Assembly (NCBI RefSeq): GCF_020177055.1
Contig: NZ_JAIQXT010000008.1
Location: forward strand, 62,001 to 126,000
DNA: 64,000 bases
Direction of reading: 5' to 3'
Source: Sphingomonas sp. R647
Lineage (GTDB): Bacteria; Pseudomonadota; Alphaproteobacteria; Sphingomonadales; Sphingomonadaceae
Part shown: positions 1 to 64,000 of the stretch, piece after piece
How the letters are laid out: each line of letters opens with the position of its first letter
Numbering within the stretch: the first letter of the stretch is position 1
Position numbers and translations under genes: made by a program
The notes under the pieces: model-generated
Told to the model about the DNA's origin: nothing
What the model saw: only the letters and a program-made list of their open reading frames with translations
Databases searched by the model: none

Positions 1-120
1 ATTCATCTGGGCCGCACGGATCGGCCCCCAATCGGTCGTATCCGCCGGGTCATAGAGCCCGAGCAGCGCGCGCATGTCGATACGCGGCCGCGCGAACTGG
101 GAGGTGGTCTGGCTCGTCAC
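1..120 (-). CDS. Partial hypothetical protein (N-terminal 40 codons)
   Basis: An open frame on the minus strand starts at GTG 118-120, after an in-frame stop at 130-132, and runs off the window at position 1. An internal ATG at codon 16 (73-75) is an alternative start, because no clear Shine-Dalgarno precedes the GTG. The visible peptide contains a stretch reading MRALLGLYDPADTTDWGPIR. I do not recognise the family. It lies downstream of the fatty acyl-AMP ligase on the same strand, across a 228-bp gap. Confidence 0.45.
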   Translation of the reverse strand, partial: MTSQTTSQFARPRIDMRALLGLYDPADTTDWGPIRAAQMN

Positions 121-220
121 GCGCGGAGGTTACGCGAGAGGAGGTTAGCGATCGGTTAGAGACGGCGGGGGCGGGGGAAATAAATCAGGCGGGTCGAGGG
201 AGCGGCTAACGTTCCCCTGT

Positions 221-329
221 CGTCACCCCCGCGAAAGCGGGGGCCCATCTCGTGTCGGATCGGCGCATTGCACCGGTGCGGTGTGTGGACAGTCCGGGAG
301 ATGGGCCCCGGGTCAAGCCCGGGGTGACG
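221..329. repeat. Dispersed-type inverted repeat (109 bp)
   Basis: Outer arms CGTCACCCC and GGGGTGACG, with inner GGGGCCCATCT and AGATGGGCCCC, form a long inverted repeat. Each arm is itself hairpin-forming (CCCCCGCGAAAGCGGGGG on the left, CCCCGGGTCAAGCCCGGGG on the right). The CGGGTCAAGCCCG unit recurs at 62346-62422, so it is a repeated element. It occupies the gap between the fatty acyl-AMP ligase and the partial gene and may also stop transcription. Confidence 0.75.
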
Positions 330-348
330 AAATGGCAGGCGTCTGCCC

Positions 349-2112
349 TTACGCCGCGATGCTGTAGGGCTTGATCTCGCCGTTGAGATACTGGTTGCGG
401 GCCTTGGCGCGGCTGAGCTTGCCCGAGCTGGTGCGGGGCAGCGTGCGCGGCGGGATCAGTTCGATGACGCAGTTCATGCCGGTGACCGCGCGGACGCGCT
501 CACGGATTTCCTCGCGCAGCTTTTGCCGCTCGCTGTCGTCGCTGGTGCGGCACTGGACGAGCACGGCGGGGGTTTCCTCGCCGCCCGGCGTGGTGATCGC
601 GAAGGCCGCAACGTCGCCTTGCTTGAAGGCGGGGAGCTGTTCCACCGCCCATTCGATGTCCTGCGGCCAGTGGTTGCGACCGTTGACGATGATCATGTCC
701 TTCGCCCGGCCGACGATGTAGATATAGCCGTCGGACATATAGCCCATGTCGCCGGTATCCAGCCAACCGTCCTTCATGCAGGCGTCGGTCGATTCAGGAT
801 CGCGGAAATAGCCGACCATCACGCTCGGGCCACGGCACCACACCTTGCCGATCGCGCGGTCGGGCAGCGGGGTGCCGTCCTCTTCGCGGATCTGGATTTC
901 CATGTCCTTGACCGCCTTGCCGCAGTTGACGATCGCGCGGAAGCGCTGGGGGCGGTCACCGCCATTGACGCCGCCGGACAGCTGGGTTTCCTCGACCAGC
1001 TCGACCAGGATGCCCTCACCGGGGGGCATGATCGAGACGGCCAGCGTCGCTTCGGCAAGGCCGTAGCTGGGCAGGAAGGCGCTGGCCTGGAAGCCGGCAT
1101 CGGCGAACGCGTCGACGAAGCTCTGCATCACGTCGGGACGGATCATGTCGGCGCCATTGCCCGCTACGCGCCAGCGCGACAGGTCGAACCGCTCCGACGC
1201 CTTGGTCTGGCTGGACATGCGGCGCGCGCAGATGTCGTAGCCGAAGGTCGGCGAATAGGAGAGGGTCGTGCCCTGATTCCGGCTGATGAGGTCGAGCCAT
1301 GCGAGCGGGCGCCGGGCGAAATCCTCGGTCTTGAGGTAGTCGGTCGAGACCTGATTGGCGACGACCGAGAGGAAGCAGCCGACCAGCCCCATGTCGTGAT
1401 ACCAGGGCAGCCACGATACGCAGCGGTCGCTGTCCTGCAGCAGCATCCCATGGCTGTGCGCCGACAGATTGTTGAGCAGCGCATGGTGGGTGATCGCTAC
1501 GCCATGCGGGAAGCGGGTCGAGCCGCTGCTATACTGAAGATAGGCGATGTCGTTGGTGTCGGCCTTGGGCAGTTCCGCCTCGGGGGCTTCGCGGGTGGCG
1601 AAGCTTTCCCAGTCGATGCCTTCGACACCCTTGAGGCGCGCGGCTTCACCGGCCATCGCCGAGAGTTCGACGGGGTAGAACAGCATCGACGGGTCGCAGC
1701 TTTCGAGCTGGACCGAGAGCTGGTCGATATAATGCTGGCTGCCGCCGAAGCTGGTCGGCAGCGGCAGCGGCACGGGCCAGGCGCCGGCATAGATCACGCC
1801 GAAGAACAGCGAGGCGAAATCGGTGCCGGTTTCGGCGATCAGCGCGATCCGGTCCTGCGGCTTCACGCCTGCGGCGATCAGGCGGCGCGCCTGCGCCAGC
1901 GCGTCTTCACGCATCTCGCTGTAGCGATAGGCGCGGGTCAGCGTGCCGCGTGCATCGTGGAAATTCAGTCCGCGTCCGCCCTGCGCGGCATAATCCAGCG
2001 CATCGCCCAGCGTCGCGAAATCCGCGAGTCGGCGGGGAAGCGTGCAATCGGTGGGGGTGGGTGCCAGTGCCACGCCCGTGGTTTCGACCTGATCCTTGAC
2101 GTCCAAAGCCAT
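349..2112 (-). CDS. Fatty acyl-AMP ligase (FAAL), AMP-binding family
   Basis: A 587-residue adenylate-forming enzyme. The AMP-binding P-loop is at about 191-203 (YLQYSSGSTRFPH), followed by the FAAL-typical WLPWYHDMGL stretch, the SYGLAEATL A5-like motif, GWLDTGDMGY, and a C-terminal GRAKDMIIVNGRNHWPQDIE segment. FAALs activate fatty acids as acyl-AMP and usually hand them to an acyl carrier protein. In sphingomonads and Caulobacter a ligase of this general kind supplies acyl chains for sphingolipid synthesis; that role is inferred here, because no carrier protein or serine palmitoyltransferase is visible. The start is ATG 2110-2112. It is divergent from recX across a 135-bp promoter gap. Confidence 0.88.
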   Translation of the reverse strand: MALDVKDQVETTGVALAPTPTDCTLPRRLADFATLGDALDYAAQGGRGLNFHDARGTLTRAYRYSEMREDALAQARRLIAAGVKPQDRIALIAETGTDFASLFFGVIYAGAWPVPLPLPTSFGGSQHYIDQLSVQLESCDPSMLFYPVELSAMAGEAARLKGVEGIDWESFATREAPEAELPKADTNDIAYLQYSSGSTRFPHGVAITHHALLNNLSAHSHGMLLQDSDRCVSWLPWYHDMGLVGCFLSVVANQVSTDYLKTEDFARRPLAWLDLISRNQGTTLSYSPTFGYDICARRMSSQTKASERFDLSRWRVAGNGADMIRPDVMQSFVDAFADAGFQASAFLPSYGLAEATLAVSIMPPGEGILVELVEETQLSGGVNGGDRPQRFRAIVNCGKAVKDMEIQIREEDGTPLPDRAIGKVWCRGPSVMVGYFRDPESTDACMKDGWLDTGDMGYMSDGYIYIVGRAKDMIIVNGRNHWPQDIEWAVEQLPAFKQGDVAAFAITTPGGEETPAVLVQCRTSDDSERQKLREEIRERVRAVTGMNCVIELIPPRTLPRTSSGKLSRAKARNQYLNGEIKPYSIAA

Positions 2113-2247
2113 ATCCTAAAATCCGTGCCCCCTGACGTGTCAGGCCACCCGCCCGTCATCGACGATAGGCCCCACACCAGAAATGCAGGCGGCTCTGCTA
2201 CGCACTGTCGTTCAAATTCGGTTGTCAGTGTGGCACAAACAAGGCGC

Positions 2248-2781
2248 ATGCGCCCCACACGCCGCCCTGTCCCGCCTTTGGACCGCTCCGCGCTGGATCG
2301 GCTGGCGCTGCGTTATGTCGAGCGGTTTGCCACGACGCGGGGGAAACTGGCCGCCTATCTGACCCGCAAGATCCGCGAACGCGGGTTTGACGGGACCCCG
2401 CCGGACCCGGCCGAGATCGCCGAACGCTTCGCCGAACTCGGCTATGTCAACGACCGGCTCTATGCCGAGAGCAAGGCCGCGGCGATGGCGCGCCGGGGGC
2501 TGGGTGCGCGCCGGGTGGGGGAGGCGTTGCGCTATGCCGGGGTGGAGGCAGATGATGTCGAGGCGATCGCGCCGCAGGTCGATGCGCGGGTTGGGCAGAG
2601 CGCGATCGATTTTGCCCGGCGCAAACGAATCGGCCCCTTTGCCGCCGAGCCCGCCGATCGCGATCGCATGGCCAAACAGGTGGCGGCAATGGTGCGCGCG
2701 GGGCACTCCCCGGGGATCGCGTGGCAGATTGCGCGGATGAAACCGGGGGATGACCCGGATTTTCTGCTCGACGACCGATAA
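2248..2781 (+). CDS. recX: Regulatory protein RecX
   Basis: 177 residues. The pattern is typical of RecX three-helix repeats: RLALRYVERFATTRGKLAAY, then RKIRERGF, ELGYVNDRLYAE, RRGLGARRVGEALRYAGV and RMAKQVAAMVRAGHS. RecX proteins bind RecA and modulate filament assembly. I chose ATG 2248, which has AAGG six bases upstream; an in-frame GTG at 2230 is possible. The frame stays open far upstream, antisense to the ligase gene, but that part has no RecX similarity. It stands alone rather than beside recA. Confidence 0.85.
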   Translation: MRPTRRPVPPLDRSALDRLALRYVERFATTRGKLAAYLTRKIRERGFDGTPPDPAEIAERFAELGYVNDRLYAESKAAAMARRGLGARRVGEALRYAGVEADDVEAIAPQVDARVGQSAIDFARRKRIGPFAAEPADRDRMAKQVAAMVRAGHSPGIAWQIARMKPGDDPDFLLDDR

Positions 2782-2846
2782 TCACAAAGGATTCGCGCCT
2801 TCCGGAAATGCTGTGTTAACATCTGCGGTCAGGGGGAAATAGTGTA

Positions 2847-3437
2847 ATGCGAGCCGACCTGCAGCGTGTGTCGAGCCTGGAGGGGGAGCTGGATGAACCG
2901 GCCTCGGTTCCCGTGCTCGTCCCAGAGACCGCAGACGAGAGCCACTGGGGCACCGTCAAATGGTTCGACGTGACCCGCGGGTTTGGGTTCATCGTCGCCG
3001 ATGATGCCGATGCGGGCGATATCCTGATCCACTTTTCGGTCCTGCAGCCGCATGGTCGCCGCAGCCTGCCCGAAGGGGCGCGGGTCGAATGTTCCGTGGT
3101 GCAGCGTGACCGGGGACTTCAGGCAAAGGATATCCTGTCGATCGACCTGACCGATGCGGTCGAGCCGATGCGGCTGCGGCCCGGCGCGGGCGACCGGATC
3201 GACCGGATCAAGCTGATCGAGGAGGCCGGACCGTTCGAACCGGTGATCGTCAAATGGTTCAATCGCCTCAAGGGCTATGGCTTTCTGGTGCGTGACGCCG
3301 ATTCGGCCGATATATTCGTGCATATGGAAACCCTGCGCCGTGCGGAGATTTATGACGTCGAACCCGATCAGCCGTTGCGTGCGCGCATCGTCGAAGGTGA
3401 AAAAGGCCCGCTTGCGGTCGTCGTGGAGCCGGCCTGA
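2847..3437 (+). CDS. Protein with two cold-shock domains
   Basis: 196 residues. Cold-shock domain 1 spans about 33-100, with [15 protein letters not shown] and RNP2-like DILIHF. Domain 2 spans about 130-195, with [16 protein letters not shown] and DIFVHM. CSDs are OB folds that bind single-stranded nucleic acid. Tandem-CSD proteins of about 200 residues are a common alphaproteobacterial form, distinct from the 70-residue CspA. The start ATG 2847 follows GGGGAAA. The gene is followed after 10 bases by the DUF192 lipoprotein gene. Confidence 0.9.
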
Positions 3438-3447
3438 CCGCGCAGTG

Positions 3448-3903
3448 ATGCTGGCGCTGGGCGCGGCGCTGCTGCTGCCCGGCTGTTCCGGACAAGATAG
3501 CGATGCGGCGGCGCAGGCGGAGGCCAAGCAGGCGACGGTGACGATCGAATCCGGCGCGAATCGGCATGTGTTCAAGGTCGATGTGGCGCGCACGCCGGAG
3601 GAGCAGAAGAAGGGATTGATGTTCAGCACCGGTATCCCGGCTGAGGGCGGGATGCTGTTCGCGCCCTATCCGCCCGAGGGCGGCCCCCCGCGCGAGGCGA
3701 GTTTCTGGATGAAGGATACGCCGAGCCCGCTCGACATCATCTTCATCCGCGCGGACGGGACGATCGCGACGATCGCCGAGAATACGTTGCCGTTTACGGA
3801 GGAGCCGGTGCGCTCGGGCGAGCCCGTGGCGGCGGTGCTGGAGCTCAATGGCGGGCGCGCGGCGGAGCTGGGGATATCGCCGGGGGACAAGGTGCGCTGG
3901 TAA
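3448..3903 (+). CDS. DUF192 family lipoprotein
   Basis: 151 residues. The N-terminus MLALGAALLLPGCSG is a lipoprotein signal with Cys13 as the likely lipidated residue. The rest is a DUF192 domain: ARTPEEQKKGLMF, FWMKDTPSPLDIIFI, and a terminal GDKVRW in which the final tryptophan is typical. The biochemical role of DUF192 is not established. Start choice is ATG 3448; the preceding GTG 3445 is in frame and equally possible. It is probably cotranscribed with the cold-shock gene. Confidence 0.85.
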   Translation: MLALGAALLLPGCSGQDSDAAAQAEAKQATVTIESGANRHVFKVDVARTPEEQKKGLMFSTGIPAEGGMLFAPYPPEGGPPREASFWMKDTPSPLDIIFIRADGTIATIAENTLPFTEEPVRSGEPVAAVLELNGGRAAELGISPGDKVRW

Positions 3904-3931
3904 AGATGCCGCCAGCCTTGCGACGGTTTTC

Positions 3932-4429
3932 ATGATGCGAGCAGCGACGAGCGGATTTTTCGACCATATCGACCGCAAGCATTTGGCTATCGGAGCTGGG
4001 ATCATCTTCGCTCCCTTGGCGGTGCTGGTGATCCTTGGTGTCGCTTTTCTTGAGCCCCAACCCATATCGCCGGAGACGGTGATGGGGTGCTACACGGCAA
4101 AGGGTGCGCCGCCCCTCGTTATCGAACGGGACGGGATCCGCATCGTTGAGCCGGGAGCACGCACGTTTCAATATTTGGCCGAGCCAGACAAGACTGGGTA
4201 CCGGCTGGCGGTGACACCGGCGCTGGGTCTGGAGCCAAGCGCCGCCGGGGAATATGCTTTCGTTCGGCAGAATGGCGTCGGGTATTTTTGGACGCTGCTC
4301 CCCGAGCTTGGCAGCAGCTACCGGAAACTGCGCACCCCGGAAGACTATGGCGGACGGTTCGAGATCGTGGCGCGAGATGGCGTTACCGTGATTTATGCCC
4401 GTTCGGACACGGTCGAAAAATGCCGCTAA
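3932..4429 (+). CDS. Hypothetical single-pass membrane protein
   Basis: 165 residues from ATG 3932 (ATG 3935 also possible). A short basic N-terminus is followed by a hydrophobic helix at about 20-40 (LAIGAGIIFAPLAVLVILGV) and a roughly 120-residue soluble part, expected outside the membrane. No recognised domain. It starts 28 bases after the DUF192 gene on the same strand, and its coding bias fits its neighbours. Confidence 0.7.
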   Translation: MMRAATSGFFDHIDRKHLAIGAGIIFAPLAVLVILGVAFLEPQPISPETVMGCYTAKGAPPLVIERDGIRIVEPGARTFQYLAEPDKTGYRLAVTPALGLEPSAAGEYAFVRQNGVGYFWTLLPELGSSYRKLRTPEDYGGRFEIVARDGVTVIYARSDTVEKCR

Positions 4430-4513
4430 GGCGCTGTCGGTCCTGACGGACATTGCCGCAGAGCGCTTTATCCCCCGTTGCCCAGCCGCGCGGGGCGGCG
4501 TAAAGCGCAGGCC

Positions 4514-4906
4514 ATGGGTATCTTCGCGAACATCTTCACCTGGTGGAACGGATCCACCTTTGGCACCTGGGTCGGGCTGCGCGGCAAGGAGCAGGTCGGC
4601 GAGGACGCGCTCGGCAACCTGTATTATCAGGGCGGGGCGGACATGCATGGCCGAACGCGCCGCTGGGTGATGTACAAGGGGTCGAATGATTCGAGCCGCG
4701 TGCCGCCCGAATGGTTCAGCTGGCTGCACCATCAGATCGACGATGTACCCGACCGCGCGCTGCCGCCGGTGCGGGTGTGGGAACAGCCTGCGCTGCCCAA
4801 TCTGACCGGTAGTGCGCTTGCCTATCGCCCGCCCGGTGCGATGGAAAAGGGCGGGCACCGGGTCGGTGCGACCGGCGATTACGAAGCCTGGACACCCGGC
4901 GCCTGA
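4514..4906 (+). CDS. NADH:ubiquinone oxidoreductase accessory subunit, NDUFA12 type
   Basis: 130 residues. The sequence has the NDUFA12/B17.2 signature: GTWVGLRGKEQVGEDALGN, YYQ, RRWVMYKG, VPPEWFSWLHHQID and a C-terminal proline-rich tail (YRPPGA). In alphaproteobacteria this is a supernumerary subunit of respiratory complex I, encoded away from the nuo operon, as here. The start ATG 4514 follows GCAGG. Its stop TGA shares bases with the ATG of the next gene (4906), so the two are coupled. Confidence 0.9.
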   Translation: MGIFANIFTWWNGSTFGTWVGLRGKEQVGEDALGNLYYQGGADMHGRTRRWVMYKGSNDSSRVPPEWFSWLHHQIDDVPDRALPPVRVWEQPALPNLTGSALAYRPPGAMEKGGHRVGATGDYEAWTPGA

Positions 4907-5562
4907 TGCGCCGCGCCCGGACTGCCGCGCTGTTGCTGGCGCCGATCGCGCTTGCGGCGTGCGGGGGCAAACCGGCGCAGAACAAGGCCGACGCCGTCGA
5001 TACGGTCGAGGTTCAGCCCAAGGCTGCTGGCGCGGCGGCCGGGGCGGAGGTTGTCGCGGTTGATGCCGGGCCGACCGCTTCGATCACGGGCGTGACCCCG
5101 ATGGGCGAGCGGGTCGCGGTGCTGGGCCTGCTCAACAAGCGCAACGGCGCGGCGCGTGAGATGACGCTGAAGCCGGGGCAGGCGATGCGCGCGGGGGATG
5201 TTATTGTCCGGCTGCGCGCGTGCGAGAAGACTGCGCCGTGGGAGACCGATCAGCTGACCGGGGCGTTCGCGCAGGTCGATATTCGCGGCACCGACGGCAA
5301 GTTCACCCGCGCTTTTTCAGGCTGGCTGTACAAGGAGCGCCCGGCGTTCAATGTCGTGCAGCACCCGATCTATGACGTGTGGGTCAAAAGCTGTGCGATG
5401 ACCTTCCCCGATACCGGAGGCGAGGTGGTGGGCGGTGGCGCTGCGGATGCGGCCAGGCGGTCGAGCGCGCCGAAATCGGCGGACACCGAGGCAGCGCCCC
5501 CGGCTCCGGCGGCAAGCCCTGCAGCACCTTCGCCGAGCGAAGCCGACAGCAACGACAGGTAA
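4906..5562 (+). CDS. DUF2155 domain lipoprotein
   Basis: 218 residues. The signal peptide ends in a lipobox (IALAACGG, Cys19). The central DUF2155 region includes NKRNGAAREMTLKPGQAMRAG, RLRACEKTAPWE, AFSGWLYKERPAFNVVQHPIYDVWVKSC and paired cysteines. The last 45 residues are Ala/Pro/Ser-rich. The adjacency of NDUFA12, a DUF2155 protein and aat is a familiar alphaproteobacterial arrangement. The 3' 193 bp overlap aat in antisense (see findings). Function unknown; predicted to be anchored in the envelope. Confidence 0.85.
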   Translation: MRRARTAALLLAPIALAACGGKPAQNKADAVDTVEVQPKAAGAAAGAEVVAVDAGPTASITGVTPMGERVAVLGLLNKRNGAAREMTLKPGQAMRAGDVIVRLRACEKTAPWETDQLTGAFAQVDIRGTDGKFTRAFSGWLYKERPAFNVVQHPIYDVWVKSCAMTFPDTGGEVVGGGAADAARRSSAPKSADTEAAPPAPAASPAAPSPSEADSNDR

Positions 5563-6125
5563 CGGTCGCGCGGGATCTCCACGGCGCCCAACGAGGCGAG
5601 GTGGTCGGTCATGAACTGGCAGTCGAGCAGGGTGAAGCCACCGACGCGCAACCGCGCGACCAGTGCGGCGATCGCGACCTTTGACGCGTCGCGCGCGCGG
5701 CTGACCATGCTTTCGCCGAAGAAGGCGCGGCCTAGCGCGAGGCCGTAGAGGCCGCCGACGAGGCGGTCGCCGTCCCAGCATTCGATCGAGTGAGCAAAGC
5801 CGCGCCGGTGGAGCGCGACGAACACCCGCTCGATCGCCGGGTTGATCCAGGTATCGGGCCGGTCGGGCGCGCTTTCGGCACACAGCGCGATCATGCGTTC
5901 GAACGCGGTGTCGGCGGTGAGCCGGAAGCGGTCGCTGGCAAGCGTCTTGCGCAGCGAGCGGGAGAGGTGGAAGCCGTCGAGCGGGAGGACAGCGCGCTGG
6001 CGTGGCTCGACCCAGAAGACGCTGGGGTCGTCGCGATGCTCCGACATCGGGAATACGCCCATCGCATAGGCGCGCAGCACCAGATCGGGGTCGAGATCGC
6101 TGGCGCGGGCGGTGTGCCGCGTCAT
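5370..6125 (-). CDS. aat: Leucyl/phenylalanyl-tRNA-protein transferase
   Basis: 251 residues. Family motifs: LVLRAYAMGVFPMSE, VFWVEPRQRAVLPLDGFH, SRSLRKTL, TWINPAIERVFVALHRRGFAHSIECW, LVGGLYGLALGRAFFGESMVSR, ASKVAIAALV and LLDCQFMTDHLASLGAVEI. The enzyme adds Leu or Phe from aminoacyl-tRNA to N-terminal Arg/Lys of proteins, making N-degrons for ClpAP. ATG 6125 overlaps the stop of the ParA-like gene by 4 bases (ATGA). A C-terminal extension of about 50 residues beyond the usual end, finishing in GKVIAQLLTHTS, is the part that overlaps the DUF2155 gene. Confidence 0.93.
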   Translation of the reverse strand: MTRHTARASDLDPDLVLRAYAMGVFPMSEHRDDPSVFWVEPRQRAVLPLDGFHLSRSLRKTLASDRFRLTADTAFERMIALCAESAPDRPDTWINPAIERVFVALHRRGFAHSIECWDGDRLVGGLYGLALGRAFFGESMVSRARDASKVAIAALVARLRVGGFTLLDCQFMTDHLASLGAVEIPRDRYLSLLSASLGEGAAGLAAGAGGAASVSADFGALDRLAASAAPPPTTSPPVSGKVIAQLLTHTS

Positions 6126-6859
6126 TGCTTCTCTTTGCGCGGTTTGGCGAGGCGCTTCTCGATCGCCTGCCACAGCGTATCGACGGCGCGCGCGCCGGGG
6201 CTGCGCGGGGCAAAGGCGCCGAGCGGAGCGCGGCGCACCGCCATCGATTCGATCATGCTGGCCATCGGGATCACCGGCCAGTCGGGATTGCGCTCCAGCG
6301 CCTCGGCATGGAGGCGGCGACGGCGGTCGACCATCGAATGGACCGGCATCAGTGGCACCTTGGCCTTGCCGCCGAGGTGCCGTTCGACCTCGTCCAGCGC
6401 GCGTTCGGACAGTGGGGAGGGGATGACGGGTACGATGATCAGGTCGGCGGCGCGCATCACCTGCTCGCTGGTTTCGGTGAGGCCCGGCGGGCAGTCGAGG
6501 ATCACGCGGTCATAGGCGCCGCCGAGCTGGGCGAGCAATTTCGCCAGCCGCTTCTTCTTGTCGAGCTCGTGGAACAGCAGGTCGAGGCCGCGGAGCGAGG
6601 CGTCGGCCCCCAATAGGTCGAGGCGGTCGATGGCGGTCGGCTGAATGAGCTTGGCCGGTTCGACATCCTTGCTGAACACTGATTGCGCCACCGCCTTGCC
6701 GCCAGCGCCGCCGAGCAGGAAGGTTGATGCAGCCTGTGGGTCGAGATCCCAGAGCAAGGTGCGGCGGGCCGAGCGGGTGGCGGCGCACCAAGCAAGGTTG
6801 ACCGCCAGCGAGGTTTTGCCGACGCCGCCCTTCAGGCTGTAGACCGCAATCGTTGCCAC
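6122..6859 (-). CDS. ParA/MinD-family ATPase
   Basis: 245 residues. Deviant Walker A KGGVGKTS at 10-17, Walker A' LLWDLDPQAAS, Walker B VILDCPPGL and a switch region. The start is GTG 6857-6859, preceded by GAGGAG. These ATPases position DNA or large complexes. This one has no ParB partner beside it, so it is probably a stand-alone member and its cargo is unknown. It is coupled to aat downstream by an ATGA overlap. Confidence 0.85.
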   Translation of the reverse strand: MATIAVYSLKGGVGKTSLAVNLAWCAATRSARRTLLWDLDPQAASTFLLGGAGGKAVAQSVFSKDVEPAKLIQPTAIDRLDLLGADASLRGLDLLFHELDKKKRLAKLLAQLGGAYDRVILDCPPGLTETSEQVMRAADLIIVPVIPSPLSERALDEVERHLGGKAKVPLMPVHSMVDRRRRLHAEALERNPDWPVIPMASMIESMAVRRAPLGAFAPRSPGARAVDTLWQAIEKRLAKPRKEKQ

Positions 6860-6940
6860 GCCGTCTGCTCCTCTCCGGCCCCCGGGGACAGCGTGACGCA
6901 GCGGCGGGGGGAGCGCAACGGGCCGGGTCGGCTGCGGGCA

Positions 6941-6971
6941 AAAAAAGAGCCGGTGTCGACCGGCTCTTTTG
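6941..6971. terminator. Rho-independent terminator
   Basis: AAAAGAGCCGGT, a short loop (GTCG) and ACCGGCTCTTTT form a stem flanked by A and T tracts. It would work in both directions but fits best as the end of the minus-strand lipoprotein gene that stops at 6993. Confidence 0.85.
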
Positions 6972-6992
6972 TTGGATTGGTGGTCGGAACGA

Positions 6993-7376
6993 TCAGCCCT
7001 TGCAGCTGAGCGTGCCCTTGCCCGGAACTTCGACCGTCGCTGCGGTCGGGGTGCCGGTCAGCTTCCAGCCGCCGTCGGCGGTGAAGGGCTGGCCAGCTTC
7101 CGGCGCGGTCAGGCGGGTCTTGGGGCCGCCCTTTTCGGTGGCGACGGTGACCAGCTTGTCGCGGTCGAAGAACTCGACGAACACGAGCGCATTGCCGGGC
7201 TGGCAGCGCATCGAGACGGTCGCCTTGATCGCCGGCGGCAGTTCGACCGGAGCGGCGTTCGCGAGTTGCGATTCCATCGGGTCGGGTGCGCGCTCGCTGA
7301 GCACTTCTGGTTCTTGGTTACAGGCGGAGAGCGCGAGCAGCGCGACCGCGGCGGCGGGGAGGAGACGCATGTTCAT
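6993..7376 (-). CDS. Hypothetical lipoprotein
   Basis: 127 residues. The start ATG 7374-7376 has AAGGAAAG upstream. The signal LLPAAAVALLALSACN carries a lipobox with Cys18. The soluble part has two further cysteines (MRCQPG and the C-terminal LSCKG) that could form a disulfide. No family recognised. It stands alone and is followed by its own terminator. Confidence 0.75.
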   Translation of the reverse strand: MNMRLLPAAAVALLALSACNQEPEVLSERAPDPMESQLANAAPVELPPAIKATVSMRCQPGNALVFVEFFDRDKLVTVATEKGGPKTRLTAPEAGQPFTADGGWKLTGTPTAATVEVPGKGTLSCKG

Positions 7377-7535
7377 AGCGGCACTTTCCTTTGCGTACGC
7401 AGCATCAGGGGTCAAGATATAACGGATAACAGACGCTCAACGCATATTGCGTCGCATCGTTACAATATCATGTTTCATCCGCATCCGGGCTTATACCCAG
7501 TGCGAATTTGAACGCTGCCTACTCGCCGTTCGCAA

Positions 7536-7569
7536 AATCGCGCCGACCCGGGTGCCGGGCGGCGCGATT
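7536..7569 (-). terminator. Second hairpin terminator of the lasso-type operon
   Basis: A perfect 10-bp stem (AATCGCGCCG / CGGCGCGATT) with a 14-base loop. Read on the minus strand it is followed by TTTGCG. It lies downstream of the first hairpin after precursor 1. The rest of the 239-bp gap 7377-7615 holds no gene that I can support. Confidence 0.65.
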
Positions 7570-7580
7570 GCGAAGACAAA

Positions 7581-7610
7581 GGCGGCGGCGCGCTACTCCG
7601 CGCGACCGCC
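7581..7610 (-). terminator. Hairpin terminator just after precursor 1
   Basis: On the minus strand GGCGGTCGCGCG and CGCGCCGCCGCC flank a short loop, followed by TTTGTCTT. It begins 5 bases after the stop of the last precursor gene, which fits an operon end. Confidence 0.65.
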
Positions 7611-7615
7611 AGAAA

Positions 7616-7762
7616 TCAGGACAGGAAGCCGGCGTCGGTCACACCCGGGCCGCCGGCCTGGGTCAGTTCCTCGACCGCATATTCGGTGCAGGTCGGATCA
7701 GCCCATGCGGTGCGGGCGTCATGGGTTTTGACCTCGCGCGGTGCGGTTACATGGTCAGACAT
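7616..7762 (-). CDS. Putative lasso peptide precursor 1 (48 aa)
   Basis: Starts at ATG 7760-7762 with GGAG eight bases upstream; stops with TGA at 7616-7618. The leader holds WADPTCTEYAVEELT (residues 20-34), nearly identical to precursor 2 (WADPxCTEYAVExLT). With Thr34 at the usual -2 position, the core is AGGPGVTDAGFLS. Ala1 and Asp8 would form an 8-residue macrolactam ring, and the last residue is Ser. The pattern [WY]xxP...T(-2)-x-Ala1 and the AG(G)PG core start resemble paeninodin (leader YSKP, core AGPGTSTPD), as I recall it. The ring and cleavage site are inferred. Confidence 0.75.
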   Translation of the reverse strand: MSDHVTAPREVKTHDARTAWADPTCTEYAVEELTQAGGPGVTDAGFLS

Positions 7763-7799
7763 TGGGATTCTCCAGTCCTGTGTAATTCAGTGGCTCTAA

Positions 7800-7814
7800 T
7801 GCCGTCTGACGGCA
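7800..7814 (-). other. Small perfect hairpin between the two precursor genes
   Basis: TGCCGTC-T-GACGGCA is a perfect 7-bp stem, 6 bases downstream of the precursor 2 stop. It has no T tract, so it is more likely a 3'-end stabiliser or processing site than a full terminator. Confidence 0.4.
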
Positions 7815-7820
7815 GCAATA

Positions 7821-7958
7821 TTACGATCCGGTGTTCCCATCGCCCGCACCGCCATTGAAGGCAGCAGTCAGCGTTTCGACGGCATATTCGGTGCAGACGG
7901 GATCGGCCCAGACGAGTGGAGCGGTCGGCGCATCGGGTTTGGCGGTGGCTTCGGACAT
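7821..7958 (-). CDS. Putative lasso peptide precursor 2 (45 aa)
   Basis: ATG 7956-7958 is preceded by TGGAGTTCTGTA and follows the cyclase gene by 92 bases. The leader motif WADPVCTEYAVETLT occupies residues 17-31. Taking Thr31 as position -2 gives the core AFNGGAGDGNTGS: Ala1, Asp8, 13 residues, C-terminal Ser. The same spacing as precursor 1 supports the cleavage model. The leaders before the motif and the cores differ, so this is an old duplication and not a recent copy. Confidence 0.75.
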   Translation of the reverse strand: MSEATAKPDAPTAPLVWADPVCTEYAVETLTAAFNGGAGDGNTGS

Positions 7959-8050
7959 TACAGAACTCCAGTCGTTGCGTTATTCAGTCCCTACACGAAC
8001 ACCCATTATGGTCAACGACCGCGCGGCGACATGAAGGCGTACCGCGCGGT

Positions 8051-9988
8051 TCAGTCGTTGCGGCGTTGCGCCTTGCGGATGAAGTGCGCGACCGAGGTGC
8101 CGCGCAAAAGCTTGATCCGCTGGTCATAACGCTGGGCGTCGGTGACCCGGCCGGTGCCGGTATCGGCGGCGGCAAGCGCGCGCAGGGCCGGCACGGCGAG
8201 CATGGTTTCGGCGGTGGGACTGGCGCGGTCGAGCTCGGCGGTGAGCGTGCCGCGCGCCTGTTCGAGCCGGGTCGGCCAGTCGGCACCCTGTAGCCCCTTG
8301 CCCGCCTGGCTGCGGATTTCGGGCGGGATCCGGTCGGCGAAGGCGCGGTGATAGATCCACCGCGTCTGGCCATCGCGCAGCAGCAGATGCGGCGGAATGG
8401 CGAGGGTGAGGTCGATCACGCGGCGGTCGCCGGTGGGATCGCGCTGATCGACGCCGAAGCGGGCGAGCTGACCCTTGGCGGTCAGGCCCATCACGTCGGT
8501 GTGGCGCAGGATGCTGACGGCGAGGGCGCGCGGGCTGCGCGGGCTGGGCAAATGCAGGCCGTGGCCGAGCTGTTCCAGATGCGCGCGATAGTCGGGGTTT
8601 TCGACCAGCGCGGGGTTGAGCGCGGCATAGGCGAGCAGGTCGCGCGGGGGGCTCTTGCCGCGGAACCGGCGGCGGAGCGCATCGAGCAGGTGCGGGGGGA
8701 GCAGTGCGCCGATCGCGGAGGAGGCGACGCGCTGCGCCGTCCACCCGCGCCGGTGGAGCGCGATGCCCTCACGGATCAGGGTGGGCCAGGCGCCGGTGGT
8801 GGCGAGGAGGGGCAGCCGTTCGACCCCCTGCTGGCTGATCGTGGCGTTGCCCATGATGCCGACCAGCATCACGCGTTCGCGCCGCTGCTGCATCTGGCGG
8901 CAGATTTCGGTCATCCAGACCTGGTTGCACAGGTTGAAGGGGGGGTATTCGGCGGCGTGGAACTGGGTGTCCATGTCGTCGCCGATCTGGCGGTCGGCGG
9001 CGTCGACGCGGACGTGATCGATATTGGCGTGACGCGCGGCGAGCAGGGCGGCGAGCGGGCCTTCGTCGAGCGTGCGGTCGCCCCAATGATCGAGGCGTGC
9101 GCCGGCGAGCGGGATATGGGTGTAGGCGGAGAGGCGCTGGTTGCGCTGGGCGAGTTGGAGCGCGGCGGCGGCGGTGACGGCGCTGCTGTCCATCCCGCCG
9201 CTGAGATGGCTGCCGACCGGATCGTCGCTGCGCAGGCAGGCGGCGACGGCGGTGTCGAAGGTCGCGCGCAGGGCTTGGACGAAATCGTCGTCGCTGCGCA
9301 GGCCGGGGTCGCGGGGGGTGTCCCAGTCGTACCAGCCGACGGCTTCGATCCGGCCGTCGGCGTGGACGGTGACGCGCTGGCCCGGTTCGACGCGGTTGAT
9401 ATCGGCGAAGAAGCTGCGCGGGCCGCGGCGGGGGGCGAGCGCGATACAGTCCATCAGCGTGAACGGATCGGGCGCGACCGGAATGTCGGGGAGGGCGTGG
9501 AGCCCCTTTGCCATGGTCGCGAATGCGAACCGGTCGTTGCTCGTGTGGTAGAAGAGCGGGCGGTTGCCGAGGATATCGCGGACCAGATGCAAACGGCGAT
9601 GCTCAGCGTCCCACAGTGCAAAGGCGAAGTCGCCGATCAGCCGGTCGGGGGTGTCTGTGTCCCAGCGCTCCCATGCTGCCAGCAACAGGTCGGCGTCGGC
9701 GAGGGTGGGCAGCCGCTCGATCAGGCCGAGTGCTTCGCCAAGCTCGGCGCGGTTGTCGAGACGCAGGTCGGCGACGAGGTGGAAGCGGTCGCGCGCGGCG
9801 AGCGGCTGGCGGTCGAAGCGGTCCTCCGGCAACAGCCGGGCGATGCCGATGCCGAGTGCGATCGCGCCATCGTCCCACGTGCCCGCTCGGTCATTGCCAT
9901 AGGGCAGTAGCGCGCGGCGCATGCGGGCAACGTCCTGCGCGGCATCGGTTCGCCCGTCGCGGTTCCAGATGCCGCAGATCGCGGTCAT
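8051..9988 (-). CDS. Asparagine-synthetase-like protein, probable lasso macrolactam synthetase (C protein)
   Basis: 645 residues. An N-terminal glutaminase-like domain (MTAICGIWNRDGR, DLRLDNRAEL, LIGDFAFALWD, GNRPLFY) is followed by an ATP-pyrophosphatase domain with the PP-loop SGGMDSS at 263-269. Catalytic asparagine synthetases expose Cys as residue 1. Here the Cys is residue 5, so the glutaminase is probably inactive, as in RiPP cyclases. Lasso C proteins activate the Asp/Glu side chain with ATP and join it to the core N-terminus. It overlaps the kinase gene by 4 bases (ATGA) and lies just before the two precursors. Confidence 0.85.
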   Translation of the reverse strand: MTAICGIWNRDGRTDAAQDVARMRRALLPYGNDRAGTWDDGAIALGIGIARLLPEDRFDRQPLAARDRFHLVADLRLDNRAELGEALGLIERLPTLADADLLLAAWERWDTDTPDRLIGDFAFALWDAEHRRLHLVRDILGNRPLFYHTSNDRFAFATMAKGLHALPDIPVAPDPFTLMDCIALAPRRGPRSFFADINRVEPGQRVTVHADGRIEAVGWYDWDTPRDPGLRSDDDFVQALRATFDTAVAACLRSDDPVGSHLSGGMDSSAVTAAAALQLAQRNQRLSAYTHIPLAGARLDHWGDRTLDEGPLAALLAARHANIDHVRVDAADRQIGDDMDTQFHAAEYPPFNLCNQVWMTEICRQMQQRRERVMLVGIMGNATISQQGVERLPLLATTGAWPTLIREGIALHRRGWTAQRVASSAIGALLPPHLLDALRRRFRGKSPPRDLLAYAALNPALVENPDYRAHLEQLGHGLHLPSPRSPRALAVSILRHTDVMGLTAKGQLARFGVDQRDPTGDRRVIDLTLAIPPHLLLRDGQTRWIYHRAFADRIPPEIRSQAGKGLQGADWPTRLEQARGTLTAELDRASPTAETMLAVPALRALAAADTGTGRVTDAQRYDQRIKLLRGTSVAHFIRKAQRRND

Positions 9989-10905
9989 CCCTCGCCGCCC
10001 AGGCTGAGGACGAGGTCGATCAGCGCATCGAACTGGTCGAAGTCCATTGGGCGGGCGACGCGATAGACCGGTACCTGCGCGGCGATGGCGGCGGCGTGTT
10101 GCAGCATCGCGCCACCGCGCCCGGCGGCGCTGGCGACCTCCCCATAATGGGTCAGGCGGGAGAGCACGGCGGTTGCTTCGCCTCGGGTGAAGCGGCGCGC
10201 TTCGGGTGCGGTCAGCTCAGGCGTCGGGGCGAGCACGAGCAGCAGGTCGAGCGGTTGCGGAGCATCGAGGAAGCTGGTGCCGAGGTCGATGTGGAACTTG
10301 TCGAAGCCATCCTTGACCCGCGCGTCGTCGTCGGTCGGCACCGCGAGCTGTTCGGCACTGGCCGCCCAGAGCTTGGCGGAGGGATAGGCGGGGTAGGCGA
10401 GGCGGGAGGCGGGGTCGATCAGCAGCTGATCGTCGCTGAGCAGCCGGGCACCGCGCTGGACCAGCGCGTGAACCATGGTCGATTTGCCGGCCCCGCTATT
10501 GCCGGCGATGCCGATGGTGCGCCCGTCGAGCGACACGGCACCGGCATGAAGCGGTGGGCGGCCGCGCTGATGCGCCAGCATCGTAAAGGCCGGGCCGAAC
10601 AGGAAGGTGTGGACTTCCGCTGCGCTGAGGTGGTCGTCGTCCGCGACAATGATCGCGCGCCCGTCGCGGATGCGCAGCCGTGAGCCGCCCGGCGGGTGGA
10701 GGTCGATCAGGTCGGGGCCATGGATCGTGAACGGGCCGACCGTCCGGGTCGGAGCGGCGGGCGGATCGAATGCGCCGAAGGTGATCTCGATCGGGTCCGG
10801 TCGCTCAGGACCGACATCGGGGGCCAGATAGGGCAGCGGGCGCGGGGAGCGGACACTCCATCCGCCGACGTGGTAGCGGTGCATCGTCATGCGGCGCCGT
10901 GCCAC
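9985..10905 (-). CDS. HPr-kinase-like protein, probable lasso peptide serine kinase
   Basis: 306 residues. An N-terminal roughly 115-residue part is followed by a kinase core: PLHAGAVSL, Walker A GNSGAGKST (135-143) and LLSDDQ (D158-159), as in HPr kinase/phosphorylase. It lacks the HPrK phosphorylase signature, and no HPr gene is nearby. In paeninodin-type clusters a kinase of this family phosphorylates the C-terminal Ser of the precursor, and both precursors here end in Ser. Start ATG 10905 is 8 bases after the RRE gene; ATG 10890 and 10884 are alternatives, and none has a clear ribosome site. Confidence 0.8.
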   Translation of the reverse strand: MARRRMTMHRYHVGGWSVRSPRPLPYLAPDVGPERPDPIEITFGAFDPPAAPTRTVGPFTIHGPDLIDLHPPGGSRLRIRDGRAIIVADDDHLSAAEVHTFLFGPAFTMLAHQRGRPPLHAGAVSLDGRTIGIAGNSGAGKSTMVHALVQRGARLLSDDQLLIDPASRLAYPAYPSAKLWAASAEQLAVPTDDDARVKDGFDKFHIDLGTSFLDAPQPLDLLLVLAPTPELTAPEARRFTRGEATAVLSRLTHYGEVASAAGRGGAMLQHAAAIAAQVPVYRVARPMDFDQFDALIDLVLSLGGEG

Positions 10906-10912
10906 GGCGCGG

Positions 10913-11203
10913 TCATGCGTCCCGTACCTCGATCAGCCCTTTTTCCGCGAGGTGCGTCAGGAAGGTCAGCACGCTCGATTGGATCCGGTCGAGCGGAGCA
11001 TCATAGGCCGTCGTGAGATCGGCACACAGCGCATCCACCTGACGCGGCTGCGCAATGCGGGTCCAGATGTCGGACCCGATGGAATCGAATTCGAAATAAC
11101 GGCCAGACTGAATGTCGAGCAGGACCGCACTCTCGTCGAGCGAGGCGGCGAAAACTGCCGGGCTCACGACAACCCATTGATCGATACGGACGTTCACACG
11201 CAT
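10913..11203 (-). CDS. PqqD-like RiPP recognition element protein (B1-type)
   Basis: 96 residues. The PqqD fold pattern is visible: VVVSPAVFAASLDESAVLLDIQSGRYFEFDSIGSDIW, then a helical half with VDALCADLTTAYDAP and VLTFLTHLAEKGLIEV. Such stand-alone RREs (B1 in lasso clusters) bind the leader and present the precursor to the protease and cyclase. ATG 11203 follows AAGG. It is separated by 75 bp from the upstream dioxygenase gene and by 7 bases from the kinase gene, so these probably form one transcript. Confidence 0.85.
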   Translation of the reverse strand: MRVNVRIDQWVVVSPAVFAASLDESAVLLDIQSGRYFEFDSIGSDIWTRIAQPRQVDALCADLTTAYDAPLDRIQSSVLTFLTHLAEKGLIEVRDA

Positions 11204-11278
11204 ACCTTGTAAGACCGCACGGACCGGTGTGCCGACGCCCGGATAGAAATGGCGGCCGCAAGATGCAACCGGCGCGCG

Positions 11279-12073
11279 TCAGCGCTCGAGAATATCCGCC
11301 CGGCTGAACCGCGCCTGCCAGCGTGGTTTCCACCCCGCAAAAACCTCCTGCGAGACTTTGAGCTTGCGATAGTTCGTCGCTTCGGGCGGTTCGATTTCGA
11401 CCCACCATTCGCGGCTGAGTGCGGTGAAGAGCACCGGGCGCGGGGTGGTGCCGTGATTGGCGAGGCCGGTATGGTAGATGCGATAGTCCCACAGGATCGC
11501 GCTGCCCGGATGGACGATGGGGGCGAGGTCGTGCGGGGTGTCGGGCGCGTTGGTCGCGCCGGAGCGGTGGCTGCCGCGCCAGAAGGCGGTGCGGCCGCTG
11601 GTTTCGTCCATGGTGACGAGTGGGACGGCAAAGGCTAGGGCGAAGGGGGGCAGGAGGCGGTCGAGCCCTTCGCGCGGATAGAGCCAGGCGTCTCGGTGCG
11701 CGGTCTGATTGGGCGCGCCGGGGACTGCGACGAGCAGGCCGACCGAGTCGACCTTGAATGCTTCGGCAAGCAACTCGGTTGCAATGTGTGCGACGGGCTT
11801 GGGCAGCAGGATCGCGGGATCGGCGAGCGCGCCATCGACCAGCAGCGGGATCGTGTGGCGGCCGACATAGGGGCCGAAATATTTGCTGCGGTCGGGCTCT
11901 GCCATGTCGGGGTGACGCGCGGTGATCTCGGCGCTGCAGGTGGCGAGGAGCGCAGGGTCGATCAGGTCGTCGAGCACCACCACGCCGTCGCGGCGCAGGA
12001 TGCCAATCGCCGCGGTTACCGCGGCGCTCCGGTCGGTGCCGGGCGCGAAGGATACGCGGTTGTCGCTGCTCAT
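11279..12073 (-). CDS. Phytanoyl-CoA dioxygenase (PhyH) family Fe(II)/2-oxoglutarate oxygenase
   Basis: 264 residues from ATG 12073, which has a strong GGGGAA ribosome site; the frame is open 90 bases further upstream but without family similarity. The metal triad is visible: HRD (His126, Asp128) and His201, with Arg212 as the 2-oxoglutarate partner (HTGLANHGTTPRP). These enzymes hydroxylate or otherwise oxidise small molecules or peptides. Position and strand make it a candidate tailoring enzyme of the lasso-type operon, but it could be an unrelated neighbour. Confidence 0.85.
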   Translation of the reverse strand: MSSDNRVSFAPGTDRSAAVTAAIGILRRDGVVVLDDLIDPALLATCSAEITARHPDMAEPDRSKYFGPYVGRHTIPLLVDGALADPAILLPKPVAHIATELLAEAFKVDSVGLLVAVPGAPNQTAHRDAWLYPREGLDRLLPPFALAFAVPLVTMDETSGRTAFWRGSHRSGATNAPDTPHDLAPIVHPGSAILWDYRIYHTGLANHGTTPRPVLFTALSREWWVEIEPPEATNYRKLKVSQEVFAGWKPRWQARFSRADILER

Positions 12074-12137
12074 CTGTTTCCCCTGCCCGAACCGCGCGTA
12101 CCTTTGCTGGCGCGGCAAGGCTTTTGCAACCGGGGCG

Positions 12138-12650
12138 TCAGGTGAGAAAGGGGCGCAGCGCAAGCCAGGGGGGGAGCTTGGCAGGTAGGCCGACGGTGTG
12201 GAGCGGGCTGGAGGAAGGGAGGGCGAGGATCGTCCAGGGCGATGCCTGTGTGCCGAGCTGGCGCAGGCCGAGCCGGTGGGCGGTCGCGCCGTTGAAGGCG
12301 ATGGCGCGCAGGTCGGGCAGGGTGGCGGCGAGGGTGGCGAGGTCGTTGGGTTCGGCCTGCGCGATGGCAGCGTCGCTGCTGCCCGGTCGCGTGGCGCTGG
12401 CGACCGCGTCCCACAGGCCGATGCGGGCGTCGCGCAGGGCGGCGAGGCGGGCTTCGTAGGGCAGGGTGGGGAGGTCGTCGCGCGCGATGACGGCGGCGAT
12501 CAGGCGCCAGAACTGGTTCTGCGGGTGCGCGTAATATTGCCGCGCGGCGAGGCTGCGGTCGCCGGGCAGGCTGCCGCAGACGAGCACGCGGGTGCGGGCG
12601 TCGGTGACCGGCGCGAAGCTGGCCTTGCGGGGTGGAGCGGGGTGCGACAC
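12138..12650 (-). CDS. Uracil/hypoxanthine-DNA glycosylase superfamily protein (DNA-deoxyinosine glycosylase type)
   Basis: 170 residues. The UDG-superfamily motif A appears as VLVCGSLPGDRSLAARQYYAHPQNQFW, followed by GLWDAV, ATRPGSSDAAIAQAEPND and the C-terminal LPSSSPLHT motif. The GSxP...YYxHPxNxFW form is that of family 6 (HDG) enzymes, which remove hypoxanthine from DNA. The start is ATG 12650. It sits 64 bases upstream of the dioxygenase on the same strand and is otherwise unlinked to it. Confidence 0.8.
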   Translation of the reverse strand: MSHPAPPRKASFAPVTDARTRVLVCGSLPGDRSLAARQYYAHPQNQFWRLIAAVIARDDLPTLPYEARLAALRDARIGLWDAVASATRPGSSDAAIAQAEPNDLATLAATLPDLRAIAFNGATAHRLGLRQLGTQASPWTILALPSSSPLHTVGLPAKLPPWLALRPFLT

Positions 12651-12765
12651 GGCGTGGCCCTTAGCATTCCAGCGGCGTCAGCGGGAGGGCGAGGCAAGCG
12701 TGTGGCGGTGCCCGCATAGTTTCGCTTGCTTGCGGGGCGGCGGGGGCAGTGCCTATGTTCCGGCC

Positions 12766-13758
12766 ATGAAGGTTGCACAGGATACCATCGCGCTGATCGG
12801 CAACACCCCGCTCGTCCGGCTGAAAGGGCCGAGCGAGGCCGCCGGGTGCGACATTTTCGGCAAGTGCGAATTCGCCAATCCCGGCGCGAGCGTGAAGGAT
12901 CGCGCGGCGCTGTTCATCGTCGAGGATGCCGAGGCGACGGGCCTGCTCCAGCCGGGCGGGACGATCGTCGAGGGAACGGCGGGGAATACCGGCATTGGCC
13001 TCGCGCTGGTCGCCAATGCCAAGGGCTACAAGACGATCATCGTCATGCCGGAGACGCAGAGCCGCGAGAAGATGGACACGCTGCGCGCTCTGGGCGCGGA
13101 GCTGGTGCTGGTGCCGGCCGCGCCCTATTCGAACCCCGGGCATTTCGTGCACACGTCGCGGCGCATCGCCGAGGAGACGCCGAACGCGATCTGGGCGAAC
13201 CAGTTCGACAATATCGCCAATCGCCGCGCGCATATCGTCGGGACCGCCGAGGAAATCTGGGCCCAGATGGAGGGGCGGATCGACGGCTTTACCTGTGCCG
13301 CCGGGACCGGCGGGACGATCGCGGGGGTTGGCCTTGGCCTCAAGGAAAAGGACGAGAAGGTCCGCATTGCGCTGTCGGACCCGCATGGCGCGGCGCTGTA
13401 CAACTATTACGCACATGGCGAGCTCAAGGCCGAAGGGTCGTCGGTGGCCGAGGGGATCGGGCAGGGGCGGATCACCGCGAACCTTGAGGGGGCGCCGATC
13501 GATACACAGTTCCGCATCGGCGACGATGAGGGGATGGAGTGGGTGCGTCGCCTGCTCGCCGAGGAAGGGCTGTGCCTGGGGCTGTCGTCGGGGATCAATG
13601 TCGCCGGCGCGGTGGCTCTGGGGCGCGAATTGGGGCCGGGGGCGCGGGTCGTGACGATCCTGTGCGATACGGGATTCCGTTATCTTTCAACGCTGTACAA
13701 TCCGGAGTGGCTGCGACTCAAGGGGCTGCAAGTGCCCGAGTGGCTTGATCGAAGCTAA
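12766..13758 (+). CDS. cysK: Cysteine synthase A (O-acetylserine sulfhydrylase)
   Basis: 330 residues, PLP fold type II. The cofactor lysine is in NPGASVKDRAAL, the substrate loop is EGTAGNTGIGLA, the phosphate-binding glycines are in AAGTGGTIAGVG, and the C-terminus carries LCDTGFRYLSTLYN. It makes cysteine from O-acetylserine and sulfide. Start ATG 12766. The frame is open upstream, antisense to the glycosylase gene, but that part is not CysK-like. Confidence 0.92.
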   Translation: MKVAQDTIALIGNTPLVRLKGPSEAAGCDIFGKCEFANPGASVKDRAALFIVEDAEATGLLQPGGTIVEGTAGNTGIGLALVANAKGYKTIIVMPETQSREKMDTLRALGAELVLVPAAPYSNPGHFVHTSRRIAEETPNAIWANQFDNIANRRAHIVGTAEEIWAQMEGRIDGFTCAAGTGGTIAGVGLGLKEKDEKVRIALSDPHGAALYNYYAHGELKAEGSSVAEGIGQGRITANLEGAPIDTQFRIGDDEGMEWVRRLLAEEGLCLGLSSGINVAGAVALGRELGPGARVVTILCDTGFRYLSTLYNPEWLRLKGLQVPEWLDRS

Positions 13759-13808
13759 CGCAACTGCAAAATCGGGGTTCGACAATCGGCTGTTAAGGCG
13801 TTACATTT

Positions 13809-14126
13809 ATGCCACAGCTTATGAAGTCGATGCCCAGCGATCCTCAATCCAGTATGCAGCGGGTCCGCGTCGGACTGACGGGGCTTGCCACCGTCCTCCT
13901 GCTGATCGGCGTGGCGAGCGCAGTGTTTTCATCGGCGCGGGACGAGGCCCCGGTCCTCGCAGAAGGCGCGCCAAAGCCTGAAGTGGTTGCCAACATGACC
14001 GAAGGCATGGTGACCAACAGCGCCGCCGAACCCAAGGACGAGCCGATCGCCGAGCTTGGCATCGCGCCGCGCACCGCCGAGAGCCCCGATCCCGATCTGA
14101 CGCCAGACCCCGCCGCCGGGGAATGA
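13809..14126 (+). CDS. Small hypothetical membrane-anchored protein
   Basis: 105 residues. One transmembrane helix at about 19-40 (VRVGLTGLATVLLLIGVASA) is followed by an acidic, proline-rich, disordered tail. No family recognised. It starts 50 bases after cysK and precedes the mraZ promoter region. Confidence 0.65.
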   Translation: MPQLMKSMPSDPQSSMQRVRVGLTGLATVLLLIGVASAVFSSARDEAPVLAEGAPKPEVVANMTEGMVTNSAAEPKDEPIAELGIAPRTAESPDPDLTPDPAAGE

Positions 14127-14282
14127 GCGCCGTGCGCGTGCGACTCCGTGTCGTGTCGCGGGAATTTCCGGGAATTGTCGCCACTGTCCGCCTGCCCTGC
14201 CCGAGCGGCGGCGGATTCCCCCAGATTGCTTTGCCAGCCCCTTGGAACAGAAGGTGCCCACTTAACGAATGAAGTGAAAACG

Positions 14283-14319
14283 GCGGTAAGATGTGGCGCC
14301 TAGTGGGGCAAATTACCGC
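14283..14319 (+). promoter_or_regulatory. Putative mraZ operator (MraZ-box-like repeats inside an inverted repeat)
   Basis: GTGGC (14293) and GTGGGG (14303) are direct repeats exactly 10 bp apart, the spacing of MraZ boxes, which autoregulate mraZ. They lie inside an exact 7-bp inverted repeat, GCGGTAA (14283-14289) and TTACCGC (14313-14319). The 345-bp gap 14127-14471 also holds a short inverted repeat GGTTAACAGGGTAACC near 14372; no gene is supported there. Confidence 0.4.
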
Positions 14320-14471
14320 GAAATCCCGAGTTCAGGCATTGAAAACCCGGACTGCTTGCGATAGGCCAGCGGTTAACAGGGTAACCTTTATCGTCGGCCA
14401 TCATGGGTCCGGGGCGTGCGATGGCGCGCCGCGACAGGCGGAAAGGCGTGCCCGGGAGGCAAGGGGCAAGG

Positions 14472-14981
14472 GTGGCACGCAGCGGCTACAGAGGGGTTGG
14501 CTTACAGCTGGTGGACGACAAGGGTCGTGTCGCCATCCCTGCCGGGCTGCGCGCAACGCTCGAGAAGAACAGCGGCCAGCCGAGCGACAGCAAGGACGCC
14601 CGGGTCGCGATCCTGTCCACCCACGAAACTGACAAATGCCTGGTCGCCTATGACGAGCCCTTCTTTGACTCGCTGATGGAGCGGCTCGACGCGCGGGCGA
14701 CCGAGTTTGCCGGCGAGCGCGGTCAGGCCGACGCCAATATCTGGCGCGACGGCGTGGGGACGAGCGAGAATATCGCGTTCGACCCGTCGGGCCGGTTCGT
14801 GCTGCCGGGCATGCTCGGCCATCTCGCGGGCATTCCCAAGGGCAGCTACGCCTTTTTCATGGGCGTCGGCGCGACGATCGAAGTGTGGAACCCGCGCACC
14901 CTGCTCGATCACCCGACGATCTCCGAACAGATCAAGGCGGCGTGCCGCTATTGCCTGGAAGAGAAGGGGGTGGTGCTGTGA
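14472..14981 (+). CDS. mraZ: Transcriptional regulator MraZ
   Basis: 169 residues from GTG 14472, preceded by AAGGGGCAAG. ATG 14403 and 14421 are in frame, but the extra residues are basic and not MraZ-like. Two SpoVT-AbrB-type half folds are seen: the first in YRGVGLQLVDDKGRVAIPAG, the second in SENIAFDPSGRFVLPGMLGH. MraZ is an oligomeric DNA-binding protein that controls its own operon. It is the first gene of the dcw cluster and overlaps rsmH by GTGA. Confidence 0.88.
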   Translation: MARSGYRGVGLQLVDDKGRVAIPAGLRATLEKNSGQPSDSKDARVAILSTHETDKCLVAYDEPFFDSLMERLDARATEFAGERGQADANIWRDGVGTSENIAFDPSGRFVLPGMLGHLAGIPKGSYAFFMGVGATIEVWNPRTLLDHPTISEQIKAACRYCLEEKGVVL

Positions 14982-15940
14982 CCGCAACCTTCGCCCACGA
15001 TGCCGTTAACCAGGATCGTCCACATGTTCCGGTGATGCTGGCAGAGGTGCTCGACGCGCTCGCCATCGTGCCGGGCGAGCGCCATGTCGATGGGACCTTC
15101 GGTGCCGGTGGCTATACGCGTGCGTTCCTCGAGCGGGGCGCCGAGGTGGTCGCCTTCGATCGCGATCCCGATGCGATCGAAGGCGGTCAAGCGCTTGTGA
15201 ATGCGAGTGAAAATCGACTGATCCTGATCCAGTCGCCGTTCTCCGCGATGGACCGTGAGCTGGCTGTGCGTGACCTGTCGCCGGTCGATGGCGTAACGCT
15301 CGACATCGGCGTGTCGTCGATGCAGCTTGACCAGGCCGACCGGGGTTTCAGCTTTCAGTCGGACGGTCCGCTCGACATGCGGATGGACCAGTCGGGCATG
15401 ACTGCCGCCGAACTCGTTAACGAAATCAGCGAGTCTGATTTAACCACGATATTGCGGAATTACGGGGAAGAAAAACAGGCCCGACGTGTGGCACAAGCGA
15501 TTGTGAAGGCACGGCCTCTCGCGCGCACGGGGGATCTGGCCAATGTGGTGCGGCGCGCCCTTGGGTACCGTCCGCATGAGAAGAAGGACCCGGCTACCCG
15601 GACCTTCCAGGCGATCCGGATTCACCTCAACCGCGAGCTCGACGAGCTTGAGGAAGGGCTGGTCGCGGCCGAGCGGGCGCTGAAGCCCGGCGGGCGGCTG
15701 GTGGTGGTGACGTTCCACAGCCTGGAAGACCGGATGGTCAAGAAATTCCTGCGCGAACGCAGCGGGAGCGAACCGACGGGATCGCGGCATCGCCCGATGA
15801 TCGCGGCGGAACAGGCGCCGAGCTTTGAACCGCCCGCAAAGGCGATCCGGGCCGGTGAGGATGAGATTGCGGTGAACCCGCGTGCCCGGTCCGCGACCTT
15901 GCGCGTCGCGCGGCGCACGGCGGCACCGGCGTGGCGTTGA
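14978..15940 (+). CDS. rsmH: 16S rRNA (cytosine(1402)-N(4))-methyltransferase
   Basis: 320 residues. SAM-binding motif HVDGTFGAGGYTRAFLERG, then VVAFDRDPDAI, LDIGVSSMQLDQADRGFSFQ, DGPLDMRMDQ and VTFHSLEDRMVKKF are diagnostic of RsmH/MraW. It methylates C1402 in the ribosomal P site. The start is GTG 14978, coupled to the mraZ stop. Confidence 0.95.
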   Translation: MTATFAHDAVNQDRPHVPVMLAEVLDALAIVPGERHVDGTFGAGGYTRAFLERGAEVVAFDRDPDAIEGGQALVNASENRLILIQSPFSAMDRELAVRDLSPVDGVTLDIGVSSMQLDQADRGFSFQSDGPLDMRMDQSGMTAAELVNEISESDLTTILRNYGEEKQARRVAQAIVKARPLARTGDLANVVRRALGYRPHEKKDPATRTFQAIRIHLNRELDELEEGLVAAERALKPGGRLVVVTFHSLEDRMVKKFLRERSGSEPTGSRHRPMIAAEQAPSFEPPAKAIRAGEDEIAVNPRARSATLRVARRTAAPAWR

Positions 15941-15950
15941 GGAGGCGGTG

Positions 15951-16550
15951 ATGGCGATCAAGGCGTTGAGCGGATTCGGGTGGTTCCTGACCGGCGTGGT
16001 CGTGACGCCGGCCTGCTATCTGGTGTCGTCGCAGGTTGCGGCCGAGCGGTCGAAGGTCGAGGCGGTCGAGCGCGCGATTGCGAAGGCGCACAAGGATATT
16101 CGCGGCCTTGAGACCGAGTTCGACACGCGCGCCAACCTCGCCCAGCTCGAGCGCTGGAACGGCGAGGTGATGCGCTACACCGCGCCGACGCCGCGCCAGT
16201 TCCTGGCGAGCGATACCGAACTGGCGGCGCTGCGCCCGATGGAAGGTGACGGGACCGCCGAGCGCTATGCAGCGATGGTCGTTCCGCAGGGCCTGCCCGA
16301 AGTGGTGCGCGGCCCGGCGGTGGCGAGTGATGCGGTCGCGGCGGTCAAGCCGGCGGTGGTCGAGAAGACGGCGGCTGCACCGGTTGCGGTGGCGGCTGCT
16401 GCCGTGGCCAAGCCCAAGCGGGCGGCCGCGCCGGCCCCGGTAGTGGCAAAGGACAAGGCGGTGGCGGCGCTGGATCGCAGCCTGCTCAAGGATTCGAGCT
16501 TTGGCGACCTGATGCAGGGCGTCCGCGCGGAGGCGCGCAAATTGCGGTGA
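15951..16550 (+). CDS. ftsL: Divergent FtsL-type division protein
   Basis: 199 residues. A hydrophobic segment at about 9-28 (FGWFLTGVVVTPACYLVSSQ) is followed by a coiled-coil stretch (AAERSKVEAVERAIAKAHKDIRGLE), then a long Ala/Val/Lys-rich tail. FtsL is poorly conserved; the call rests on topology and on the position between rsmH and ftsI. It is longer than E. coli FtsL (121 residues). It links the FtsQB complex to FtsWI. Start ATG 15951; its stop overlaps ftsI by GTGA. Confidence 0.75.
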   Translation: MAIKALSGFGWFLTGVVVTPACYLVSSQVAAERSKVEAVERAIAKAHKDIRGLETEFDTRANLAQLERWNGEVMRYTAPTPRQFLASDTELAALRPMEGDGTAERYAAMVVPQGLPEVVRGPAVASDAVAAVKPAVVEKTAAAPVAVAAAAVAKPKRAAAPAPVVAKDKAVAALDRSLLKDSSFGDLMQGVRAEARKLR

Positions 16551-18289
16551 CGGTCCTGGTCGCCCCTGCGCCGCGGATCCGCCCACGCGACGGCAGCCGG
16601 TCGTCGCCGATTGCGGTCGCGCATGTGCGGCTGATGATCCTGACCCTGTTGTTCGCGGCGGCGTTTGCGGTGATCGTGGGGCGGCTGGCGCTGCTGGCGG
16701 TGTTTGCCGAGCCGCAGCGTGCGCCGAGCGTCAACGCGATGCTGGTCCCGCTGCGCGGCGATCTGGTCGACCGCAACGGCGCGCCACTCGCCCGCACGAT
16801 CGACGCCTGGTCGATCGGCGTGCGGCCTGACCGGGTGATCGGCGACAAGGCGGCGCTGGCGCAGATGCTGGCCGCCACGCTGCCTGGCAAGAGCGCCGGT
16901 GAGTACGCCAAGCTGCTCAACAGCGGTTCGAAGTTCACCTATCTCCAGCGGCGCGCGGTGCCCGAGTTGGTCGCCGCCGTCCATGCGCTGGGCGAGCCGG
17001 GGATCGAGTTCGCGCGCGAACCGCAACGGCTGTATCCGCAGGCCACGCTGGCTGCGCACGCGTTGGGCTTTGTCGATTTCAACGGCAAGGGCGTCAGCGG
17101 GATGGAGCATATCCTTGACCGCCAGCTGACCGATCCGGCGCAGCGGGGACAGCCTGTGGCGCTGTCGATCGACCTGCGCGCGCAGGCGGCGCTGGACAGC
17201 GAGCTCGGCGCGGCGATGGCCAGTTTCCAGGCGCAGGGCGCGGCGGGCGTGATCCTTGATGTCGCGACGGGTGAAGTGGTGGCGATGACGTCGCTGCCGA
17301 CGTTCAACCCGAACAATGTGAAGGGCGCGAACCCCGAGCATTTCCGCAACAATGTGACGCAGAGCGTTTATGAGCTGGGATCGACCTTCAAGCCGTTGAC
17401 CATGGCGTTCGCAATCGAGACCGGGATCGCGCCGTCGATGTCGAAGCGCTACGACGCGACCGAGCCATTGCAGGTCGGGGGCTTTCGCATCCGCGACGAT
17501 CACGCGCAAAAGCGCTGGCTGAACATCCCCGAGACACTGATCCATTCATCGAACATCGCGACCGCGCGGATCGCCGATGAGCTGGGCAAGGATCGGATGG
17601 AAGCGATGTTCCGCGGCCTTGGCTTCGACACCAAGGCGCCGATCGAGCTGGGCGGCGTGGCGGGGCCGTTGTGGCCGAAATACTGGGCGCGCACCACGGT
17701 GATGACCACCGGCTATGGCCATGGCATCGCGGTCACGCCGCTGCATCTGGCGAGCGCCTATGCCGCGATGATCAATGGCGGGGTGTGGCGCCCGGCGACG
17801 CTGCGCAAGATCGAACCGGGCAAGGCGCCGGCGGGCCGCCGCGTGATTTCGGAAGCGACCAGCGCGCGGATGCGCCAGCTGATGCGCCTGATCGTCACGC
17901 ATGGCACCGGCAGCAAGGCCGATGCGGCCGGCTATCGCGTCGGGGGCAAAACCGGCACCGCCGAAGTGCCCGGACGCGGCGGATATCAGCGCAACAAGAA
18001 CGTATCGACCTTCGCAGCGGCTTTCCCGATGGACGCACCGCGCTATGTGGTGCTGGTGATGCTTGATTCGCCGATCGGTAACGCCGAGTCCGCAGGCCAG
18101 TCCACCGCCGGGTGGACCGCGGCCCCCGTCGTCAACCGCGTCGTGATGCGCACCGGCGCGATGCTGGGCGTGGTTCCCGACGAGCGCCGGGACGTGGACG
18201 TTTCCGACCTGACCCCGCTGCTGTGGAAGGCGGAGGCGAAGGGCAAGCCCGCCGCCGTCGCCGCGCTCGGCGCGGGGGTGGACGAGTGA
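16547..18289 (+). CDS. ftsI: Septal peptidoglycan transpeptidase (penicillin-binding protein 3)
   Basis: 580 residues. A cytoplasmic N-terminus, a membrane helix at about 30-52, a pedestal domain with RGDLVDRNGAPLA, then the transpeptidase domain: STFK with Ser279 and Lys282, SSN at 334-336 and KTGT at 468-471. It cross-links septal peptidoglycan and is a beta-lactam target. GTG start at 16547, coupled to ftsL and, at its end, to murE. Confidence 0.95.
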   Translation: MTVLVAPAPRIRPRDGSRSSPIAVAHVRLMILTLLFAAAFAVIVGRLALLAVFAEPQRAPSVNAMLVPLRGDLVDRNGAPLARTIDAWSIGVRPDRVIGDKAALAQMLAATLPGKSAGEYAKLLNSGSKFTYLQRRAVPELVAAVHALGEPGIEFAREPQRLYPQATLAAHALGFVDFNGKGVSGMEHILDRQLTDPAQRGQPVALSIDLRAQAALDSELGAAMASFQAQGAAGVILDVATGEVVAMTSLPTFNPNNVKGANPEHFRNNVTQSVYELGSTFKPLTMAFAIETGIAPSMSKRYDATEPLQVGGFRIRDDHAQKRWLNIPETLIHSSNIATARIADELGKDRMEAMFRGLGFDTKAPIELGGVAGPLWPKYWARTTVMTTGYGHGIAVTPLHLASAYAAMINGGVWRPATLRKIEPGKAPAGRRVISEATSARMRQLMRLIVTHGTGSKADAAGYRVGGKTGTAEVPGRGGYQRNKNVSTFAAAFPMDAPRYVVLVMLDSPIGNAESAGQSTAGWTAAPVVNRVVMRTGAMLGVVPDERRDVDVSDLTPLLWKAEAKGKPAAVAALGAGVDE

Positions 18290-19701
18290 AGCTCGCCGAC
18301 CTGACCGGCGGTGGCGAGCAGGGCATCGTCACCGGTTTCGCCATCGACCATCGCAAGATCGCGCCGGGCACCGTGTTCGGCGCGTTTCGCGGCACCCGTT
18401 TCAACGGCGAGGATTATATTGCCGAGGCGGTGGCGCGCGGGGCGATTGCGGTGGTCGCACGGCCCGAAGTGACGGTCGAAGGCGCGGCGCATATCGCGAG
18501 CGACCACCCGCGCACCGAATTCGCACGGATCGCGGCGCGGTTCTTTGCGCCGTTCCCTGAGACTTCGGTCGCCGTCACCGGGACCAACGGCAAGACATCG
18601 ACGGTCGAGATGGTGCGGCAGCTGTGGCGCATGGCGGGGCATCATGCTGCGTCGATCGGTACGCTGGGCGTCACCACCGCGGGCGAGATGGTGTCGACCG
18701 GGCTGACCACGCCGGATGTCGTGACGTTCCTGTCCAACGTCGCGGGACTTGCGCGCGAGGGGGTGACGCATCTGGCGTTCGAGGCGTCGAGCCACGGCCT
18801 GTCGCAATACCGCACCGAGGGGCTGCCGGTGCGTGCGGCGGCGTTTACGAACCTCAGCCGCGATCACCTCGACTATCACAAGGATATGGCGGATTATTTC
18901 ACCGCCAAGCTGCGGCTGTTCGCCGATGTGCTCGATCCCGGCGGGACGGCGGTGGTGTGGGCCGACGATCCGCATAGCGAGCGGGTGATCGACATTGCCC
19001 GGATGCGCGGTAACCGGATCATCACGGTCGGTGAACATGGCGACACAATCCGGCTGGTGTCGCGCGCGCCGACGCTGCTCGACCAGAAGCTGGAGATTGC
19101 GTTCGGCGGCGAGACCTATCGCGTCGGACTGCCGCTGATCGGTGGCTATCAGGCGGCGAATGCGCTGATCGCGGCGGGGCTGGTGATCGCGACCGGCGGC
19201 GATCCGGCGCAGACCTTTGCCAATCTGGCGCGGTTGCAGCCGGTGCGCGGCCGGCTGGAGCGCGCGGCGATCAGCAAGACCGGCGCACCGGTCTATGTCG
19301 ACTATGCGCATACGCCCGATGCGATCGAGGCGGCGATTGCTGCGCTGAAGCCGCATGCAGCGGGGCGGCTGATCCTGGTGTTCGGCGCAGGCGGCGACCG
19401 CGATGCGGGCAAGCGCCAGCCGATGGGACAGGCGGCGGTGGCGGGTGCGGACCTGGTGATCGTGACCGATGACAATCCGCGCGGTGAGGATGCGGCGTCG
19501 ATCCGCCGCGAAGTGATGAAGGGATCCCCGCAGGCGACCGAGATCGGCGACCGGCGCGCGGCGATCGAAGCGGCGATCGCGGCAGCGGGTCCGGAGGACA
19601 TCGTGCTGATCGCCGGCAAGGGGCATGAGCAGGGGCAGATCGTCGGCGACATGGTGCTGCCGTTCGATGATGTGAGCGTGGCGCGCGAGGCGGCGGCGTG
19701 A
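18286..19701 (+). CDS. murE: UDP-MurNAc-L-Ala-D-Glu:meso-diaminopimelate ligase
   Basis: 471 residues. ATP loop TGTNGKTST, an ELSR-type region with EASSHGLSQYR, and DDNPRGED. The DNPR motif marks addition of meso-diaminopimelate rather than lysine. Third Mur ligase step. GTG 18286 overlaps the ftsI stop, and the end overlaps murF by GTGA. Confidence 0.95.
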   Translation: MKLADLTGGGEQGIVTGFAIDHRKIAPGTVFGAFRGTRFNGEDYIAEAVARGAIAVVARPEVTVEGAAHIASDHPRTEFARIAARFFAPFPETSVAVTGTNGKTSTVEMVRQLWRMAGHHAASIGTLGVTTAGEMVSTGLTTPDVVTFLSNVAGLAREGVTHLAFEASSHGLSQYRTEGLPVRAAAFTNLSRDHLDYHKDMADYFTAKLRLFADVLDPGGTAVVWADDPHSERVIDIARMRGNRIITVGEHGDTIRLVSRAPTLLDQKLEIAFGGETYRVGLPLIGGYQAANALIAAGLVIATGGDPAQTFANLARLQPVRGRLERAAISKTGAPVYVDYAHTPDAIEAAIAALKPHAAGRLILVFGAGGDRDAGKRQPMGQAAVAGADLVIVTDDNPRGEDAASIRREVMKGSPQATEIGDRRAAIEAAIAAAGPEDIVLIAGKGHEQGQIVGDMVLPFDDVSVAREAAA

Positions 19702-21074
19702 GTCCGCTGTGGACCTCCGCCGAGATCGCAGCGGCGACGGGCGGGGCGGCTTCGGCGGAGTTTGCGGTCGACGCGGTCGCGTTCGACAGCCGTGAAGTCG
19801 GGCCGGGCGCGCTGTTCTTTGCGCTGACCGGCGAGACCACCGACGGGCACAAGTTTCTGGAGCAAGCCTTGGCCAGCGGTGCGGCGGGGGCGGTGGTGTC
19901 GCAGGCGACGGCGCATCGGCATGTCCTGACCAGCGACACGATGGCGGCGCTGGAGAATCTAGCCCGCGCCAGCCGCGCGCGGATGGACGGGGTGGTGATC
20001 GGCGTGACCGGGTCGGTCGGCAAGACCGGCACCAAGGAGGCGCTGTTCGACTGCCTCGACCGGCCCGAGCCGGGGCAGGCGCATCGCTCGGTCAAAAGCT
20101 ACAACAACCATACCGGCGTGCCGCTGAGCCTGGCGCGGATGCCGCGCGACACGCGTTTTGGCGTGTTCGAGATGGGGATGAATCATGCCGGCGAACTGGC
20201 CACGCTGACCCGGATCGTGCGCCCGCACATCGCGATCGTCACCACCATCGCGCCGGCGCACACCGAATTCTTCGATGGCGAAGAAGCGATTGCCGACGCC
20301 AAGGGCGAGATTTTTCAGGGGCTGGAGCCGGGCGGCACCGCGATCGTGCCGTTCGATAGCCCGCATCGCGACCGTCTGATCGCTGCCGCGACGGGGCATG
20401 CGGCGCGGATCGTGACCTTTGGCCTTGGCAACGGTGCGGACGTGCGCGCGGTCGAGGTGATGCACGGCCAGCCGGGGGGCACCTTTGTCACCGCGAAGAT
20501 CGGGGCCGAGAAGACGCTGAGCTTCACGCTGTCGCAGCCGGGCGATCATTGGGTCGCCAATGCGATGGCGGTGCTGGCGGCGGTGGACGCGGCCGGCGGT
20601 GATCTGGAGCAGGCGGGGCTGGCGCTGGGCGAGATGGGCGGCCTTGCCGGGCGCGGCGCGCGCTTTGCCGCGCCGGTCGCTGGCGGCGAGGCGCTGGTCA
20701 TCGACGAGAGCTACAACGCCAACCCCGCATCGATGCGCGCGACGCTGGCGGTGCTGGCCGCGACCCCGGCGACACGGCGCGTCGCGGTGTTGGGCGAAAT
20801 GCGCGAGCTGGGCGAGCAATCCGGGGACTTTCATGCCGATCTGGCAGAGCCGGTAACGGCGGCAGGCGTCGAAGCGGTGCTTCTTGTCGGCGAGGGGATG
20901 AAGCCGCTGGCTGCAGCGCTTGAGGGGCGGGTCGAATTGGTCCATGTCCCCGACGCGGCGAGCGCCCGCGTGTCGCTCGATGCGATGCTGAGGGCCGGGG
21001 ACGCGGTTCTCATCAAGGGTTCGAACGGGGTCGGGCTGTCGCGGGTCGTCGCGGCGCTGGCGGGAAGGGGCTGA
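19698..21074 (+). CDS. murF: UDP-MurNAc-tripeptide:D-Ala-D-Ala ligase
   Basis: 458 residues. Motifs: [18 protein letters not shown] loop [40 protein letters not shown] and [12 protein letters not shown]. It completes the UDP-MurNAc-pentapeptide. The start is GTG 19698; its TGA shares a base with the mraY ATG. Confidence 0.95.
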
Positions 21075-22144
21075 TGCTATACGAGATCGCCGAATGGCTG
21101 GGCTTTCCGGGCATTTTGAACCTGTTCCGGTACCTGTCGTTCCGCACCGGTGCATCGGTCGCGACCGCGCTGTTGATCGGCCTGATCATCGGGCCGCGCT
21201 TTATCGGCTGGCTGCGCGTCCGGCAGGGCAAGGGGCAGCCGATCCGCGCCGATGGACCGCAGAGCCATTTGGCCAAGCGCGGCACGCCGACGATGGGCGG
21301 CCTCATGATCCTGACCAGCCTGACGCTGGCGCTGGCGCTGTGGATGGACCTGTCCAACCCGTATATCTGGGCGTGCATCTTCGTGACGCTCGGCTTCGGG
21401 ATGATCGGATTCCTCGACGACTATGACAAGGTGCGCAAGGCGAGTACGGCGGGTGTGTCCGGGCGGATGCGGCTGCTGGGGGAGTTCGCGATTGCGGGCA
21501 TCGCGGCGTGGGTGATCACGCTGCAGAACGGGACGATGCTGTATGTGCCGTTCTTCAGCCAGTTCAGCGTCGACCTTGGCTATTTCTACATCGTCTTTGC
21601 CGCGTTCACGATCGTGGCGTTCGGCAATGCGGTCAACCTGACCGACGGGCTCGATGGCCTCGCGACGATGCCGGTGATCATCGCAAGCATGGCGTTCATG
21701 CTGATCGCCTATGTCGTCGGGAACAAGGTGTTCGCGACGTATCTGGGTATTCCGCATGTGCCGGGGGCGGGCGATCTGGCGATCTTCTGCGGCGCGATCG
21801 TTGGCGCTGGCCTCGCCTTCCTGTGGTTCAATGCGCCGCCGGCGGCGGTGTTCATGGGTGATACCGGGTCGCTGGCTCTGGGCGGAGCGCTGGGCGCGAT
21901 TGCGGTGACGACGCATCACGAGCTGGTGCTGGGGATCATCGGCGGGCTGTTCGTGGTCGAGGCGCTGAGCGTCATCATCCAGGTGTTCTGGTACAAGCGC
22001 ACCGGCAAGCGCGTGTTCAAGATGGCGCCGATCCACCATCATTTCGAGCAGCTGGGCTGGAGCGAGCCGACGGTCGTGATCCGATTTTGGATCATCGCCT
22101 TCGTGCTGGCGCTGGCGGGGCTCGCGACGCTGAAACTGCGGTGA
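21074..22144 (+). CDS. mraY: Phospho-MurNAc-pentapeptide transferase
   Basis: 356 residues, about ten membrane helices. Motifs: [41 protein letters not shown] and the histidine-rich MAPIHHHFE loop. It transfers phospho-MurNAc-pentapeptide to undecaprenyl phosphate, giving lipid I. It overlaps murD by GTGA. Confidence 0.96.
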
Positions 22145-23457
22145 TCGTTTCGCGCGCCTGGCGCGGGAAACGCTTTGCGGTACTCGGGCTGGCGCGGTCG
22201 GGGGCGGCGAGCGTGCGCGCGCTGCTGGCTGGCGGGGCGGAAGTGCTGGCGTGGGACGATGCCAAGGACAAGCGCGACGCGGTGATAGCCGACGCGCGTG
22301 ATCTGTTGGACGAGCAGCTGTTCGTCGATGACTTCACCGATTGGCAGGAGATCGAAGCGGATGGCTTCGTCTTTTCTCCGGGTGTTCCGCTCAATCGCCA
22401 TCCGTTGGCGACCGTTGCCCGCGAAACCGGCGTCCCAATCATCGGCGATATTGAGCTCTTCGCGCAGGCTCGGGGCGAGCTTCCGACGCACAAGGTTGTC
22501 GGGATTACCGGAACTAATGGCAAGTCGACCACGACTGCGCTGATCCACCACATCCTCGAAACCGCCGGTATCCCCGCGCGGCTGGGCGGGAATATCGGGT
22601 TGCCGATCCTGGGGCAGGAGCCGTTGCCTGAGGGCGGCGTCTATGTGCTCGAGCTGTCGAGCTATCAGATCGACCTGACCCAAAGCCTCGATTGCGAGGT
22701 GGCGGTGCTGCTCAACATCACGCCGGATCATCTCGATCGGTATGACGGGTTCGATGGCTATGCGGCGTCGAAGGCGCGGCTGTTTGCGATGCAGTCCAAG
22801 GGGCATGCGGCGATCATCGGGATCGGTGACGAGGCGTCGCAGGGGGTGGCCAAGCAGGTCGCGCGGGCGGGTCGCGCCGAGGACCTGACCAAGATCGCGC
22901 CGGGCTTCTGCATGGACCAGTCGCGCTGGCCCGCGTTGCAGGGGCCGCACAATGCGCAGAACGCGCTGGCCGCGATTGCCGCGTGCGAGGCGCTGGGGGT
23001 GGATCAGGCGAGCATCGACCGCGGCCTTGAGAGCTTTCCCGGGCTGCCGCACCGGATGGAGCGGGTCGCGACCAGGAACGGCGTGCTGTTCGTCAATGAC
23101 AGCAAGGCGACCAATGCGGAATCGACCGCGCCGGCGCTGGCCGCCTATCCGCGCGTCCACTGGATTTTGGGCGGCAAGGCCAAGACCGCCGATCTCGATG
23201 CTTGCCGTTCGGGTTTCCCCCATATTGTCCGCGCCTACACCATCGGCGAAGCGACGGAGATGTTTGCGGAAATCCTGAAGGGCGAGATCCCGGTCGAACG
23301 CTCGGGCACGCTCGCCGGGGCGGTGCGTGCGGCGGCGGCGAATGCGGCGGCGGGGGAGACGGTGTTGCTGTCCCCGGCGTGCGCGTCGTTCGACCAGTTC
23401 CGCGACTATGAGGATCGCGGTGACCAGTTCCGCGCGGCGGTGGAGGCTTTGTTTTGA
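22141..23457 (+). CDS. murD: UDP-MurNAc-L-Ala:D-Glu ligase
   Basis: 438 residues. [10 protein letters not shown] near the N-terminus, [17 protein letters not shown] as the ATP loop, [20 protein letters not shown] and [17 protein letters not shown]. It adds D-glutamate to UDP-MurNAc-L-Ala. The start is GTG 22141 inside the mraY stop. Confidence 0.95.
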
Positions 23458-24683
23458 CCGACGTGATCCGCACTAGCCCCAAGCGCAAGCCGCTGCGCGA
23501 GCGGTTCGAGGACCAGCTGAGCCGCGGCAGCAAGACCCCGCTGGGGCTGTGGTTCTGGGAAATCGACCGCATCCTGTTGCTGCTTGCGTTTCTGCTGATC
23601 GGCATCGGGCTGGTCGCGGTGGCGGCAGCGTCGCCCGCATCGGCCGAGCGCTATTCGGATTCGACCAAGCAGTTTGCGGCGATGCATTATTTCTGGCGGC
23701 AGGCGCTGTGGATCGGGTTATCGATCCCGGTGCTGCTGGTCGTGTCGATGCTGCCGGTCGGCTTTGCCCGGCGTGGGGCGATCCTGGGCACGGCGATCTG
23801 CGTGCTGCTGGTCGGGGTTGCGGCGTTCTTTGGCGCCGAGGTCAACGGCGCGCGGCGCTGGATCGGCATTGGCATCGCGTCGTTCCAGCCGTCCGAGTTT
23901 CTCAAGCCGCTCTACATCGTCACCACCGCCTGGCTGTTGTCGCTGCGCGCGAAGGACCCGAGCCTGCCGGTGATCCCGCTGACCGGCGTGCTGACCTTCG
24001 TCATTGCGGCGCTGCTGATGAAGCAGCCCGATTTCGGGCAGACGATGATCTTTGCGCTGGTCTGGGTGATCCTGCTGATGCTGTCGGGGATTTCGACGCG
24101 CGCGATCGGGTTCCTGGGCGGGGCGGGGATTGCCGGGGTGGTCGCGGCCTATCTGTTCTACGACACCGCACGCACGCGCATCGACAGCTTCCTGTTCCCC
24201 GATCCCGAAAAGGCGGCGGCGGAGCATTACCAGACCGACATGGCGCATGCGGTGCTGACCGGTGGCGGGGCGACCGGCACTGGCCCCGGCGGCGGGACGG
24301 TCAAGTTCAAGCTGCCCGAGGCGCATACCGATTATATCTTTTCGGTCATGGGCGAGGAGTTCGGCCTGATCGCGTGCATCGTCATCGCGCTGATCTACCT
24401 CGCCATCGTCGTGCGCGTGCTGATCAAGCTGCTGGACGAGGAGGATGCGTTCCGGTTGCTCGCGGCGGCGGGGCTGGCGGCCCAATTCGGGATTCAGGCG
24501 GTGATCAACATGGCGGTGAACACCGGGCTTGCCCCCTCCAAGGGAATGACCTTGCCCTTCATTTCCTATGGCGGATCGTCGATGGTGGCGCTGTCGATCG
24601 GAATGGGACTGCTGCTCGCTTTCACGCGGCGGAACCCGTATCTGAAGCGCTCCAACTATACGGTTCGAGGAAACAATAAATGA
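23454..24683 (+). CDS. ftsW: SEDS-family septal peptidoglycan glycosyltransferase
   Basis: 409 residues with ten predicted membrane helices. SEDS motifs include GARRWIGIGIASFQPSEFLKP, KQPDFGQTMIF and the C-terminal FISYGGSSMVALSIGMG. It polymerises septal glycan strands with FtsI. The start is an unusual TTG at 23454 in a TTGA overlap with murD; GTG 23463 is the alternative. Confidence 0.94.
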   Translation: MTDVIRTSPKRKPLRERFEDQLSRGSKTPLGLWFWEIDRILLLLAFLLIGIGLVAVAAASPASAERYSDSTKQFAAMHYFWRQALWIGLSIPVLLVVSMLPVGFARRGAILGTAICVLLVGVAAFFGAEVNGARRWIGIGIASFQPSEFLKPLYIVTTAWLLSLRAKDPSLPVIPLTGVLTFVIAALLMKQPDFGQTMIFALVWVILLMLSGISTRAIGFLGGAGIAGVVAAYLFYDTARTRIDSFLFPDPEKAAAEHYQTDMAHAVLTGGGATGTGPGGGTVKFKLPEAHTDYIFSVMGEEFGLIACIVIALIYLAIVVRVLIKLLDEEDAFRLLAAAGLAAQFGIQAVINMAVNTGLAPSKGMTLPFISYGGSSMVALSIGMGLLLAFTRRNPYLKRSNYTVRGNNK

Positions 24684-25843
24684 CTTCGGGACGGCATTAC
24701 GTCCTCGCCGCCGGGGGCACTGGCGGACATATGGTTCCCGCTGCGGCATTGGCGGCGGAGCTGATGCGGCGCGGGCATAGCGTTGCGCTGATCTCCGACG
24801 AGCGCGGGGTGCGGTTTCCCGACCTGTTCGACGGGATCGCGACGCATGTCGTCCCGGCATCGCGCTTTGCCGGAGGGCCGCTCGGCTGGCTGAAGGCGCT
24901 GCGGACGATGGCCAAGGGGCGGTCGCAGGCGCGCAAGCTGTATCGCCAGTTCCGTCCTGCCGCAGTGGTGGCATTCGGCGGCTATGCGTCGATGCCCGCG
25001 CTGTCGGCGGCGTTCGCGGCGAAGGTGCCGACGGTGATCCATGAGCAGAATGCCGTGCTGGGCCGGGTCAACCGGCTGGTGGCGGGCAAGGTGGGGGCGA
25101 TCGCCACCAGCTATGCCGAGGTTGCGCGGCTGAAGCCGTCTTATGCCAACAAGACCCATCTGACCGGCAATCCGGTGCGTGAGGCGGTTCTGGAGCTGCG
25201 GCTGCGGCCCTACCCGCCGCTGGAGGAGGATGGCATCTTCCGCGTGCTGGTCACCGGGGGAAGTCAGGGCGCGTCGGTGCTGAGCCAAGTCGTTCCCGAT
25301 GGGCTCGCGCTGCTGCCCGTGCATTTCCGCCGCCGGTTGCAGGTGACGCATCAGGCGCGGGTCGAGGATATTGACGAGGTGCGTCGGAAGTATGCCGAGC
25401 ATGGCATTCCGGCGGAGATCGCGACGTATTTGCCCGATCTGCCCGAGCGGCTGGCATGGGCGCATATCGTGATTGCGCGCGCGGGCGCTTCGACCATCGC
25501 CGAGCTGACCGCCGCAGGGCGTCCGGCGATCCTGGTACCGCTGCCAAGTGCGACTGACGATCATCAGACTGCCAATGCGCGCGAGATCAGCGCGGCGGGC
25601 GGGGCGCGGACGATCCCGCAGCGGTCGTTCACGGCGCAGGAGCTGGCCAAGCAGATCCAGAAACTGGGGCTGGACCCCGAGGGGCTGGCGCATGCCGCGG
25701 CGTGTGCGCGCAGCGTCGGGCGGCCCGATGCGGTCCGCGATCTGGCGGATCTGGTGGAATCGATCGACGCCGACTGGGCGTCGGCAGGAATGGGACGGGC
25801 CGAGCCGGTGAAAATCGCGCAGGGCGGGGAGGCGTTTGCGTGA
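24680..25843 (+). CDS. murG: UDP-GlcNAc:lipid I GlcNAc transferase
   Basis: 387 residues, GT-B fold. N-terminal [14 protein letters not shown] glycine loop, [41 protein letters not shown] and [23 protein letters not shown]. It makes lipid II at the inner leaflet. ATG 24680 overlaps ftsW by ATGA. The C-terminus is slightly longer than in E. coli. Confidence 0.95.
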
Positions 25844-27270
25844 AGGGTGTCGCGAAGGATATCGGCACGATCCATTTCGTCGGGATCGGCGGGATCGGCA
25901 TGTCGGGCATTGCCGAGGTGATGCATAACCTGGGTTACAAGGTGCAGGGCAGCGACAGTGCCGAGGGCTATGTCGTCGAAGGTCTACGCAAGCGTGGCAT
26001 TGCGATCACGATCGGGCAGAGCGCGGACAATCTGGGCGATGCGGCGGTGGTCGTGACCTCGACCGCGATCAAGCGCGACAACCCCGAAGTGCAGGCCGCC
26101 TATGCGGCGCGGATTCCGGTGGTGCGGCGCGCGGAGATGCTGGCCGAGCTGATGCGGCTCAAGTCCACCGTCGCGGTGGCGGGGACGCATGGCAAGACCA
26201 CGACGACGAGCATGATCGCAGCGCTGCTTGATGCGGGCGGGATCGACCCGACCGTGATCAATGGCGGCATCATCAACCAGTACGGCTCCAACGCGCGGCT
26301 GGGCGACAGCGAGTGGATGGTGGTTGAGGCTGATGAGAGCGACGGCAGCTTCCTGCGGCTCGATGGCACGATCGCGGTGGTGACCAACATCGATCCAGAG
26401 CATCTCGATCACTATGGCAGCTTCGAGCGGGCCAAGGACGCCTATGTCGAGTTCGTCGAGAATGTGCCTTTTTACGGTGCGGCGCTGCTGTGCCTCGACC
26501 ATCCCGAGGTGCAGGCAATCATCCCGCGCGTGCGCGACCGGCGGATCGTGACCTATGGCTTTGCCGCGAGCGCAGATGTGCGCGGGGTCAATGTCACGCC
26601 GCATGTGGGCGGCAACAAGTTCGAGGCGATCATCCGCCATCGCGACGGGACGACGCGGTCGATCGAGGGGATCGATCTGCCGATGCCGGGGCGGCACAAT
26701 GTCCAGAATGCGCTCGCCGCGATCGGCGTGGCGCTGGAAATGGGCATCGACGATGCGACGATCCAGAACGGCTTTGCCAAGTTCGGCGGGGTCAAGCGGC
26801 GCTTTACCAAGGTCGGCGAAATCGCGTTCGACGGACAGCCGCCCGCGATCGTGATCGACGATTATGGCCACCATCCGGTCGAGATCCGCGCAGTGTTGTC
26901 GGCGGCGCGCGAGAGCAGTCAGGGGCGGGTGATCGCGGTGGTGCAGCCGCATCGCTATTCGCGGCTCGGCAATCTGATGGATGACTTTGCGCAGGCGTTC
27001 AACGACGCCGACATGGTACTGGTGACGCCGGTCTATGCCGCGGGCGAGGCGTCGGTCGACGGCGTGAGCGGCGAGGCGTTGGTCGAGCGGACGCTGGCGC
27101 GCGGGCACCGGCTGGCAGAGAGCGTCGCGGATGCCGATGCGCTTGCGGCGCGGATCGCGGAAGTGGCGCTGCCGGGCGATCTGATCGTGTGTTTGGGTGC
27201 GGGCGATATCACGAAGTGGGCGGCGGGCCTCGCCGATGCGGTCGACGCCAAGCGGAGCGTGGCAGCATGA
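25840..27270 (+). CDS. murC: UDP-MurNAc:L-alanine ligase
   Basis: 476 residues. [61 protein letters not shown] and [14 protein letters not shown]. First Mur ligase. The start is GTG 25840; the last codons overlap the following 64-codon gene by ATGA. Confidence 0.95.
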
Positions 27271-27461
27271 GCGACTGGTTCACCCTCGCCACCGATATGC
27301 AGCGCGAAATCCTGCGCGCGCAACAGGCGCAGATGGATGCGGCGAAGACGATGCTCGATACGGGCAAGCAGGTCGCGGCACTGCAGGAGGCCGGGCAGAA
27401 AGCGGCCGAGGCCAACCTGTCCTATTGGAAGCAGTGGACGAAATTGTGGGGGATGAAGTGA
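27267..27461 (+). CDS. Small alpha-helical protein coupled between murC and murB (64 aa)
   Basis: ATG 27267 overlaps the murC stop (ATGA), and its TGA overlaps the murB GTG (GTGA), so it is coupled on both sides. The 64 residues are almost entirely helix-forming: [20 protein letters not shown], then a segment rich in A, Q, K and E, ending in a tryptophan-rich [12 protein letters not shown]. It has no signal or membrane helix. The amphipathic, Ala/Gln-rich character recalls phasin-like proteins, but I cannot assign a family. Its position suggests a link to cell-wall synthesis. Confidence 0.8.
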
Positions 27462-28351
27462 GCGCAACGCTTCTCCCCAAAGTGCGGGGGAAGTTGACCC
27501 CCGACGCGCCGCTGGCGCCGCTCGTCTGGTTCAAGAGTGGCGGGACGGCGGAGTGGCTGTTCGAGCCGGCGGATGTCGCGGATCTGGCCGAGTTTTTGCG
27601 CGATCTGGACCCGGCGGTGCCAGTGATGGCGCTGGGGCTGGGGTCGAATTTGATCGTGCGCGACGGCGGGGTGCCGGGCGTGGTGGTGCGGTTGGGCAAG
27701 GCGTTTGCGAAGGTTCAGGCCGAGGGGCAGACGCTGACCTGTGGCGGCGGGGCGAGCGGGATTCTGGTGTCGTCCACCGCGCGGGACGCGGGGATCGCGG
27801 GCGTCGAGTTTCTGCGGTCGATCCCCGGCACGGTCGGCGGTTTTGTGCGGATGAATGGCGGTGCCTATGGGCGCGAGACCAAGGACGTGCTGGTCGATTG
27901 CGAAGTCGTGCTGAGGTCGGGCGAGCGGCTGACGCTGCCGGTCGCGGCGCTGGGCTACACCTATCGCCACTCCGAACTGCCCGAGGGGGCGATCGTGGTG
28001 AGCGCGACCTTTCGTGGCGAGCCCGGTGAGCCGGCCGCGATTCAGGCCGAGATGGACCGCATCGCTGCCGCGCGTGAGGCGTCGCAGCCTTTGCGCAGCA
28101 AGACTGGAGGGTCGACCTTCAAGAACCCCGAGGGCGACAAGGCGTGGCGGTTGGTCGATGTGGCTGGCTGTCGCGGGCTGACGCGCGGCGGGGCGCAGGT
28201 GAGCGAGAAACATACCAACTTCCTGATCAACACCGGCGATGCGACCAGCGCGGATATCGAAGGGCTGGGGGATGACGTGCGCGCGCGGGTGAAGGCGGCG
28301 AGCGGGGTTGAGCTTGAGTGGGAGATTCAGCGGGTGGGGTTGGCGAAGTGA
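27458..28351 (+). CDS. murB: UDP-N-acetylenolpyruvoylglucosamine reductase
   Basis: 297 residues. FAD-binding GLGSNLIVRDGGVPGVVVRLG, GGGASGILVSSTARDAGIAGVEFLRSIPGTVGGFVRMNGGAYG, KTGGSTFKNPEGDKAW and EKHTNFLINTG. It reduces UDP-GlcNAc-enolpyruvate to UDP-MurNAc with NADPH. The start is GTG 27458. Confidence 0.95.
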   Translation: MSATLLPKVRGKLTPDAPLAPLVWFKSGGTAEWLFEPADVADLAEFLRDLDPAVPVMALGLGSNLIVRDGGVPGVVVRLGKAFAKVQAEGQTLTCGGGASGILVSSTARDAGIAGVEFLRSIPGTVGGFVRMNGGAYGRETKDVLVDCEVVLRSGERLTLPVAALGYTYRHSELPEGAIVVSATFRGEPGEPAAIQAEMDRIAAAREASQPLRSKTGGSTFKNPEGDKAWRLVDVAGCRGLTRGGAQVSEKHTNFLINTGDATSADIEGLGDDVRARVKAASGVELEWEIQRVGLAK

Positions 28352-28366
28352 GTGAGCTTCCTGCAG

Positions 28367-28448
28367 CCGTTTGCCCTGAGCCTGTCGAAGGGCGGCTCCC
28401 AGCAAACGAAGGGCACGGACCGGGCTTCGACAAGCTCAGCCCAAACGG
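28367..28448. repeat. Inverted repeat element inserted between murB and ddl
   Basis: Two 27-base arms, 28367-28393 and 28422-28448, are near-perfect inverted copies. Each contains CTGAGC[CT]TGTCGAAG, the other strand of TTCGACAAGCTCAG, a repeat common in sphingomonad genomes. It is the only sizeable interruption of the otherwise gapless mraZ-ftsA run. The Shine-Dalgarno GGAG of ddl (28447-28450) begins inside the right arm. Confidence 0.8.
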
Positions 28449-28457
28449 AGTTTTTGC

Positions 28458-29399
28458 GTGACTGTTATCACCCCCCTCCACGTCGCAGTCCTAATGGGTG
28501 GCTGGTCCGCCGAGCGGCCGGTGTCGCTGATGTCGGGCGCGGGGATATCGGAGGCGCTGGAGTCGCTGGGTCATCGCGTCACGCGGATCGATATGGATCG
28601 CGATGTTGCGGCGAAGCTGGCGGCGGCGAAGCCCGATGTCGTGTTCAATGCGCTGCACGGGACGCCCGGCGAAGACGGGACGGTGCAGGGGATGCTCGAC
28701 CTGATGGGGCTGCGCTATACGCACTCTGGCATGGTCACGTCGGTGATCGCGATCGACAAGGTGCTGACCAAGCAGGCTTTGGTCCCGCATGGCATTCCGA
28801 TGCCGGGCGGGCAGGTCGTATCGACCGCATCGCTGTACGAAGCCGATCCGATGCCGCGGCCCTATGTGCTCAAGCCCGTCAATGAGGGGTCTTCGGTGGG
28901 CGTGGCGATTGTCACGACCGAGGGCAATTACGGCAACCCGATTTCGCCCGAGGCCAAGGGGCCGTGGCAGGAATTCGACGAACTACTCGCCGAGCCATTC
29001 ATTCGGGGGCGCGAGTTGACCACCGCGGTGCTGGGCGACACGGCGTTGCTGGTGACCGAGTTGAAGCCCAAGAGCGGGTTTTACGATTTCGACGCCAAGT
29101 ATACCGACGGGATGACCGACCATATCTGTCCGGCGGAGATTCCGGATGAGATTGCGCAGGCGTGCAAGAAAATCGCGCTCGATGCGCATCGGCTATTGGG
29201 GTGCAGGGGTGCGTCGCGGTCGGACTTCCGCTGGGATGACGAACAGGGGCTGGACGGGCTGTTCCTGCTGGAGGTCAACACCCAGCCGGGGATGACGCCG
29301 CTGAGTCTGGTGCCGGAGCAGGCCAAGGCGATGGGCATGAGCTATCCGCAACTGGTTCAGGCGATCGTGGACGAAGCGTTTCGCGAGGAGGCCGGATGA
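28458..29399 (+). CDS. ddl: D-alanine-D-alanine ligase
   Basis: 313 residues, ATP-grasp fold. VAVLMGGWSAERPVSLMSG, FNALHGTPGEDGTVQG, YVLKPVNEGSSVGV, SRSDFRWDD and LEVNTQPGMTPLSLVP. It supplies D-Ala-D-Ala to MurF. The start is GTG 28458, with GGAG contributed by the repeat element. Its stop overlaps the ftsQ ATG. Confidence 0.95.
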   Translation: MTVITPLHVAVLMGGWSAERPVSLMSGAGISEALESLGHRVTRIDMDRDVAAKLAAAKPDVVFNALHGTPGEDGTVQGMLDLMGLRYTHSGMVTSVIAIDKVLTKQALVPHGIPMPGGQVVSTASLYEADPMPRPYVLKPVNEGSSVGVAIVTTEGNYGNPISPEAKGPWQEFDELLAEPFIRGRELTTAVLGDTALLVTELKPKSGFYDFDAKYTDGMTDHICPAEIPDEIAQACKKIALDAHRLLGCRGASRSDFRWDDEQGLDGLFLLEVNTQPGMTPLSLVPEQAKAMGMSYPQLVQAIVDEAFREEAG

Positions 29400-30307
29400 G
29401 CCGCAAGCCGACGCCCAAACGCCCGACGGTCAAGCCCAAACGCCGCGCGCAATCGAAGCGCAAGCAGCCGCATTTGCTCGACCGGATGGTCGCGGCGATG
29501 CCGGTGAGCGAGGCGACGCTGCATCGGATCATTGCGTGGAGCATCACCGGCATCGCGGTTGCGTCGCTGATCGGCGTGGCGGTGCTGTTCGGGGTGCCCG
29601 GCGTGGTCGGCACGGCGGCGGCGGAAGTGGTCGGGCGGGCGGGCTTTCGCGTGCAGCAGGTCGAGGTGACCGGGATCAAGCGCGCCGACAAGATGACCGT
29701 GTATAACTACGCGCTGGACGAGAAGAGCCGCGCGATGCCGTTGGTTGATCTGGACGAGGTGCGCGCGCGGTTGATGACGATCGGCTGGGTCGCCGATGCG
29801 CGCGTGTCGCGTCGCCTGCCTGACACGCTGGTGGTCGATATCGTCGAGCGCAAGGCGGCGGCGGTGTGGCAGCATCAGGGGCAACTCATGCTGATCGATG
29901 CCGAGGGCGTGCTGCTGGAGCCGGTGTCGGCCGAGGCGATGCCCGATCTGCCGCTGGTGATCGGCGATGGCGCCTATGCGCAGCAGCCAGCGTACCAGAA
30001 ATTGCTCGCGGCGGCGCCCGCGCTGCGCCCGCTGGTCAAGGCGGCGACATGGATCGGCAACCGCCGCTGGGACCTGTCCTTCAACACCGGCGAGCGGCTG
30101 GCGCTGCCCGAGGGGGAAGAGGCGGCGGCCAAGGCCTTGGTCAAGTTCGCCGAGCTCGACGGCGCGGATCGGTTGCTGGGGCGCGGGTACCTGCGCTTTG
30201 ATCTGCGCGATCCGACGCGGCTGGTGGTGCGGATGCCGGGGCAGGTGATCCGCAAAGAGATTGAATCTGCGGCAGAAACTGCCAGTGTGAATGTGCAGGG
30301 GGAGTAA
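29396..30307 (+). CDS. ftsQ: Cell division protein FtsQ
   Basis: 303 residues. A basic cytoplasmic N-terminus, a single membrane helix at about 42-63, a POTRA domain (FRVQQVEVTGIKRADKMTVYNYAL) and an FtsQ beta domain (WVADARVSRRLPDTLVVDIVERKAAAVWQH). It recruits FtsL/FtsB to the septum. ATG 29396 overlaps ddl. Confidence 0.93.
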   Translation: MSRKPTPKRPTVKPKRRAQSKRKQPHLLDRMVAAMPVSEATLHRIIAWSITGIAVASLIGVAVLFGVPGVVGTAAAEVVGRAGFRVQQVEVTGIKRADKMTVYNYALDEKSRAMPLVDLDEVRARLMTIGWVADARVSRRLPDTLVVDIVERKAAAVWQHQGQLMLIDAEGVLLEPVSAEAMPDLPLVIGDGAYAQQPAYQKLLAAAPALRPLVKAATWIGNRRWDLSFNTGERLALPEGEEAAAKALVKFAELDGADRLLGRGYLRFDLRDPTRLVVRMPGQVIRKEIESAAETASVNVQGE

Positions 30308-30310
30308 GAC

Positions 30311-31573
30311 ATGGCCAAGACCGCGCCCGAGGGACTGATTACCGCGCTCGATATCGGGTCGTCGAAAGTGTCGGCGCTGATCGCGCAAAAGGGCGATGGC
30401 GGCGAACTGGTCGTGCTCGGCACCGGCCAGCGCGAGAGCCGGGGCGTGCAGCGCGGCTATATCGCCGACATGGCCGCGACCGAAGTGGCGGTGCGCGAGG
30501 CCGTTGAGCAGGCGGAGCGGATCGCGGGCACGAACATCGAGGATGTCTGGGTCAGCTTCTCGGCTGGGGGGCTGGAGTCCAATATCCTGCGGCTCGAGGT
30601 CGATCTGGGCGGGCATCGCGTCGAGCAATCGGACATCGATGATCTGCTGCGCGCCGGGCGTGAGGCGATCAATCCGGGCGGGCGCATGGTGCTGCACGCA
30701 CAGCCGACGCGCTACACGCTCGATGGTCTGGCGGGCGTCAAGCAGCCGCGCGGGCTGCATGCCGAGCGGCTGGGTGTGGACATCCATGTCGTGTCGACCG
30801 AGGGCGCGCCGGTGCGCAACCTCGATCTGTGCGTCCGTTCGGCGCATCTGGAGGTGCGGTCGATCATCGCCGCGCCGGTCGCGACGGGGCTGGCTTGCCT
30901 GTCCGAGGAGGAGCGCGAGCTGGGCGTGGCACTGGTCGAGATCGGCGCGGGCGTGACCAATGTTTCGGTCTACAAGGACGGCGTGCTGACCGGCCTGTCG
31001 TCAATCCAGCAGGGGTCGGCGGACATCACCGACGATATCGCCAGCGCGTTCGGGACGCGGCGCGGGCAGGCCGAGCGGATGAAGTGCTTTTATGGCAGCG
31101 CCAACATGACGCCGCGCGACAATCACGACATGATCGACATCGCGCCTGCAAGCCTCGAGGAAGAGGGCGAGGGTGCGCGGATCACGCGGGCGCAGCTGAT
31201 CGCGGTGATCCGCCTGCGGCTCGACCGGTTGATGGCGGAAATCGCCAAGGAGCTGACGCGGCTGAATTTCGAGGACCCGGTGGGGCGGCAGATCGTGCTG
31301 ACCGGCGGCGGCGCCGAGCTGAAGGGCGTGGCGGATTATGCGCAGCAGGCGCTGGGCCGATCGGTCCGGGTCGGGCGTCCGCGCGGCCTGACCGCGCTGC
31401 CTGAGGCGCATGCGGGGCCGGCGTTTGCGACGCTGGCGGGGCTGGCGACCTTTGCCGCGGCTGACCCGGTCGACCTGCGCAATCTGGAGCCGTCGCGCGG
31501 CCAATTGGTGATCCGGAGCAATCCGAAGGCGATGTTGCAGCGGATGATGGCCGCGTTTCGGGCCAATTATTGA
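30311..31573 (+). CDS. ftsA: Cell division protein FtsA
   Basis: 420 residues, actin-like ATPase. ITALDIGSSKVSALIAQ (phosphate 1), ALVEIGAGVTNVSVYKDG (phosphate 2), IVLTGGGAELKGVADYA (adenosine motif) and the C-terminal amphipathic helix PKAMLQRMMAAFRANY that tethers it to the membrane. It anchors FtsZ filaments. It starts 4 bases after ftsQ. Confidence 0.95.
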   Translation: MAKTAPEGLITALDIGSSKVSALIAQKGDGGELVVLGTGQRESRGVQRGYIADMAATEVAVREAVEQAERIAGTNIEDVWVSFSAGGLESNILRLEVDLGGHRVEQSDIDDLLRAGREAINPGGRMVLHAQPTRYTLDGLAGVKQPRGLHAERLGVDIHVVSTEGAPVRNLDLCVRSAHLEVRSIIAAPVATGLACLSEEERELGVALVEIGAGVTNVSVYKDGVLTGLSSIQQGSADITDDIASAFGTRRGQAERMKCFYGSANMTPRDNHDMIDIAPASLEEEGEGARITRAQLIAVIRLRLDRLMAEIAKELTRLNFEDPVGRQIVLTGGGAELKGVADYAQQALGRSVRVGRPRGLTALPEAHAGPAFATLAGLATFAAADPVDLRNLEPSRGQLVIRSNPKAMLQRMMAAFRANY

Positions 31574-31599
31574 CATTTCATGTCAGCGGCGGCGGATAA
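31570..31599 (+). promoter_or_regulatory. Putative sigma-70 promoter for ftsZ
   Basis: A consensus -35 TTGACA (31570-31575) overlaps the ftsA stop and is followed after 18 bases by GATAAC (31594-31599), a 4/6 match to the -10. This is about 90 bp before ftsZ, in the 115-bp ftsA-ftsZ gap. It would give ftsZ its own supply besides the operon. Confidence 0.45.
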
Positions 31600-31688
31600 C
31601 GCTGGAACGGCACCGCCGCATGGTGCAGAAACAGGGGTTAGACGGGGGTAGCTTAAAACCGGCGCGACCCCGAGGAGACTGAACGACA

Positions 31689-33176
31689 ATGAGCATCGAT
31701 TTCCTTCCGCCCGACCTGGACGAACTGACGCCGCGCATCACGGTGATCGGCGTAGGCGGCGCGGGCGGCAACGCGATCGCGAACATGATCCGCGCCGAGG
31801 TGCAGGGGGTCGAGTTCCTGGTGGCGAACACCGACGCGCAGGCACTGAAGCAGTCGAGCGCCAGCCATCGCATCCAGCTGGGCGCGAAGATCACGCAAGG
31901 GTTGGGCGCAGGTAGCCGGCCCGAGATCGGCCGCGCCGCAGCCGAAGAGACGATCGAGCATGTGCAGGAAGCGCTGAAGGGCGCACATATGTGCTTCATC
32001 GCGGCCGGCATGGGTGGCGGCACCGGCACGGGCGCTGCGCCGGTGATCGCCAAGGCCGCGCGCGACATGGGCATCCTGACCGTCGGCGTCGTGACCAAGC
32101 CGTTCGCGTTCGAAGGCAAGAAGCGCGCATTGTCGGCGGAAGCGGGCATCGAAGAGCTGCAGAAGTTCGTCGACACGCTGATCGTCATTCCGAACCAGAA
32201 CCTGTTCCTGGTCGCCAACGCCAACACGACGTTCAAGGAAGCGTTCGAGATGGCGGACGAGGTGCTGCAGCAGGGCGTGCGCGGCATCACCGACCTGATG
32301 GTCATGCCGGGCCTGATCAACCTCGACTTTGCCGACGTCCGCGCCGTGATGAGCGAGATGGGCAAGGCGATGATGGGCACCGGCGAGTCGAGCGGCGACA
32401 ACCGCGCGATCGAGGCGGCCCAGCAGGCGATCGCCAACCCGCTGCTCGACGGCGTGTCGCTGGATGGTGCAAAGGGCGTCATCGTGTCGATCACCGGCGG
32501 CGAGGACATGCGCCTGCTCGAAGTCGACGAAGCCGCGAACCATATCCGCGAGCTGGTCGACGACAATGCCAACATCATCTGGGGTTCGGCGTTCAACCCC
32601 GACCTGGAAGGCAAGATTCGCGTGTCGGTCGTCGCGACGGGCATCGAGGCGGATGCATCGGCCAAGCCCGCCGCACCCGCCGCGCCCGAGGCCAGCCGCA
32701 GCTTCTCGTTCGGCACCGTGCGCCGCCCGCTGGGTGCTGCCGCTCCGGCGGCTGAGGCCCCTGCCGCTGCGCCCGAGCCCGAGGCAGTTGCAGAGCCCGT
32801 GGCGCCTGCGCCCGCGCCGGTCGTGTTCGACGACACCGCGCCAGTCGCACGTGACGAGGACGAACTGACGCTGGAAGCGCCCGACGCGCTGCCGGCCGAC
32901 ACTGCGGACGAGCTGGTGCTCGGTTCCGACGCGATGGTGCCCGAAGCACCCGCCGCGCAGGAGCCGCCGCGCGAGCCGACGATCCGTCGCCGCTGGCTGA
33001 CCGGTGGCGACGAGGAAGAGGTTGCGGCACCCGCCCCGGCTCCGGTCGAAGCGCCCAAGAAGACCGGCGGCACGCTGTTCGAGCGGATGGCGGCGGCGCG
33101 CGGCGGTTCGAAGGACGATGACGACAAGGATCCGCTGGACATTCCGCGTTTCCTCAACCGTCAGAACAACCAGTAA
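31689..33176 (+). CDS. ftsZ: Cell division GTPase FtsZ
   Basis: 495 residues. GTPase domain with [20 protein letters not shown], the tubulin signature [15 protein letters not shown], and T7-loop region [11 protein letters not shown]. The last 160 or so residues are an Ala/Pro/Glu-rich linker ending in the conserved FtsA/ZipA-binding peptide DIPRFLNRQ. That makes it longer than E. coli FtsZ (383 residues) but normal for alphaproteobacteria. ATG 31689 follows GAGGAG. Confidence 0.97.
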
Positions 33177-33183
33177 TCCCGAC

Positions 33184-33212
33184 GGGCTCCGCGCGTGATG
33201 CGTGCGGAGCCC
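33184..33212 (+). terminator. Hairpin after ftsZ
   Basis: GGGCTCCGC and GCGGAGCCC pair across a short loop, 7 bases after the ftsZ stop. There is no T tract, so termination efficiency is uncertain; it may protect the 3' end instead. Confidence 0.5.
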
Positions 33213-33307
33213 CCGGCATCCTGTCGCGGTTGCGCGTCGGCCCATCGCCAGCGTGTCGCGATGACAGCAGATATTCAGACCCTCGATGGTGTAGCCTGCG
33301 GACTCCC

Positions 33308-35185
33308 ATGACACGCGCAGCCCGATCCATCCGCCTTTCCTTGCTTTTGAGCGCCGCGCTGGCCGTGGTCGCCCCGGCTGTTGCGCCAAATGCGGTTGCG
33401 CAGGAAATCGCGCCGCCACCCACGCCCAATGCCGACCGGCTGGCCGAGCAGATGCGCATCCTCGCCACCGATCCGCGCAACGTCCCCGCATTGCTTGCGG
33501 CGGGCGAGCTGAGCGCGCGGCTCAACGATCCGTCGGCTGCGGCGGGGTTCTTCGCGCGTGCGCAGGCGCTGGCGCCGGGCAATCCGCGCGTTGCGGCGGG
33601 GCAGGCGATGGTGATGGTGCGGTCCGAGCGGCCGGGCGAGGCGCTGCGGCTGTTTGCGCTGGCCGAGCGCGGCGGGGTGGCGATGGAGCCCTATGCCTCC
33701 GATCGCGGGCTCGCCTATGACCTGATCGGGGCGCAGCCGCATGCGCAGCGCGAGCATCGGATTGCGATGGCGCGCGGCGCCGATGACGAGACGGTCCGCC
33801 GCTTTGCCTATTCGCTGGGGATCAGCGGGCGCACCGATGAGGCGATGAAGATCCTCGACCCGCTGCTCCGCCGCAGTGATCGTGCAGCGTGGCGCGCGCG
33901 CGCGTTCATCCTGGCGATGAACGGCGATGCCGCAGGAGCCGATCGCATCGCGGCAACGATGATGGGCGGCGTGGGGACTGCGCTCGCGCCGTTCTTTCGC
34001 CGCTTGCCGAGCCTGACCCCGGCCGACAAGGCGTTTGCGGTGCATTTCGGCGAGCTGCGGCGCACCCCGTCGCGGGTCGCGGATGCGCAGGTTGCGCCGC
34101 CCTTGCCCTTTATCGCGCCCGAGCGGGTGGCCGCTGCGCCGCCGCCGCCGCGCGTGCCCGAGGCAGCATCGACGCCCGCGCGCCCGGAACGGCGGGTGAG
34201 TGCGCGCGAGCGGCGGGCGCAGGAAGCAGCGGCTGCACGTCAGGCGGCTGCGGATGCCGAAGCAAAGCGGCTGGCCGATGCGCGGGCGGCGCAGGAGGCG
34301 GAGACGCAGCGCCGCGCCGAAGCGGCCCGGCTCGCCGAGCAGCAAAGGCTGGAGATGGAGCGCGTCGCGCAGGCGCAGCGCGACGCCGAAGCGCGGCGGG
34401 TCGCCGAGGCGGAACGTGCGGCGCTGGCGCAGCGAGAGGCGGATGCCCGCGCGGCGCAGGAGCGCGCGGTGCGCGAGGCGGAGGCGCGGCGGGCTGCCGA
34501 AGCGGCAACGGCGTCGGTTGTTACCCCGCCGCCCGCAACTGCACCGGTCGAGGTTGCGCGTGCGCCTGAACCTGCACCTGCACCCCAGCCGGCACCGCGT
34601 CCGGCAGCGCCGCGCGTGGGCGCGGAGGATAGTGTGATCGCGCGGATCATGGCCGGGATCACGATTCCTGCCGCCGAGTTGGGCGTCGATCCGATGCCCG
34701 GTCGCGCGCCGGAGCCGGAAGCTGCGCCTGCCCCCGCACCCGCGCCCGCTCCGGTGGCCGAGGCGGCGAAGCCGAAGCCCGAGCCTGTGGCCAAGCCGGC
34801 AGCCAAGCCCGTGGTAACGGCGAAAGCGGATCCCAAGGCCAAGATCGACCCGAAGGCCAAAACTGACCCGAAGGCAAAGGCCAAGCCCAAGATCGACCCC
34901 GCCAAGGCTGAGCCCGCGCGCCATTGGGCGCAGGTTGCGGGTGGAGCGGACGTCAAGGCGCTGCCCAAGGCGTGGAAGGCGATCGTCGCCGATGCGCCCG
35001 CCGAGTTCCGCGGGAAGCAGGCGTGGACGACGCCGTTGCGCTTTACCAATCGGTTGCTGGTCGGGCCGTTCAAGACGCCGGCGGCCGCGCAGGATTTCGT
35101 CAACGCGATCCGGAAGAAGGGCGTGTCGGCCTTTGCCTGGAGCAGCGAAGCGGGACAGAAGATCGAGAAGCTGCCGGTAAATTGA
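33308..35185 (+). CDS. Secreted TPR/SPOR-domain protein
   Basis: 625 residues. A signal peptide ([23 protein letters not shown]) is followed by TPR-like helices at about 40-240, an Arg/Ala/Glu coiled coil at about 295-400, Pro/Ala and Lys/Pro-rich linkers, and a C-terminal SPOR domain ([20 protein letters not shown] ... [23 protein letters not shown]). SPOR domains bind denuded glycan strands at the septum. Location after ftsZ supports a periplasmic division role. Start ATG 33308. Confidence 0.85.
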
Positions 35186-35225
35186 TCTATGCGGGCGCCA
35201 TGTCGATTCGCCTGACGTTCGCCGC

Positions 35226-36389
35226 ATGACCCTCGCCCGCTATGCCAGCGATCCCGCGCGCAGCCGTGGGCGGTTGTTTGACGAGGGGAAGGGGACCGCG
35301 CGCGGGCCGCGCGACGCGTTTCAGCGTGACCGCGACCGCATCGTCCATTCGATCAGCTTCCGCCGCCTGCGCCACAAGACGCAGGTGTTCATGGCGCCCG
35401 ATGGCGACCATTTTCGCGTGCGGCTGACCCACAGTCTGGAGGTCGCACAGATCGGGCGGACGGTCGCGCGGACTTTGGGGCTGAACGAGGATCTGACCGA
35501 GGCGCTGTGCCTGGCGCATGATATCGGCCACCCGCCGTTCGGCCATGCCGGCGAGCGGGCACTGGAAGAGGCGCTGAGCGGGCGGGGCGGGTTCGACCAT
35601 AATGGCAACACGCTGCGTGCGTTGATGGTGGTCGATTGCCCTTATCCCGGGTGGGACGGGCTGAACCTGAGCTGGGAGACGCTGGAAGGGCTGGCCAAGC
35701 ATAATGGGCCGGTGACGGAGCCGGGCTGGGCGCTGACGGCGGCGGACGCAGCGTTTCCGCTGGAGCTTACGCAGCACAGCTCGCTGGAGGCGCAGGTCGC
35801 GGCGATCGCCGACGACATCGCCTATGACAATCACGATATCGACGATGGGCTGCGCGCGGGGCTGCTGACGCTGGATCAGCTTCTGGAAGTGCCGCTGGTC
35901 GCGCGGGGTTGGGACGCGGTGCGCGCGCGGTTCCCGGATGGCTCGCCGAAGCGGCTGATGCGCGAGCTGGTCCGGGCGCAAATCGGGGTGATGGTCAACG
36001 ACCTGCTCGACGAGACGCGGCGGCGGATCGTCGAGGCGGGCATCGAGACGGCGGCAGATGTGCGCGCGGCGGGGCGGGCACTGTGCGGCTTTTCCGATGC
36101 GATGCGCGAGGAGGAGCGGGCGCTCAAGCGCTTCATGTACGCCAATCTCTATCACCATCCGCACCAGCTGGCGGCGGCGGAGATGGCGCATGGCGTGATT
36201 GCTGGGCTGTATGCGGCCTATGCCGCGGACCCGGTGCTGATGCCCGAGGACTGGCGCGAGACGCTGCCGAGCGAAGAGCCGTGGCGCAGTCGGCATATCG
36301 CCGATTTCATCGCGGGGATGACCGACCGCTACGCGATTTCGCGCTATCGCGAGGTGGTGGGCAAGATCGAGTTGCCGGAGGGGTTTTAG
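35226..36389 (+). CDS. dgt: Deoxyguanosinetriphosphate triphosphohydrolase-like protein
   Basis: 387 residues, HD-domain dNTPase. Motifs [29 protein letters not shown] (first His), [14 protein letters not shown] (His-Asp pair) and [13 protein letters not shown]. Enzymes of this subgroup convert dNTPs to deoxynucleosides and triphosphate. It starts 40 bases after the SPOR gene. Confidence 0.92.
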
Positions 36390-36397
36390 GCGACCCT

Positions 36398-36429
36398 ATT
36401 CCTCCCCCGAGCATGCTCAGGGGAGGAAT
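36398..36429. terminator. Palindromic bidirectional terminator / repeat unit
   Basis: ATTCCTCCCC and GGGGAGGAAT are perfect inverted arms around the palindrome GAGCATGCTC. It lies between the convergent dgt gene and the small minus-strand gene ending at 36441, so it can stop both transcripts. Elements of this appearance are often repeated in sphingomonad genomes. Confidence 0.7.
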
Positions 36430-36440
36430 GAGTGGCTCGC

Positions 36441-36716
36441 TTAGCGCGAAGCCGTCTGGACGGTCGGCGCGAGCGGCTTGGCGATGCGGAACGACACCGG
36501 GGTGCCGCCGACGCGGCCGGTGACCTGCTTGCCGCGCACGACCAACGTGTAGGCCGAGCCGCCGGGGAATGCCTTGCCTTCGAGCACGGTGGCGTCGCCG
36601 TCGCGCTTGCTGGTGTAGACATAGGTGACGCCGTCGCGCTTGAAGCTGCGCTCGCCGGCAGTTGCGGCGACCGGGAGGCTGAGGAGGACGGCGGCGCTGA
36701 TGAAGGTCTTGATCAC
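36441..36716 (-). CDS. Small secreted protein of unknown function
   Basis: 91 residues from GTG 36714-36716, preceded by AAGGGAGAAAG. Signal peptide IKTFISAAVLLSLPVAATAG is followed by a beta-rich 70-residue domain (YVYTSKRDGDATVLEGKAFPGGSAYTLVVRG ... VGGTPVSFRIA). No family recognised. The 231-bp divergent gap 36717-36947 upstream shows nothing else I can name. Confidence 0.75.
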   Translation of the reverse strand: MIKTFISAAVLLSLPVAATAGERSFKRDGVTYVYTSKRDGDATVLEGKAFPGGSAYTLVVRGKQVTGRVGGTPVSFRIAKPLAPTVQTASR

Positions 36717-36947
36717 GATCTTTCTCCCTTGAAGATTTGAAGGGCCAGATCGGCATCCAATATTGTTCTGTTCTTGCCCCCATTGATATGCTGCGCCGCA
36801 GCAATGCCAAGCGCGAAGGATGCAAGTGCGATTGCGCGGGACGCATCGGGGACGAACCGCATGCTCGGCGCGACGAACCGCGCCGCTGGCACAGATTTGC
36901 GACAAAGCGGGCGTAGCGTTCGATGGTCACTCTTCGGGATATTGCCC

Positions 36948-38393
36948 ATGTCGGACGCGAGCATTGCCCTTAACCGGTTCGGATTAGGCGGAAGGGCGGA
37001 TGCATCCGCACCCGCCGATCCGCGCCGTGCGCTGATCGACCAGATGGCGCGGTTCGATGTGCGGCCCGGTGCGATTGCGGCGCTTCCCGCCACGCCGGTG
37101 ATCGCCGCCGCAGTCGCCGACTATCTGGAAGAGCTGCGGATGGTGCAGCGCGACCTGCGGCAGGAGCGCCGCGCGGGCGATGCCATGCCGGAGGGCGAGG
37201 CTGCAGACCCCGCGCGACAGGTCCGTCAGGCGGGACGGCAGCAGGGGCGCGATTTCTACATGACCGCCGCCGGCGCGCGCGCGCAGGTGGCGGTGGCGAG
37301 CGATACGCCGTTCGTCGAGCGGCTGGTGCATTTCTGGTCGAACCACTTTGCCGTGTCGGCGGACAAGCAGACCATGGTGGGTCTGGCCGGCGCGTTCGAG
37401 TTCGACGCGATCCGACCGCATGTGCTGGGCAATTTCCGCGACATGCTGCACGCGGTCGAGCGGCATCCGGCGATGCTGCTGTATCTGGATCAGGCGCAGT
37501 CGGTCGGGCCGGGCAGCGTTGCGGGGCAGGCGGCCGCACGGCGTGGCGGGCCGCAGCGGGTGGGCCTCAACGAAAATCTGGCGCGCGAGATATTGGAGTT
37601 GCACACGCTGGGCGTGCGGACTGGCTATACGCAGGCGGACGTTACCGAATTTGCCCGCGCCATGACCGGGTGGAGCGTTGCGGGGATTACGCGTGGCCCC
37701 GCTGCGCGCTTTGCGGGGCTTGAAGGCAAGCCTGGCAGCTTTGTCTTTGCCGGGCGGATCCACGAGCCGGGGTCGCGCACGATCATGGGCAAAAGCTATG
37801 CCCAGCAGGGCGAGCGGCAGGCGGCGGCGGTGCTCGACGACCTTGCCGTGCATCAGGCTACGGCGAAGCATCTCGCGACCAAGCTGGCGCGGCATTTTGC
37901 GGGGGATGAGCCGCCCGCGTCCTTGGTCGGCAAGCTGGAGGCGGCATTCCTGAAATCGGGCGGCGACCTGCCGACCGTGTATCGCGTGCTGATCGAGGCG
38001 CCCGAGGCGTGGGTGGCACAACCGGTCAAGTTTCGCACGCCGTGGGAATGGTCGATCGCGGCGATGCGCGCGCTGGGTACGCGCGAGATTCCGGGTGAGG
38101 CGGTGCTGGGGCTGATGAACCAGCTCGGCCAGCCGGTGTGGCGGCCGGGATCGCCCGCCGGGTTCGACGATATCGCGGCGAGCTGGGCCGGGCCGGACGC
38201 GGTGATGCGCCGGGTCGAGGCGGCGGAGCGGATGGCGGCGCGCACCCGCGATACGATCGATGCGCGGGCGCGGGCGGCGGTGCTGTTCCCCGGTGCGCTC
38301 AGTGCCACGACCAGCCAGGCCATCGCACGTGCCGAAAGCGCGTCACAGGGCGTCGCGCTGATGCTCGTCGCCCCCGAATTCATGCGGAGATAA
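36948..38393 (+). CDS. DUF1800 domain protein
   Basis: 481 residues. Family motifs ALNRFGLGGRADA, LVHFWSNHFAVSADKQTM, IRPHVLGNFRDMLHAVERHPAMLLYLDQAQSVG, NLAREILELHTLGV and FARAMTGWSV. DUF1800 genes are typically next to DUF1501 genes, as here, and the pair is thought to act in the envelope; the reaction is unknown. Start ATG 36948. No clear signal peptide is present. Confidence 0.88.
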   Translation: MSDASIALNRFGLGGRADASAPADPRRALIDQMARFDVRPGAIAALPATPVIAAAVADYLEELRMVQRDLRQERRAGDAMPEGEAADPARQVRQAGRQQGRDFYMTAAGARAQVAVASDTPFVERLVHFWSNHFAVSADKQTMVGLAGAFEFDAIRPHVLGNFRDMLHAVERHPAMLLYLDQAQSVGPGSVAGQAAARRGGPQRVGLNENLAREILELHTLGVRTGYTQADVTEFARAMTGWSVAGITRGPAARFAGLEGKPGSFVFAGRIHEPGSRTIMGKSYAQQGERQAAAVLDDLAVHQATAKHLATKLARHFAGDEPPASLVGKLEAAFLKSGGDLPTVYRVLIEAPEAWVAQPVKFRTPWEWSIAAMRALGTREIPGEAVLGLMNQLGQPVWRPGSPAGFDDIAASWAGPDAVMRRVEAAERMAARTRDTIDARARAAVLFPGALSATTSQAIARAESASQGVALMLVAPEFMRR

Positions 38394-38397
38394 TGTG

Positions 38398-39552
38398 ATG
38401 ATCAACCGCCGCAATCTTGTCCTGACCGGCGCTGCGGGCGCGCTCTCGCTGGGCTTTGCGCCCCGCCTCGCCTTTGCGCAGGCGGCGAGCGACCGCCGCT
38501 TCGTGTTCATTATCCAGCGCGGGGCGGCCGATGGGCTTGGCACGCTCGCGCCGGTCGGCGATCCGGCGTTTGCCGCGCAGCGCGGGGTGCTGGCGCAGGA
38601 TTTCGCCGATGCGGCGAAGCTGGACGCGATGTTCGCGCTGCATCCCAACCTCAAGAACGTCGCGCAGATGTATGCGGCGAAGGAGGCGATGTTCGTCCAC
38701 GCCGTTGCCTCGCCCTATCGCGACCGATCGCATTTCGACGCGCAGAATGTGCTCGAGACGGGTGGGAACGCCGCCTATCAGCTCAAGGACGGGTGGATGA
38801 ACCGGCTGCTTGCCGTGCTACCGGCCGACGAGCGCAAGGGCATTGCGGTTGCCGCTACGATCCCGATGGCGTTGCGTGGCAAGGTTGAGGTCGCGTCCTA
38901 CGCGCCATCGGCGCTGCCTGATGCGTCCGACGATCTGTTGGGGCGCGTGGCGACGCTGTATGCGGAGGATCCGCAGCTGCACGCGATCTGGGAACAGGCG
39001 ACGGCGACGCGGACGCTGACCGGCGATCTGGCGGCGAATAATGGCCGCAATGCTGCCGCGACGGGTGCGCTCGCAGCGCGGCTGCTGGCGGCGGAGAATG
39101 GCGCGCGGATTGCGATGATCGAGACGGGCGGCTGGGACACCCATGCCGGGCAGCGTGGACGGCTGGGCGCGCAACTCAACGGCCTCGACCAGATGATTGC
39201 GGCGCTGAAGACCGGCCTCGGGCCGCTCTGGGGCAAGACGATGGTGCTGGTTGCGACCGAGTTCGGGCGGACGGTGAAGGTCAATGGCACGCAGGGCACC
39301 GATCATGGCACCGGATCGGTCGCGTGGCTGCTGGGTGGTGCGGTCAAGGGCGGGCGCGTCGTCGCCGACTGGCCGGGGTTGAGCGATGCGGCGCTGTATG
39401 AGGGCCGCGACCTGCGCCCGACGGCAGGGCTGGACGCGGTTATCGGTAGCGCGGCGGCGGCGCATTTCGGGGTCGATCCGGCACGGGCGATGCCGGCGCT
39501 GTTCCCGGGGCAGAAGAGCGCGCGGATGCTGGACGGATTGGTGCGGGTCTGA
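38398..39552 (+). CDS. DUF1501 domain protein, probably Tat-exported
   Basis: 384 residues. A twin-arginine-like N-terminus (NRRNLVLTGAAGALSLGFA) ends in AFAQA. The DUF1501 (sulfatase-like fold) motifs are FIIQRGAADGLG, DRSHFDAQNVLETG, IETGGWDTHAGQRG, TEFGRTVKVNGTQGTDHGTG and WLLGGAVKGG. It follows the DUF1800 gene by 4 bases and ends 3 bases from the convergent methyltransferase gene. Confidence 0.88.
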   Translation: MINRRNLVLTGAAGALSLGFAPRLAFAQAASDRRFVFIIQRGAADGLGTLAPVGDPAFAAQRGVLAQDFADAAKLDAMFALHPNLKNVAQMYAAKEAMFVHAVASPYRDRSHFDAQNVLETGGNAAYQLKDGWMNRLLAVLPADERKGIAVAATIPMALRGKVEVASYAPSALPDASDDLLGRVATLYAEDPQLHAIWEQATATRTLTGDLAANNGRNAAATGALAARLLAAENGARIAMIETGGWDTHAGQRGRLGAQLNGLDQMIAALKTGLGPLWGKTMVLVATEFGRTVKVNGTQGTDHGTGSVAWLLGGAVKGGRVVADWPGLSDAALYEGRDLRPTAGLDAVIGSAAAAHFGVDPARAMPALFPGQKSARMLDGLVRV

Positions 39553-39555
39553 CGC

Positions 39556-40365
39556 TTACCCCGCCTTCCGCGCCATCCCCACCAGCGCGGTCGAGGTGAT
39601 CCCTTCGGCGGGCAGGTCGGCGGCGAGGGCGGCGGCTTCTTCGGCGAAGGCGGTGCGTTGGGCGTCGTCGAGCATCTGCCACACCGGCGACCAGCCATAG
39701 GCGAGCTTGGCGTGTTCGCGGAACCACTCGACCGGTGGGGCGGGCCAGGCGTAGCTGACGCGGTGGACCGCTGCGGGCTGTAAGCCGGCCTCAACAAAGG
39801 CGGCATCGAGCAGTTCGGGGGTGTTGAACAGCCGCGCCATCGGCAGCGGTACCGGCTGGTCGGGGAACATGCGCTGGGCAGCCTGAGCAAAGAGCTGGGC
39901 CGGGCCGGCACCGCCGGCATTTTCCCATACCGCTACAACCGCCAGCCCATCGGGGCGCAGCACGCGCGCCATTTCGGCGAAGCCCGCAGCGGGATCCGGG
40001 AACATGAACACGCCGAAGATCGAGAAGGCGGCGTCGAAGCTGTGAGCGGGGAAGTCAAGCCGCTGGCCGTCCATCACCAGCGCGCGCTCGCCGGGGCTGA
40101 TGTCCGCAGCGCGGGCCTGCGCGATCTCGACCATGCCGGGCGAGAAGTCGATGCCGATCGCGTCCGCGCCGTCGCGCAGCGCCGCCACCAGCAAGGCGCC
40201 AGCGCCGGTTGCGACATCGAGCGCGCGCGCGCCGCTGGGTAGCGCGGCCAGCTCCCACGCCGCTTGCGCATAGCGGCCGGTCATCCGGTCGGCTTCATTG
40301 GCATAGTTTGTGGAGACCGAATCCCAATGGGCGGGATCGTGGATGGCGGGAGCTTTGGCGGACAT
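39556..40365 (-). CDS. Class I SAM-dependent methyltransferase
   Basis: 269 residues from ATG 40365. UbiE-like SAM motif LDVATGAGALLVAALRDGA, post-I acidic residue IGIDFSPGMVE, motif II FDAAFSIFGVFMFPD and motif III LRPDGLAVVAVWENAG. Substrate not predictable. The upstream region is unusually AT-rich for this genome (ATAATGATATAATGTTACAT), suggesting a strong promoter or an operator. Confidence 0.82.
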   Translation of the reverse strand: MSAKAPAIHDPAHWDSVSTNYANEADRMTGRYAQAAWELAALPSGARALDVATGAGALLVAALRDGADAIGIDFSPGMVEIAQARAADISPGERALVMDGQRLDFPAHSFDAAFSIFGVFMFPDPAAGFAEMARVLRPDGLAVVAVWENAGGAGPAQLFAQAAQRMFPDQPVPLPMARLFNTPELLDAAFVEAGLQPAAVHRVSYAWPAPPVEWFREHAKLAYGWSPVWQMLDDAQRTAFAEEAAALAADLPAEGITSTALVGMARKAG

Positions 40366-40441
40366 GACATTCCCATAATGATATAATGTTACATACGTCA
40401 ATAGCTTGCTTGGTGCGCCATTTGATCGCACCGATCATGAT

Positions 40442-41023
40442 ATGGGCTATGTCACGCTTTTTCTGCTCGCGTTCGGGGTCAATCTGCTGCCCGCATTCGG
40501 GCCGCCGACCTGGTCGATCATCGTGCTGTACGGGATCAATGGCGATCAGCCGCTCTGGGCGCTGGTGCTGATCGGTGCGGTCGGCGCGGCGTTGGGGCGG
40601 CTGGTGCTGGCGGTCGGGGCGCGGCATTTCGGAAAGTGGTTGCCGCAGCGGATGCAGCGCAACATCGCCGCGGCGCGGACGGCGGTGGAGCGGCGCAAGC
40701 ATAATGTGCTGATCCTGCTGGCGCTGTTCGTCATCTCGCCCTTGCCGTCGGCGCAACTGTTCATGGCAGTTGGGCTGGCGCGGGTGCCACTGCTTGGCTT
40801 TACCGCGGCCTTTTTCACCGGACGGCTGTTTACCTACGCATTCTACGGCTGGACCGCGCGCAAGGTGCGTGAGACGGATTTCGGCGAGGTGATGTTTGCC
40901 AACTTGACCAGCGCGTGGGGGATCGCGTTGCAGGTGGCGATGCTGGGCCTGCTGGTCGCACTGGTGAGCATCGATTGGGCGCGGTGGCTGAAGGTCGATC
41001 GCGACGACGCGCCCAAGGACTGA
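40442..41023 (+). CDS. VTT/DedA-like integral membrane protein
   Basis: 193 residues from ATG 40442. Four or five membrane helices, with a VTT-like core FVISPLPSAQLFMAVGLARVPLLGF and FFTGRLFTYAFYGW. Proteins of this fold act in membrane lipid homeostasis or scrambling, but the similarity is modest and the family call is tentative. Confidence 0.6.
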   Translation: MGYVTLFLLAFGVNLLPAFGPPTWSIIVLYGINGDQPLWALVLIGAVGAALGRLVLAVGARHFGKWLPQRMQRNIAAARTAVERRKHNVLILLALFVISPLPSAQLFMAVGLARVPLLGFTAAFFTGRLFTYAFYGWTARKVRETDFGEVMFANLTSAWGIALQVAMLGLLVALVSIDWARWLKVDRDDAPKD

Positions 41024-41103
41024 AGCGGCACCGTCGCGCCCGAAACCAAATCTTTCCCGCCGCGTGGCTTTCGGCGGTGCAGCATAAACCCTATCTGGCG
41101 CAG

Positions 41104-42021
41104 ATGGCCCGGTCCGATCCGCCCCCAGCGCCCGAGCGCATCGACCGCGCGGGGCTGGTCCAGGCGCTGGGTGCCTATGGCATCTGGGGCGTGCTGCCGA
41201 TTTTCTTCTTTGCGCTGAAGGGGGTTGGCGCGGGCGAAGTGGTTGCGGGGCGCGTGCTGTGGTCGCTCGGGCTGCTCGCCATCGTCATCCTTGCGCTTGG
41301 CCGGACGTCGGCGATCATCGCGGCATTGCGCAACCGCCGCGCGATGCTGTTGCTGAGCGCCAGCGCGGCGCTGATTTCGGTCAACTGGCTGGTCTATATC
41401 TGGGCGGTGCAGAACCAGCATGTGCTGGAAGGCAGCCTGGGGTATTTCCTCAATCCGCTGGTCAATGTGCTGCTGGGCGTCGTGCTGCTGCGCGAGAAGC
41501 TCGGGCGGGCGCAGATGGTTGCGGTCGGGTTGGCCGGGATCGGTGTCGCGGTGCTGGCGGTGGGTGCGGGGCAGGGCATCTGGATCAGCCTGACGCTCGC
41601 TTTTTCGTTCGGCTTCTATGGGCTGGTGCGCAAGGTCGCGCCGGTTGGCGCGCTTGAGGGGCTGACGCTGGAGACCGCGATCCTCGCGCCGCTTGGCCTT
41701 GCCTATCTGTTCTGGTTGTCGACGCATGGCGGGCTGGAGTTCGGAAATGAGCCGGTCGCGACGACGTTGCTGGTGCTGTCGGGCGTGGTGACGGCGGTGC
41801 CGTTGCTGCTGTTCGCAGGGGCGGCGCGGCGGTTGCCCTATTCGACGTTGGGGCTGCTGCAATATCTCGCGCCGACGATGCAATTCGTGCTGGCGATCAC
41901 CTATTTCGGGGAACTGGTGACGACGGCGCACCTGATTTGCTTTGCGCTGATCTGGACCGGCCTTGCCATTTATGCCGCGGACGGATTGCTCGCTGCACGG
42001 AGACGCCGCGTCATTGCGTGA
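41104..42021 (+). CDS. rarD: RarD-type EamA-family transporter
   Basis: 305 residues, ten predicted helices in two EamA repeats. GAYGIWGVLPIFFFALKGV, AGRVLWSL, NWLVYIWAVQNQHVLEGSLGYFLNPLVNVLLG and QYLAPTMQFVLAITYFGE match RarD. Transport substrate unknown. Start ATG 41104; the preceding gene ends 80 bases upstream. Confidence 0.85.
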   Translation: MARSDPPPAPERIDRAGLVQALGAYGIWGVLPIFFFALKGVGAGEVVAGRVLWSLGLLAIVILALGRTSAIIAALRNRRAMLLLSASAALISVNWLVYIWAVQNQHVLEGSLGYFLNPLVNVLLGVVLLREKLGRAQMVAVGLAGIGVAVLAVGAGQGIWISLTLAFSFGFYGLVRKVAPVGALEGLTLETAILAPLGLAYLFWLSTHGGLEFGNEPVATTLLVLSGVVTAVPLLLFAGAARRLPYSTLGLLQYLAPTMQFVLAITYFGELVTTAHLICFALIWTGLAIYAADGLLAARRRRVIA

Positions 42022-42076
42022 CGAACCGCGCGCGCTGCGCTAGAGGGTCCGCCTCCTGAAACCATCGGACCTGCAC

Positions 42077-43804
42077 ATGACGCTCTATCCCCGTTTCGCT
42101 GCCCATCTCGACGCCGCGCTGGATGCCCTGGTCGCATCCGGCGATCTCCCGGCTGGGCTGGAGCGACGCGCGGTGACGGTGGAGCCGCCGCGCGACGTGA
42201 CGCATGGCGACCTGGCGACCAACGCCGCGATGGTGCTGGCCAAGCCGGCGGGCAGCAATCCGCGCGCGCTGGCGGAGAAGATCGCCGCCGAGCTGGAGAA
42301 GATCGACGCGGTGTCTTCGGTGTCGGTCGCCGGGCCGGGGTTCATCAATATGAGCCTGACCGACGGCACTTGGCGCGACGAGCTGGCGGCGATTCATACG
42401 GCGGGCGACGCCTATGGCCGGTCGCAGGGTGGCGCGGGCGTTACCGTGAACATCGAATATGTCTCCGCCAACCCGACCGGTCCCATGCATATGGGCCATT
42501 GCCGGGGCGCGGTGGTGGGCGATGCGCTCGCCAGCCTGCTCGAGGCGGTCGGGCATACGGTGATCCGCGAATATTATGTCAACGACGCGGGCGGGCAGGT
42601 CGATGTCCTCGCGCGGTCGGCACACCTGCGGTACCGCGAGGCGCTGGGCGAGACGATCGAGATCCCCGAGGGGCTGTATCCGGGCGAGTATCTAAAGCCC
42701 GTTGGCGAGCGGCTGGCGCGCGAGCATGGCGATGCGTTTGTCGGCCAGGACGAGAGCGAATGGCTGGCGCTGTTCCGCAAGGAAGCCGTCGCCGACATGC
42801 TGGTGATGATCCGCAGCGACCTCGCGTTGCTCGGCATCCACCACAATCTGTTCTCGTCCGAGGCCGAGTTGCAGGCTGCGGGTAAACCCGAAGAGGCCGA
42901 GGCGTGGCTGCGTGCGCGTGACCTGATCTATGACGGCGTGCTGGAAGCGCCCAAGGGCGAGCTGCCTGATGATTGGGAGCCGGTCGAGCTGCCGCTGTTC
43001 CGTTCGACCAAGTTCGGCGACGATCAGGACCGGCCGATCAAGAAATCGAACGGGCAATGGACCTATTTCGGCGCGGACATGGCGTATCATTTCCAGAAGG
43101 CGCAGAGCGCGGACCAGCTGATCGACATCTGGGGCGCGGACCACGCCGGCACGGTCAAGCGGATCGTTGCCGCCGTCACCGCGCTGACCGAGGGCAAGAC
43201 GCGGTTCGACGTCAAGCTGGTGCAGATGGTGCGCCTGCTGCGCGCGGGCGAGCCGGTGAAGATGTCCAAGCGCTCAGGCAATTTCGTCACGCTGGCGGAT
43301 GTGGTTCAGGAGGTGGGCAAGGACGTGGTCCGCTTCACGATGCTGACCCGCAAGGCCGATGCGCAGATGGATTTCGACTTCGCCAAGGTGGTCGAGGCGT
43401 CGAAAGACAATCCGGTTTTCTATGTCCAATACGCCCATGCGCGGGTCGCTTCGCTGCATCGGCGCGCGGCGGACGCGGGGCTGGACCTGTCGGGCGACGC
43501 TGACCTGTCCCTGCTTGATACACGCGAACTGGCGCTGGTGAAGCTCGCAGCACAGTATCCGCGCGTGGTCGAGGGTGCGGCGGCGGCGCGTGAGCCGCAT
43601 CGGATTGCCTTTTATCTCTATGACTTGGCCGCCGAGTTCCACGCGTGGTGGAATATGGGCAATGACGATCCGTCGCGCCGCTTCATCCTGCCCGACAATG
43701 TGCCGCTGACCCGCGCGCGCCTTTCCCTTGCCGACGCGATCGGGCAGGTTGTGCGCAACGGCCTCAACATCATGGGGGTCGAGGCCGTTCAGGAGCTGAG
43801 CTGA
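42077..43804 (+). CDS. argS: Arginyl-tRNA synthetase
   Basis: 575 residues, class I. An N-terminal additional domain, a HIGH-like motif in NPTGPMHMGHCRGAVVGD, KMSK in VKMSKRSGNF, and a C-terminal anticodon-binding domain (DLAAEFHAWWNMG). Start ATG 42077. Its stop abuts the next gene (43805), so it heads the operon argS-SPOR. Confidence 0.96.
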   Translation: MTLYPRFAAHLDAALDALVASGDLPAGLERRAVTVEPPRDVTHGDLATNAAMVLAKPAGSNPRALAEKIAAELEKIDAVSSVSVAGPGFINMSLTDGTWRDELAAIHTAGDAYGRSQGGAGVTVNIEYVSANPTGPMHMGHCRGAVVGDALASLLEAVGHTVIREYYVNDAGGQVDVLARSAHLRYREALGETIEIPEGLYPGEYLKPVGERLAREHGDAFVGQDESEWLALFRKEAVADMLVMIRSDLALLGIHHNLFSSEAELQAAGKPEEAEAWLRARDLIYDGVLEAPKGELPDDWEPVELPLFRSTKFGDDQDRPIKKSNGQWTYFGADMAYHFQKAQSADQLIDIWGADHAGTVKRIVAAVTALTEGKTRFDVKLVQMVRLLRAGEPVKMSKRSGNFVTLADVVQEVGKDVVRFTMLTRKADAQMDFDFAKVVEASKDNPVFYVQYAHARVASLHRRAADAGLDLSGDADLSLLDTRELALVKLAAQYPRVVEGAAAAREPHRIAFYLYDLAAEFHAWWNMGNDDPSRRFILPDNVPLTRARLSLADAIGQVVRNGLNIMGVEAVQELS

Positions 43805-44515
43805 ATGAACGCGGGTGAGGACTATAATGACGACCGGCTGCCCTGGCTGGAGACGGTCGAGGATGATTATCGCGAGGGGCCTTCGGCGCTGCGCATCATC
43901 CTGCTGGTGCTGGTCGGGCTGGCGATCATCGCCGCCGCGCTGTTTGGCTGGTGGTGGTATCAGCGCACGGTGACGGGCGAGGGCACCGGCGCGCTGATCA
44001 ACGCGCAGGAAGGCAGCTACAAGGTCAAGCCCGACGAACCCGGCGGGATGAAGGTCGAGGGCGAGGGCGACACCGTCTTTGCCGCGAGCGAGGGGGCTAC
44101 CACCAACGGGTCGGTCGATGTCTCGGCGGTGCCGGAGACCCCGGTCGACGGCAAGGCTGCGCCCAAGGCGCGCCTGGCCCCGGTCAAGGGCGCGAGCCGC
44201 GTTGTCGCGCCGATCCAGAGCGGGTCAGTGCCCAAGGCTGCTGCACCGACGCAGGCTGCGCCCGGGCCGTCGGCGGGCAGCGCGACGATCCAGCTCGGCT
44301 CTTTCCCCAGTGAGGCGGAAGCGAATGTGGCGTGGACGCGGTTGGCGAAACGGTTTTCCTATCTCGCGCCGCTGGGCAAGGGGATCGCCAAGGCGGATGT
44401 GAACGGCAAGACGTTCTACCGGCTGCGGGTGAATGCGGGAAGCAACGGGCAGGCGCGCGAGCTGTGCGGCAAGCTGAAGGCTGCGGGGGAGGCGTGTTTC
44501 CTGGCGGGGGGATGA
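43805..44515 (+). CDS. SPOR-domain membrane protein (FtsN-like)
   Basis: 236 residues. A cytoplasmic acidic N-terminus, one membrane helix at about 29-54 (IILLVLVGLAIIAAALFGWWW), a long disordered periplasmic linker and a C-terminal SPOR domain (SATIQLGSFPSEAEANVAWTR ... RLRVNAGSNGQARELCGKLK). Topology matches FtsN, the trigger of constriction. The argS-SPOR-nagZ-scpAB-tatABC order is common in alphaproteobacteria. Confidence 0.85.
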   Translation: MNAGEDYNDDRLPWLETVEDDYREGPSALRIILLVLVGLAIIAAALFGWWWYQRTVTGEGTGALINAQEGSYKVKPDEPGGMKVEGEGDTVFAASEGATTNGSVDVSAVPETPVDGKAAPKARLAPVKGASRVVAPIQSGSVPKAAAPTQAAPGPSAGSATIQLGSFPSEAEANVAWTRLAKRFSYLAPLGKGIAKADVNGKTFYRLRVNAGSNGQARELCGKLKAAGEACFLAGG

Positions 44516-44568
44516 TTTTTTAGGGCGCGCCTCTGGAATCTTGGTCTCGCCCCTGTTCTAACCGCGCC

Positions 44569-45570
44569 ATGAAGCCTGTCATTTTCGGCCTGTCCGGCCC
44601 TGTCCTTACCGCCGATGAAGCCGCGTTTTTCCGCGACGCGGATCCGCTTGGCTATATCCTGTTCGGGCGCAACTGCGTCGATCGGGCGCAGATGCGCGCG
44701 CTGACCGATAGTTTGCGCGACGTGTCGGGGCGCGACGATGTGCCGATCCTGATCGATCAGGAGGGCGGGCGCGTCGCGCGGATGGCGCCGCCGGAATGGC
44801 CGGCCTTTCCAGCAGGGCCCGCGTTCGACGCGCTGTATGAGGTCGCGCCGTCTTCGGCGATCGAGGCGGCGCGGGTGAACGGGCAGGCGCTGGCGCTGAT
44901 GCTGGCCGAGGTCGGGGTCAATGTGAACTGCGCGCCGTTGCTCGACGTGCGTATGCCGGAGACGACGCCGGCGGTGGGCGGGCGTACGTTTGGCAGCGAC
45001 CCGATGCGGGTTGCGGCGCTGGGTCGCGCGATGCTCGACGGGATGGCGAAGGGCGGCGTGGTCGGCGTGGTCAAGCATATGCCGGGGCATGGGCGCGGCG
45101 TGGTCGACAGCCATTATGAGCTGCCGGTGGTCGATGCCGCTGATGCGGCGCTTGAGCGGGATATCGAGCCGTTCCGCACGCTCAAGGACGCGCCGATGGC
45201 GATGACGTGCCATGTCGTATTCAAGGCGTGGGACGCCGAGCATCCCGCGACGCTGTCGCCGACCGTGATCCGCGACGTGATCCGCGGGCGGATCGGGTTC
45301 GACGGCCTGCTGATGACCGACGATATCGACATGAAGGCGCTGACCGGCACGGCGGGCGACAAGGCGGCGCAGGCGATTGCGGCGGGGTGCGACGTCGTGC
45401 TCGATTGCTGGGCGCGGATGGGTGAGATGGAAGAGATTGTCGGGCGGCTCAGCGATGCGCCGCCGGTGACGCTGGCGCGGCTGGAGCGGGCGATGGCGAG
45501 CGTGCGGCCCGAGGCGGGCGAGATCGACGCGTTGGTCGCCAAGCGGGAGGCGTTGCTGGCGCTGGCATGA
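44569..45570 (+). CDS. nagZ: Beta-N-acetylhexosaminidase
   Basis: 333 residues, glycoside hydrolase family 3. PILIDQEGGRVARM, NCAPLLDV, the His-containing loop KHMPGHGRGVVDSHYELP and the nucleophile-bearing LLMTDDIDMKALTG. It removes GlcNAc from anhydroMurNAc peptides in cytosolic peptidoglycan recycling. Its stop overlaps scpA (ATGA). Confidence 0.93.
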   Translation: MKPVIFGLSGPVLTADEAAFFRDADPLGYILFGRNCVDRAQMRALTDSLRDVSGRDDVPILIDQEGGRVARMAPPEWPAFPAGPAFDALYEVAPSSAIEAARVNGQALALMLAEVGVNVNCAPLLDVRMPETTPAVGGRTFGSDPMRVAALGRAMLDGMAKGGVVGVVKHMPGHGRGVVDSHYELPVVDAADAALERDIEPFRTLKDAPMAMTCHVVFKAWDAEHPATLSPTVIRDVIRGRIGFDGLLMTDDIDMKALTGTAGDKAAQAIAAGCDVVLDCWARMGEMEEIVGRLSDAPPVTLARLERAMASVRPEAGEIDALVAKREALLALA

Positions 45571-46298
45571 CCGATCCCGCGCCCCTCACCATCGACATCG
45601 ACGGCTGGGAAGGGCCGCTCGACCTGTTGCTGGCGCTGGCGCGGAGCCAGAAGGTCGATCTGCGCCAGCTGTCGATCCTGCAGCTGGTCGACCAGTATCT
45701 GACCTATGTGAACGAGGCGCGCGAGCTGCGGCTGGAGCTTGCGGCCGATTATCTCGTGATGGCGGCGTGGCTGGCCTATCTCAAATCCGCGCTGTTGCTG
45801 CCGCGCGATCCTGAGATCGAGCCGAGCCCCGAGGAAATGGCGTTGCGGCTGCAATTGCGGCTGGAGCGGCTGGCGGCGATGCGGGAGGCAGGGGCGCGGC
45901 TGGTGGCGCGGGACCGGCTCGGGCGTGACGTGTTCACGCGCGGTGCGCCGGAGGGGCTGAAGACCGTGCGCAAATCGCGCTGGCAGGCCGAAATCTACGA
46001 TCTGATCGCCGCCTATGGCCAGATTAGCGCGCGCACGCGGCCGGTGATGCACATCGTCGCGGTGCGGCCGGTGATGACGCTGGAGGATGCGATCCACCGC
46101 GTGTCCGAGCTGATCGGGCAGCGGATCGAGTGGAGTACGATCGAGAGCTTCCTGCCCGAGGATGCCAGCGGTTCGTATCGCAAGTCGGCGCTGGCCAGCT
46201 CGTTCGTCGCGGCGTTGGAGCTGGCCAAGCAGGGACGGGTCGAGATCCGGCAGAAATCCGCCTTTGCCCCGCTGTATCTGCGGGGGATCGAGGCATGA
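45567..46298 (+). CDS. scpA: Segregation and condensation protein A
   Basis: 243 residues. IDIDGWEGPLDLLLALARSQKVDL at the N-terminus, LVMAAWLAYLKSALLLP, and a C-terminal winged-helix SMC-binding half. ScpA is the kleisin of the SMC-ScpAB complex. It overlaps scpB by ATGA. Confidence 0.94.
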   Translation: MTDPAPLTIDIDGWEGPLDLLLALARSQKVDLRQLSILQLVDQYLTYVNEARELRLELAADYLVMAAWLAYLKSALLLPRDPEIEPSPEEMALRLQLRLERLAAMREAGARLVARDRLGRDVFTRGAPEGLKTVRKSRWQAEIYDLIAAYGQISARTRPVMHIVAVRPVMTLEDAIHRVSELIGQRIEWSTIESFLPEDASGSYRKSALASSFVAALELAKQGRVEIRQKSAFAPLYLRGIEA

Positions 46299-46897
46299 CG
46301 CCGCCGGATGAGACGATGCGCGCGGTGGAGGCGGTGCTGTTTGCGGCCGAACAGCCGCTGACGCTGGCCGACCTGCGGGCCTATGTCGGGGATGAAGCGG
46401 ATATCGTGGCTGCGCTGGCGGCACTTTCCGAAACATACACCGGGCGCGGCATTGAATTGGTCGAGCGCGGCGGGCGGTGGCATTTCCAGACCGCGCCGGA
46501 CCTTGCCAATTTCCTGCGCCGCGATCGCGAGGACAGCCGCAAGCTGAGCCGCGCGGGGATCGAGACGCTGGCGATCATCGCCTATCACGAGCCGGTGACG
46601 CGCGCCGAGATCGAAGCGATTCGCGGGGTGCAGATCAGCAAGGGAACACTCGACGTGCTGATGGAGGCGGGGTGGATCCGGCCCGCGGGGCGGCGTGAGG
46701 TGCCGGGCCGGCCGCTGATGTATGCGACCACGCCCGAGTTCCTCAGCCATTTCGGGCTAGCGAGCCGCCGCGACCTGCCCGGAATCGACGATCTTCGCGC
46801 CGCCGGGCTGCTCGATCCGGTCGATTTGGCGTTTGAAGCCGCACATTCCGAAGCCGGTGGCGGGGAAGCGGTAGAAACCCCGGACGAAGACGACTAG
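46295..46897 (+). CDS. scpB: Segregation and condensation protein B
   Basis: 200 residues. Two winged helices: AVEAVLFAAEQPLTLADLRAYVG and SRAGIETLAIIAYHEPVTRAEIEAIRGV, then GRPLMYATTPEFLSHFGL. Partner of ScpA. The tail is acidic. Start ATG 46295. Confidence 0.94.
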   Translation: MTPPDETMRAVEAVLFAAEQPLTLADLRAYVGDEADIVAALAALSETYTGRGIELVERGGRWHFQTAPDLANFLRRDREDSRKLSRAGIETLAIIAYHEPVTRAEIEAIRGVQISKGTLDVLMEAGWIRPAGRREVPGRPLMYATTPEFLSHFGLASRRDLPGIDDLRAAGLLDPVDLAFEAAHSEAGGGEAVETPDEDD

Positions 46898-46925
46898 ATA
46901 GGCGCAGAATCAACGGAGAGTTCCG

Positions 46926-47165
46926 ATGGGTAGCATGAGTCTGGTGCACTGGCTGATCGTCGGTGTCCTCGTAATACTTCTGTTCGGAGGCAGCCGCTTC
47001 TCGAACATGATGGGTGACGTCGCCAAGGGCATCAAGCAGTTCAAGAAGGGCATGGCCGAGGACGACGAAACGGCCGCCAAGCCCGCTGAGATCGAGGCGA
47101 AGCGCGTCGTCGATCCGCAGCCGCAGGCGCAGACCGAAGCGCGTCCGGCGCAGGAAGAGCGCTGA
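46926..47165 (+). CDS. tatA: Sec-independent translocase subunit TatA
   Basis: 79 residues. One N-terminal helix ([20 protein letters not shown]), an FS/FG-type hinge, an amphipathic helix with [16 protein letters not shown] and a charged tail. It forms the pore-like part of the Tat system. Possible cargo in this window includes the DUF1501 protein. Confidence 0.95.
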
Positions 47166-47212
47166 TATTTCCGCTGCGGCGCTTTGCCGCAGCCTTGCGG
47201 ACCGGCTGATCG

Positions 47213-47653
47213 ATGCTCGATTTCAACGCACCCGAATTTCTGGTGGTGGGCATCGTCGCCCTGCTGGTGATCGGGCCGAAGGACCTGCCAAAGGCGATGC
47301 GCTTTGTCGGCCACTGGGTCGGCAAGGCGCGCCGCGTTGCCAGCCAGTTCCGCAGCGGTCTGGACACGATGGTCCGCGAGTCCGAGCTCGCCGAGATGGA
47401 AAAGAAGTGGGCGGAGGAGAATGCGCGGATCATGCGCGAGCATCCGCCCGAAAAGATGCTGACCGGGCCGGTCTATGATCCCAATCCGCAAGGGGCGACC
47501 CCGGCGAACATGGCCGGGCCGGAAGACGACACTCCGCCGGTGATGGCCGAGCCCCCGGCGCTGAAGGCCGAGCCTGCCGACGCGGCGCTCGATACCCCCG
47601 TCGAACCGACGCGCAAGCCGCGCGCACCACGCAAGAAGAAGGCGGAGTCGTGA
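47213..47653 (+). CDS. tatB: Sec-independent translocase subunit TatB
   Basis: 146 residues. N-terminal APEFLVVGIVALLVIGPKDLPKAMR, with the Glu and Gly-Pro hinge of TatB, an amphipathic helix and a proline-rich tail ending KPRAPRKKKAES. It overlaps tatC by GTGA. Confidence 0.94.
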   Translation: MLDFNAPEFLVVGIVALLVIGPKDLPKAMRFVGHWVGKARRVASQFRSGLDTMVRESELAEMEKKWAEENARIMREHPPEKMLTGPVYDPNPQGATPANMAGPEDDTPPVMAEPPALKAEPADAALDTPVEPTRKPRAPRKKKAES

Positions 47654-48432
47654 GCGACACCGACGAACTCGCCAATAGCGAAGCCCCCCTGCTCGACCAC
47701 CTGATCGAGCTGCGTCGGCGGTTGCTCTACTGCGTCGTGGCGCTGGTGCTGACCTTTGGCATGTGTTTCTATTTCGCCAAGCCGATCTTTGGGTTTCTCG
47801 TCCATCCGCTGGCTGCGGCGGGGCAGGACAAGCTGATTTTCACCCAGATTTTCGAAGCCTTCATGGTGCAGATCAAGGTCGGGTTCTTCGGGGCGCTGAT
47901 GTTCTCCTTCCCGATCATCGCCAACCAGCTGTGGCAGTTTGTTGCACCCGGCCTGTATCGCAAGGAGAAGCGCGCACTGCTGCCCTTCCTGCTGGCGACG
48001 CCGGTGCTGTTCGTGTCGGGGGCGGCGCTGGCTTATTATTTCGCGATCCCCGTCGCGCTAAACTTCCTGCTCGGGCTCGAGGGAGATCTCGGCGGCGGGG
48101 TAACGCAGGAAGCGCTGCCGGCGGTCGGCAATTATCTCGACTTCGTGATGCAGTTCATCTTTGCGTTCGGCATCTCGTTCCTGCTGCCGGTGCTGCTGAT
48201 GCTACTCGAGCGCGCGGGGATCGTGACGTACGAGCAGCTGAAGAGCGCGTGGCGCTATGCGGTGGTTGCGGCGTTTGCGATTGCCGCGGTGCTGACGCCG
48301 CCCGATATCGGGTCGCAACTGTTGCTCGCCGGGCCGTTGTGCGCGCTGTATTTCCTGTCGCTGGTTGCGATCTGGTTCACGCGCAAGCGCCGTGAAAAAG
48401 AAACGGCGGCCGAAGCCGCCGCAGGGGAATAA
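47650..48432 (+). CDS. tatC: Sec-independent translocase subunit TatC
   Basis: 260 residues, six membrane helices. LLDHLIELRRRLLYC (the conserved signal-binding region), FMVQIKVGFFGALMFSFP, FVAPGLYRKEK and LTPPDIGSQLLLAGPLCALY. It recognises twin-arginine signals with TatB. The start is GTG 47650. Confidence 0.96.
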   Translation: MSDTDELANSEAPLLDHLIELRRRLLYCVVALVLTFGMCFYFAKPIFGFLVHPLAAAGQDKLIFTQIFEAFMVQIKVGFFGALMFSFPIIANQLWQFVAPGLYRKEKRALLPFLLATPVLFVSGAALAYYFAIPVALNFLLGLEGDLGGGVTQEALPAVGNYLDFVMQFIFAFGISFLLPVLLMLLERAGIVTYEQLKSAWRYAVVAAFAIAAVLTPPDIGSQLLLAGPLCALYFLSLVAIWFTRKRREKETAAEAAAGE

Positions 48433-48444
48433 CGCGAAGGGCGC

Positions 48445-48579
48445 TTACTTGGCGTCTTCGGCGGTCTTGGCGACCGTATCACCCGCCGAGGAAACATCGC
48501 GACCCAGCCCTTCGACGGTGTTGCAGGCCGAAAGGGCGAGGCCACCGGCGAGCATCGCCATCGTCAAAATCTTGCGCAT
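48445..48579 (-). CDS. Entericidin-like small lipoprotein (44 aa)
   Basis: ATG 48577-48579 with GGAGAA upstream. The peptide MRKILTMAMLAGGLALSACN is a lipoprotein signal with Cys19, followed by TVEGLGRDVSSAGDTVAKTA. The NTVxGxGxDvxxaGd pattern is that of the entericidin A/B family, small stress-induced envelope lipoproteins. It is convergent with tatC. An EcfG-type promoter lies about 205 bp upstream (48784-48808), consistent with stress control. Confidence 0.88.
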   Translation of the reverse strand: MRKILTMAMLAGGLALSACNTVEGLGRDVSSAGDTVAKTAEDAK

Positions 48580-48681
48580 GTAGTTCTCCGTTTCGAATTC
48601 GTGCGAGGGAGAAATGCCCGGCACGCGACTTCGTTCCGCGTGTGATCTGAATGAGATGGGAACCGCCGCTGGGACGAATAA

Positions 48682-48730
48682 GGCCCGAAAGCGTCACCGG
48701 GGGGGGGGGAGGGGTGGACGCTTCCGGGCC
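48682..48730 (-). other. Large hairpin with poly-G loop upstream of the entericidin gene
   Basis: GGCCCGAAAGCGTC (48682-48695) and GACGCTTCCGGGCC (48717-48730) form a 14-bp stem with one mismatch. The loop contains 11 G in a row and GGGG on the plus strand (C-rich on the minus strand). It sits between the EcfG-type promoter and the lipoprotein start, in a 291-bp gap without a convincing gene. It could shape a long 5' leader or belong to a small RNA. Confidence 0.6.
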
Positions 48731-48783
48731 TGTGTCGTGGATAGCGAGAGCGGGGGGGCAAAAGGTCACTATCCGAAGTAAAA

Positions 48784-48808
48784 AACGTCGAACCCGATCC
48801 GGGGTTCC
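48784..48808 (-). promoter_or_regulatory. EcfG-type promoter
   Basis: On the minus strand GGAAC (48804-48808), a 17-base spacer and GTT (48784-48786, context CGACGTTTT) match the GGAAC-N16/17-cGTT pattern of the general stress sigma factor EcfG. It points toward the entericidin-like gene and away from phyP. Confidence 0.65.
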
Positions 48809-48870
48809 AAAGCGCGTGAATTTTTTTCGCGTTTTTTTTTACGGGCCGTTCGGTGCTGCTGCAGGCGGGT

Positions 48871-50442
48871 TCAGGTACGGCCCGTGATCGCGATGGTGAG
48901 TTCGAACGCGCCGATCAGCGGATCGTGATGCAGTTGCGAGCGCAGCTGGCGCACCAGTCCGCCGATCACGCGTCCGTAGCGATGCTCATAGAGCGAGGCG
49001 AATTCGGGAGAATCGCCCAGCGCGGGGGAACTGATGCGCAGCGTGGCGCTGTCGGGCTTTGCAGCGTCGGTCTGGGTCGAGATATTGATCTGGGCACCCG
49101 GCGACGCCAGCATCGCCAGCTCGACGATTTCGGTGATCAGAAACGAGACCGCAACCGCCGCGTCCTGCGATACCAGCAGCGGCTCGATATTGAGCATGAT
49201 GCCGACCGCGTTGCCATCGGGCGCGGTCGCCCGGATATTCGAAGCGAGTTCCCCGATCACCGAGCGGATCTCGATCCCCCTTGTATCTTCGAACCCGGCA
49301 TAATGGTGCCGGTGGACGACGGCGAGTGCATCGACGCGGCGCTGGATCGAAGCATAGGCGTCGAGTGCGCCGGGCGCGACCGCGACGCGGGCGTGGAAGT
49401 TGATCAGGCTGGCGATGACCTGAAGGTTGTTTTTGACACGATGGTGCACTTCACGCGTCAGCTTGGTCTGGCGCGACAAGCCTTCCGCCAGATCGCGTTC
49501 GTGGAGCTGCACGGTCTGGCTCAATTCGCGGAAGGTGTCGCCGAGCGCGCGGATCTCCTGCGCCGGGATATCGCTGCCCGCGACCGGGTCGATCAGTTCA
49601 CCCGGCTGGTACGCGCCGACCGTCGTGCGCAGCTGACGCAGCGGCCGGATCAGTAATCGGTCGACGACAAACCAGGCGATCGTGGCGGCAAGGAACCACA
49701 TCAGGAAAGGCGAGAGGGCGGCAATAATCGCTGAGGATGTCACTGGCGCGCTCGGCACCGTCATTTGCAGCTGCAAATCTTCGATATTCAGATCGACGAT
49801 CTGGGTTTCGGTTCGTGTGAACAAACCCGACGCGGTGAGGTCGCGCAGGACGACCGAGCGGTCCGCAGCGATCAGCATTAATCCGAAATCACCCGCCATT
49901 CCGGTCGGCGAGGCCGACTCGACGAGGAATCGGGTAGGAAAAAAGGCACGGGCCGTGTGTCCGGTCGGCCCCGTTACCTCGAGCTGTGCGCCCGAGCCGG
50001 GGAGCAGGTGTATCGGCGAGGTTCTGACTGCCTCGCCAGTGGGGGCAACGGACGGGAGCGGCTGCCCGCAAACCAGGCGCTTGTTCGGATCCAGAACCGC
50101 ATAGCGGATTCCCTCAGCCGCCTGTGGTTCGAACAGGCCGGCGAGCCGGCCGCAATTCGGTGCCGCGCCGGGCGTTGTCGGGAGGGCGCTGCGCACCTCG
50201 CGCAACTCCCACGCCAATTCGCCGCGCAAGGAGCGGGCGGCTTCGCTGATTGCAATGCGAAGGCGGGCGCGAACCTCTTGATCCGCGATCCGGCTGGTCT
50301 GCAGCGAGGCTAGAAAAGCAATGAGTGCGAGCGGAAGAAGCGCGCCGCTCAGAATCAGGAATACCTTGGCCCCGGTCGGCATTCGCGCGATGGCGGCCAC
50401 GGGGCCGACGCCGTTTCGACGCCTCAGCTCATCCCCGTCCAT
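48871..50442 (-). CDS. phyP: PhyP-type HisKA_2 sensor protein, probable PhyR phosphatase
   Basis: 523 residues. Membrane helix at about 26-46, a periplasmic domain to about 235, a second helix at 237-262, then HAMP-like RPLRQLRTTVGAY, and a HisKA_2 dimerisation domain with EVHHRVKNNLQVIASLINFHAR (His334). The ATPase domain is degenerate: the N-box reads FLITEIVELAM and lacks the Asn residues that bind ATP-Mg. In Sphingomonas Fr1 the equivalent PhyP removes phosphate from PhyR and keeps the stress response off. Position right after nepR supports this. Confidence 0.85.
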   Translation of the reverse strand: MDGDELRRRNGVGPVAAIARMPTGAKVFLILSGALLPLALIAFLASLQTSRIADQEVRARLRIAISEAARSLRGELAWELREVRSALPTTPGAAPNCGRLAGLFEPQAAEGIRYAVLDPNKRLVCGQPLPSVAPTGEAVRTSPIHLLPGSGAQLEVTGPTGHTARAFFPTRFLVESASPTGMAGDFGLMLIAADRSVVLRDLTASGLFTRTETQIVDLNIEDLQLQMTVPSAPVTSSAIIAALSPFLMWFLAATIAWFVVDRLLIRPLRQLRTTVGAYQPGELIDPVAGSDIPAQEIRALGDTFRELSQTVQLHERDLAEGLSRQTKLTREVHHRVKNNLQVIASLINFHARVAVAPGALDAYASIQRRVDALAVVHRHHYAGFEDTRGIEIRSVIGELASNIRATAPDGNAVGIMLNIEPLLVSQDAAVAVSFLITEIVELAMLASPGAQINISTQTDAAKPDSATLRISSPALGDSPEFASLYEHRYGRVIGGLVRQLRSQLHHDPLIGAFELTIAITGRT

Positions 50443-50453
50443 CGGTGCGGAAA

Positions 50454-50639
50454 TCAGTCGAGCTTGCGAAGCAGGTCGAGCAGGTCGTCGGGAACGTCCT
50501 CACCAGCGGCATCCTGATACACGCGACGCAGCGCATCGCCGATATTGCGATCAGCCTGCGGCGCCGCCCCGCTTTTACGCGGCGGTTGATCACCGCTGAC
50601 TCGCGGTGGTGTTTTACTTTTATCGTCGGCCGAAAACAC
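50454..50639 (-). CDS. nepR: Anti-sigma factor NepR
   Basis: 61 residues from GTG 50637-50639, preceded by AGGGGGACGA. The frame is open further upstream, but NepR proteins are about 60 residues. The core NIGDALRRVYQDAAGEDVPD and DLLDLLRKLD is the two-helix NepR signature. NepR binds EcfG until phosphorylated PhyR displaces it. It precedes phyP by 11 bases and is divergent from phyR. Confidence 0.9.
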   Translation of the reverse strand: MFSADDKSKTPPRVSGDQPPRKSGAAPQADRNIGDALRRVYQDAAGEDVPDDLLDLLRKLD

Positions 50640-50738
50640 CTCGTCCCCCTGATTGCCCGGGAAATGGGCGGATGCACAAAAATATACGCGGCTGCAAGTC
50701 GCCAACCGCACGACGTTCCGATCGTACAGCGGGGATGA

Positions 50739-50763
50739 AACCAATCCCAAGCTCGTTTGTTCC
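50739..50763 (-). promoter_or_regulatory. EcfG-type promoter of nepR-phyP
   Basis: Minus-strand GGAAC (50759-50763), 17-base spacer and GTT (50739-50741, context TTGGTTTC). It is 100 bp upstream of the nepR start and has the same spacing as the site at 48784. It would make the negative regulators part of the EcfG regulon. Confidence 0.6.
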
Positions 50764-50872
50764 ACAGGCGATGCGAAATCCGGGGAGGGGCTTCCTTTGG
50801 ATCAGCATACGTCTTGTAATGCACCGATACCGTGGCCAAACAGCCGGTATCGCCGAAGGAGAATATGTTCCC

Positions 50873-51679
50873 ATGTCGCTTGGACAGCAGCTCGCGCCTC
50901 ACCTCCCGTTTCTACGTCGCTATGGTCGCGCGCTCACCGGAAGCCAGACCGAAGGCGATCGCTATGTGCGCGCCACGCTCGAGGCGATTGTCGCTGCGCC
51001 CGAAGAGTTCCCGCGCTCGGTCGATCCGCGACTGGGGCTTTATCGCACGTTCCAGGCGATCTGGGGCTCGACTCACCCCGATGCCGATCGCGATCCTGGT
51101 GATGTCGGGGTTCCGCATGAGAATGAGGCAATCGCTCGCGCGCGGCTCGCTCGCCTTGCGCCGCGCTCGCGCCAGGCACTGCTGCTGACCGCGATGGAAG
51201 GGTTCACCAGCGAAGACACCGCTTATCTGCTCGACGAATCTGCGGATTCGGTCGAGGATCTGGTGTCGCAGGCGCTGTCGGAGATTGAGCGTCAGACGCG
51301 TGCGCGCGTTCTGATTATCGAGGACGAGCCGCTGATCGCGATGGACCTGGAAACGATCGTCCGCGATCAGGGCCATGACGTGACCGGCGTGGCCGTGACC
51401 CGCGACGAGGCTGTGGCTCTCGCGATGGAGGATCGTCCGGGTCTGGTCCTGGCCGATATTCAGCTGGCCGACGACAGCTCGGGCATCGATGCGGTCAAGG
51501 ATATCCTGGCACAGTTCAACGTGCCGGTGATCTTTATCACCGCGTTCCCAGAGCGTTTGCTGACCGGCGAGCGGCCTGAGCCGACCTTCCTGATCACCAA
51601 GCCGTTCCAGCGTTCGACGGTGAAGGCAGCGATCAGCCAGGCGCTGTTTTTCGATCAGGCGACCGTGCCGGCAACCTGA
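50873..51679 (+). CDS. phyR: Stress response regulator PhyR
   Basis: 268 residues. The N-terminal ECF-sigma-like domain (to about 140: LPFLRRYGRALTGSQTEGDRYV, LAPRSRQALLLTAMEGF) lacks DNA-binding function in this family and mimics EcfG to capture NepR. The receiver domain has E150/D151, phospho-acceptor Asp195 (LADIQL), FITAFPERL and Lys243. ATG 50873 is preceded by AAGGAG with rather long spacing. Divergent from nepR-phyP. Confidence 0.95.
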   Translation: MSLGQQLAPHLPFLRRYGRALTGSQTEGDRYVRATLEAIVAAPEEFPRSVDPRLGLYRTFQAIWGSTHPDADRDPGDVGVPHENEAIARARLARLAPRSRQALLLTAMEGFTSEDTAYLLDESADSVEDLVSQALSEIERQTRARVLIIEDEPLIAMDLETIVRDQGHDVTGVAVTRDEAVALAMEDRPGLVLADIQLADDSSGIDAVKDILAQFNVPVIFITAFPERLLTGERPEPTFLITKPFQRSTVKAAISQALFFDQATVPAT

Positions 51680-51728
51680 AAGTTCCATTTCTTACGGACC
51701 TAAAACGGTTCTGGGGGGTTGTGGGGTC

Positions 51729-51866
51729 ATGGCTGACCCAAACGACCCCCTTCATATCGACACCGATAGCGTACGTGCCGGGGCGACCCCGCACATGACC
51801 CGCTACATCCTCGCCATCTCGCTGACGCTGATCGTGATTATCTTTGCGATCTTCCTGCTGATTTGA
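51729..51866 (+). CDS. 45-aa single-pass membrane peptide between phyR and ecfG
   Basis: ATG 51729 follows a GGGGGG stretch; stop TGA 51864-51866. An acidic N-terminus (MADPNDPLHIDTDSVRAG) is followed by a C-terminal helix YILAISLTLIVIIFAIFLLI that ends at the last residue. No cysteine and no family recognised. It lies 49 bases after phyR and 79 bases before ecfG, on the same strand, so it is likely co-expressed with the stress regulators. Confidence 0.75.
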   Translation: MADPNDPLHIDTDSVRAGATPHMTRYILAISLTLIVIIFAIFLLI

Positions 51867-51945
51867 TCGGCCGGGTTGGTAGATTCGGCCGACAGAGCTA
51901 TCTTTAGAGGTGCAGCAGAACGCCGCGCCAGACGAACGGATTCCA

Positions 51946-52560
51946 ATGAGCGACACCGACGATTACACGCAAGTGGAGCATGTTGCGCTCTCCGACCCTG
52001 AGTTCAAAAAGCAACTCGCGGTCGTGATTCCACATCTGCGCGCGTTTGGCCGCTCGCTGTCGGGCAGCCGCGATCTTGCGGACGATCTGGTTCAGGAAAC
52101 GCTGATGAAGGCATGGGCCGCGCGTCAGCGGTTTCAGGCCGGTACGAACATGCGCGCATGGACGTTTATCATCCTGCGCAACCTGTATCTCAGCCAGATG
52201 CGCCGTGCCCGCTTCAAGGGTGAGTGGGACGATCTGGTTGCCGATCGTATCCTCGCCGCGCCGGCGAGCCAGGACCGCCATGTCGAGCTGGCGGATATGC
52301 AGCGCGCCTTGCTGCATTTGCCGCAGCCGCAGCGCGAGGCACTGATTCTCGTCGGTGCGGGTGGCTTTGCCTATGAGGAAGCGGCTGAGATTTGCGGCGT
52401 TGCCGTCGGCACGATCAAGAGCCGCGTTGCGCGTGGTCGCGTCGCTCTCGAAGCCTTGATGAATGGCGGGACTCTGCCGTCGCGCGCGGACAGCGTGAGC
52501 GATGGGCGCAGCGCGCTCGACACGATCATGGATGAAGTGGACGAACTCAGCCGCGACTGA
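51946..52560 (+). CDS. ecfG: General stress response ECF sigma factor (EcfG)
   Basis: 204 residues. Sigma region 2 (LRAFGRSLSGSRDLADDLVQETLMKAW, then TNMRAWTFIILRNLYLSQMRR) and region 4 (ALLHLPQPQREALILVGAGGFAYEEAAEICGVAVGTIKSRVARGR). The EcfG group is released from NepR on stress. ATG 51946 is chosen; in-frame GTG 51910, with AGAGG close by, would add 12 residues. Confidence 0.93.
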   Translation: MSDTDDYTQVEHVALSDPEFKKQLAVVIPHLRAFGRSLSGSRDLADDLVQETLMKAWAARQRFQAGTNMRAWTFIILRNLYLSQMRRARFKGEWDDLVADRILAAPASQDRHVELADMQRALLHLPQPQREALILVGAGGFAYEEAAEICGVAVGTIKSRVARGRVALEALMNGGTLPSRADSVSDGRSALDTIMDEVDELSRD

Positions 52561-52580
52561 TGCGGCTGACCTGGCAACGG

Positions 52581-52781
52581 TCAGCTGTGGCTGTCGCGCG
52601 CCGACTGCACGTCAATTCTGCTCAACTGGCTAAGCAGATCGCGCATATCGTCGGGCAGGTCGCGGTCGTCGGCATAAGTGTCACGCAGCGCGAAACCGAT
52701 CGCGTCGGTCGTGCGTGGCGCTTCCACCCAATAGCCGCTATCGCGTTGCCCTGAGGGCGATCGAGGTGTTTTTGAACCCAT
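52581..52781 (-). CDS. Second NepR-like anti-sigma protein
   Basis: 66 residues, ATG 52779-52781. The core AIGFALRDTYADDRDLPDDMRDLLSQL aligns with NepR (IGDALRRVYQ...VPDDLLDLLRKLD) over both helices, while the N- and C-terminal arms differ. It ends 20 bases from the convergent ecfG stop and is divergent from glnE. No EcfG-type promoter is seen before it. It may be a second sigma-binding protein with different affinity. Confidence 0.85.
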   Translation of the reverse strand: MGSKTPRSPSGQRDSGYWVEAPRTTDAIGFALRDTYADDRDLPDDMRDLLSQLSRIDVQSARDSHS

Positions 52782-52861
52782 GCGATACAGAACGTCTCCT
52801 TTTGCAATTTGTTGCTTGACAGGTCAGAAACTGTCTGATCGCCAGCCGAAACGATAATCGC

Positions 52862-55546
52862 ATGGCTGGATCCGATACCGCGATTGACGACGCGATCGCA
52901 CGTGCTGCGCGCTATGCGCCGTTCCTCTCCCACCTGATTGAGCGCGAGCAGGCGCTGATCGCCGACATCGCCAATGCGGCGCGCGATCCCCTCGGCGCGG
53001 CGCGGATCGATGATCCTACCATGCCGCTGCCCCGCCGTTTGCGCTTCGAGCGGCGGCGGCTGGCGTTGGCGGCGGCGATCGGGGACCTTTCGGGGCGGCT
53101 CGATTTCGTCACGGTTACGCGCGCGCTGTCGGATTTTGCCGATTATGCGCTGGATGCCGCGATCGGGGCGGCCATCGTCGAGCGGGTGCCTGGTTCTGAG
53201 CCGCGCGGGCTCGCCGCGATCGCGCTGGGCAAACAGGGCAGCCATGAGCTCAACTACTCGTCCGACATCGACCCGATCCTGATCTTCGATCCTGCGACGC
53301 TACCCCATCGCGAGCGGGACGCGGTGGAAGAGGCGGCGGTGCGGATCGGGCGGCGCGCGGTGGAAATCCTGCAGGCGCGCGATGGCGATGGCTATGTGCT
53401 GCGGATCGACCTGCGGCTGCGACCCTCGCCTGAGGTGACGCCAATCGTGCTGCCGGCCGAGGCGGCGATCAGCTATTATGAATCGCAGGCGCTGCCATGG
53501 GAGCGTGCGGCATTCATCCGCGCGCGCGCGGCGGCGGGGGACTGCGTGCTAGGGCAGGGGTTCCTCGACACGATCCGCCCGTTCGTGTGGCGGCGCGCGA
53601 TCGACTATGGGACGATCCGCGAGATCCGCGGCATTTCGCGCCGCATCCGCGACCATCATGCGCAGGGCCAGGCGTTTGGACCGGGGTTCGACCTCAAGCG
53701 CGGGCGCGGCGGCATTCGCGAGGTCGAGTTCTTTGCGCAGATCCACCAGCTGATCCATGGCGGGCGTGACCCCGCGCTGCGGGTGCCGGCGACGCTCGAC
53801 GCGCTCGCGGCGCTGGCGGCGGCGGGGCGGATCGATGCGGGTACGGCGGCGCAATTGCGCGAGGCGTATATTCTGTTCCGGACCATCGAGCACCGCGTGC
53901 AGATGATCGACGATCGTCAGACGCACACCTTGCCGCATGGCGAGGCGTTGGACGCTGTGGCGCGGTTGCACGGGCTCGATGGCGGCGGCGACCTGCTCGA
54001 GCTCTTACGCCCGCATGTCGAGGCGGTGGGGCGGTTCTACGACGCGCTTGACGGTGACGAGGGCGGGCATGGTGCGACGGGCGCCGCAGTGGCCGAAGCC
54101 GGGCTGGCCGAGGCGGGGTTTGCTGATCCTGCGGGTGCGACTCGGCTGATCGAGGGGTGGCGCAGCGGGCGTTATGCCGCGCTGCGCAGCCCCCCGGCGC
54201 AGGCGGCGATGGAGGCGGCGCTGCCTCCGCTGATCGCCGCGATTGGCCAGTCGCCCGATCCCGGTGCGGCGCTGGCGCGGCTCGACACAATCCTCTCGCG
54301 GCTGCCGACCGCGCTCAACCTGTTCCATCTGCTTGAGGCGCGACCGACGCTCGCCCGCTTGCTCGGCACGATTCTGAGCCATGCGCCGACGCTGGCCGAT
54401 GCGCTGGCGCGGCGGGTCGATCTGCTCGACGGGCTGATCGACGCGAGCGCGCTGGCGCCGGTGGGGTCGGTCGCGGAACTGGCCGGTGACATGGCGCGGC
54501 GCGAAGCGGGGGACGATTATCAGCGCCTGCTCGACCATGTTCGCCAGATCGTTGGCGAGAAGCGCTTTGCGCTGGGCGCGCAGATCGTCGCGGGGGCGAG
54601 CGATCCGCTCGATGTCTCGGCAGGCTATGCGCGGGTGGCTGAGGCGGCGCTGGCGGTTCTGGCCGAGGCGACGGTCGCGGAGTTCGCGGTGCGGCATGGC
54701 CGGGTGCGGGACAGCGAGCTGATCATCCTTGCGCTTGGTCGCTTCGGCGGCGGGGCGTTGACCCATGCCAGCGACCTTGACCTCATCTTCCTGTTCACCG
54801 GCGATCACCTTGCCGAGTCCGATGGCGAAAAGCCATTGGGTGCGGTGACCTATTATAATCGCTTGGCCCAGCGCGTAATCGCGGCGCTGTCGGTCGCGAC
54901 GGCGGCGGGGGCGCTGTATGAGGTCGATACAAGGTTGCGCCCTTCCGGCGCGCAGGGGCCGCTGGTGGTCTCGCTCGATGGCTTTGCGCGGTACCAGCGC
55001 GAGGAGGCGTGGACCTGGGAGCATATGGCGCTGACCCGAGCGCGCACCGTGTTCGGATCGGCGGCGGGGCGCGAGGCGGTGGCGGTGGTGATCGCTGGCG
55101 TGTTGTCGGGCGACCGTCCGCAACGCGATATCCCGGCAGAGGCGGCGAAGATGCGCGCCGATATGGCGGCGCACAAGCCGCCCAACGGGCCGCTCGACGC
55201 CAAGCTGTTGCCCGGAGGTCTGGTTGACCTGGAATTTGCGGTCCACACGCTCCAGCTGGTGCACCGCACCGGCTTCTCATCAGGCTTGCGCGCGGCGGTC
55301 GATGCGCTGGCGGGGCAGGGGCTGCTGCCCGAGACGATCGGTCCGGCGCATGATTTCCTGACGCGCTTGCTGGTGACGCTGCGGCTGGTGGCGCCCGATG
55401 CCCAGCCGCCGGGCGAGGCGACGCGGGCGATGGTCGCGCATGCGGTGGGCGCAGCGGAGTGGAATGATGTGGTTGCGTCGCTCGACCAGCATCGGCAGGA
55501 GGTCGCCACGGCCTGGGGCGCGGCGGCGCAGGCGCAAGGGAGCTGA
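52862..55546 (+). CDS. glnE: Bifunctional glutamine synthetase adenylyltransferase/deadenylase
   Basis: 894 residues, two nucleotidyltransferase domains. The N-terminal (deadenylylase) site is ALGKQGSHELNYSSDIDPILIFD; the C-terminal (adenylylase) site is LALGRFGGGALTHASDLDLIFLF. KRGRGGIREVEFFAQIHQL and LDAKLLPGGLVDLEFAVHTLQL are the conserved glutamate-rich stretches. It tunes glutamine synthetase activity to nitrogen supply. Start ATG 52862. Confidence 0.94.
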   Translation: MAGSDTAIDDAIARAARYAPFLSHLIEREQALIADIANAARDPLGAARIDDPTMPLPRRLRFERRRLALAAAIGDLSGRLDFVTVTRALSDFADYALDAAIGAAIVERVPGSEPRGLAAIALGKQGSHELNYSSDIDPILIFDPATLPHRERDAVEEAAVRIGRRAVEILQARDGDGYVLRIDLRLRPSPEVTPIVLPAEAAISYYESQALPWERAAFIRARAAAGDCVLGQGFLDTIRPFVWRRAIDYGTIREIRGISRRIRDHHAQGQAFGPGFDLKRGRGGIREVEFFAQIHQLIHGGRDPALRVPATLDALAALAAAGRIDAGTAAQLREAYILFRTIEHRVQMIDDRQTHTLPHGEALDAVARLHGLDGGGDLLELLRPHVEAVGRFYDALDGDEGGHGATGAAVAEAGLAEAGFADPAGATRLIEGWRSGRYAALRSPPAQAAMEAALPPLIAAIGQSPDPGAALARLDTILSRLPTALNLFHLLEARPTLARLLGTILSHAPTLADALARRVDLLDGLIDASALAPVGSVAELAGDMARREAGDDYQRLLDHVRQIVGEKRFALGAQIVAGASDPLDVSAGYARVAEAALAVLAEATVAEFAVRHGRVRDSELIILALGRFGGGALTHASDLDLIFLFTGDHLAESDGEKPLGAVTYYNRLAQRVIAALSVATAAGALYEVDTRLRPSGAQGPLVVSLDGFARYQREEAWTWEHMALTRARTVFGSAAGREAVAVVIAGVLSGDRPQRDIPAEAAKMRADMAAHKPPNGPLDAKLLPGGLVDLEFAVHTLQLVHRTGFSSGLRAAVDALAGQGLLPETIGPAHDFLTRLLVTLRLVAPDAQPPGEATRAMVAHAVGAAEWNDVVASLDQHRQEVATAWGAAAQAQGS

Positions 55547-55548
55547 CG

Positions 55549-56022
55549 ATGCGGATTGAGGAAGGCGACAAGATTCCTGCGGTCGAGCTGATCGATCTCG
55601 ACGGCAATGGCTTTCGGCTGGACGGGATGATGGGGGCGCCGCTGGTGCTCTATTTCTACCCCAAGGACGACACCGCCGGTTGTACCCGCGAAGCGCAGGA
55701 TTTCAGCGCGTTCAAGAGCCAGTTCGATGCGCTGGGCGTGCGGGTGCTGGGCGTGTCGCGCGACGGGACGATCAAGCACCAGAAGTTCGTCACCAAATAT
55801 GACCTGACCGTCCCGCTCGCTACCGATCCGGACGGCAAGGCGCTGGAGGCGTTCGGATCGTGGGTCGAGAAATCGATGTACGGCAAGAAATATATGGGGA
55901 TCGACCGGTCGACCTTCCTGTTCGACGCCGATGGCGCACTGGTCCGGGCGTGGCGCAAGGTGCGCGTGCCGGGTCATGTGATCGAAGTGCTGGAGGCCGC
56001 GAAGGAGCTGGGTTCGGCGTGA
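55549..56022 (+). CDS. bcp: Thioredoxin-dependent peroxiredoxin, BCP/PrxQ type
   Basis: 157 residues. YFYPKDDTAGCTREAQDFSAF holds the peroxidatic Cys45. It is the only cysteine in the protein, so a resolving cysteine is absent and reduction must use an external thiol. The DRSTFLFDADG segment is typical of the family. It reduces hydroperoxides. It starts 2 bases after glnE and overlaps the next gene by GTGA. Confidence 0.92.
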   Translation: MRIEEGDKIPAVELIDLDGNGFRLDGMMGAPLVLYFYPKDDTAGCTREAQDFSAFKSQFDALGVRVLGVSRDGTIKHQKFVTKYDLTVPLATDPDGKALEAFGSWVEKSMYGKKYMGIDRSTFLFDADGALVRAWRKVRVPGHVIEVLEAAKELGSA

Positions 56023-56879
56023 CGCAGCGCTCTTTTCAGAGGGCCGGTGCCGGTTCAGCGGAGCTGAACACAAAACAAAGCGTGGCCCGGGCGGCGCGGG
56101 CGGTGCTCGCTGCCGCCGATCCAATGGCGAAGGTCGCCGCCGCACGAAAGGCTGCGCGCGACTGGCGACTGGGACGGCTGGAATTCGCGTTCGACGTGGC
56201 AATGCCCGACGAACCTGCGCGTCCGGCTATCCCGGAATTGCTGCCCCCCAATCGCATGCCCAGGCGCGGCAAGGGGTCGGAGCATGGGCGGATCGCGCTA
56301 ATCCATGCGCTCGCGCATATCGAATTCGTCGCGATCGACCTCGCCTTCGACATGGTCGGGCGGTTCGGCGGGCAGTTTCCGCGCGCGTTTACCGATGACT
56401 GGATGAAGGTCGGCGCGGACGAAGCGATGCATTTTGCGCTGCTCGACCGGCGGCTCAAACAGCTGGGCAGCCATTATGGCGAAATGCCCGCGCATGCCGG
56501 GCTGTGGGAAGCGGCGGTCGCGACCGCGGGCGATGCGGCGGCGCGGCTGGCGGTCGTGCCGATGGTGCTGGAGGCACGCGGGCTGGACGTGACGCCGGCG
56601 ACGATCGCGCGGTTCAAGTCTGCGGGCGACCTGCCGACTGCGGCGATCCTGGGGCGGATCTTCAACGACGAGATCGTCCATGTCGCGGCGGGAACCCGCT
56701 GGTTCGAATCGCTGTGCGTCGCTCGGGGGATTGATTCGCGTCAGGAGTGGCGCGCGCTGCTCGGTCGTTACTTTGCGGGAACGGTTAAGCCTCCGTTCAA
56801 CGACTCGGCGCGCGAGTCAGCCGGTCTAACGCGCGACTATTACGAAAGCCTTGCCGTGCCCGGCCCGATCAGTCTCTAA
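56019..56879 (+). CDS. DUF455 ferritin-like protein
   Basis: 286 residues from GTG 56019. Ferritin-like metal ligands are suggested by IHALAHIEFVAIDLAFDM, VGADEAMHFALLDRRL and RIFNDEIVHVAAGTRW (ExxH patterns on successive helices). DUF455 proteins are di-iron-type helical bundles of unknown substrate. Coupled to bcp, which hints at a link with oxidative stress. Confidence 0.85.
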   Translation: MTQRSFQRAGAGSAELNTKQSVARAARAVLAAADPMAKVAAARKAARDWRLGRLEFAFDVAMPDEPARPAIPELLPPNRMPRRGKGSEHGRIALIHALAHIEFVAIDLAFDMVGRFGGQFPRAFTDDWMKVGADEAMHFALLDRRLKQLGSHYGEMPAHAGLWEAAVATAGDAAARLAVVPMVLEARGLDVTPATIARFKSAGDLPTAAILGRIFNDEIVHVAAGTRWFESLCVARGIDSRQEWRALLGRYFAGTVKPPFNDSARESAGLTRDYYESLAVPGPISL

Positions 56880-56977
56880 CCCAATGCGTCGGATGCGGAG
56901 GGGCTGCTTCCAGACGTGATTGCTAAACAAGGGCGTGTGCCAGGGTAATGGCGCGTGTCTGTGGTTGCCGGGGACTC

Positions 56978-58153
56978 ATGGTCAGCACTGCACTCAACGC
57001 CAATTTCGTCGCGCGGTTCCGCGATCTCTTCACGACCCGTGATTTCATCTTTCACGATGGACGTGACCTCAAGCGCTTCAGCGTCGCAGGCCGGACCCAG
57101 GCGATCCTCGCCGGTGTCGCCGCGATCACCGTCACCTTCTCTGCCTATGGCGTGTCGCAAGCCGCGTTCGGCGCGATCATGGCGACCGGCGTTGCCGGTA
57201 CCGCAGCGACCCCCGAAGCGCGGATGGAAAAGATGCGCGCCGAGATGACCCGGCTCGAAGCCGATGTCGCCGCGATCAAGGAAGCGGCCAAGGTTCACGC
57301 CGCGCGCGTCGAACAGCGCCAGAAGATCATCGCCGGCGTGCTGAACGGCAAGGGTTCGCCTGCCGATGTCGGCCTGCCGATCGAAAACGTCTCGTTCGAT
57401 GCCGACAGCGCGATGGCGCGTGAGGTTCTCGCCCCGCTCCGGCAGGTCGAGGCGCGTCAGGCGCAGCTGGCCGCCAAGGCGCAGCGCACCGCGCAGATCC
57501 GCCTGCATCTGACCCAGCAGCAACTGCGCAAGATGGGCATCCAGCCCGAGCGCTATGTCGGTGGCGGCATGGGCGGCCCGTTCGAAGCGGCGCCCGAGGG
57601 TGCGGCCGCGGCAGGCGAAGCCAGCGGCGACGCGCAGTTCCGCTCGCTGTTCCAGACGTGGCAGAAGCTCGACGTGCTCGAGCAGTCGGTCATCGCCATC
57701 CCCTCGCTCCAGCCGGTCGAGAATATGCGCCTGACCAGCAGCTTCGGCGTCCGCTCCGACCCGTTCCACGGCGCCGCAGCGATGCACGCCGGCATCGATA
57801 TCCCCGGTCCGGTCGGCACGCCGATCTACGCGACCGCCGATGGTGTGACGGGCCGCACCGGTCGCTTTGGCGGTTATGGCAACCTCGTCACCCTCAACCA
57901 TGGCAAGGGCATCGAGACCCGCTATGGCCATCTGTCGAAGATCCTGGTCGCCCCGAACACCCGCGTGCGTCGCGGCCAGCTGATCGGCCTGATGGGCTCG
58001 ACCGGCCGCTCGACCGGCAGCCACCTCCACTATGAAGTGCGCGTCGACGGCAAGGCGGTGAACCCGATGCCGTTCATGCAGAATGCCAGCGTGATCGAGC
58101 AGGTCGAGCAGAGCGCAGCACGGCTTCAGATGACCGCGGTCGGCGGCAACTGA
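56978..58153 (+). CDS. M23 family peptidoglycan endopeptidase, membrane-anchored
   Basis: 391 residues from ATG 56978 (GGGGA upstream; in-frame ATG 56948 is an alternative). A cytoplasmic basic start, a membrane helix at about 40-62, a coiled coil at about 80-125, and a C-terminal LytM domain with HAGIDIPGPVGTPIYA, ETRYGHLS and GSHLHYEVRV. The HxxxD and HxH zinc ligands are all present, so it should be catalytically active against cross-linked peptides. Confidence 0.9.
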   Translation: MVSTALNANFVARFRDLFTTRDFIFHDGRDLKRFSVAGRTQAILAGVAAITVTFSAYGVSQAAFGAIMATGVAGTAATPEARMEKMRAEMTRLEADVAAIKEAAKVHAARVEQRQKIIAGVLNGKGSPADVGLPIENVSFDADSAMAREVLAPLRQVEARQAQLAAKAQRTAQIRLHLTQQQLRKMGIQPERYVGGGMGGPFEAAPEGAAAAGEASGDAQFRSLFQTWQKLDVLEQSVIAIPSLQPVENMRLTSSFGVRSDPFHGAAAMHAGIDIPGPVGTPIYATADGVTGRTGRFGGYGNLVTLNHGKGIETRYGHLSKILVAPNTRVRRGQLIGLMGSTGRSTGSHLHYEVRVDGKAVNPMPFMQNASVIEQVEQSAARLQMTAVGGN

Positions 58154-58180
58154 TCCAGGCGAGATAACAGGAGAGGGACG

Positions 58181-58212
58181 GGGCCGCACCGGGACAACCG
58201 GGCGGCCCTTTT
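58181..58212 (+). terminator. Rho-independent terminator after the M23 gene
   Basis: GGGCCGC and GCGGCCC with further pairing in the loop (CCGG/CCGG), followed by TTTT, 28 bases after the stop. Confidence 0.8.
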
Positions 58213-58256
58213 CCGTTTTAGTTGCGGTGCAGCCTGCGCGCGCCTATCTGCCCTGT

Positions 58257-58598
58257 ATGGCAACCGCGCTTTCCGAAGAGATCAACCTCACCGCCTCTGC
58301 CGCCGCGCGCGTTGCCGCGATTGCGGCGAAGCAGGGCAAGCCTGCAACGCTGCGCCTGTCGGTCGAGGGCGGCGGGTGTTCTGGGTTTCAGTACAAGTTC
58401 GAGCTGGCCGATGCGCCGGCAGACGATGATGCGATCGCGCAGACCGATGGCGTGACGCTGCTGGTCGATTCGATCAGCCTCGATCTGGTTCGCGGCGCCA
58501 GCGTCGATTACGTCGAGTCGTTGGGCGGCGCGGCGTTCCGCGTGACCAATCCGATTGCCGCGTCGGGCTGCGGCTGCGGCACCAGTTTCGCCGTCTGA
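58257..58598 (+). CDS. erpA: A-type iron-sulfur carrier (HesB/ErpA family)
   Basis: 113 residues from ATG 58257. The three cluster cysteines are in GGGCSGFQYKF and SGCGCGTSF, the C-Xn-CGC pattern. It accepts and passes Fe-S clusters. The erpA-xth order is common in alphaproteobacteria. Confidence 0.9.
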   Translation: MATALSEEINLTASAAARVAAIAAKQGKPATLRLSVEGGGCSGFQYKFELADAPADDDAIAQTDGVTLLVDSISLDLVRGASVDYVESLGGAAFRVTNPIAASGCGCGTSFAV

Positions 58599-58605
58599 TC
58601 GCGCC

Positions 58606-59379
58606 TTGAAGATCGTCAGCTACAATGTGAACGGGATCAAGGCGCGCCTGCCGCGCCTGATCGAATATCTGACCGAGCAGCAGCCGGATGTGGTGTGCCT
58701 GCAGGAGCTTAAGTCCGCAGATGAGGGCTTTCCCGAGGCCGATATCCGCGCCGCCGGCTATGGTGCGGTGTGGCACGGGCAAAAGGGCTTCAACGGCGTC
58801 GCGATCCTAGCCAAGGGCGTGGACCCGGTCGAGCGCCAGCGCGGGCTGGCGGGTGAGCCCGAGGACGAGCATAGCCGCTATATCGAGGCCGAGGTGAACG
58901 GCGTGGTGATCGCGTCGATCTACCTCCCCAATGGCAACCCGGTTCCGGGGCCGAAGTTCGACTACAAGCTGCGTTGGATCGAGCGGCTGTCGGCGCATGC
59001 GCGCGACTTGCTCGCCGAGGAGCGGCCGGTGGTGCTGGCGGGCGATTACAACGTCATCCCCAATGACGACGATGTCTATTCGGTGCGGGCGATGGCCGAC
59101 GATGCGCTGATGCAGCCGGAATCGCGGCAGGGCTATCGCGCGCTGCTCGCGCAGGGGTGGACCGATGCGCTGCGCACCCGCTTTCCGGCGGGGCGCGTGT
59201 GGACCTTCTGGGACTATCAGGCGGGCGCGTGGCAGCGCGATGCGGGGTTCCGGATCGACCATTTGCTGCTCAGCCCGATTGCCGCTGATCGCTTTGCCGA
59301 TGCGGGCGTCGACAAGGACTATCGCGGTCGGGAAAAGGCCAGCGATCATGCGCCGACCTGGGTGAAGTTGCGCGCCTGA
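58606..59379 (+). CDS. xth: Exodeoxyribonuclease III / AP endonuclease
   Basis: 257 residues. IVSYNVNGIKARLPRL, CLQELKSAD (Glu ligand), GDYNVIPNDDDVYS, TFWDYQAGAW, RIDHLL and SDHAPTWVKL (catalytic Asp-His). It repairs abasic sites. The start appears to be TTG 58606, 7 bases after the erpA stop, with no good Shine-Dalgarno; translation may depend on coupling to erpA. Confidence 0.92.
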   Translation: MKIVSYNVNGIKARLPRLIEYLTEQQPDVVCLQELKSADEGFPEADIRAAGYGAVWHGQKGFNGVAILAKGVDPVERQRGLAGEPEDEHSRYIEAEVNGVVIASIYLPNGNPVPGPKFDYKLRWIERLSAHARDLLAEERPVVLAGDYNVIPNDDDVYSVRAMADDALMQPESRQGYRALLAQGWTDALRTRFPAGRVWTFWDYQAGAWQRDAGFRIDHLLLSPIAADRFADAGVDKDYRGREKASDHAPTWVKLRA

Positions 59380-59569
59380 AACGAATGCGCACTATTGGCG
59401 CAATTCCCCAATCTTCAGTGAAATATTTCCGCATCGTCGCAACTGCGACAAGCTAAGTTATTGAAATATATGAGTCCGAGTGTTTGGCATGACTAATGCA
59501 CTAACACAGGCACGGGTAGAGCAGAGCAGCCAGCCGGCCCGCAGCCCCCAAGCCAAAGAGGACCAAGTC

Positions 59570-59818
59570 ATGCGTCAGATCATCGCCACCGCCGCCGCAG
59601 CCCTGGTAGCAGTCACCGCCGTCCCCGCGATGGCCCGCGATACGGCACCGGCGCCGTCGAACCCCGCTTCCTCGGCCGAAGCACCTGCGCCCAAGGCCAA
59701 TACCCGCTACTGCGTCTCGGAAACGACGACCGGATCGCGCCTGCCTAGGAAGACCTGCAAGACCCGTGCGGACTGGATCGCGGACGATAATTTCGATCCC
59801 CTCGCGCAGCAGCGCTGA
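59570..59818 (+). CDS. Small secreted protein with two cysteines
   Basis: 82 residues from ATG 59570, with GAGGA upstream. Signal peptide QIIATAAAALVAVTAVPAMA is followed by a Pro/Ala-rich stretch and a compact end YCVSETTTGSRLPRKTCKTR, in which two cysteines could pair. No named family recognised. The 190-bp gap before it is AT-rich and probably holds its promoter. Confidence 0.8.
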   Translation: MRQIIATAAAALVAVTAVPAMARDTAPAPSNPASSAEAPAPKANTRYCVSETTTGSRLPRKTCKTRADWIADDNFDPLAQQR

Positions 59819-59825
59819 CGAGGGC

Positions 59826-59859
59826 GCGGCCCGCGGCGTCCCCTATCGCCGCGGGCCGC
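59826..59859. terminator. Strong bidirectional hairpin terminator
   Basis: GCGGCCCGCGGCG and CGCCGCGGGCCGC form a perfect 13-bp stem with an 8-base loop between two convergent genes. It lacks a long T tract. Confidence 0.7.
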
Positions 59860-59876
59860 ATTCTCGCACCGTCAGC

Positions 59877-61037
59877 TTATCCGAGTTCTTTCGCGTAGAT
59901 TTGATAGACGCGGTTGACCTTGCTCTCGATCGTTTCGGCGATGGCGTTCATCCCCTGATTGTCGTCGAGCACCCAGCCAATTTCACCCCGGGTCGCGCCG
60001 AAATCGGTTAGTGCGTCGCGGCGGATATATTCGATCATCATGAAAGCGAGTTGGCTCGCCATGCGCGACCCCTGCAGCTTTTTGAGCACGCCCATCAGCG
60101 GCACGCGCATCGTCCGGGTCTTGCTGCGATGGAGCCACCACAGCAATTTGGCCCAGCCGAACGGGAACAGGTTGCCATTGAGCGGCCCGATCGCCTCGTT
60201 GAGGTCGGGCAGGGTGATCATGAACGCGACCGGTTCGCCATCGAGTTCGGCGATGCGGATCAGCTTTTCGAACACGATCGGCTTGAGCTTCTTGCCGACG
60301 TCGGCGATTTCGGGCGGGGTCAGCGGCACGAAGCCCCAATTGTCCGACCATGCATCGTTGAGGATGCTGAGGATGAGCGCGGCTTCCTCTGAGAAGCGCG
60401 ACTTGTCGACGGTGCGGATGCGGATGCGGTCGCTCTTCTCGCCCATTGCGATGATGCGCTGGACCAGCGGCGGAAACTCGCGGGTGATGTCGAGATCGTA
60501 GGTCTTGAGCTGCTTCACCGGCGCGAAGCCGGCATCTTCGATGTAATTGCGATAGGCGGGCTTGTGGTGACCCATCATCACGGTCGGCGTATGGTCATGC
60601 CCCTGAATCAACAGGCCCGGCTCTTCCCAGATCGACAGCGAGATCGGGCCGACAACACGGGTCATCCCCTTTTTGCGCAGCCAGTCCTGCGCGGTGTTGA
60701 TCAGCGCGCGCGCGACCGTGTCGTCCTCAGCCTCGAACAGGCCGAAAAATCCGGTGCCGGGGCCAAAGCCCTGCTCGGCAGGCATTTCGAGCGCGAGCCG
60801 GTCGATATGCGCGGCGATGCGGCCGACCGGGCGGCCATCGCGTTCGGCAAGGAACAGCTGCGCTTCGGCATGGCTGAACCAGCCATTCTTCTTCGGATCG
60901 ATCGCGCCGGCGACCTCACTGCGCAGCGGCGGCACCCAGTTCGGATCGCCGCGATTGAGGCGGTAAGCGAGTTCGATGAAATCGCGCTTGTCCGCCTTGC
61001 TGGTGACCGGGCGGATGGCGAGCGGGGCAATGGCCAC
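59877..61037 (-). CDS. GNAT-fold acyltransferase, possible bacterial ceramide synthase
   Basis: 386 residues from GTG 61035-61037 (AAAGG upstream). An N-terminal GNAT-like half has IRPVTSKADKRDFIELAYRL, DPNWVPPLRSEV and AQLFLAERDGRPVGRIAAHID; a C-terminal half has NDAWSDNWGFVPLTPPEI, GEPVAFMITLPDLNEAIG and IGWVLDDNQGMNAIAE. Length and a GNAT fold fit the bacterial ceramide synthase (bCerS) described in Caulobacter, as I recall it, but I cannot confirm orthology from sequence alone. Divergent from a fatty acid desaturase gene. Confidence 0.6.
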   Translation of the reverse strand: MAIAPLAIRPVTSKADKRDFIELAYRLNRGDPNWVPPLRSEVAGAIDPKKNGWFSHAEAQLFLAERDGRPVGRIAAHIDRLALEMPAEQGFGPGTGFFGLFEAEDDTVARALINTAQDWLRKKGMTRVVGPISLSIWEEPGLLIQGHDHTPTVMMGHHKPAYRNYIEDAGFAPVKQLKTYDLDITREFPPLVQRIIAMGEKSDRIRIRTVDKSRFSEEAALILSILNDAWSDNWGFVPLTPPEIADVGKKLKPIVFEKLIRIAELDGEPVAFMITLPDLNEAIGPLNGNLFPFGWAKLLWWLHRSKTRTMRVPLMGVLKKLQGSRMASQLAFMMIEYIRRDALTDFGATRGEIGWVLDDNQGMNAIAETIESKVNRVYQIYAKELG

Positions 61038-61131
61038 GAAATGGCACCTTTCGTTGATTTGCGTCAATTCAGTCACGCCTTGGAGCGTGCAAGTCAACCG
61101 GATGCACGCGCGCCATGGGGAGACTGTTGAA

Positions 61132-62283
61132 ATGCCACGCAATGGCCACGATCTGTTGGCAATGCCTGTACCCATGAACAGCCTTGCCCTTGATGCGGCC
61201 GCGCAGGATCGCGCGACCGGCGCGCCGGTCCCGGCGGCGAAGATCCGTCTGTCCGGCATGGCCGATGACAAGGCGATGCTGCGCGCGGCGGCAGAGCTGA
61301 CGCGCGATTTGCAGACGCCGAGCCCGCGCATCTACTGGACCGATTTCCTCGGCTCGGCCGCGGTCGGCTATGCCGCGCTCGCGGGCGCGATCTTTGCGCC
61401 GTCGCTGGGCTGGGCATTGGCCAGCGGTGTGCTCGCGGTACTCGCACTGTATCGCGCGAGCCTGTTCATCCATGAGATCACGCACCTCAAGCATTCGCTG
61501 CTGCCGGGATTCCGCGTGGGCTGGAACGTGCTGCTCGGCATCCCGATGATGCTGCCGAGCTTCATGTATGAGGGCATTCATACCATTCACCACACCCGCA
61601 CCCGCTATGGCACGGTGGAGGATCCCGAATATTTGCCGCTGGCGCTGATGAAGCCGTGGACGCTCCCGGTGTTCCTGCTGGTGTCGACGCTGATGCCGGT
61701 TGGCTTGCTGCTACGCTTCGGCGTGCTGGGGCCATTGTCGCTGCTGTCGAAGAAGCTGCGCCGTGTCGTTGTCGGGCGCTATTCGGGGCTGCAGATCAAC
61801 CCGAAGTTCGAGCGCAAATCGCCCGAGGGCGAGTTTGCCAAACAGTGGCGCTGGCAGGAGATTGGCGCGAGCGTGGTTGCGGTGACGCTGATCGCGACAG
61901 TCGCGACCGGCGTGCTGCCGCTCAAGGCGTTCCTGACCTATATGGTCGTGATCTCGGGCGTCGCTGTGCTCAATCAGGTCCGCACGCTGGTGGCGCATCT
62001 GTGGGAGAATGAGGGCGAGCCGCTGACGGTGACCGCGCAGTATCTCGACAGCGTCAACGTGCCGGGCGGGTTTCTGCCGTATCTGTGGGCTCCGGTGGGC
62101 CTGCGCTTCCACGCGCTCCACCATCTGCTGCCGAGTCTGCCTTATCATTCGCTGGGCGAGGCGCATCGGCGACTGTCGGAGTCGCTGGGGGCGGAGTCGA
62201 CCTATCAAGGCGCGAATTACCCGACGCTGCGCGGCCTGATGGCGCGGCTGGCGGCGAGCACGATGAAGGTGCGGGCGGGCTGA
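61132..62283 (+). CDS. Membrane fatty acid desaturase family protein
   Basis: 383 residues from ATG 61132; ATG 61162 and 61174 are in frame and equally likely, since no ribosome site decides. Histidine boxes HEITH, HTIHH and HALHH, separated by membrane helices, are those of the di-iron desaturase/hydroxylase superfamily. The substrate is probably a fatty acyl or sphingoid chain. Divergent from the GNAT gene across about 95 bp. Confidence 0.85.
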   Translation: MPRNGHDLLAMPVPMNSLALDAAAQDRATGAPVPAAKIRLSGMADDKAMLRAAAELTRDLQTPSPRIYWTDFLGSAAVGYAALAGAIFAPSLGWALASGVLAVLALYRASLFIHEITHLKHSLLPGFRVGWNVLLGIPMMLPSFMYEGIHTIHHTRTRYGTVEDPEYLPLALMKPWTLPVFLLVSTLMPVGLLLRFGVLGPLSLLSKKLRRVVVGRYSGLQINPKFERKSPEGEFAKQWRWQEIGASVVAVTLIATVATGVLPLKAFLTYMVVISGVAVLNQVRTLVAHLWENEGEPLTVTAQYLDSVNVPGGFLPYLWAPVGLRFHALHHLLPSLPYHSLGEAHRRLSESLGAESTYQGANYPTLRGLMARLAASTMKVRAG

Positions 62284-62311
62284 CAGCCACTTGTAGTGTG
62301 AGATAAGATTG

Positions 62312-62343
62312 GGGCGGCGGGCGAATGCCTTGCCGCCCTTTTC
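62312..62343 (+). terminator. Rho-independent terminator after the desaturase gene
   Basis: GGGCGGC and GCCGCCC flank a 13-base loop and are followed by TTTTCG, 28 bases after the stop. Confidence 0.8.
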
Positions 62344-62345
62344 GT

Positions 62346-62422
62346 TTGCCCGGGCTTGACCCGGGCCGGGGCTTCTTCCCCTCAGCGAGACGGGCAGCCG
62401 AGCCCCGGGTCAAGCCCGGGGG
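62346..62422. repeat. Dispersed-type inverted repeat
   Basis: CGGGCTTGACCCGG (62351-62364) and CCCCGGGTCAAGCCCGGGG (near 62404-62422) are inverted copies of each other and match the right arm of the element at 221-329. It fills the gap between the desaturase and lptG, which are convergent. Confidence 0.75.
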
Positions 62423-62435
62423 GACGGAGGGAGGT

Positions 62436-63539
62436 CTATTCCTCGCTCTTGAGCAGCACCGCTTCACCGATCATCGCGAACAGCAGGAACGGCGCCCAGG
62501 CGGCTAGGAAGGGCGGGTAGGCGCCGAGATTGCCCATCGCCAGCGCGAAATTGTCGGCGACGAAGTAGAGGAAGCCAAGACCCATCCCCATCACCGCGCG
62601 GACGAACAGCTTGCCCGAGCGCGCGATGCCAAATGCGGCGACGGCGGCGAGCAGCGGCATCAGCACCGCCGACAGCGGGCCGGACAGCTTGTGCCACAAT
62701 GCCCCTTCCAGCGCCTTGGTCGGGCGGCCGGCGGCGCGCAGGTCGTCGATCGCTTCGGACAGTGCGCCGAACGACATGCTTTCTGCATCGACGCTGGACA
62801 GCGTGAACTGGTCGGGGCGGACGCCCTGCGCGACGACGACGCTGCCGAGCGGGGTGAGCTTGCCCGTCGCGACGTCGAACCGGTCGGCGCCTTCGACGCG
62901 CCAGCCATTGCCTTCACGGCGCCCGATCTTGGCGCGCACCAGCGACTTCAGCACCGCGCCGTCGCGTTCATAGACGGTGACGCCGCCCAGGATCGCAGCA
63001 TCGCCGCGGCCCTTGATCTGCTGGGCGTGGACGAGGTGGCTGCCGTCGCGCACCCAGACGTTGGAGCGGTCGCCGCGGTCGATCGGCAAGGCGCCGTAAT
63101 CGACCTTCTTCCACGCGGCGAGCGTGGTGCTGGCGCGCGAGACGATCCGGTCGTTGAAGGTGAAGGAGATGATCGCCACGCCGAGACCCGCGATCATCAG
63201 CGGCGCGAGCACCTGATGCGCCGACAGGCCCGATGCCTTGAGCGCGATGATCTCGCTATTCTGGTTCATCGTCGTGAAGGTGATGATCGTGCCGAGCAGC
63301 ACCGAAAAGGGCAGGAAGGTCGCGACGATCTGCGGCACGCGCAGGCTGACATATTGCCACACCTGTGCATCGCCATTGCCCGGATAGGCGAGAATACGCC
63401 CGGATTCGCTGAGCAGGTCGAGCGTCTGGAGGATCAGCACCAACCCGAACAGGAAGGCGAAGGTGTTGATGAGGAACGACCGCGCCATGTAGAGCGACAC
63501 GGTCTTCGACGGGAAGAAATCGGTGAGTGCGTGGATCAT
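62436..63539 (-). CDS. lptG: LPS export ABC transporter permease LptG
   Basis: 367 residues. YxxR-type start (SLYMARSFLINTFAFLFGLVLILQTLDLL), LPFSVLLGTIITFTTMNQNSEIIALKASG (coupling helix), a periplasmic beta-jellyroll (VWVRDGSHLVHAQQIKGRG) and C-terminal helices. With LptF and LptB it lifts LPS from the inner membrane; sphingomonads have glycosphingolipids in place of LPS and may use it for those, though that is inference. ATG 63539 overlaps the lptF stop. Confidence 0.92.
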   Translation of the reverse strand: MIHALTDFFPSKTVSLYMARSFLINTFAFLFGLVLILQTLDLLSESGRILAYPGNGDAQVWQYVSLRVPQIVATFLPFSVLLGTIITFTTMNQNSEIIALKASGLSAHQVLAPLMIAGLGVAIISFTFNDRIVSRASTTLAAWKKVDYGALPIDRGDRSNVWVRDGSHLVHAQQIKGRGDAAILGGVTVYERDGAVLKSLVRAKIGRREGNGWRVEGADRFDVATGKLTPLGSVVVAQGVRPDQFTLSSVDAESMSFGALSEAIDDLRAAGRPTKALEGALWHKLSGPLSAVLMPLLAAVAAFGIARSGKLFVRAVMGMGLGFLYFVADNFALAMGNLGAYPPFLAAWAPFLLFAMIGEAVLLKSEE

Positions 63540-64000
63540 GCCGCGACCTTCCGCTTGCGCCGGCCGGGCAGATATTTCGCGATTCCCTTCCAGACCTTCG
63601 CAAAGAACTTCTCGAGCGCGCCGATCGGCTGTCCGCCCGGCACATAGGCGATGGTGTAGTACATCCAAAGCACCAGCCCCGCGAAGATCAGGAATGGCCC
63701 CCACAGCGCGATCAGCGGGTCGATCCGCCCGAGGCTGCCGATCGACTGCGCGTATTCGTTGACCTTGTGATAGGTGACGATCATCACGATCGACAGGAAC
63801 ACGCCGAGCGCGGAGGTTGACCGCTTGGGCGGCACGCCGAGTGCGAGCGCCAGCAATGGCAGCAGGAACATCGTCGCGACCTCGACCACGCGGAAGTGGA
63901 AGGCGGAGCGGCTGGTGTCGCGTTCCTCCTCCGACTTGCTGTCGTCGCCGCCGATCCGCGCGAGTTCGGGCAGGGTCAACTCGAGGTTGCGCTCGCCGCG
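63536..64000 (-). CDS. lptF: LPS export ABC transporter permease LptF (3' part)
   Basis: The C-terminal 154 or so codons of an LptF/YjgP permease; the gene continues past the window edge with no start inside it. FHFRVVEVATMFLLPLLALALGVPPKRS, MIVTYHKVNEYAQSIG and GPFLIFAGLVLWMYYTIAY are its last membrane helices. Same operon as lptG. Confidence 0.88.
   Translation of the reverse strand, partial: RGERNLELTLPELARIGGDDSKSEEERDTSRSAFHFRVVEVATMFLLPLLALALGVPPKRSTSALGVFLSIVMIVTYHKVNEYAQSIGSLGRIDPLIALWGPFLIFAGLVLWMYYTIAYVPGGQPIGALEKFFAKVWKGIAKYLPGRRKRKVAA

Follow-up and report, generated by a model that had tools for sequence, protein, structure and literature searches.

A predicted phosphorylated-lasso-type RiPP operon of Sphingomonas sp. 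R647 without a leader peptidase of its own

Gene content of the operon and its two precursors

The analyzed window (the whole stretch of 64,000 nucleotides from Sphingomonas sp. R647) contains an operon with the following genes and features:

7616..7762, minus strand: precursor 1 gene, 48 aa (ORF with a WxxP leader and relatives in genome G299, locus L112)
7694-7705: WxxP of precursor 1; 7619-7657: its predicted core, AGGPGVTDAGFLS
7821..7958, minus strand: precursor 2 gene, 45 aa (ORF with a WxxP leader)
7899-7910: WxxP of precursor 2; 7824-7862: its predicted core, AFNGGAGDGNTGS
8051..9988, minus strand: AsnB-type lasso-cyclase-like protein, 645 aa (SGGMDS motif, no Cys2)
9985..10905, minus strand: HPr-kinase-like protein, predicted precursor Ser kinase (homology)
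10913..11203, minus strand: PqqD-like RRE, predicted B1 leader-binding protein (domain and profile matches)
11279..12073, minus strand: PhyH-family dioxygenase, possible accessory tailoring enzyme (family match)

All six genes, from precursor 1 to PhyH, lie on one strand, and the kinase and cyclase genes share a 4-base overlap. ORF coordinates and family matches bear out the earlier note, which had placed PqqD-like, HPr-kinase-like, asparagine-synthetase-like and dioxygenase genes on the strand of two small ORFs; these do share WADPxCTEYAVExLT and have 13-residue cores with Ala1 and Asp8, as it described. A GACTGGAG stretch precedes the start codon of each precursor, and both precursors combine a WxxP leader, Thr(-2), Asp8 and a C-terminal Ser. 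The features expected of a lasso precursor, i.e., a leader motif, Thr(-2) and Asp or Glu at core positions 7-9, are thus found in both; Thr(-2) is reported to be recognized during processing, and ring closure to take place at positions 7-9 (PMC10368454). The C-terminal Ser, overlooked in the earlier note, fits the kinase, since several HPr-kinase homologs associated with lasso clusters phosphorylate their precursors at this residue.

When 295 genomes of the genus were searched with a degenerate DNA version of the leader motif, the only sites were two in the window genome and one in G299, a rarity that places the two small genes beyond chance. The G299 operon, from the same genus, has the order PqqD-HprK-AsnB-precursor-precursor, with tandem precursor cores AGGPGLTDSGVLS and AGGPGVTDGGIFS, including a core near-identical to that of the window. 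PhyH was not found at the G299 locus, where the gene order is otherwise the same, so this gene looks accessory and was rejected as a core part of the cassette. Between the W codon and the stop, precursor 1 and the G299 gene g2 have 12 mismatches at the 30 third positions and 7 at the 60 first and second positions, and the figures against g1 are 10 of 30 and 10 of 60; with mismatches concentrated at third positions, the substitutions are of the coding type. Precursor 2 is more divergent from G299 (13-14 of 30 third and 19-23 of 60 first-plus-second positions), and its signal is less clear. The two small genes are real and are conserved in the same-genus ortholog.

Cyclase, leader-binding protein and kinase

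The best NCBIfam match of the cyclase is lass_lactam_cya (277 bits, below the cut-off of 525), and its score against the asparagine synthase model TIGR01536 is 175 bits, also under the cut-off (267). The protein begins with MTAI, lacks the glutaminase Cys2 and retains SGGMDS, and it is 80% identical to the G299 cyclase over 634 columns. A primary asparagine synthetase was ruled out by the TIGR01536 score, the lack of Cys2 and the presence in the host genome of three other proteins that pass the primary asparagine-synthetase test.

The RRE matches PF05402 with 64 bits. Searched alone, it scores 61.7 bits against lasso_PqqD_Bac (NCBIfam cut-off, 80) and 24 bits against PQQ_PqqD (cut-off, 46), while a profile built from 24 RREs of relatives has the lasso RRE TbiB1 as its best solved relative, with 85 bits vs 30 for PqqD. 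By these scores, the protein is predicted to be an RRE of the lasso type (B1), as found in lasso clusters. That the PqqD-like RRE guides a PqqA-like product, or another RiPP of the radical-SAM type, is hardly credible; the earlier note had left room for another RRE-guided RiPP class. The similarity of WxxP to the PqqA motif, pointed out in that note, speaks for a PqqA-like product, but the RRE scores favor the lasso type and the RRE is encoded beside a cyclase and a kinase.

Across 18 kinase homologs, three residues never vary (H120, K141 and D159), and a fourth, D158, is conserved in at least 90%; we map these four to the His-Lys-Asp-Asp motif described for lasso kinases (PMC9266682). With the motif residues present and both precursors ending in Ser, the protein is a predicted kinase of the lasso-associated HPr-kinase type. 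The substrate of PadeK-type kinases is given as the C-terminal Ser (PMC8498205), while BsfK, a lasso kinase of the same group, is reported to phosphorylate Ser3 and not the last residue (PMC10368454).

B2 protease and precursors in the host genome and in related cassettes

The leader protease B2, expected inside a lasso cluster, was found neither in the operon nor in the window by a B2 profile search. Its absence had escaped the earlier note, although B2 is a defining lasso enzyme. Over the whole host genome, PF13471 gave two matches above the cut-off, both on other contigs; a B2 hidden beside the operon was thus ruled out. One of them is the stand-alone B2 of locus L015 (G000:C9:31330), which sits inside its own cassette and perhaps works only there. 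The other (L016) has 250 aa and is, judged from this length, apparently fused to an RRE, with no match of the RRE profile on this protein. Of the 13 lasso-type cyclase loci in the host genome, 11 have no B2 nearby. Candidate precursors were present at 8 of these 11 and were not found at the two loci of L017 or at L025; the Thr(-2)/Asp8 arrangement occurs only in the window, L019 and L021.

The arrangement recurs in related cassettes. The precursor lists were filtered by rule, leaving out ORFs that lack a terminal Ser or W..P, are rich in R/H/C or overlap core genes; doubtful ORFs remain (e.g., L168 and L045 923-1096). In these lists, 22 of the 35 precursors from B2-less stretches have Thr(-2) together with Asp/Glu8, vs 5.2 in shuffles. 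L118 (on a contig shared with L034) and L059 were skipped, L065 was removed as a duplicate of L155, and at loci on contig ends B2 possibly lies outside the stretch. After thinning of relatives, the count was 13 of 25 vs 3.5 in shuffles, and the Asp/Glu signal after Thr(-2) peaks at core position 8. The 19 precursors from B2-containing stretches showed no enrichment at position 8 (3 vs 2.7) and 11 vs 6.0 at positions 7-9. Core residue 1 is not Gly, the usual first residue of lasso cores, in 19 of the 23 members of the ring-8 set (one duplicate within the set); the non-Gly residues are A, N, T, Q, F, H and S.

Among the candidates scored, whose number per genome was capped, B2 occurs in 29 of 29 kinase-positive vs 32 of 92 kinase-negative genomes of the genus sample, and in 20 of 21 vs 19 of 271 genomes of the class sample (at most 7 kinase and 14 B2 candidates per genome); the counts ignore relatedness and do not set apart cassettes that have a local B2. 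A close cyclase homolog (E<=1e-50) is present in 18 of 121 genus genomes, all 18 with B2; by coordinates, B2 adjoins the homolog in ten of them and does not in eight. Of the 47 B2 stretches fetched, 18 have the protease gene without a cyclase, RRE or kinase around it, and some lone B2 genes occupy shared genomic places; the catalytic-His motif was not found by pattern in those of Ancylobacter (L171, L172). Outside the genus, B2 stands beside an RRE, kinase or cyclase, i.e., in another cassette, in 11 of 17 fetched stretches. Nearly all sampled genomes with B2-less cassettes have B2 elsewhere, according to the genus and class samples and to a check covering 19 loci out of 34 that lack an intact B2 (in two of the 34 it is broken, and RRE and kinase are not both in the stretch for all 19). 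No PF13471 match was found in three genomes with a cyclase-RRE-kinase cassette, namely Novispirillum (L048), the MAG of L088 and G330. In a quick cyclase tree, computed without L146, L142, L152 and L155 and with L045 and L047, whose B2 is broken, labeled B2-positive, the window cyclase falls in a 15-row clade containing five B2-linked loci, and at least eight changes of the local-B2 label are needed. The B2-less loci and these repeated changes rule out a local B2 as a general rule.

Proposed maturation and known systems

The operon is probably a phosphorylated-lasso-type RiPP cassette that lacks its own leader peptidase and relies on an unlinked B2 acting in trans. Of the two Ala1-Asp8 lasso peptides proposed earlier, the lasso type is supported by the cyclase score, the RRE profile and the precursor signature; the defining B2 is missing from the operon. 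In the pathway that we infer from gene content, the PqqD-like RRE would bind the WxxP leader and the HPr-kinase homolog would phosphorylate the C-terminal Ser of the linear precursor. B2 from elsewhere, most likely the stand-alone protein of L015, would dock on the RRE and cut after Thr(-2)-x; the AsnB-type cyclase would then activate Asp8 and join it to Ala1 in an 8-residue ring, with the last five residues as a tail that could thread the ring. PhyH could hydroxylate the product. Calculated monoisotopic masses of the expected products are 1129.54 for core 1 and 1105.44 for core 2, and phosphorylation would add 79.97 (1209.51 and 1185.41).

It is unlikely, but to be reckoned with, that the cyclase makes an unthreaded macrolactam or other amide, the operon belonging to a separate RiPP class that shares the RRE, the kinase and the AsnB-type enzyme. 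The mostly non-Gly first core residue and the sub-threshold cyclase score are in line with this, as are the 13-residue cores, which leave five residues past the ring, 15-24 being quoted as normal for lasso peptides (PMC11006600); but several of the closest cyclase relatives lie in B2-containing loci, and the Asp8 spacing is that of lasso rings. A lasso-type product that loses its leader to some unrelated protease with a housekeeping role, or that matures without B2, is rather improbable. The three cassette-bearing genomes without detected B2 agree with such maturation, and pseudomycoidin forms without a leader and leader peptidase, according to a title cited in PMC9266682; however, Thr(-2), the processing element, is kept in the precursors of B2-less stretches, and B2 is encoded elsewhere in nearly all sampled cassette genomes. 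Loss of B2 from a decaying, non-functional lasso cluster is very improbable: the broken B2 genes of L045 and L047 illustrate such decay, but the window operon has open reading frames, and its G299 ortholog still has the RRE, the cyclase, the kinase and both precursors; the substitutions in precursor 1 are of the coding type.

Taking B2 action in trans as the preferred reading, we lean slightly towards a hub-and-spoke organization, in which many precursor-RRE-kinase-cyclase cassettes scattered over one genome depend on a single unlinked B2 (up to 11 B2-less ones in this host); by losing the local B2 repeatedly, alphaproteobacterial families would have come to share this layout. Mining rules that demand B2 beside the cyclase skip such cassettes and would miss 11 of the 13 lasso-type loci of the host genome. 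A B2 able to act with many RREs would be a plug-in leader protease with natural promiscuity, of use in combinatorial work, and would open the specificity of RRE-B2 pairs to direct tests. The mostly non-Gly residue 1, if confirmed, would mean a wider ring chemistry. No B2-less lasso cassettes or B2 acting in trans were found in titles and abstract openings, a search outside which the subscription literature lies and which does not establish absence from print.

The systems of paeninodin PadeK, SyanK (Sphingobium yanoikuyae) and BsfK are described as combining an AsnB-type cyclase with an HPr-kinase homolog, as in the window, and a separate RRE (B1) is common to the pade and bsf clusters and the window. 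C-terminal Ser is the described substrate of PadeK and SyanK and the predicted one here, whereas BsfK differs (Ser3). According to PMC10368454, these systems own B2 proteins, unlike the window cassette, which also differs in its two tandem precursors and predicted 13-residue cores. The genus also has lasso clusters whose long B protein is apparently fused to an RRE (L016 in the host genome). They share the AsnB-type cyclase superfamily with the window operon, which differs in having its RRE as a separate protein, in its kinase and in the absence of B2. Isopeptidase and receptor genes are typical of L016-type clusters. A parallel in logic is provided by lanthipeptides with unclustered proteases, as presented in PMC8960859: there, as proposed here, a RiPP cluster without a protease is linked by co-occurrence to a distant maturing protease, although the RiPP class is another one and the candidate protease of the window is the class-specific B2.

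The operon and its enzymes

The operon under study (7616-12073, minus strand) is real, is kept in a second genome of the genus (G299), and is without a gene for the lasso leader protease B2 (PF13471). The minus-strand gene order is PhyH, PqqD-like (the predicted leader-binding RRE, B1), HprK-like (the predicted kinase), AsnB-like (the predicted cyclase), precursor 2 and precursor 1:

11279-12073, minus strand, PhyH (PhyH family scan, 45.0 bits)
10913-11203, minus strand, PqqD-like (PqqD family scan, 63.8 bits)
9985-10905, minus strand, HprK-like (Hpr_kinase_C, 27.7 bits, below the cut-off of 33.3)
8051-9988, minus strand, AsnB-like (Asn_synthase and GATase_7 family matches)
7821-7958, minus strand, precursor 2
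7616-7762, minus strand, precursor 1

The two small open reading frames (ORFs) claimed in the earlier note are present at these positions; neither precursor matches an NCBIfam model, and both end in Ser. At their junction the kinase and cyclase genes share 4 bases. The best NCBIfam match of the cyclase-like protein is the lasso-cyclase model (277 bits, cut-off 525), and the protein contains SGGMDS and lacks Cys2. Its assignment to asparagine synthase was rejected (175 bits vs. a cut-off of 267); three other proteins of the host genome (L023, L024 and L026), which start with MCG, are above the asparagine-synthase cut-off. An RRE profile built from 24 sequences scored TbiB1, a lasso RRE of solved structure, at 85 bits vs. 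30 bits for PqqD. Among 18 kinase homologs, H120, K141 and D159 are invariant and D158 is conserved in at least 90%, and we mapped these residues onto the His-Lys-Asp-Asp motif described for lasso kinases (PMC9266682). A review (PMC8498205) describes PadeK and SyanK as acting on the linear precursor and phosphorylating its C-terminal Ser, unlike BsfK, reported to phosphorylate Ser3 (PMC10368454). The window operon is predicted to be a new variant of the phosphorylated lasso-type cassettes.

At two other loci the RRE and the kinase flank a presumably sulfotransferase-like gene, marked by the residues YPKSGNTWFR (L130, 8904-9824, and L135, 6474-7418). PhyH-like genes were also seen 0.8-1.3 kb from the long B gene of lasso-type loci in several genomes of the genus (L016, 11458-12405; L141, L148, L149, L150 and L151), as weak matches to our PhyH profile (18-32 bits), and in a B2-bearing lasso-type locus of Erythrobacter donghaensis (L069, 11259-12248; 461 bits, iterated profile).

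Conservation and signature of the precursors

A degenerate leader-motif pattern, applied to 295 genomes of the genus, matched twice in the window genome and once in G299. The G299 locus (L112) contains PqqD, HprK, a cyclase 80% identical to that of the window over 634 columns, and two tandem precursors, whose C-termini read DELTA|AGGPGLTDSGVLS and DELTA|AGGPGVTDGGIFS, with the bar before the predicted core; neither a PhyH nor a B2 match was found there. Substitutions between window precursor 1 and the G299 precursors are densest at third codon positions (12/30 vs. 7/60 other positions for one G299 precursor, 10/30 vs. 10/60 for the other); for window precursor 2 the third-position contrast is weak. 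Precursor cores of Ancylobacter loci include AGGPGTTDSTILS and AGAPGGPDSTILS, and a G281 precursor has the core AGAPGVVDSGIFS with Val at -2.

The signature was assessed in 35 Ser-ending W..P ORFs from stretches that contain cassette genes but gave no B2 match. Thr(-2) together with Asp/Glu8 of the core occurs in 22 of them vs. 5.2 in shuffles (p 0.0002, the floor of 5000 shuffles), and in 13 of 25 vs. 3.5 expected when relatives were thinned; Asp/Glu at other core positions gave 1-7. In 19 ORFs from stretches with a B2 match, position 8 is not in excess (3 vs. 2.7), while positions 7-9 are (11 vs. 6.0, p 0.007). Thr(-2), to which a role in recognition during processing has been ascribed (PMC10368454), is kept, and its retention argues that B2 would still act on precursors of cassettes without B2. 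Two cassettes similar to each other, at L027 and L028, have WVKPEI precursors (12591-12746 and 13201-13350, respectively), with a C-terminus other than Ser and without the Asp8 spacing.

Distribution and evolution of B2

In the whole host genome, PF13471 gave two matches above the cut-off (C9:31330 and C1:203453), none of them on the window's contig. Searches and profiles revealed 16 AsnB-type loci; three, being true synthases or amidotransferases, were set aside, leaving 13 lasso-type loci, five of which (both of L017, L019, L020 and L021, the last at a contig edge) were so classed by adjoining PqqD and HprK matches, not by NCBIfam. At 11 of the 13, B2 is absent from the fetched stretch and PqqD and HprK are present. 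L017 (8135-16992) holds a tandem pair of cyclase-kinase-RRE cassettes, in which a precursor was looked for and not found.

Among the matches listed for 121 genomes of the genus, B2 occurs in 61 and the kinase profile in 29; B2 is present in 29/29 kinase-positive vs. 32/92 other genomes (Fisher p 4.5e-11, kinship ignored), and stand-alone B2, by our own criterion a match whose open frame is no longer than 206 aa, in 18/29 vs. 2/92 (kinship ignored). All 18 genomes of this sample with a close cyclase homolog (E<=1e-50) have B2, which by coordinates adjoins that cyclase in 10 and lies apart in 8. In a class sample of 292 genomes, including the window genome and one more member of the genus, the kinase was found in 21 and B2 in 39 (among the matches listed), with B2 in 20/21 kinase-positive vs. 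19/271 others (kinship ignored). Of 34 loci without intact local B2, 19 were checked; they come from 18 genomes, 16 of which have B2 somewhere; at L058 and L104 it is on the same contig as the cassette, 8-14 kb off. The two exceptions, with no B2 detected, are Novispirillum (L048) and the L088 MAG; G330, which carries the cyclase-RRE-kinase cassette L196, gave no B2 match either.

A lone B2, in a stretch without cyclase, RRE or kinase, was found in 18 of 47 fetched B2 stretches, a chosen and not a random set.

Stretches with a lone B2
Genus stretches, 8/26: L132, L133, L134, L136, L137, L138, L139, L143
Further stretches, 6/17: L169, L171, L172, L174, L176, L184
Other families, 4/4: L186, L191, L192, L193

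L143 is from G196. In 11 of the 17 further stretches B2 adjoins an RRE, kinase or cyclase. With 71-83 bits, the three lone B2 scanned (L132, L134 and L136) exceed the cut-off of NCBIfam lasso_biosyn_B2. L132, L137 and L138 share about 9.6-14.4 kb of summed aligned flanking DNA with one another and 5.1-9.0 kb with L143; for the pair L133 and L134 the sum is 13.6 kb. The gene next to B2 in G299, which we take from its sequence to be hemA, is 95% identical to one in L015, a B2 locus of the window genome, where a cassette is interposed between B2 and this shared neighbor.

In a quick tree built from 60 cyclases, 10 changes of the local-B2 label are required, and well-supported branches force at least eight of them. 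The cyclases of the window and of G299 form a group (support 100) within a 15-row clade that includes five B2-linked loci (support 97). The B2 gene is broken at L045 (4079-4713) and L047 (9994-10344), in both cases adjoining a cyclase, kinase and RRE cassette, and each genome has another B2 match.

Supply of the B2 step

An unlinked protease probably supplies the B2 step for the window operon. Among the paeninodin proteins, leader binding is described for PadeB1, on which PadeB2 depends, and B proteins are functional both split and fused (PMC5067487); B2 acting in trans is therefore plausible. The candidate unlinked B2 may be compared with lanthipeptides, for which unclustered proteases have been reported (PMC8960859).
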